Below, piece after piece: positions 1 through 22,040 of a stretch of 22,040 nucleotides of DNA; the stretch's first letter is position 1, and each line of letters opens with the position of its first letter. The stretch lies in the IMG/VR virus record IMGVR_UViG_3300025127_000326, positions 1 to 22,040 of that record; one strand, given 5' to 3'. Origin of the DNA: a virus. The notes beneath the pieces were generated by a model, which did no database searches, had not been told where the DNA came from, and worked only from the letters and a program-made list of their open reading frames with translations. Made by a program: the position numbers and the translations under genes.

Positions 1-1
1 C

Positions 2-337
2 GAGTTAAAGAGTCAGTTCATATCAATTATGAATGACCCAAGGTTGCAAGACTTGGAAAAGTCTGCTCCAGATTTATATTCTCAAATTCCCTACTTCATG
101 TCTCACGCTGTAAATAGCATATACGGGAGAAAGCCAATAAAAAGAGAAGGCAAAACAATTTCAAAAAAATCGTTAAAGCTAACTCCTTCTAGTGGTTCAA
201 CTCCAGCTTCTGCAATGTCTGAAAAAACTGAAAGACCTTTAGGCAAGGCTTTGAAAGAACATAGGAACCGATTTAAAACATCTGGACGAAAAGACGATTT
301 CATCACTTTAAGAACCTTACAATTACAACATAAATAA
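2..337 (+). CDS. 3' part of an unrecognised phage protein, possibly scaffold
   Basis: The reading frame is open from base 2 without a stop, so this is probably the C-terminal part of a gene that begins before the window. The first Met in the window is at 29, and no convincing Shine-Dalgarno sequence precedes it. The visible 111 residues are polar and have a basic second half with many Lys, Arg, Ser and Thr, and they end in a predicted helical, positively charged tail. The gene ends two bases before the major capsid start. Scaffold proteins are usually encoded just upstream of the capsid gene and often carry a basic C-terminal coat-binding helix, so scaffold is a reasonable guess. No motif confirms it, and it could also be the tail end of another head protein. 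Confidence 0.55.
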   Translation, partial: ELKSQFISIMNDPRLQDLEKSAPDLYSQIPYFMSHAVNSIYGRKPIKREGKTISKKSLKLTPSSGSTPASAMSEKTERPLGKALKEHRNRFKTSGRKDDFITLRTLQLQHK

Positions 338-339
338 TC

Positions 340-1335
340 ATGGCATTCTCAGATACATTTGATACCACAAATCCCGGTTCGGCTGTTTCCAATCGTGAGG
401 ACCTGATGGACGTTTTGACCATCTTGGCCCCCGAAGAAACTCCCGTACTTTCATCCGCATCTAAATCACGTGCAAACGCTACGTTTGTTGAGTGGACAGT
501 AGACAGCCTTTCTTCTCCTAGCACTGCTGGGATTGGGGAAGGTGCTGACGTTACTTCGTTTACCGACCAATTCAGTGGCCGCGCGCGTCTTGGCAACTAC
601 GTTCAGAAGTTCCGCCGCGACTACATGGTTTCCGACTTACAGGAAGCTGTTGACTCCGTTGGACCTGCTAAAGTAGCACAGGCCGAAGCAAAGGCAATCC
701 GCGAACTAAAGCGCGACATTGAAGCCACTCTCTGCTCTAACAACGACCGCGCTGCGGAAGATGGAGCTGGAACGGTTTACAAGTTGCGTGGACTTGGTAA
801 CTGGATTGATTCCTCAGGACCGTCTGACGTTCCTGCTGCATTCCGCACAGCTTCTGACAGCATTCACGGGACTGGAACTGATTTTACAGAAACAGTTCTT
901 AACAACCTAATTACATCTATTTTCCGTGTTACGGGAGCTAGCAATGGTCTAACTTTGGTTGCTGACACCGCTTTGCGTCGTGTTATTAGCGACTTTGCTC
1001 GCCTTGATCCAGATGGTTCTGGTGCTGGAACGTCCATCCGCAACGTCAACTATAACGGCGATGTAGCTCAGATTAAGCTTTCTGTTGAGGTTTACCAGTC
1101 CGATCACGGAACGGTTTCTATCGTCAACGGAAATCCTGACTGCATGCCTGACACGACTAATAAAGACACTGGCTATTTGGTACACCCAGAATACTACGGT
1201 ATTTCTGAGTTGATCCCAATGGGTAGCGCTCGTTTGCCAAATCTTGGCGGTGGCGAGCGTGGATTCGTTGATTGCGCTCTTACGCTATTAATGTACCACC
1301 CCGGTGCTCACGGTAAAATCACAGCTCTAAGCTAA
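340..1335 (+). CDS. Major capsid protein, DUF5309/SU10-like HK97 fold
   Basis: This 331-residue protein would form the icosahedral shell. The N-terminal stretch around residues 18-40 (NREDLMDVLTILAPEETPVL) is the hallmark I associate with the DUF5309 or SU10-type major capsid family. In that family an N-terminal arm is followed by an HK97-fold core, and the length here is normal. The middle has the charged helical segment expected for the spine helix (about residues 100-135, rich in Ala, Glu, Lys and Arg). The C-terminal part is beta-rich, with Gly and Pro turns. The start at 340 gives a normal Met-Ala-Phe N-terminus, but no Shine-Dalgarno sequence precedes it; the leader is A/T-rich. A probable scaffold lies upstream and a probable decoration protein downstream, a standard head module. 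The family assignment is from memory of motifs. Confidence 0.85.
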   Translation: MAFSDTFDTTNPGSAVSNREDLMDVLTILAPEETPVLSSASKSRANATFVEWTVDSLSSPSTAGIGEGADVTSFTDQFSGRARLGNYVQKFRRDYMVSDLQEAVDSVGPAKVAQAEAKAIRELKRDIEATLCSNNDRAAEDGAGTVYKLRGLGNWIDSSGPSDVPAAFRTASDSIHGTGTDFTETVLNNLITSIFRVTGASNGLTLVADTALRRVISDFARLDPDGSGAGTSIRNVNYNGDVAQIKLSVEVYQSDHGTVSIVNGNPDCMPDTTNKDTGYLVHPEYYGISELIPMGSARLPNLGGGERGFVDCALTLLMYHPGAHGKITALS

Positions 1336-1340
1336 AACAT

Positions 1341-1347
1341 AGGAGAT
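1341..1347 (+). promoter_or_regulatory. Shine-Dalgarno site for the decoration gene
   Basis: AGGAGAT lies 8 bases before the ATG at 1356. It is one of the few strong ribosome binding sites in the window, and almost the same string (ATAGGAGATAT) recurs at 7992-8002 before the first basic mini-protein. It fixes the start of the following gene. Confidence 0.8.
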
Positions 1348-1355
1348 ATTATATT

Positions 1356-1823
1356 ATGGCTATTCCTACAGTTAATGAAGCAAACGGTGACTTTACTCAC
1401 TACGCGACTATAACATTCAACGATCTCCAAAAGAGCGGATTTTTGTCCACTATTGGAGCTGCGAATCAAGTAAAACTTGCCACCATCCCTGCGGGAGGTG
1501 GAGTAGTTTACGCTGTCGCATATGAGGCAGAAGCGTTTGCCGGAGCCACTGACATCACTCTTGATGTTGGAACGACTACCGGAGATCCAGACGAGTTCAT
1601 TGATGCCTTGGATGTTGATGCAATGTCTGCTCCAGTTGCCAACACTGGCGACTTATTTGTTCAAGGAGCTGGAAACACCACGATTGCTGGTGGAGCACTT
1701 CCAGTAAAACTTGTTCAAACGGACACCGACATCATTGCAGAAATCAATGGTACTCATGCTGACCTAACTGCTGGCAAACTCTTCATTGGATTGAAGATAT
1801 TAGATCCCAGCAAGTTTGTGTAA
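1356..1823 (+). CDS. Probable capsid decoration (minor head) protein
   Basis: This 155-residue protein has alternating beta-strand and Gly/Ala/Thr-rich turn segments and no membrane or catalytic motif. The pattern of an N-terminal strand (THYATITFNDL), a strand ending in LATIPAGGG, and a central strand with an EAFAGATDITLDVG turn matches small beta-sandwich head proteins often encoded directly after the capsid gene in phages with this capsid type. Such proteins are taken to be decoration or cementing proteins on the capsid surface. The gene has a strong ribosome binding site and is followed within 20 bases by a terminator. Capsid and decoration mRNA would therefore be at the end of a transcript, which suits proteins needed in many copies. 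The function is inferred from position and composition. Confidence 0.65.
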   Translation: MAIPTVNEANGDFTHYATITFNDLQKSGFLSTIGAANQVKLATIPAGGGVVYAVAYEAEAFAGATDITLDVGTTTGDPDEFIDALDVDAMSAPVANTGDLFVQGAGNTTIAGGALPVKLVQTDTDIIAEINGTHADLTAGKLFIGLKILDPSKFV

Positions 1824-1842
1824 GCTTATAAAATTATTAATC

Positions 1843-1879
1843 AAAGGGGAGGTTGGCCGACGCTGGCCTCCCTTTTTTT
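1843..1879 (+). terminator. Rho-independent terminator after the head genes
   Basis: A G-rich left arm (AAAGGGGAGG, 1843-1852) can pair with CCTCCC plus the T run at 1867-1879. A further GGCC/GGCC pairing (1855-1858 with 1865-1868) is an alternative inner stem. Seven T residues follow the stem at 1873-1879. It lies 19 bases after the decoration gene and only three bases before the next ATG at 1883. It probably lowers transcription of everything downstream relative to the capsid genes, as the terminator after gene 10 does in T7. Confidence 0.85.
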
Positions 1880-1882
1880 ATT

Positions 1883-2044
1883 ATGAATATTATTAAATGC
1901 CAAGGAATAGACTGTGATGTTAGATTATCTTGCAGTAGATATTACCCCTTGGGGGTATCCGATGGAGAAGGGAAATCGTTTATTTTTTTAGCAAAAAACC
2001 TTCATAAATTTTTTAAAAGTTGTTTGTTCTTGAAGAAGAAATGA
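1883..2044 (+). CDS. Small Cys-containing protein, unknown function
   Basis: This 53-residue protein begins MNIIKCQGIDCDVRLSCSRY. The spacing of Cys6, Cys11 and Cys17, followed by Arg-Tyr, resembles small phage proteins with a Cys-x4-Cys-x5-Cys-x-Arg-Tyr pattern that may bind metal. I do not know a characterised function. The C-terminal half is hydrophobic and basic, ending in three Lys. The ATG at 1883 follows directly on the terminator T run and has no Shine-Dalgarno sequence, so translation may be weak. An in-frame TTG at 1853 would put the start inside the terminator stem and is unlikely. The stop overlaps the next start (ATGA at 2041), which supports a real coupled gene. Confidence 0.55.
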   Translation: MNIIKCQGIDCDVRLSCSRYYPLGVSDGEGKSFIFLAKNLHKFFKSCLFLKKK

Positions 2045-2346
2045 ATATTATTACATCAGTACCGAGGTATAGTGACGGTGAAATCAATCGGGCATTTATG
2101 CGTGAAATTGAAACTGGCTTTAAAATGGAGAGGGCCAAGGAACAAGACCGCATCAACGCTACTGCTAAAGAAGCAAAAACAAATGCGGGTAAAACTCACC
2201 CAGTGTTAGGTAAATGCGTTGCCAACATTCCAGCCAGAGATTACTTTAGACTGGTTAATAAGTATGGAGCAGAAACTGTAACAAGCACAGAGTTTTTGAA
2301 ATATTATAACAAGAAGTTTCCTGAACTTAGTCCTAATAAAGCGTAA
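2041..2346 (+). CDS. Hypothetical protein between capsid and adaptor genes
   Basis: This 101-residue protein has a helical, charged N-terminal half (about residues 10-55, rich in Arg, Glu, Lys and Ala) and a C-terminal segment with aromatic residues (YFRLVNKYG, FLKYYNKKFPEL). The ATG at 2041 is preceded by GAAGAAG and overlaps the preceding stop. An in-frame TTG at 2020 would add seven residues but is less likely. The gene joins the adaptor gene through a TAATG junction at 2344-2348. Its place between the head and connector genes suggests a virion or assembly role, but no family is recognised. The first 13 bases of the coding sequence are identical to those of the preceding small gene. Confidence 0.7.
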   Translation: MNIITSVPRYSDGEINRAFMREIETGFKMERAKEQDRINATAKEAKTNAGKTHPVLGKCVANIPARDYFRLVNKYGAETVTSTEFLKYYNKKFPELSPNKA

Positions 2347-2972
2347 TGCAAAATAGAGCTAACAAAGATTTATTTGATTTAATTTCCGCACTTGCTGGTA
2401 ATTCAGATTTTACCACACAGGAAATATCTCATCTGCTTTCATTGGCTAATAGAAGGTTTTCTCAAGCCTACAACACCACTCCATATTGGGTTAGGTATTT
2501 AACTGTTGGTGAAGAAAGAACTATTGCAAATTCTATAGTTCCTTTTACCCAAACAAGCAAAACGGATATTGGAGAGTTTCTTAAAATTAATAGGGAAGAA
2601 CCTTTCCTGAGAAACTCAACTATTGATTTTGAGTTTTTTGTAGAGAGCGACGGAGCACATGTAATTAACCTTACAGCTTCTGATGCTACAAGTGTTTTTG
2701 TTACTTATAGAAAACCTCTTACACTCCTAACAACTTTAGACAATAACGGAACAGGTGGAGAAACTGAAGTTCCTAACGAATATTTTTTGTTTATGGCTCA
2801 TGCAACTTACGCTGATTTCTTGCGTATGGATGGGCAACACTCAAAGGCAGGTTTTGAAGAAGAATTTGCCAATGGATTTTTAGCCGAATCACTAGACAAC
2901 CCACAACAAGTTTATAACAACAACACAGTAGGACAGCGTTTTAAAACGTATGTCAGCCAACAATCAAGATAA
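2346..2972 (+). CDS. Probable head-tail adaptor protein
   Basis: This 208-residue protein resembles podovirus adaptor proteins (P22 gp4, T7 gp11 and the 'phage adaptor protein' families), which sit below the portal and join the head to the tail. Its N-terminal part (about residues 5-45) is helical and includes ISHLLSLANRRFSQAY. A beta-rich middle follows, then a C-terminal helical part with YFLFMAHATYADFLRMDG, where helix-packing aromatic residues precede an acidic helix. The size suits the family (about 170-220 residues). It is the only good adaptor candidate near the capsid, and a nozzle gene occurs later in the same transcript. It could instead be another head-completion protein. Confidence 0.6.
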   Translation: MQNRANKDLFDLISALAGNSDFTTQEISHLLSLANRRFSQAYNTTPYWVRYLTVGEERTIANSIVPFTQTSKTDIGEFLKINREEPFLRNSTIDFEFFVESDGAHVINLTASDATSVFVTYRKPLTLLTTLDNNGTGGETEVPNEYFLFMAHATYADFLRMDGQHSKAGFEEEFANGFLAESLDNPQQVYNNNTVGQRFKTYVSQQSR

Positions 2973-3287
2973 ATGAACACAAGGACCTCAAACTTATACA
3001 TTGGGAACGTAAACCCCAATGGATCTCCACAAAACCTATCAGCAGCAAACTCGGGATCAGGAGTTGCTTTTTCTGCTTTCCATATTGACACTGATTATGT
3101 AGTCATTGATGTCCAAGACAACAATGTAATTGTTACATTTGATGGGTCAGCTCCTGGAGCAAGCAATGGTCATTTGCTTGTAAAAGAACAAGGACTTATT
3201 GTACTAAGTAAGAACGCCGCTAAAGGAGCCAAGTTTCTTGGATCTGGTGGAGCTTCAGTAATTCAAAGCACCGAGTTCGTAGATTAG
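2973..3287 (+). CDS. Small beta-rich virion-type protein
   Basis: This 104-residue protein starts on the base after the adaptor stop. The sequence is neutral and rich in Asn, Ser, Gly and Val, with short strands separated by turns, including the segment VTFDGSAPGASNGHLL. Small proteins carrying a similar 'FDGSAP...NGH' segment occur among structural genes of marine phages as far as I recall, but I know of no assigned function. It has no signal peptide, membrane segment or catalytic motif. Its place just before the fibre genes suggests a small tail or head surface protein. There is no Shine-Dalgarno sequence, so translation probably depends on the ribosome that finishes the adaptor. Confidence 0.65.
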   Translation: MNTRTSNLYIGNVNPNGSPQNLSAANSGSGVAFSAFHIDTDYVVIDVQDNNVIVTFDGSAPGASNGHLLVKEQGLIVLSKNAAKGAKFLGSGGASVIQSTEFVD

Positions 3288-3292
3288 TCCTG

Positions 3293-3481
3293 ATGAGAAA
3301 CGTAGGACTTAAAAATATTCTTGAGTTCTTACGGGCGGGTCGCGTAGGAGCCAGGATAGGCACAACTGGGCCAACAGTATTTGAGAACTATACTGTTAAT
3401 AATGGTGCTGGTGGCTTTCAAAACTACACTGTTTCTGATGGCTCTGGGGGATACGAAATATTTAAAGTAAGACAATCATAA
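3293..3481 (+). CDS. Small protein with a tandem NYTV-type repeat
   Basis: This 62-residue protein has a basic helical N-terminal part (about residues 5-24). Two near-identical 12-residue units then follow, ENYTVNNGAGGF and QNYTVSDGSGGY, and a degenerate third begins EIFKV. Such strand-turn repeats recall beta-solenoid or fibre modules, but the protein is too short to be a fibre alone. It starts five bases after the preceding stop without a visible ribosome binding site and ends in a TAATG junction with the tail fibre gene. It may be a short linker or collar peptide of the fibre complex. The function is unknown. Confidence 0.6.
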   Translation: MRNVGLKNILEFLRAGRVGARIGTTGPTVFENYTVNNGAGGFQNYTVSDGSGGYEIFKVRQS

Positions 3482-4710
3482 TGGCATACGAATCAAGTTT
3501 TCAGGGGACGGCGGTAGATCAGGCAATAACTGATGTACAAACTATGCCAAACTTTAAGGCTGAGGCAGCAAACTACGCTGCTTTGCCTGGTAGTCCATCT
3601 ACTGGTGATGTTGTGTTGGTTCGGACTGCAAGTACTGGGTACGATGCAGGTCTTTATCGTTACAGCGGGTCGGCTTGGGTATATATGGGGAACCCCAGAC
3701 AAGATGCCGACGATATTGATGACACTTCAACAACTCACAGGTTTACTACAGCCTCTGATATAAGTAGGCTATCTAACACGAGCGGCACAAACACAGGCGA
3801 CCAAAACCTGTCAACGTACCAGCTTAAACCAAGTGAGGGAGCGTTTGCAGATGGTGATAAAACTAGGCTGGATGGCATGGCCGATAATGCCGATGTGACC
3901 AACACGACTAATGTAACCAATGCTGGGGCGTTAATGGACAGCGAGGTTACCAATCTTGCTCAGGTCAAAGCTTTTGCATCATCTGACTACGCAACGGCTG
4001 CTCAAGGTGTTAAGGCCGATAGTGCTATGCAGGATCTTTCGGATGACAGTAGCCCACAACTTGGTCAAAATTTAGACGTTCAGGCGAGAGAAATAAATAC
4101 CACTACAAGTAACGGCAATATTAAGCTAAATCCCAACGGCACAGGGTGTGTAGAGGCTATGGGTGATGGCACAACAAGTGGCACTACTGGAGCAATACAG
4201 CTAAATTGTTCTAACAATAACCACGGGGTTAAAATACAGTCTCCTGCACATTCTGCTGGTGCAACCTATACTCTTACTCTCCCAACAGCGGTTGGTAGTA
4301 ACAACGCTGTTTTGGCAACAACTAGTGCAGGGGTTTTAAGTTTTACAAACAATCCTACACTGACCACTCCTATAGTCACCACCCTAGACATGGCTGGTGC
4401 TATACAAGAGCTAGTTTACACAGCTAATGTAACTGGATCTTATACATTAAGTGCTGGTAACGGAACCATACAGAACATAACCCTTACTGGAAGCGTAACT
4501 AGTGGCAATGTTACGGATAGCTTAAATGACGGTGAGGCTATAACATTAGTAGTAGACGATGGTTCTGGTTACACTATAGCTTGGGGAACCTCAGTAGATA
4601 AATGGATTGGCGGATCAGCCCCAACATTAGATACAACTAATAAAAATGTAATAGTTCTTTGGAAGGTCGGGTCTGATCTTTACGGAATGCTTTCGGGGGT
4701 AGCATCATGA
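3481..4710 (+). CDS. Tail fibre protein
   Basis: This 409-residue protein is rich in Thr, Ser, Asn, Gly and Asp and almost free of Cys, typical of trimeric phage fibres. An N-terminal part (about residues 30-75) has a strand motif ending in GLYRYSGSAWVYMGN, common in fibre modules. It is followed by SNTSGTNTGDQNLSTY (about residues 97-112) and an RLDGMADNADVTN segment (about 130-142), both recurrent in phage fibres. The rest is repetitive beta structure with TLTTPIVTT-type linkers. It presumably binds the host surface. The gene is joined to the previous one by TAATG and to the DUF4376-like gene by ATGA, so the two products are probably made in a fixed ratio. Confidence 0.8.
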   Translation: MAYESSFQGTAVDQAITDVQTMPNFKAEAANYAALPGSPSTGDVVLVRTASTGYDAGLYRYSGSAWVYMGNPRQDADDIDDTSTTHRFTTASDISRLSNTSGTNTGDQNLSTYQLKPSEGAFADGDKTRLDGMADNADVTNTTNVTNAGALMDSEVTNLAQVKAFASSDYATAAQGVKADSAMQDLSDDSSPQLGQNLDVQAREINTTTSNGNIKLNPNGTGCVEAMGDGTTSGTTGAIQLNCSNNNHGVKIQSPAHSAGATYTLTLPTAVGSNNAVLATTSAGVLSFTNNPTLTTPIVTTLDMAGAIQELVYTANVTGSYTLSAGNGTIQNITLTGSVTSGNVTDSLNDGEAITLVVDDGSGYTIAWGTSVDKWIGGSAPTLDTTNKNVIVLWKVGSDLYGMLSGVAS

Positions 4711-5387
4711 ATATACTAAAACTTACAGACGGAGTACCTAAGCCTTATTCAGAGTCTCGCCTAAAGCGGGACAACCCTCAGGTATCTTTTCCAAATCCTT
4801 TAAATGACAGGGTGCTGGCAGACTTTGATTGCTACACGTACACCATCGACCCTAAACCAGAGTACGACAACACTCTGCAATGCGTTCAGCAAAAGTTTGA
4901 ACAGCGTGACACGGGCTGGGTACAGACTTGGGATGTTATAGATTTTGAAGAAGATACTGCAAAACACAGACTTAAATCAAGAGTTACATCTGACCGTTGG
5001 GACATGGAGCAAGGTGGCGTGGAGTGGTTAGATACTAATTTTGATCTGTGGCTAATAGCCACTGATGAGAACAGTCAAGTTAAGATGACATCAGTTTTAA
5101 GCGTTCTTAATTCAAATCCTTCTTTTGCGGGGTACAGCAATTGGAAGGCCAAGAAACAGGTTGAAGTAGTTGAGACTTATATTGACGAAGATGGCAACGA
5201 GATTGAATTTACTGAACAAGTTTGGGAAACGCAATTTCGGCAAACCACTCTAGAAGAATACAATGAAATGGTGGCATTGGTTAGCACCCACATTGAAAAA
5301 TGTTTTCAGGCTGAAGCTAATTGCTACACCAAAATCCACTCTGGGGATCTAACTGTCACATTCCAGAGCGAGTACGACAACCTCTGA
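4707..5387 (+). CDS. DUF4376-like tail fibre accessory protein
   Basis: This 226-residue protein has an N-terminal segment with DNPQVSFPNPLNDRVLADF and a C-terminal helix around VALVSTHIEKCFQAEANCYTKI followed by a short strand (SGDLTV). This two-part layout, with a strand-rich front and a helical end containing a conserved His and an 'AE' pair, resembles DUF4376 and other proteins encoded beside phage tail fibres, some of which act in fibre assembly. The start overlaps the fibre stop by four bases (ATGA), and the stop overlaps the adhesin start (TGATG), so the three genes form a coupled unit. A role as fibre chaperone or fibre-tip protein is inferred. Confidence 0.6.
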   Translation: MNILKLTDGVPKPYSESRLKRDNPQVSFPNPLNDRVLADFDCYTYTIDPKPEYDNTLQCVQQKFEQRDTGWVQTWDVIDFEEDTAKHRLKSRVTSDRWDMEQGGVEWLDTNFDLWLIATDENSQVKMTSVLSVLNSNPSFAGYSNWKAKKQVEVVETYIDEDGNEIEFTEQVWETQFRQTTLEEYNEMVALVSTHIEKCFQAEANCYTKIHSGDLTVTFQSEYDNL

Positions 5388-6769
5388 TGCTACGCTGGAA
5401 ATCCAGTTTAAAACCTGCTGCGGCAGCTAGCGGCTTGCAAACCCCAACCTTGTTAGGCATCCGTAACCCAACTGGCACCAGCAGCAGTAGCACTTCTATT
5501 GACATTTCATCAGCTACTCAAGGTGCGTTGCTCCTTGCATCAGTTACGGCAAGGTCGACTCAAGGAAATTTGTCAGCCCCAACTGAGGGAGGCTGGACTT
5601 TGCTGGCAAGCGTTGACAATGGCAGCAGCTCAACCAGACCCCTGAACCGAGTTTATTACAAAACTGCTGGTGCAAGCGAGTCAACAGTCACGTGGACGCA
5701 TGACGCTGACTACACAAGTGCGGTTGCCATTGAAATAGTTGGAGCCGACACATCTACGTTGGCGGTTACTACTAATCAATCAAGCCCTATATTGGGGGTT
5801 GTAACTGTTCCAACAAATGGTTTTGTAATTGCGGTTCATGCAAAAGGTGCTAGTGGCGACACGAGTTCTTCTACTGTTAGATTAGCGGATGGTGTCACGG
5901 ATCAGACTCAGTACACTACGCTGGGCGATGCGTATGGAACAAAGCGTTCTGGTACATTCATGGCGGTGGGCGATGTTGGGGCAGGTGACACAAATGGAAC
6001 TGACAAGATTGTGGGTGCAGGCAACGGCAGTAGTAGTGCTACACACCACATTGCAATCAAGCCAAGCGGAGCCACCTCTTACAAAGCCACCGTTCTAGCA
6101 GACAACCCGTTGTTCTACTACAGACTTGGCGAGGCTAGTGGAACAGATGCCTACGATGAGGTTGCCGCGGCTAACAACGGCATGTATTACAACACACCAG
6201 ACTTGGGAGAAACAGGTGCAATATCAGGGGACTCCAACACGGCTGTAAAATTTAAAGAAGCTAGTAGCGAATACGCAGAAACTGTTACACTTAGTTCGGA
6301 AACATCTTTACTGCCTTGTACCATAGAATCTTTTGTAAAAACAGACGGGGCGAGTGACAGCAATGCGGGCATTGTTATGATTAGGGGGACTACGCCTGCC
6401 TCCGGTCTCAACATTAAGGGATCTACGTTAGGAAAACTCGGCTACCATTGGAACAACGCATCAAGCAGTTGGGGCTATAGCGGAGGGCCAACACTGTCGG
6501 ACGATACTTGGTATTATGTTGCGCTCGTTATTGAGTCAACCAAAACTACTTTTTACGTTATAGACGAAAGCGGAACACTTACAACTGTTGTCAACACCGC
6601 TACGAATTCTGCTATAAATGTTAGCAGCAATGGTTGGAATATTGGTCGCGACTATGGTTACGCTGGCAGATCGTTCCAAGGCACGATAGACGAGGTTGCT
6701 ATATACGACCAAGCCCTATCACAAAGCACAGTTGTGGCACACGCTGCTGCTGCTGGGTATACATCATGA
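5387..6769 (+). CDS. Adhesin with a beta-sandwich domain and a LamG-type domain
   Basis: This 460-residue protein probably binds carbohydrate on the host surface. Residues about 20-230 form one beta-sandwich, including APTEGGWTLLASVDNG and VYYKTAGASESTVTWTH, a type often found in phage tail proteins. Residues about 235-460 form a laminin G/concanavalin-like domain: it opens with NPLFYYRLGEASGTDAYDE, has DTWYYVALV in the middle, and closes with FQGTIDEVAIYDQALSQSTV, a typical LamG-3 ending. The ATG at 5387 (TGATG with the previous stop) is preferred over an in-frame upstream start at 5321 that would overlap by 67 bases. The gene ends in ATGA with the next gene. It is likely a second receptor-binding protein or a decoration of the fibre. 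Confidence 0.75.
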   Translation: MLRWKSSLKPAAAASGLQTPTLLGIRNPTGTSSSSTSIDISSATQGALLLASVTARSTQGNLSAPTEGGWTLLASVDNGSSSTRPLNRVYYKTAGASESTVTWTHDADYTSAVAIEIVGADTSTLAVTTNQSSPILGVVTVPTNGFVIAVHAKGASGDTSSSTVRLADGVTDQTQYTTLGDAYGTKRSGTFMAVGDVGAGDTNGTDKIVGAGNGSSSATHHIAIKPSGATSYKATVLADNPLFYYRLGEASGTDAYDEVAAANNGMYYNTPDLGETGAISGDSNTAVKFKEASSEYAETVTLSSETSLLPCTIESFVKTDGASDSNAGIVMIRGTTPASGLNIKGSTLGKLGYHWNNASSSWGYSGGPTLSDDTWYYVALVIESTKTTFYVIDESGTLTTVVNTATNSAINVSSNGWNIGRDYGYAGRSFQGTIDEVAIYDQALSQSTVVAHAAAAGYTS

Positions 6770-7182
6770 AAACACTTTTAGCAGCTCTAATGTTTACAAC
6801 GACGACTCTTTTTGGAGCCGATCTAGTTTTGACGTGGCAAGATAACTCTGACAACGAGGATGGCTTTGAGATTTGGCGGCAGCAAAATGGAGGAGAGTGG
6901 CTTCTCATTGCTGCAACAAACGCTGATGACGCTACCTTTACGGATGGTGTCATTCCTATTGGAACCACACTAGCGTATCGGGTAAGGGCTTGGAATCAGT
7001 TCGGGGAATCGGATTACACTAACATTGTAAGCATTAGAACATATCCTCCAGCAGCTCCTACTAGCCTAAAGGGTGCAGCAATTAAAAGCGAAGAGGTTAG
7101 TTTTAAGACAAAACCTACACGCGAGGCTAGGATTAGAACTTACAGGGATCGGTACGGGAGGCTGGTTATAGAAAAATCATGA
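6766..7182 (+). CDS. Small fibronectin type III protein with a signal peptide
   Basis: This 138-residue protein begins with Met-Lys, a hydrophobic stretch (about residues 4-17) and FGAD, which looks like a Sec signal peptide although the cleavage site is not perfect. Residues about 20-95 form a fibronectin type III domain: LVLTWQDNSDNEDGFEIWR, then AYRVRAWNQFGESDYTNIV, a standard Fn3 F/G-strand ending. A Pro-rich linker and a basic C-terminal tail follow (REARIRTYRDRYGRLVIEKS). An in-frame upstream start at 6634 would bury the signal peptide, so the ATG at 6766, overlapping the adhesin stop, is chosen. Phage virion proteins normally have no signal peptide, so this product may enter the periplasm or outer surface of the infected cell. 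Alternatively the N-terminus may be a membrane anchor. Confidence 0.7.
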   Translation: MKTLLAALMFTTTTLFGADLVLTWQDNSDNEDGFEIWRQQNGGEWLLIAATNADDATFTDGVIPIGTTLAYRVRAWNQFGESDYTNIVSIRTYPPAAPTSLKGAAIKSEEVSFKTKPTREARIRTYRDRYGRLVIEKS

Positions 7183-7424
7183 GGACTGTAACTAGGATAG
7201 GTGGCTCCAACGGAGATCGGTTCTTAGATCTTAGTGACTACGAAAGGGTCTTGGGTTCTATCTGTGAAGAGAACGAATGGGAGTACGAAACCTTTAGGGA
7301 CTACATATTTTTTGACAAAGAATGTTTCAATATAGATAACAGGCAAGACCTTAAGAGTGATTTGGAAAGCAGAAGGCTTTCAATTAACAAGATTAAGGAG
7401 TACGCCCTAAATTACGACAAGTGA
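7179..7424 (+). CDS. Small acidic protein, unrecognised
   Basis: This 81-residue protein is acidic and probably helical, with several aromatic residues (SICEENEWEYETFRDYIFFD) and two Cys. It has no signal peptide or membrane segment. It overlaps the Fn3 gene (ATGA) and the next membrane-protein gene (GTGA at 7421). Its place at the start of the probable lysis genes suggests a link to lysis or to the adhesins, but nothing in the sequence shows a function. I do not recognise lysozyme, amidase or peptidase motifs in it. Confidence 0.6.
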   Translation: MRTVTRIGGSNGDRFLDLSDYERVLGSICEENEWEYETFRDYIFFDKECFNIDNRQDLKSDLESRRLSINKIKEYALNYDK

Positions 7425-7588
7425 AAGACATGGTAGAAAGATCATTTATTGGGGTGCTAGGATCGGGAGCAGGTCTAGCCCTAGCAGGAACAGACCAAGT
7501 GCTATCTGTGGTGGCATCGGCATTTACTGTGGTCTTCATGAGTCTTTCTATTTTAAAAATATTAAAGGAGATTAGAGACAAGAAATGA
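7421..7588 (+). CDS. Small membrane protein, possible holin or antiholin
   Basis: This is 55 residues from the GTG at 7421, or 52 from the ATG at 7430. A short charged N-terminus is followed by an almost continuous hydrophobic stretch (about residues 9-47, including GVLGSGAGLALAG and VVASAFTVVFMSLSILKIL), enough for one long or two short membrane helices. The end is a basic cytoplasmic-type tail (KEIRDKK). The GTG overlaps the preceding stop and the stop overlaps the ATG of the holin-like gene at 7585, which strongly supports a real gene between them. Size, topology and neighbour suggest a small holin, an antiholin or a partner of the next protein, but no family is recognised. Confidence 0.65.
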   Translation: MKDMVERSFIGVLGSGAGLALAGTDQVLSVVASAFTVVFMSLSILKILKEIRDKK

Positions 7589-7995
7589 CATCAGAGTTAG
7601 TGGCAATGCTTGGAGGTGGAGTCACGGGATTTGTAATGAAACTAATCTCAGCACAAATGAATATCCAAGCAAATGCTATTGATGCGATGATTAAGAAACA
7701 AGGAGTATCAGATGATTCCGCAGATAGAGCAGCAAAAAGAACAGGAGAAGGAGGAGCGTGGATTAGACGTTTCATTGCAATCTGTATACTTTTTTCAGTC
7801 GTATTTGCTCCCTTTGTCATGGCGTTCTTTGATATACCAGTAACCGTTGAGTCCAATAAATTAGGAGTATTAAAATTTTTAGGAATAGGAGTAGATAAAT
7901 GGAAAAACTTGGAGGGGTTCGTATTGTTGCCAGAAGTGAGGCAAGGGATGCTGGCTTTACTGGGTTTTTATTTTGGGAGCTCGCAAGTTAAATAG
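7585..7995 (+). CDS. Holin-like membrane protein (GTA_holin_3TM type)
   Basis: This 136-residue protein resembles three-helix holins (the family named for gene transfer agent release), which form pores in the inner membrane to time lysis. A weakly hydrophobic N-terminus (MTSELVAMLGGGVTGFVMKL) precedes a charged loop with Lys, Arg and Asp. A strong membrane helix then spans about residues 54-78 (RFIAICILFSVVFAPFVMAFF), and the C-terminal hydrophobic segment (MLALLGFYFG) ends close to the terminus, where this family has a 'lGlYG' motif. AAGGAG lies about 15 bases upstream. No endolysin is visible nearby, so the lysin is either elsewhere in the genome or of an unrecognised kind. Confidence 0.65.
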   Translation: MTSELVAMLGGGVTGFVMKLISAQMNIQANAIDAMIKKQGVSDDSADRAAKRTGEGGAWIRRFIAICILFSVVFAPFVMAFFDIPVTVESNKLGVLKFLGIGVDKWKNLEGFVLLPEVRQGMLALLGFYFGSSQVK

Positions 7996-8000
7996 GAGAT
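7994..8000 (+). promoter_or_regulatory. Shine-Dalgarno site opening the basic mini-protein cassette
   Basis: AGGAGAT overlaps the holin-like stop codon and stands four bases before the ATG at 8005. The context ATAGGAGATAT is almost identical to that before the decoration gene at 1356. It suggests that the small basic proteins are translated strongly and on their own account. Confidence 0.75.
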
Positions 8001-8004
8001 ATAT

Positions 8005-8070
8005 ATGAACTACGGAAAACGCAAAAAATGCCCAATGGGGAAACCTATGAAAAAAGGAGGAAAGCGATAA
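8005..8070 (+). CDS. Basic micro-protein 1 (21 residues)
   Basis: The reading frame encodes a 21-residue peptide starting MNYGKRKKCPMGKPMKK; nine residues are Lys or Arg, and there is one Cys-Pro. It has a strong ribosome binding site and ends in a TAATG junction with the next micro-gene. Tiny peptides of this kind (Met, Gly, Lys and Pro rich) are seen between structural genes of marine phages as far as I recall. The function is unknown; binding to DNA or RNA is a guess from charge. Automatic gene callers would usually miss it. Confidence 0.6.
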   Translation: MNYGKRKKCPMGKPMKKGGKR

Positions 8071-8126
8071 TGGCTTACTCATACAAAAAACCAAAAGGTA
8101 AAGGCAAAGGCAGAGGAAGGAAGTAA
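8070..8126 (+). CDS. Basic micro-protein 2 (18 residues)
   Basis: The reading frame encodes MAYSYKKPKGKGKGRGRK, with eight of 18 residues basic and a Gly-Lys/Gly-Arg alternation. Its ATG overlaps the preceding stop (TAATG), and it ends six bases before the next start. The composition is protamine-like or resembles a nucleic acid-binding tail. There is no homologue I can name. Support comes from the perfect junction with its neighbours and the shared composition of the whole cassette. Confidence 0.5.
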   Translation: MAYSYKKPKGKGKGRGRK

Positions 8127-8132
8127 TTAGTT

Positions 8133-8315
8133 ATGGGAATGAACGTAAAGCACTATTCTAAAGACGGTAAGGAGCACAAGGGCGGCTACCACAAAATGCC
8201 TGATGGAAAATTGCATTCTGGAAAAACGCATTCCCGTTCTTCTAAGCCATTGTATCATTACGGAGAGTTGTCTAAATCTGCTCAAAATAAAGCTAGAAAG
8301 TCTTGGAGGGTATAA
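8133..8315 (+). CDS. Basic mini-protein 3 (60 residues)
   Basis: This protein is rich in Lys, His, Gly and Ser, with a repeated 'Gly-Lys-x-His' pattern (DGKEHKGGYHKMPDGKLHSGKTH) and no Cys. The motif HYSKDGKEHKGGYHKMPDG looks like a beta-hairpin with two His that could bind metal or nucleic acid. GGAAGG lies 14-19 bases before the ATG, and the stop overlaps the next ATG. The C-terminus is helical and basic (KSAQNKARKSWRV). The function is unknown. Its place suggests a small virion or DNA-associated protein. Confidence 0.65.
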   Translation: MGMNVKHYSKDGKEHKGGYHKMPDGKLHSGKTHSRSSKPLYHYGELSKSAQNKARKSWRV

Positions 8316-8488
8316 TGCCAAAGAAAAAAGCTAAGAGCGGAGGAAAAATTTGCTCAGAGGGAAAGGCTTGGGCCAGAAGGACGTTTGACACGTACCCTTC
8401 CGCTTACGCTAACTTGGCTGCATCTAAGTATTGTAAAGACCCTAACTACGCTAAGAAGTCTAAGGGAGGAAAAAGGAAAGGACGCTAG
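8315..8488 (+). CDS. Basic mini-protein 4 with a YPSAYAN motif (57 residues)
   Basis: The core WARRTFDTYPSAYANLAASK followed by YCKDPNY matches a small-protein family I associate with marine phages and some algal viruses, in which a Trp-Ala, a Phe-Asp-x-Tyr-Pro-Ser-Ala-Tyr and a Lys-Tyr-Cys-Lys-Asp are conserved. The two Cys (one in KICSEG, one in KYCKDP) could pair or bind metal. Lys/Arg-rich termini flank the core. The true start is the ATG at 8315 (TAATG); an in-frame TTG at 8303 is less likely. GGAGG lies six bases upstream. I know of no characterised function for this family. Confidence 0.7.
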   Translation: MPKKKAKSGGKICSEGKAWARRTFDTYPSAYANLAASKYCKDPNYAKKSKGGKRKGR

Positions 8489-8736
8489 TGGCTCAACTTA
8501 AACAGTGGTTAAAGCAAGACTGGGTAAGGATAGGTACGGATGGATCTATCAAGGGCAAGTGTGGCACTTCTGCTAATAAGAAGAGGCCGGACAGGTGCTT
8601 ACCTAGACGCAAAGCTATAAGTCTGACTAAGGCTGAACGAGCTGCCACTGCAAAGAAGAAGAAAAGAGCAGGAGCAACCGGGCAAACAGTTGTAGCTAAC
8701 ACACCCAAAGCAAAGGTTAGAAGTGGCAATAGATAA
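8488..8736 (+). CDS. Basic mini-protein 5, DUF5872-like (82 residues)
   Basis: The core WVRIGTDGSIKGKCGTS, then KKRPDRCLPRRKAISLTKAE and AATAKKKKRAG, resembles small proteins of marine phages and algal viruses in the neighbourhood of DUF5872. That layout has a Trp-Val start, two Cys about 13 residues apart, and a 'Leu-Thr-Lys-x-Glu-Arg' helix followed by a Lys-rich tail. The start is a GTG that overlaps the preceding stop (TAGTG). The charge and the paired Cys suggest a small zinc- or disulphide-stabilised nucleic acid-binding domain. The biochemical role is unknown. Confidence 0.7.
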   Translation: MAQLKQWLKQDWVRIGTDGSIKGKCGTSANKKRPDRCLPRRKAISLTKAERAATAKKKKRAGATGQTVVANTPKAKVRSGNR

Positions 8737-8971
8737 GAAAAAAATGAAGTGCAACAAGCCCCGCAGAGAAGTGTCTGGCGGGAAGAAGTTTGTCGTGAAA
8801 GCTTGTCAGGGTGGTAAGGAAAAAATTGTACGCTTTGGTGATGCTAACATGAGCATCAAAAAGAATAACCCGGCACGTAAGAAAAGCTATTGTGCTAGGT
8901 CGGGTGGAATAAAGGGTAAGAGTAATAAACTGTCTGCTAACTACTGGAGCAGGAGAGCTTGGAATTGTTAA
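8723..8971 (+). CDS. Basic mini-protein 6 with a RFGDANMSIKK motif (82 residues)
   Basis: The core KIVRFGDANMSIKKNNPARKK and a C-terminal KLSANYWSRRAWNC match a small-protein family I recall from marine phages and algal viruses, where 'RFGD.N' and 'ARYWS' are conserved. It has four Cys and many Lys/Arg. A GTG at 8723 overlaps the preceding gene by 14 bases; an ATG at 8744 would also be possible and would shorten it by seven residues. It ends directly before the nozzle ATG at 8972. Members of this kind are often found beside the two preceding families, so the three may work together. The function is unknown. Confidence 0.7.
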   Translation: MAIDKKKMKCNKPRREVSGGKKFVVKACQGGKEKIVRFGDANMSIKKNNPARKKSYCARSGGIKGKSNKLSANYWSRRAWNC

Positions 8972-11143
8972 ATGGCTAGATATGACACATATGGGCAGGC
9001 CGATGATCGGGTTGTAGAAGATTTGGACCAAGGTTTTCTAGGCTTTAACAACAAGCTTAGACCAGACCTTTTGAAGGCTGGCACTCTTTCTGAATCTAAT
9101 AATGGTCGCATGGATTTGAACGGAGAGTGGCAACCAAGAAAGGGTATGGAAATATTCTCCACTCCGTTTAGTCCTTCTGTGTTTAAGTTGCCATTCAGAT
9201 TACATGACAGTCTTCCATCTGTTTCTAGTTACAATAGATCTTCGGAGACCTTTACAGTTAACTTTAGTGGAGTTCATGGGATCACCACTGGAGACATTGT
9301 AAACTTAAGCGGATTGAGCACTACGGGAACTGTCGATCCAAACGGAAACCACTCTTGCACAGCCTCAAGCACTACCCAGATACAGATTACAATAACTGGA
9401 TTAGATGCCGCTCCTTCAGGAACACTAACTGTTACCGGACCTAAGATAGACTCTTCTACATCTAGTTCTATTCACGCATCTTGCGAGTTCTCCGATCCAA
9501 ACAATGCGGCTACGTCTTACATAGCAGCTGTAGGAACACAAACTACAATACTGGTAAAAACTTCAGACAGTGGAGCAACAACAGTTACTCTAACTTACCC
9601 AGCCGGGGAAACGGTTCCAGAGGGGTCTAATGTAGTGCAGGTTTTCAATAAGCTTTTTATCTTCAGGAAAGGGAAGATAGCTTTGCAGTGGGATGGGGAC
9701 ATTAGCACCACTACATTTTCTTTGGTTTCAAATGGAGCCTACACCCAACCTACACCCATATCAATTACCGATCTTGATTTTGCATCAGGGATAGCAACAG
9801 CTACAGTTTCTAGCACAAGTGCTTTGTTGGTTGGAGATGTTCTTACGGTAACAACTGCTGGCACTTCGGGCTATGCTGTCGGGGACACTGTAAGGGTTAG
9901 GGAGGTTACCAACTCAACAACTTTTACATTTGCCACCGACAAAGCAGATGCAACTAACAAAACTGCAACTGTTGAAAAGGCCATATCTATAGGTCTTGGG
10001 TTTAGTCACATGCCAGCTCCTGAGTTCGGTGTACCACATCAACGTAGGTTGGTAGTGCCATATCAGTTTGATATTACTGGTTCCTCTGGGTCTGCTACAA
10101 TCACAGACAGAAACATTTTAGACGAGGCTATATTCTCGGATATACTTGACCAAAACACCTATGATAGAGTTTACGGACAATTTAGATTTAATGCTGGCGA
10201 GTCTGATTTCATTGTGGGCTTTCACTCTTTCTCAGATGACCAACTAGTTGTCTTCAACCGAAACAGCATACACACTGTAAAGAATAGTTTAGACTTGGGA
10301 AGCAGCGTGTCTCAAGTTATTACAAGCGACATAGGATGCTTGGCTAGAAATAGCATACAGCAGATCGGAAACAAACTTATGTTCCTATCTGACAATGGAG
10401 TGTACGCACTGGACTTCGTTGATCTTTACAATCTGAGGGGGCAGGACGTACCATTGTCTTCTTCCATCCAAGGAACTATTTCAAGGATAAACAAGGATCA
10501 TGCAGACAAAGCTGTTTCTGCATACTTTGACAACAGGTATTACATTGCTGTTCCACTAGATAATTCTACCACAAACAACGCCCTTCTGATTTACAATTTT
10601 CTTAATCAACAATGGGAGTCGCTAGACTCTATATCCGATAATGATTGGGAATATACCCATTTGTTGGTTGGTGGATCTGGGGACAAGAGAGGTGTTTACG
10701 TTGTAAACAGAACTGGTGCTGTTCATAAGTACGAGGAGCGATCAGATGACTCTGATAGATTCATAACCATTCTTGGTGAATCATCAAAAACATCTATCGT
10801 CTCTGCATCGGCTGTAACTAGGATGTTTACAGTAGGATCTATAGACCGGAAGAAATGGAACAATTTTGAGCTTCATTTACAGTCTTCCGAAAACAATGTC
10901 TCTAATGCAAACTTGGAGGCAATAACAGAGAATATTGATGGTACTATTGATCTTGGATCTGTTTCTCAGCTAAACGGGCAAGAGCTTGCTATAGATGAGG
11001 ATGTGTCACTTAGAGGAAGATTTGGTAATAAACGAGCATACGGTTTACAATTTAAACTAACAACAACAAAGGGAAGACCTAGACTGAGAGCACTAAAAGT
11101 TGCAGGAGCTGTAACCTTCAGGAGCTTACAAAAGGCAGAATAA
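8972..11143 (+). CDS. Tail nozzle/hub protein, P22 gp10/T7 gp12-like
   Basis: This 723-residue protein would form the short tail tube or nozzle that closes the head and opens at injection. The central and C-terminal part has beta-propeller-type blades typical of podovirus nozzle proteins (packaged-DNA stabilisation family): DDQLVVFNRNSIHTVKNSL and IGNKLMFLSDNGVYAL, then 'YYIAVPLD...NALLIYNFLNQQWES'. These occur at about residues 425-560. The length agrees with T7 gp12 (794) and related proteins. Two Ig-like insertions (about residues 80-170 and 260-340) carry repeated 'VGDVLTVTT/GDTVRVREV' strands and may be extra surface domains. The start directly follows the last basic mini-protein. Confidence 0.75.
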   Translation: MARYDTYGQADDRVVEDLDQGFLGFNNKLRPDLLKAGTLSESNNGRMDLNGEWQPRKGMEIFSTPFSPSVFKLPFRLHDSLPSVSSYNRSSETFTVNFSGVHGITTGDIVNLSGLSTTGTVDPNGNHSCTASSTTQIQITITGLDAAPSGTLTVTGPKIDSSTSSSIHASCEFSDPNNAATSYIAAVGTQTTILVKTSDSGATTVTLTYPAGETVPEGSNVVQVFNKLFIFRKGKIALQWDGDISTTTFSLVSNGAYTQPTPISITDLDFASGIATATVSSTSALLVGDVLTVTTAGTSGYAVGDTVRVREVTNSTTFTFATDKADATNKTATVEKAISIGLGFSHMPAPEFGVPHQRRLVVPYQFDITGSSGSATITDRNILDEAIFSDILDQNTYDRVYGQFRFNAGESDFIVGFHSFSDDQLVVFNRNSIHTVKNSLDLGSSVSQVITSDIGCLARNSIQQIGNKLMFLSDNGVYALDFVDLYNLRGQDVPLSSSIQGTISRINKDHADKAVSAYFDNRYYIAVPLDNSTTNNALLIYNFLNQQWESLDSISDNDWEYTHLLVGGSGDKRGVYVVNRTGAVHKYEERSDDSDRFITILGESSKTSIVSASAVTRMFTVGSIDRKKWNNFELHLQSSENNVSNANLEAITENIDGTIDLGSVSQLNGQELAIDEDVSLRGRFGNKRAYGLQFKLTTTKGRPRLRALKVAGAVTFRSLQKAE

Positions 11144-11144
11144 A

Positions 11145-12407
11145 ATGGCTATTTTAAGCAAAGGCACAACATACGCAGACGGCACTCAAGTCACTGCCAC
11201 CAATCTCAACGCGCTGGTAGACAGTGCTACATTTGCATCCGGTGCAGTCGATGATTCAACCACTCAGCTTTCTAGCGGTGCAGTAATTGTAAAAGACCTT
11301 GGCATCGCTACCGGAAAAATTGCAGCAAGTGCTGTAACAACTGCCAAGATAGCAGATAGTAATGTAACAAAAGCCAAGATAGAAAACGTAGCCAACCTTA
11401 AGGTTCTTGGCAATGTTTCTGGTAGTGCTGCTGCACCTGCTGAGGTGGCAATATTGGATGAGGACAACATGGCCTCTAACTCTGCTACGTCATTAGCTAC
11501 ACAGCAGAGCATCAAAGCTTACGCTGACTCAAAGGTAGACGGCACAGGGGCTGGATCGTTTACTACGCTGGCAGCATCTGGCGATGTTACGTTTGATACT
11601 ACAACACTTAAGGTGGATTCATCTAATAACCGAGTGGGGATTTTAAATGCATCTCCCACGGTTCCATTAGATGTAAACGGTTCTGCTAGAGTGGTTGGAA
11701 CTTTTTTCGTTGGAACAGACGATACGGACCCTAATGGGCTAGTTGATGTGTACGGTGGTGGTACTGGTCAAGACGAAGGTGGAGAAATAAAACTCCGCAC
11801 TGCTGCTGACTTTGATTCTACATACAACCATTACTTTATAGATGCTCATCAAGATGATTTTAGAATAGGTAGAGAAGGAAATACTGACATTGTTTTAAAT
11901 TCCTCTGGCAACGTCGGTATTAACACGGCAGATCCAGACTACCTATTAGATATAAACGACGATGCCGCAACGGGTGTAGGCATCCGAGTTACTGGCGGCG
12001 GTGGTGGTGGGCCACTTGCTCGGTTTATTAGGGATGTTAGTTCATCGGGAACTGTAGAGATAAACATAGCTGGAGGCGATCCTCAGTTTAAATTAACATC
12101 ATCTGGTAGTGATGTAATGACAATCGGATTAGACGGGAGTGCAAATGCTTTTCAAGTATGTGCTGGTAGTGGCGTCGGGTCAAACGAAGTCTTGGTTGTT
12201 GGCATAAACGGCAATGTAGGTGTTGGAGAAACTACTCCATCCGCCCCATTAACCGTAACATCCACAACAGGTGGTGTGCTTATGCCTCGCATGACTACCA
12301 CGCAAATGAATGCAATATCTTCTCCTGCTAATGGAGAAATGATCTACAACACAACTGCGAACAAGTTTTACGGTTACGCTAGCGGAGCTTGGGTAGCACT
12401 TCATTAA
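11145..12407 (+). CDS. Second tail fibre/appendage protein
   Basis: This 420-residue protein is low in aromatic and basic residues and rich in Gly, Thr, Ser, Ala and Asp. The N-terminal 70 residues carry repeated 'xVTTAKIADSNVTKAKI'-type units, often found in phage fibre shafts. The middle has 'NVGINTADPDYLLDIN' and 'NVGVGETTPSAPLTV', copies of an N-V-G-I/V-G repeat common in fibres with C-terminal chaperone or trimer domains. The C-terminus (GGVLMPRMTTTQMNAI, then GEMIYNTTANKFYGYASGAW) is a widespread fibre-tip module. It lies between the nozzle and the internal proteins. With the fibre at 3481 and the adhesin at 5387 the phage has three surface-binding candidates. Confidence 0.75.
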   Translation: MAILSKGTTYADGTQVTATNLNALVDSATFASGAVDDSTTQLSSGAVIVKDLGIATGKIAASAVTTAKIADSNVTKAKIENVANLKVLGNVSGSAAAPAEVAILDEDNMASNSATSLATQQSIKAYADSKVDGTGAGSFTTLAASGDVTFDTTTLKVDSSNNRVGILNASPTVPLDVNGSARVVGTFFVGTDDTDPNGLVDVYGGGTGQDEGGEIKLRTAADFDSTYNHYFIDAHQDDFRIGREGNTDIVLNSSGNVGINTADPDYLLDINDDAATGVGIRVTGGGGGGPLARFIRDVSSSGTVEINIAGGDPQFKLTSSGSDVMTIGLDGSANAFQVCAGSGVGSNEVLVVGINGNVGVGETTPSAPLTVTSTTGGVLMPRMTTTQMNAISSPANGEMIYNTTANKFYGYASGAWVALH

Positions 12408-12408
12408 T

Positions 12409-12759
12409 ATGATTACAACCGAACACGTCACTCAAGAATCTTTACCTGAACTGTCGGAATCTATGTTGGCTGACGACCACAATGTGGTTATGCCAACTCA
12501 CATCTTCCGCAAGGATGGCGACATCATTGGCTCTGCTAGTGTTGGTGCTGCACCACTTCTTTGGTGGTGGATGGACAGCAAGAGAGCAAAGGCGTTGGAC
12601 AGTGTTCGGGCCATCAAGAAACTTGAGGGCGAGTATGCCTCTCATGGCATTCACCGTTTTTTTGTTATGTGCGAAAAAAGCAGCAATTACTATACTAAGA
12701 TGGAGAGATTGGGTAACAAGAAGATAGGTGATTGCGTCTTCTATTACAGAGATTTTTAA
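12409..12759 (+). CDS. GNAT-fold-like protein, positional equivalent of T7 gp13
   Basis: This 116-residue protein has the pattern of a small GNAT acyltransferase fold: THIFRKDGDIIGSASVG (paired strands), WWWMDSKRAKALDSVRAIKK (helix) and HRFFVMCEKSSNYYTKMERL (strand and helix), ending in a strand VFYYRDF. Many phages have such a protein before the core proteins, and T7 gp13, found at the same place, is also described as GNAT-like. I do not see a clear acetyl-CoA pyrophosphate loop (Q/RxxGxG/A), so catalysis is doubtful. It could be a structural or assembly factor for the internal core. It ends directly before a strong ribosome binding site (AGAGGA, 12760-12765). Confidence 0.6.
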   Translation: MITTEHVTQESLPELSESMLADDHNVVMPTHIFRKDGDIIGSASVGAAPLLWWWMDSKRAKALDSVRAIKKLEGEYASHGIHRFFVMCEKSSNYYTKMERLGNKKIGDCVFYYRDF

Positions 12760-12771
12760 AGAGGAATAATT

Positions 12772-15399
12772 ATGTGTTTCGGAAGTACAACAATACAGGC
12801 ACCCACTCAAACCCCGGTTAATGTTTATGAATCTACTAGGGACTATACTAGAGGTTTAAGAGACGCTGTTCCAGACATCATTGCTACTGAGCAAGCACTG
12901 CGTGGACCCCTACAGCAGCTTGCCCTTCAGGATTACCAAACTGCATTGTTTGGTGGGGCTTCACCCGCAATGACTAGAGAGCGGGACAGAGCGGAGCAGG
13001 CTTTTAATCAAGCAACCCAACAGAGACAGTCTTTGGAGAGAGACATTCAATCAAAGATTGATGAAATTGAAGGAAGAGAATTTAGCGTTGAAGGTGAAAG
13101 GGAAAGGTTAAGTTCTTTGCGTGACGATTATCTTGGTTTCATTGGAGACACTGATAGGAATACAAGCATTTCTGATGAAGAAAAAGAAAACATTAAGAAC
13201 CAATATCAGCAAACAATATCAACAATTGAAGCTGAACTAGAGTTTTCTGATGACCAAATTACAGAAAGATTCGGACAACAGTTTAAAGACAAGCAGGAAA
13301 GAGATCTTGAAACTGTAGCTAACGAACTTAATTCTCTGAAAGAAAGTGGTAATCTTAGTGACGCTTCTCTTGCCTCATTAGAGCAAACTTTTAACAAAGC
13401 AGCAGATGATATTTTAAAAGAGAATCCGGGCATTGTTGAGCTATCTCAGAGGGCCGTTGAAAGTCAGTTTGAGCTTGGTGAGAAGTTAAAAAAAGCTGCG
13501 ACAAACAACGAATTTGATACAATATCTGAACTAGCTCCTGAGCTAGTTGATATGTACAAGAATGCAGATCCTGCATCAAGAGACTTAGCTAAGATAGCTA
13601 CCCAAAGAGCCGAACAGTTATCAACCGGAACACCAACAGAAGCTCAAACAAGCCTTTCTAAATTAGCCACGCAAGTTGGAGCTAGAGATACTGGTGTTGG
13701 AGGAGCACAGGAAACCCTTCAGGCTGCTGGAGCCAATCTTGGTCAAGCTCAGGGTGATCTTGCAGGTCTTTCTCAGGATGTGTCTGGTAGGACTTTGGGC
13801 GGTGAACTTGGAGAAACGGCCAGATCGGGAGCCCAAGAATTGATGGGCCGAGAGGCCATGGGTCAAACAGCCGATCAGCAAACTGTTGCTGGTCAAATTC
13901 AACAACTGCTTCAAGGCCCACAAGCTGGTGCAGCAGAACAGCGTTTGCTTGAAGCTGCTGGAAGACCAGCTTCGGCAGAAGCTCAGGCTCTTGGTCAGTT
14001 TGGGCAACAGGCGTTGCAAGCTGGTCCTAGAGGAGAATCGGGCGTTGAGCAAGCGTTGCAACAACAAGCTTTACAGCAACTAGGTTTCCAAGCTGCTGGT
14101 GCATCTCCAGAAGAGCAAGCCCTTCAGCAACGTATTGGTGGCTTAATTGAAAGTGCAGGAACACTTTCTCCAGATCAGCAACGTCAAGTGGAACAAGAAG
14201 CTCTGGCTTTAGGTCAACGTCAGGGTAGGGTTAGAGACACATCCACTGCGGCTGGTGTTGCTGGTAGATTGTCAGAGGCTCGCAGAGCTGATGAAGCCCA
14301 AGACCTTATGGCTGCACAGCAGCTTCTTGGTCAGCAACAAGCCATGCAGCAAGCGCGTACAGCAGAAGAATTGCAACGTATGGGCATGGGTGGTCAGTTT
14401 GCTGGAACGGCAGAGGCAATGCAGCAGCAAAGGCTTGCTGAACAAAGAGCCACGCAGCAAATGGGCATGGGTGCAACTGGAACCGCTGCTGGTTTGCAGG
14501 CACAGCAAGCTGGATTGTCGCAACAAGCCCTGCAAGGTGCAGGGAGCTTGGAGCAGGCTCGCATGGGTCAGCAGCTACAGGGAACCGGACTAGCTCAGAA
14601 CATTGCTCAAGCTGGCTTTGCCTCAGATATGGCTGGAAGAGAACAGCAGCTTAGGGAATTTGGTGTTGGAGCACAAGAGGCAGCTCGTTTTGCACAGCAG
14701 CAGGCTCAACAGGATGCAATGCGAGGTCAAATTATAGGGCAGCAAGCGGGTCTTGCTGGTCAACAAGCAGGTTTTGCTGGACAAGAAGCCCGACTAGCCG
14801 GGCAGCAATTTGCACAGCAAGCCCAACAAGATGCAGCTTTGGCAAACTTGTACGGGCAGCAATTTGGTATGGGACAACAAAGAGAGGCCATGCAAGGACA
14901 AGCTATTGGTCAAGCATTTGGAATGGAAAGGCAACTTACTCCAGACATTGGAGCGTTCTTTGGTCGCCCCGCTTCTCAAGCAGCAGGGCTGCAAGTGGCT
15001 GGAATGGGTCAACAACAAGCTCAGTACGGAACCTCTCCACAAGCGTTTGATCCAATGGGTGGTGTCAACTTGGCCCTACAACAACAAGCTAATCAAACAA
15101 ATTTGGATATTGGTGCAATGAGTGCAAATGCTCAACAAAGAGCTGGATTCTTTGGTGGCATAGGGAACATTGGAAGAGGTATTATTGGTCTTTGTTGGGT
15201 AGCCAGAGAAGTGTATGGACAAAACAACCCAATGTGGTTGCTGTTCAGGGGTTGGCTTTTGGATGAAGCTCCTTCTTGGTTCCGCAATATTTACATCAAA
15301 TATGGTGAGCGGTTTGCTAAGTTCATTAGCAACAAACCATTTATTAAGTCTTTCATTCGGAAGTGGATGACCTCAATAGTTAAAAAATATTATAAGTAG
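12772..15399 (+). CDS. Gln/Ala/Gly-rich internal virion protein with CFI-box-like C-terminus
   Basis: This 875-residue protein begins MCFGSTTIQAPTQTPVNVYE, an N-terminus I associate with marine phage structural proteins. Residues about 65-300 are charged, coiled-coil helix (QSLERDIQSKIDEIEG and similar). Residues about 300-760 are extremely rich in Gln, Ala and Gly, and perfect seven-residue units GQQAGLA/GQQAGFA/GQEARLA begin at residue 656. The last 68 residues (808-875) form a different domain: CWVAREVYGQNNPMW, then FRGWLLDEAPSWF and YGERFAKFI, ending in a basic helix. This resembles the CFI-box C-terminal domain known from bacterial proteins. Its position after the gp13-like gene and before a coiled-coil protein suggests a T7 gp14-like core or ejection protein. 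A strong ribosome binding site precedes it. Confidence 0.65.
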   Translation: MCFGSTTIQAPTQTPVNVYESTRDYTRGLRDAVPDIIATEQALRGPLQQLALQDYQTALFGGASPAMTRERDRAEQAFNQATQQRQSLERDIQSKIDEIEGREFSVEGERERLSSLRDDYLGFIGDTDRNTSISDEEKENIKNQYQQTISTIEAELEFSDDQITERFGQQFKDKQERDLETVANELNSLKESGNLSDASLASLEQTFNKAADDILKENPGIVELSQRAVESQFELGEKLKKAATNNEFDTISELAPELVDMYKNADPASRDLAKIATQRAEQLSTGTPTEAQTSLSKLATQVGARDTGVGGAQETLQAAGANLGQAQGDLAGLSQDVSGRTLGGELGETARSGAQELMGREAMGQTADQQTVAGQIQQLLQGPQAGAAEQRLLEAAGRPASAEAQALGQFGQQALQAGPRGESGVEQALQQQALQQLGFQAAGASPEEQALQQRIGGLIESAGTLSPDQQRQVEQEALALGQRQGRVRDTSTAAGVAGRLSEARRADEAQDLMAAQQLLGQQQAMQQARTAEELQRMGMGGQFAGTAEAMQQQRLAEQRATQQMGMGATGTAAGLQAQQAGLSQQALQGAGSLEQARMGQQLQGTGLAQNIAQAGFASDMAGREQQLREFGVGAQEAARFAQQQAQQDAMRGQIIGQQAGLAGQQAGFAGQEARLAGQQFAQQAQQDAALANLYGQQFGMGQQREAMQGQAIGQAFGMERQLTPDIGAFFGRPASQAAGLQVAGMGQQQAQYGTSPQAFDPMGGVNLALQQQANQTNLDIGAMSANAQQRAGFFGGIGNIGRGIIGLCWVAREVYGQNNPMWLLFRGWLLDEAPSWFRNIYIKYGERFAKFISNKPFIKSFIRKWMTSIVKKYYK
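14737..14820 (+). repeat. Four-unit heptad repeat in the Gln-rich virion protein
   Basis: Four consecutive 21-base units encode GQQAGLA, GQQAGFA, GQEARLA and GQQFAQQ (residues 656-683). Third codon positions differ between units, so the protein repeat has been kept while the DNA has drifted. Less regular copies of the same kind occur on both sides. The seven-residue period would give one face of Gln and another of Ala/Leu on a long helix. Confidence 0.75.
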
Positions 15400-15412
15400 A
15401 TAGGGAAAAATT

Positions 15413-16495
15413 ATGGCAATGATAGGTAGCACATTAGATCCCCGATTGGGGGCCGTAAGCCCTGCGGCAATACAGGCACTCTCACAAGCTGGAGCGGCAA
15501 CGGGGCAGATGTATGCCAACCTTGGCGGTTCCATTGCTGGTGTCATCCAAGATGCTAAAAGCAGGAGAGACGATTCTATTTTACAAGACGCTTTTTCTAA
15601 AAGTGCAGAATATGACGATGATGGAAAAATGTCTTTTAATAAAGAAACTTTTTATAATGAAACTAGTGGAAAGAAGATTAACTCTAAAGTCATAGATTCT
15701 TTTTATAAAAACAAGTTAGCAACAGCGGTAATGGAAACCGACATGGCTATACAAAAGCAGTTAGCCGATTATGAGGGAGATAAAGTTGACATATCAAGAG
15801 CAGCCGAAAGTCGGTTAAGTGTACTCCAAGATAACCAAATTGAGTTGGGAAATAAGGAATTAAATTTAAAGGCTTATGAAGTCTTGTCCAATGATTACAA
15901 TAGGGTTGCTCAACTTAAACTTCAAAGAGATCAGCTTGCTCAGGCCAAAGAATTCAAAGAATTAGACTTGGGCTTGGTATACAAAGAACTTAATCAGAAA
16001 ATAAAAGAAGCCGATAGAGCTTATGTCCAAAAAGTTGCTGAGTTTGCAAAAGATAACGGTTTAACGCAGGCACAAATAGGCGCCCTTGGAGCTGAAAAAC
16101 TTTATAAAGAATCGCAGACCGCTTTAACAGATTTGGAAAGCCTTTCCTATGAAGACCCCGAGGGTTTGATGACCAATGAAGCTGCTCTTATTAATGGAGC
16201 AGTTGATATACTCCGAATGGAAAAATCCGATTTTGAATCTTTGAGCCCTATGGAAAGAAAGGCATTGCTAGACTCACGTCTTAGAAGAATAGGAGAAGAA
16301 GGAAATCCAAACGCTGAAGATATACAGCCCCTTAAAAAACTTTCTGATTTTTACTTAAACCGAGGCCTTGCTAGTATGACTGATGAAGAGTATGCTGCAT
16401 ATAAACAACAGCAGCAGCAAGCTCCAGAAAACCTTTCTTATCTTGCTCAAGCGGATAGATTTTTTGCAAATAGAGCCAGCGCGCGGCAAAATTGA
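15413..16495 (+). CDS. Coiled-coil internal virion protein, possible ejection protein
   Basis: This 360-residue protein has an Ala/Gly-rich N-terminus (about residues 10-45, GAVSPAAIQALSQAGAATGQ), which may be membrane-interacting. A long charged helical region with coiled-coil character follows (about residues 45-290), then a short Gln run (YAAYKQQQQQ) and a C-terminal basic segment. It stands between the Gln-rich protein and the 1348-residue protein, the place of T7 gp15, although it is about half that length. T7-type ejection proteins share low sequence similarity, so the role is inferred from place and composition. The start is 13 bases after the previous stop. A weak GGGAAA is the only ribosome-binding-like sequence. 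Confidence 0.6.
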   Translation: MAMIGSTLDPRLGAVSPAAIQALSQAGAATGQMYANLGGSIAGVIQDAKSRRDDSILQDAFSKSAEYDDDGKMSFNKETFYNETSGKKINSKVIDSFYKNKLATAVMETDMAIQKQLADYEGDKVDISRAAESRLSVLQDNQIELGNKELNLKAYEVLSNDYNRVAQLKLQRDQLAQAKEFKELDLGLVYKELNQKIKEADRAYVQKVAEFAKDNGLTQAQIGALGAEKLYKESQTALTDLESLSYEDPEGLMTNEAALINGAVDILRMEKSDFESLSPMERKALLDSRLRRIGEEGNPNAEDIQPLKKLSDFYLNRGLASMTDEEYAAYKQQQQQAPENLSYLAQADRFFANRASARQN

Positions 16496-16519
16496 GAAAA
16501 GAAGCACTACAGTCATCAT

Positions 16520-16533
16520 TTTAAAATTTTAAA
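16520..16533 (+). promoter_or_regulatory. 14-base palindrome directly before the giant gene
   Basis: TTTAAAATTTTAAA is its own reverse complement and ends at the base before the GTG start at 16534. There is no Shine-Dalgarno sequence in this position. It may be an A/T-rich translation enhancer, a weak promoter element or a protein-binding site, or it may simply be low-complexity sequence. It lies in one of the few intergenic gaps in the late region (38 bases). Confidence 0.35.
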
Positions 16534-19500
16534 GTGGCATATATAAATCCAATAACTGGTAAGCCTGAATACCAAGACCAAGAGTCTGGTGTTGGCTCAA
16601 TGATTGGTGGCCTCGGTGCTGAAGTGGGCATAGCTGGAGGCGCTCAAGCTTTAGGTGCAGCTACGGGCATTGGCTATATACCAATAGCTTTTTCTGGCGG
16701 CTTTGCTGGAAGCTTAGCCAACCAAGCGATAAACGATGAGCCAATAAATTTTGGCAGGGCTATAGCTGCTGGCATGGTAAACTTGCTTCCCGGTGCTGCT
16801 GGTATAAAGGCAGCAAGTAAGGCAGGTAATGTTACAAAGCTTTTAGATAGTGCCGCAAAAGGGTTGAATAGGTATGGGTCCAAGACCATTCCCGGTGCAA
16901 TAAGGCGTGAAGCTTTCCGTGGATCAGCTCTTGGTGTCTCTGAAATTACTGTAGAGAATTTGATAAACGATGCAGACCTTCCATCCATAGATGAGGTGCT
17001 TCAGTATGGTGCAGGAGGTGCAGCTTTTGGTAGTTTATTCGGAGGTATATTAGGTAACTCAATACAGAAGTCTCTTGGTAAAAACCTAGATGAAGCATCA
17101 GAAGTTTTTACTGATGAGTTGCAGGAAAGTTGGTCCACAATGGGATTGTCTAGGAAGAAGGAGCTTCTTGATGCGTTGAAGCTCAATGTAGACGACAAAG
17201 CAGTTAATATAACTCCTCAACAAAGAGCTTTTCTTCCTGCCAGATTATCTGTCTCAGAAGACGAGATGGACAAGGAGTTCAATAGGCTGTTAAATTTAGG
17301 ACGTAGGAATGTTGCTAGTGAAATGGCATTGAGGGCTCTTATACTTGCCAGAGATCCAACAACGGGGGCGGATGTTTTTCAGGCAAATAAATTTACTAAA
17401 TTTATAAATAAGTATGCTCCTTCTACTGTTTTTGGTAGACAACTTAGCAACAGGGTTGCCGAAATTCAAGGAGTTGTGGATGAATCAGAATCTCTTGGTA
17501 ATAGAATCAGGAATGACATAACATCAGAACTCAAAAGAAATCCAAACTCAACTATCATGGATGACATAAGAAGATATGTCACATCGCCGTCTGAGGCTGG
17601 AGAGTTTGTTGAAGATATTCCCGGTTCAGAACATTTACTAAGGCACGGGTCTGGGTCACGCATGGGTGGAAGGTTTGTAAAAAAATCCAATCTTCCTCCA
17701 GAATTACAGTATCTCAAAGGAGATCTTGATCAGTGGAAAGAAACTAGGTCAAGACTGCAAGCTGAACTTCTTGAGTTTGTAGACCCCAAAACTATGGACG
17801 GTTTTGTTGGAGGCGAGGAGGCCATAGCCTTGCGTGAAATAATGAATGAGGTTGGGGGCGATATGTCCACCAAAAGTAGCATCATTGATTCAATGAGACT
17901 TCAGAACTACCTGACAACAGAGTATAGGTTGTTTGAAGATGCCACTTATATTCCTAGTCAAAAATCCAAAGACAATTTAATTAACTGGATCTTAAAAAAC
18001 GATAAATCTTTTAAGGATAAGTTTAAAGAAAAAGATTTTATTGATGCAAACACTGGAAAGAAAGAGACAGATCCAGACAAAATACTTAAACTTAAAAAAG
18101 CAGAAATAGAGAAATATATAAACAAAAAATATTTAACAAAGGCAAGAAATCCTGAGGCAAGAATAAAGGCTCCTGCTAAAAAAATTGGAGAAGTTGAGGA
18201 GTTTATGACAAGCGATATTCTTCTTAACAGAAAAGAATCCCTTCCAAAAGTTCTTGTTGAATTTCTTGGTGGAGATCTCATTAATCCGTTGACCGGAAAG
18301 GCGGATACAGTTGAGCAAATGTTTGGAACAATCAGCAAGATTTCAAAGCGTGTCGCTGGACTAAGAACTCAAGAGGTTTTGTTGCGAGATCTTCAGCAAC
18401 AAGGAAAAATTAATGTACTTTCTATAGGTGGTGTGGATCAAACGGCTCCGAAAATAAATTTCAAAGATGCAGAGCAACTGAGTTTATTTGGTGGAAATGT
18501 AGTTATTGAAGCACCGAAGCCAGTGTATGAAGCAATGAAGGAGATTGAACATTCTGGATTTGCTAAAAATGTTGCTGATGTAGCAACAGATGCAACAGAT
18601 GCTTTTGGTAACACACTAAAACAATTATATGGTATAGGTGTTGCTGCAAGTAAAGCCGTAAAAGTTATAGCTAGTCCAATAGCTTACTCAACCAACGCTA
18701 TGGGCGGGGCAATTGCAGCCTTAGCTTCTGGAAATTTTAATCTTATAGGTAAGGACTTGTTTAATGGGATTAGAATGGGCCTTGATGAGTTTGGAAACAT
18801 TGAGGGAGTAGCCGAACCTTTGGGGAAAATAGTATCTAAAGCAGGTAGAGCAGGGCTTAAATCAAAGCAAATGCAACTATTGCTGGATGATATTGGCAAG
18901 ATGCGTAGATATGGAATGATGGGAGCGGATGTTTCCACCACTGATACGGTAAGATCTTTGAGCGATGGAAGCATGTCAAAGTTTGTAAACAAGGCATTTG
19001 ACCCTCTCAGTAAGGCATACCAAGTTACAGACAACGCCTACCGTTATATTGTTTGGAAGGGCAACATAGAGAAGATAAAGAAGATTTTTCCAAAGCCAGC
19101 GGGTATGTCAGATGGCAGATACTTAGCTGAGGTTGAGAGAGCTTCAGCTTTCCTAACGAATGATACCTATCAGAACTACAACAAGCTTAGCAAAACTTTT
19201 AAGAAAGCTTCTACACTTGGTATAGCTCAACCATTTTCTGCTTTCACGGCAGAGCTTTATCGCAACACATTTAACAATGTGAGAAACATTGTTAAGATGA
19301 GTAAGGGAACATTCGGAGATGACTTGGGACTGAGCCAAGAGCTTCTATCAAATGCCAACACGTCTGCAATGCTTGGAGAGGGCGTTAAGCGTGGGGCAAT
19401 TTTGGCAACTCTATCTGCTGGCTTTGGGTATGCCGTTAAGAATTACAATGAAGCAAACGGAGTTGACTCCGAGAAGATGGAGGCACTCAAGAACACTGTC

Positions 19501-20580
19501 ATACCACCCTATGACAGGGACAAGGACTTGATTATAAACATGAACCCAGATGGAAAGTCGGGAACATATATAAATGCTTCCTATATAAACCCTTTCTCTG
19601 AGTTCAATTCCATTGCTAATGCAGCGTTGAGTGGCAAGGGGACGGTAAACAGTATAAAGGATGTGGCTGCTGTCTTTGCTGACAGGTTTGTAGGAGAAGG
19701 TTCTTTTGTTTTTCAAGGTCTTGGTAGCGTAACTAGAAACCAAGATGAGTATGGTAGGCCAATTAGTTTAAAGGAGGACGGTCTTGGGAGGGTTTATGAT
19801 CGTGCGACTTATTTTCTTAAAGAGTTGTTTACTCCTAGTGCTATTGGTGAACTTGATAAGTGGGTAGAGACACTTAATGGAACCGGAGACTATACAGAGA
19901 ATCAGCTTATTCTTAGACTGATTGGTATCAGGCAAACTTCTTTCAATGTTGACGACGACACAAAGTGGAGCATCAGACCATCCAATGAGAACATGAGACT
20001 GATCAAGGGTCGATACAATAGTCTGGACGAGAATACTCCAGAGGATGTACGCCAGAGGGCTTATCAGCAAGCCAACGAGAACAGAGACGCATCAATGAAT
20101 AAGTTGATAGGCGTATATGATTCCTTGAAAACGCTTGGTATTAGCGACGATGAAGCTATTAAAATATTTAAAGATAGCAACGTATCCAACTCGGACATAA
20201 TTCAAATATCCCAAAACAAAACTAAGCCAATTGATTACGTCAAAGCTACTACAATGTCTGATGCTTATGAAGCCATTGAGGGAAGCACGTTCTCTGAAAC
20301 AAGGAGAAACATCTTAGCCAATACCAAGGGCAATATCAAAGTACGCAAGGCTCTCCTGTCCAAGCTCAGGCAGGAACAAACCTATGCTAGAAGAAACATA
20401 AGCGAGTTTGACAGAAGCTTACTCAGTTTGGGGGTTTCCGAAAGGGCTGAAATGCTGATGAATGTTCTTGGTGTGGGACCACTGAACTCTGTATTGATTA
20501 ACGAGTATCGCAGGAAGGGCATCATTACTGACGATGTAATGAAGGCCATGCGGCTTAGAGGTTCACTGGCCTCTTACTAA
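16534..20580 (+). CDS. Giant internal virion protein, T7 gp16-like ejection protein
   Basis: This 1348-residue protein is close in size to T7 gp16 (1318 residues) and last in the core series. By analogy it would leave the head first and form the channel that carries DNA across the cell envelope. Gly/Ala-rich, membrane-prone segments occur at about residues 20-65 (MIGGLGAEVGIAGGAQALGA), 155-180, 695-735 and 950-970. Between them are charged helices. A block at about 835-925 contains DNAYRYIVWKGNIEKI and LGIAQPFSAFTAELYRNTF, which I associate with large virion proteins of marine podoviruses. I see no lytic transglycosylase motif at the N-terminus. An in-frame stop at 16522 fixes the start at the GTG at 16534 or a later codon. 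It ends at the end of the late transcript. Confidence 0.7.
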   Translation: MAYINPITGKPEYQDQESGVGSMIGGLGAEVGIAGGAQALGAATGIGYIPIAFSGGFAGSLANQAINDEPINFGRAIAAGMVNLLPGAAGIKAASKAGNVTKLLDSAAKGLNRYGSKTIPGAIRREAFRGSALGVSEITVENLINDADLPSIDEVLQYGAGGAAFGSLFGGILGNSIQKSLGKNLDEASEVFTDELQESWSTMGLSRKKELLDALKLNVDDKAVNITPQQRAFLPARLSVSEDEMDKEFNRLLNLGRRNVASEMALRALILARDPTTGADVFQANKFTKFINKYAPSTVFGRQLSNRVAEIQGVVDESESLGNRIRNDITSELKRNPNSTIMDDIRRYVTSPSEAGEFVEDIPGSEHLLRHGSGSRMGGRFVKKSNLPPELQYLKGDLDQWKETRSRLQAELLEFVDPKTMDGFVGGEEAIALREIMNEVGGDMSTKSSIIDSMRLQNYLTTEYRLFEDATYIPSQKSKDNLINWILKNDKSFKDKFKEKDFIDANTGKKETDPDKILKLKKAEIEKYINKKYLTKARNPEARIKAPAKKIGEVEEFMTSDILLNRKESLPKVLVEFLGGDLINPLTGKADTVEQMFGTISKISKRVAGLRTQEVLLRDLQQQGKINVLSIGGVDQTAPKINFKDAEQLSLFGGNVVIEAPKPVYEAMKEIEHSGFAKNVADVATDATDAFGNTLKQLYGIGVAASKAVKVIASPIAYSTNAMGGAIAALASGNFNLIGKDLFNGIRMGLDEFGNIEGVAEPLGKIVSKAGRAGLKSKQMQLLLDDIGKMRRYGMMGADVSTTDTVRSLSDGSMSKFVNKAFDPLSKAYQVTDNAYRYIVWKGNIEKIKKIFPKPAGMSDGRYLAEVERASAFLTNDTYQNYNKLSKTFKKASTLGIAQPFSAFTAELYRNTFNNVRNIVKMSKGTFGDDLGLSQELLSNANTSAMLGEGVKRGAILATLSAGFGYAVKNYNEANGVDSEKMEALKNTVIPPYDRDKDLIINMNPDGKSGTYINASYINPFSEFNSIANAALSGKGTVNSIKDVAAVFADRFVGEGSFVFQGLGSVTRNQDEYGRPISLKEDGLGRVYDRATYFLKELFTPSAIGELDKWVETLNGTGDYTENQLILRLIGIRQTSFNVDDDTKWSIRPSNENMRLIKGRYNSLDENTPEDVRQRAYQQANENRDASMNKLIGVYDSLKTLGISDDEAIKIFKDSNVSNSDIIQISQNKTKPIDYVKATTMSDAYEAIEGSTFSETRRNILANTKGNIKVRKALLSKLRQEQTYARRNISEFDRSLLSLGVSERAEMLMNVLGVGPLNSVLINEYRRKGIITDDVMKAMRLRGSLASY

Positions 20581-20756
20581 AAAAATAGAGCGGGCCGCTG
20601 TAACGACTCGCCCTACAAGAAACCGAAGCCTCCAAGTTGGTAATACACCCTCTTATTTTAGAGTGAACGTGTCAACTAAAAATTAAGGGCCGAGAATAAC
20701 CTCGGCCCCGACGGGTTTAATGAAAGGTGAAAAAGATAAAACACCATTTCCAGAGA
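20581..20756. other. Convergent intergenic region between late and minus-strand operons
   Basis: These 176 bases lie between the stops of two converging operons. They hold the hairpin terminator described separately and no credible coding region. Near the end of the plus-strand gene there is only a weak inverted pairing (GGGC with GCCC, about 20593-20614) and no T run, so a clear terminator for the long late transcript is not visible. No promoter consensus or repeat was found. Confidence 0.6.
20687..20708 (-). terminator. Hairpin terminator for the minus-strand operon
   Basis: GGGCCGAG (20687-20694) and CTCGGCCC (20701-20708) form a perfect 8-base stem with a six-base loop. Read on the minus strand, the hairpin is followed by TTAATTTTT, the U-rich tail of an intrinsic terminator. 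On the plus strand the hairpin is followed by a C/G-rich stretch and only a short TTT, so it would work less well that way. It lies 49 bases after the stop of the last minus-strand gene. Confidence 0.8.
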
Positions 20757-20987
20757 TTACTCGTCTGGATTACCGTCTAAATTTTCCTTTGGTGGATTGA
20801 GTTGATTGTCTAGCTGTTCGCACTGATCATCACTCATCTCGTCAATGGCTTTTGCAGCTTGTTGTTTTAGAACATTGGCACATCCGACAACAGTCAACGA
20901 AGAAGTTAGTAAATCCTTCACATGGTCTATCGTTGCTGTGTTAATTAGGTAGTTGGAGTAGTCTTGTTTTAGTTTATTCAGGTCCAT
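20757..20987 (-). CDS. Small acidic protein at the end of the minus-strand operon
   Basis: This 76-residue, probably helical protein starts MDLNKLKQDYSNYLINTATI and ends in a Pro/Asn/Asp/Glu-rich tail. It has two Cys (in VVGCANV and DDQCEQ) and no domain I recognise. The ATG at 20987 is preceded by GAGAGGA at ideal distance and overlaps the end of the diphosphohydrolase-like gene by 14 bases. A TTG start at 21017 would add ten residues but lacks a ribosome binding site. As the last gene of the operon it is likely translated with its neighbours. Confidence 0.65.
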   Translation of the reverse strand: MDLNKLKQDYSNYLINTATIDHVKDLLTSSLTVVGCANVLKQQAAKAIDEMSDDQCEQLDNQLNPPKENLDGNPDE

Positions 20988-21294
20988 AATATTCCTCTCG
21001 TTGTATTTTAGTTTCAAGGAGAGCCAGAGCCCTCCACGCCACAGCTACATAGTCCTCCTCTAGGAGGTGTCGCATAAGGCAGTCATGGTGATCGTTAGAT
21101 ATGTTTGGTTCCCAGTGAAGAGGTTCAAGGGGATCGCAATGTTTCTCATTGCCAGCATAGGATTGCCGAGCCACTGCTGCAATGGCATTTGGGAAAGGGG
21201 ACAGTACCCCAGAATAAATGGGCCACTTTTTTCTTTCATGGCTCTCTTCGGGAATCAGTTTCACTCTGTGCTGTGGATTGGATCTGAAAATCAT
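20974..21294 (-). CDS. dATP/dGTP diphosphohydrolase-like protein (DUF5664, MazG-related)
   Basis: The sequence resembles the phage family called DUF5664 or dATP/dGTP diphosphohydrolase: SHERKKWPIYSGVLSPFPNA, AIAAVARQSYAGNEKH, PLHWEP, NDHHDCLMRHLLEEDYVAVA, then WRALALLE. This all-helical fold is related to MazG-type nucleotide pyrophosphohydrolases, which hydrolyse (d)NTPs to (d)NMP and pyrophosphate using acidic residues and Mg2+. It is 106 residues long, shorter than the members I recall, and the usual 'Asp-x-Asp-Gly-x-x-His' stretch between 'RHL' and 'AWRALA' is reduced to a few residues. It probably acts in the cytoplasm on the nucleotide pool during infection. Its start overlaps the preceding stop (ATGA). 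Confidence 0.7.
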   Translation of the reverse strand: MIFRSNPQHRVKLIPEESHERKKWPIYSGVLSPFPNAIAAVARQSYAGNEKHCDPLEPLHWEPNISNDHHDCLMRHLLEEDYVAVAWRALALLETKIQREEYYGPE

Positions 21295-21746
21295 AGCTCT
21301 ACAAATTTAACTAGGTTCATTGGCGACATATAGAATGATTGCACCATATCTTCATAGCGTGAATCTTTTTTAGTTTCACAATACCAGCTCTTGTGTGAGC
21401 TTCCCATTACTACGGCTGCATGGGTTTCGTTTTTGTTTAGGTAATAGTATCGGTATGGTTTTGGTTTGGCTCTTTCAAATGAATGCTTGGCACACACAAT
21501 AAACTTAGAACCGAAAGGCCAGTCACGTCTTCCGGTAAAATCAACCCCTAACTTTTTCACCTCAACCCTTTGCCCAACATATAAGTCTCCGTCATCAGCA
21601 TACTCCTTCCACTCCTCATGTGATGGAGCGACAAAGGTTGGTGGTATGTTCACCGGATAACCCATTGAGCTGATGTAGTTTGCTACCTTCCATACTGGCC
21701 CGTGACTTTTGGCTAGGTGCTTTTTAAATCTTTCATTGTCGTTCAT
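21291..21746 (-). CDS. PD-(D/E)XK nuclease-like hypothetical protein
   Basis: This 151-residue protein contains DDGDLYVGQRVEVKKL, in which Asp54 is followed eight residues later by Glu62-Val63-Lys64. This D...ExK arrangement, with strands on both sides and a later FGSKFIVCAKHSFE strand-helix, is the signature of the PD-(D/E)XK nuclease fold. Phage proteins with 'DGD...VEVK...DFT...WPF' occur beside DNA-metabolism genes and are usually annotated as hypothetical. Possible roles are host DNA degradation, recombination or Holliday junction cleavage. The ATG overlaps the stop of the HNH gene, and the stop overlaps the diphosphohydrolase-like start. Catalysis is inferred from the motif only. Confidence 0.6.
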   Translation of the reverse strand: MNDNERFKKHLAKSHGPVWKVANYISSMGYPVNIPPTFVAPSHEEWKEYADDGDLYVGQRVEVKKLGVDFTGRRDWPFGSKFIVCAKHSFERAKPKPYRYYYLNKNETHAAVVMGSSHKSWYCETKKDSRYEDMVQSFYMSPMNLVKFVEL

Positions 21747-22040
21747 TTCTTTTTTCTCTTTGCGTTCTCTTCCTTTGTCTTGGCCTTGTGTGCTTCCTTG
21801 CTAACTGCCTGCAAGTTTTCTTTTCCGCAGAACAATCTAGGAAGAAGCTCATTCCAATTGTATCCAAGCCACTTAGTTTTGCGTCCCCACTTCTCTGGGA
21901 TTACGGGGTCGATGTGATCTACCTGCATATCCTTTGCCGGGAAAAGCTCCTTGGTAATAGCACAGCGATACATCTTCCGCATCCTGCCAGTCTTGGGGTT
22001 CTTCTGACTCTCAACAAATGCTTCGTTAAGGGTCTGATAT
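21743..22040 (-). CDS. HNH endonuclease-like protein, 5' end outside the window
   Basis: The reading frame is open on the minus strand to the window edge, so the gene continues beyond 22040; the first Met in the window is at 21982. From that Met, RCAITKELFPAKDMQVDHID has the Asp22-His23 of an HNH core, LFCGKENLQ supplies the Asn, and EAHKAKTKEE supplies the last His (about 65). The 20 residues upstream of that Met (NPKTGR and so on) fit the usual start of this phage HNH family. The paired zinc Cys positions are mostly changed (Cys-x2-Thr and Ser-x2-Ala instead of Cys-x2-Cys), so metal binding outside the active site may be lost. The C-terminal tail is Lys-rich. It could be a free-standing homing-type nuclease or one linked to packaging or replication. 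Confidence 0.7.
   Translation of the reverse strand, partial: YQTLNEAFVESQKNPKTGRMRKMYRCAITKELFPAKDMQVDHIDPVIPEKWGRKTKWLGYNWNELLPRLFCGKENLQAVSKEAHKAKTKEENAKRKKK

Follow-up and report, generated by a model that had tools for sequence, protein, structure and literature searches.

The window analysed here, a 22,040-base virus record that is apparently a fragment, comes from a tailed phage whose major capsid protein is of the SU10 type. Between a membrane-protein-like gene and the tail nozzle gene, it carries six consecutive genes for small basic proteins (A–F), which are probably packaged in the head with the DNA, because the domains of three of them recur in virion proteins or fused to a head maturation protease. 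The cassette is best read as "exploded", with modules standing free that in other phages appear to be strung together in virion proteins. D, E, and F belong to families already present in databases without assigned function. The fusions and the virion-recorded relatives give the Tlr6F/DUF5754 family of F a concrete candidate site, the head interior, and also point to cultured phages in which a head-interior role is testable. A limited search of the literature, confined to open-access articles in PMC, found no report that connects either Tlr6F/DUF5754 or DUF5872 with head proteases or with virion proteins.

All six frames proposed in the initial annotation are present on the plus strand, with lengths of 21, 18, 60, 57, 82, and 82 residues. 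A (8005..8070) opens the cassette with the basic peptide MNYGKRKKCPMGKPMKKGGKR and has AGGAG 6 nt ahead of its ATG, while B (8070..8126) encodes the basic peptide MAYSYKKPKGKGKGRGRK behind the Shine–Dalgarno (SD) sequence AAGGAGG. C (8133..8315) is a His/Lys-rich protein that is absent from some relatives. D (8315..8488) contains the motif ICSEGKAWARRTF..YPSAYAN and matches phrog_27331 (1.2e-23), E (8488..8736) has a conserved W, W, C, and C and matches phrog_23735 (5.5e-22), and F (8723..8971) carries the motifs RKKSYCARS and YWSRRAW and matches phrog_7595 (2.9e-14); none of these three PHROGs has an assigned function. The stop codon TAA of F directly abuts the ATG of the gene for the nozzle or head-closure-like protein (8972..11143, plus strand), which matches phrog_3287 (1.1e-13) and phrog_578, head closure Hc3 (2.3e-8). 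On the other side, the plus-strand gene at 7585..7995, previously labeled a holin, encodes a membrane-protein-like product whose sole match is phrog_38283, a PHROG without assigned function.

The tight coupling described for the cassette holds for A–B and C–D (TAATG) and for D–E (TAGTG), each with a 1-nt overlap, as well as for E–F with its 14-nt overlap, but B and C are separated by a gap of 6 nt. The high content of Lys and Arg is borne out by values of 43, 44, 23, 30, 28, and 29 percent in A–F, and the corresponding net charges are +9, +8, +10, +14, +19, and +20, whereas the seven other genes in the comparison range from about −26 to +6. Cys occurs, as had been noted, in four of the six proteins (one in A, two each in D and E, four in F). 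The ribosome binding site that had been ranked among the strongest in the window was, if anything, understated: five of the six best SD matches among 22 genes belong to the cassette, the longest being that of B, while A, C, D, and E, with 5 nt, are level with the gene at 1356. High protein output is suggested because the SD matches of A–E rank at the top of these 22 genes.

The frames are conserved as proteins. Pooled independent pairs of relatives, defined by a nozzle at least 75% identical, yield dN/dS values of 0.19 (A, from 26 distinct sequences), 0.24 (B), 0.14 (C), 0.03 (D), 0.11 (E), and 0.07 (F), compared with 0.12 for the nozzle, with dN slightly lowered throughout by the choice of the relatives' ORFs by protein similarity. 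One-sided Fisher p-values for purifying selection range from 1.4e-7 for B, the weakest case, to 1e-76 for D. Third-codon positions hold most substitutions, and no in-frame stops occur in the relatives' versions of the frames. Absence of the frames from relatives, or dN/dS near 1, had been named beforehand as grounds for doubting the genes; instead, the frames are kept and dN/dS stays between 0.03 and 0.24. That they are spurious ORFs in a purine-rich stretch is therefore highly improbable, even if A and B are very short and of low complexity. Judged by the purifying selection seen in every one of them, by their SD sites, and by their recurrence across many contigs, the frames are real genes, and for C–F an artefact is effectively excluded. 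Mini-genes of 18–60 codons, which are easily overlooked by annotation, are strongly conserved in this marine phage lineage.

Gene content was compared in 27 close relatives, each a distinct locus that extends 1,150 bases or more 5′ of the nozzle. F is found by its motif in all 27, D in 26, E in 25, A and C in 23 each, and B in 15, and the stop of F lies at distance 0 from the nozzle start in 27/27. Optional mini-genes of the SPAQKRIAAVAPPRKKITGADF, HAGQAKTLR, and CGC..C types are gained and lost among the relatives, and D, E, and F each come in two clearly distinct sequence forms that occupy the same slot. D and E are found as a pair in 76 of 77 loci seeded with D and in 70 of 72 seeded with E, numbers that do not represent 149 independent cases, as 148 of the 149 loci chain together via shared neighbors and a count of independent lineages failed. 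The pair also occurs in other lineages, in phages that are cultured or named (HTVC106P, HTVC027P, HTVC203P, HTVC023P, P-SCSP2, C72C1, and C75C1), and relatives of C lie near an E homolog in the Roseobacter phages CRP-902 and CRP-207. Pelagibacter phage HTVC106P has D, E, and F, and CRP-902 has C, E, and F. By its gene content, the cassette is thus modular. The idea of a single functional unit fits the near-obligate D–E pair and the fixed position of F beside the nozzle gene, but not A, B, C, and the extra mini-genes, which vary among relatives.

A comparable arrangement is present in C75C1 (OQ984151.1, CDS0041-0048), at the same site ahead of a nozzle/head-closure protein 38% identical to that of the window. 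Like the window, C75C1 has D and E homologs in order, further basic mini-genes, and a similar membrane-like protein; it differs in the presence of a DUF6321 mini-protein in the cassette, in the placement of the membrane-like gene within it, and in the remaining order and content. The C-terminus of this internal product (L002:10062-10451) is similar to that of the membrane-like protein at 7585-7995, whose gene precedes the cassette in the window.

The initial annotation had also recognized known but uncharacterized marine phage and algal virus families, and these can now be named: D and E relate to DUF5872 (PF19197) and F to DUF5754/Tlr6F. The D protein of C72C1 matches positions 1–39 of DUF5872 with 28.8 bits (cut-off 27.5), whereas related E proteins match positions 53–112, with 53.3 bits at 55–112 for E of P-SCSP2. 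D and E of the window themselves have no Pfam match and do not reach the curated cut-off of DUF5872, and family HMMs tie them to the DUF5872-matching relatives. D and E therefore look like counterparts of the N-terminal and the C-terminal half of DUF5872, respectively. Both halves lie in one profile in DUF5872, but in the window they are separate genes with a 1-nt overlap, and no single ORF matching both HMMs was found among the loci scanned; for this reason, D and E together are described, at the level of sequence, as a split relative of DUF5872 and not as a member. We infer that the two would fold or act together. The AF2 model of E has a pLDDT of 74, and neither D nor E nor F had a credible hit in PDB sequence searches. 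The PF19197 profile had no match in five T4-like records, but its control had none either, so this absence carries no information.

F belongs, by its family profile, with DUF5754/Tlr6F (PF19058), which is matched by 11 of 40 aligned members of the F family with a best E-value of 3.1e-12; F of the window itself scores 3.2e-4 and 21.1 bits, under the curated cut-off of 27.4. Tlr6F/DUF5754 is described as present in almost every Polinton-like virus, conserved also in several virophages, in many giant viruses, and in some phages, and as having no known function (PMC4642659). Against the DUF6321 profile (PF19846), the complete F of the window reaches 0.053 and 14.6 bits, below the cut-off of 28.5, while its C-terminal motif alone aligns with DUF6321 over 34 columns at an hhalign probability of 94.6 percent. 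The AF2 model of F (pLDDT 83, pTM 0.71) consists of two strands followed by two helices. In Foldseek, it matches an ICP1 protein with a TM score of 0.77 and 1.4 Å over 71 columns, the C-terminal region of the ICP1 protease having the same predicted fold. An XkdF-annotated protein is matched as well, and weaker matches are to proteins of Tunisvirus and other giant viruses. Comparison of the F model with the PDB by Foldseek and VIA-align gave no E-value below 1 and no Z-score above 2.2, and no nucleic-acid-binding fold can be named.

Fusions link the F domain to head maturation. In ICP1 (ORF125), it forms the C-terminal part of an XkdF-type head maturation protease (Peptidase_S78_2), whereas it precedes Peptidase_S78_2 in Vibrio phage 1.101.O and Aeromonas phage PhAER-3; further fusions occur in viral contigs and in one metagenome-assembled genome. 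In ICP1 and 1.101.O, the fused gene sits between the genes for the portal and the major head protein. Unlike ICP1 ORF125, F of the window is a free 82-aa protein with no protease attached, and hence is not itself an S78 protease. No protease was identified among the C75C1 genes scanned, and the connection with a protease may therefore not hold for this lineage. In Methylophilales phage Melnitz, the F domain terminates a 650-aa cytidylyltransferase protein. These architectures mark F as a mobile domain that has been joined both to head maturation proteases and to a cytidylyltransferase. The "DNA methyltransferase" label of phrog_1530 was rejected as a lead, because its members here consist of the F domain and an S78_2 protease; the label looks wrong for L313:3425-4261, L316:3249-4415, and L317:2252-3142.

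Domain relatives of the cassette proteins are also found in virion proteins. S-SCSM1_29 (QFG06285.1) of cyanophage S-SCSM1, a protein of 517 aa encoded near terL, is a "virion protein" according to its GenBank record. It comprises an E-like region (3.3e-5, a weak match), a D-like region (5.6e-24) that matches the alternative D form of the window relatives, and a C-terminal DUF6321 (1.4e-24). Relatives of D, of E, and of the C-terminal motif of F are hence, as judged by these matches, combined in a single cyanophage protein whose record places it in the virion. T4-GC119 of S-SM1 (SSM1_115) has the same regions, again with a weak E match (0.018). Both proteins are encoded beside terminase genes, but they differ from the cassette in being single chains of 495–517 aa in T4-like phages, with DUF6321 in place of F itself. 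DUF6321 is also carried by gp137 of S-CREM2, encoded between terminase genes, for which four peptides are listed in the virion proteome and in which the D and E regions are absent. As described above for C75C1, DUF6321 can likewise be a stand-alone cassette member. Domains of F, D, or E were expected in the virion-protein cluster 89-97 of S-SCSM1, but none was found there, the match lying elsewhere in the genome in S-SCSM1_29; F itself did not turn up in the genome of either S-SM1 or S-SCSM1. Virions of S-SM1, S-SCSM1, and S-CREM2 were found to contain cytidylyltransferase or NMNAT proteins (PMC3037559, PMC9602691, PMC10665884), which does not imply that these proteins carry F, and the virion proteomics papers caution that abundant proteins can carry over. 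Another protein recorded as a virion protein in S-SCSM1, protein 93 (L358:31627-31836), is small and basic, with 69 aa and a DUF3008.

These observations lead us to a model that we hold with moderate confidence. Strong translation, presumably late in infection, would supply the basic mini-proteins in quantity; they would enter the procapsid and be retained in the head beside the packaged DNA, bound to this DNA and/or to an internal partner, e.g., the scaffold or portal. The head location is predicted from the relatives, and the stand-alone forms of the window phage would be packaged as well. Their charge suggests that the proteins bind DNA and neutralize it, and the same property is consistent with the DNA condensation put forward initially, a role that would be histone-like or protamine-like. 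Of the earlier proposals, that of packaged peptides has gained from the fusion of the F domain to head proteases and from the related domains carried by proteins that are recorded as virion proteins or were detected in virions. This gain concerns D, E, and F, whereas for A, B, and C a shared head role is suggested by operon, charge, and selection. A wider and rather doubtful extension would be that DUF5872, DUF5754/Tlr6F, and DUF6321 form one head-interior toolkit common to tailed phages, Polinton-like viruses, and giant viruses, used as domain strings or as free mini-proteins, in which the task of F would be to direct proteins to the procapsid interior or to keep them there.

The fusion of the F domain to head maturation proteases in both domain orders would also suit assembly cofactors that attach to the scaffold, portal, or protease of the procapsid and then leave or are degraded before maturation, as would the proximity to genes for scaffold, capsid, and terminase in HTVC027P, P-SCSP2, and CRP-3. 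We regard this as unlikely, given that related domains occur in proteins that are recorded for mature virions or were detected in them. If packaged, the proteins might also be delivered with the DNA to act early against host DNA, RNA, or defence. The variable and mosaic cassette content would agree with such injected effectors, and two neighborhoods point the same way: in Roseobacter phage CRP-901 (L320:2483-4301), the F gene lies directly 5′ of the gene for a protein of 519 aa that carries a PBECR5 nuclease domain, and in Pelagibacter phage Kolga (L326:4040-6679), F is close to a Mu-F head protein that is similar to zinc metallopeptidases at its C-terminus. However, D, E, and F are among the best-conserved proteins here (dN/dS 0.03–0.11), unlike typical arms-race genes, which makes this reading somewhat less likely still.

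Late nucleic-acid binders that stay unpackaged in the cell, with related domains in virion proteins being incidental, would account for the strong basic charge and for the occurrence of the same families, in some phages, away from capsid genes and near replication or nucleotide-metabolism genes. The repeated fusion to head proteins and to virion-detected proteins argues against such a role, and we consider it quite improbable. Retention in the head thus remains our preferred reading.

In its working, the proposed retention resembles that of the T4 internal head proteins, small proteins located in the head interior (PMC5694885). The likeness is confined to this, and no homology to A–F was found or is claimed; unlike the T4 proteins, A–F have a direct short basic start, and neither a targeting sequence nor a cleavage site is evident by eye. 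Several T4-like marine phage proteins (L358:28820-30049, L314:3405-3722, L324:2351-4303, and L371:41302-42015), two of which are reported in virions, start with MKSFLQFLKEA, MKKFKQYIDE, MKKFSEIIEA, and MQTFSMFFSEDA, and these starts could be capsid targeting sequences. MKKFKQYIDE-like starts, which we take to resemble the T4 capsid targeting sequence, are seen in F of C48C1 and in other T4-like proteins. Capsid targeting of this kind was dropped as an explanation for the window, where no such start is visible in A–F. At the right end of the window, two frames lie on the minus strand (21291-22039), of which that at 21743-21982 appears HNH-like by eye.
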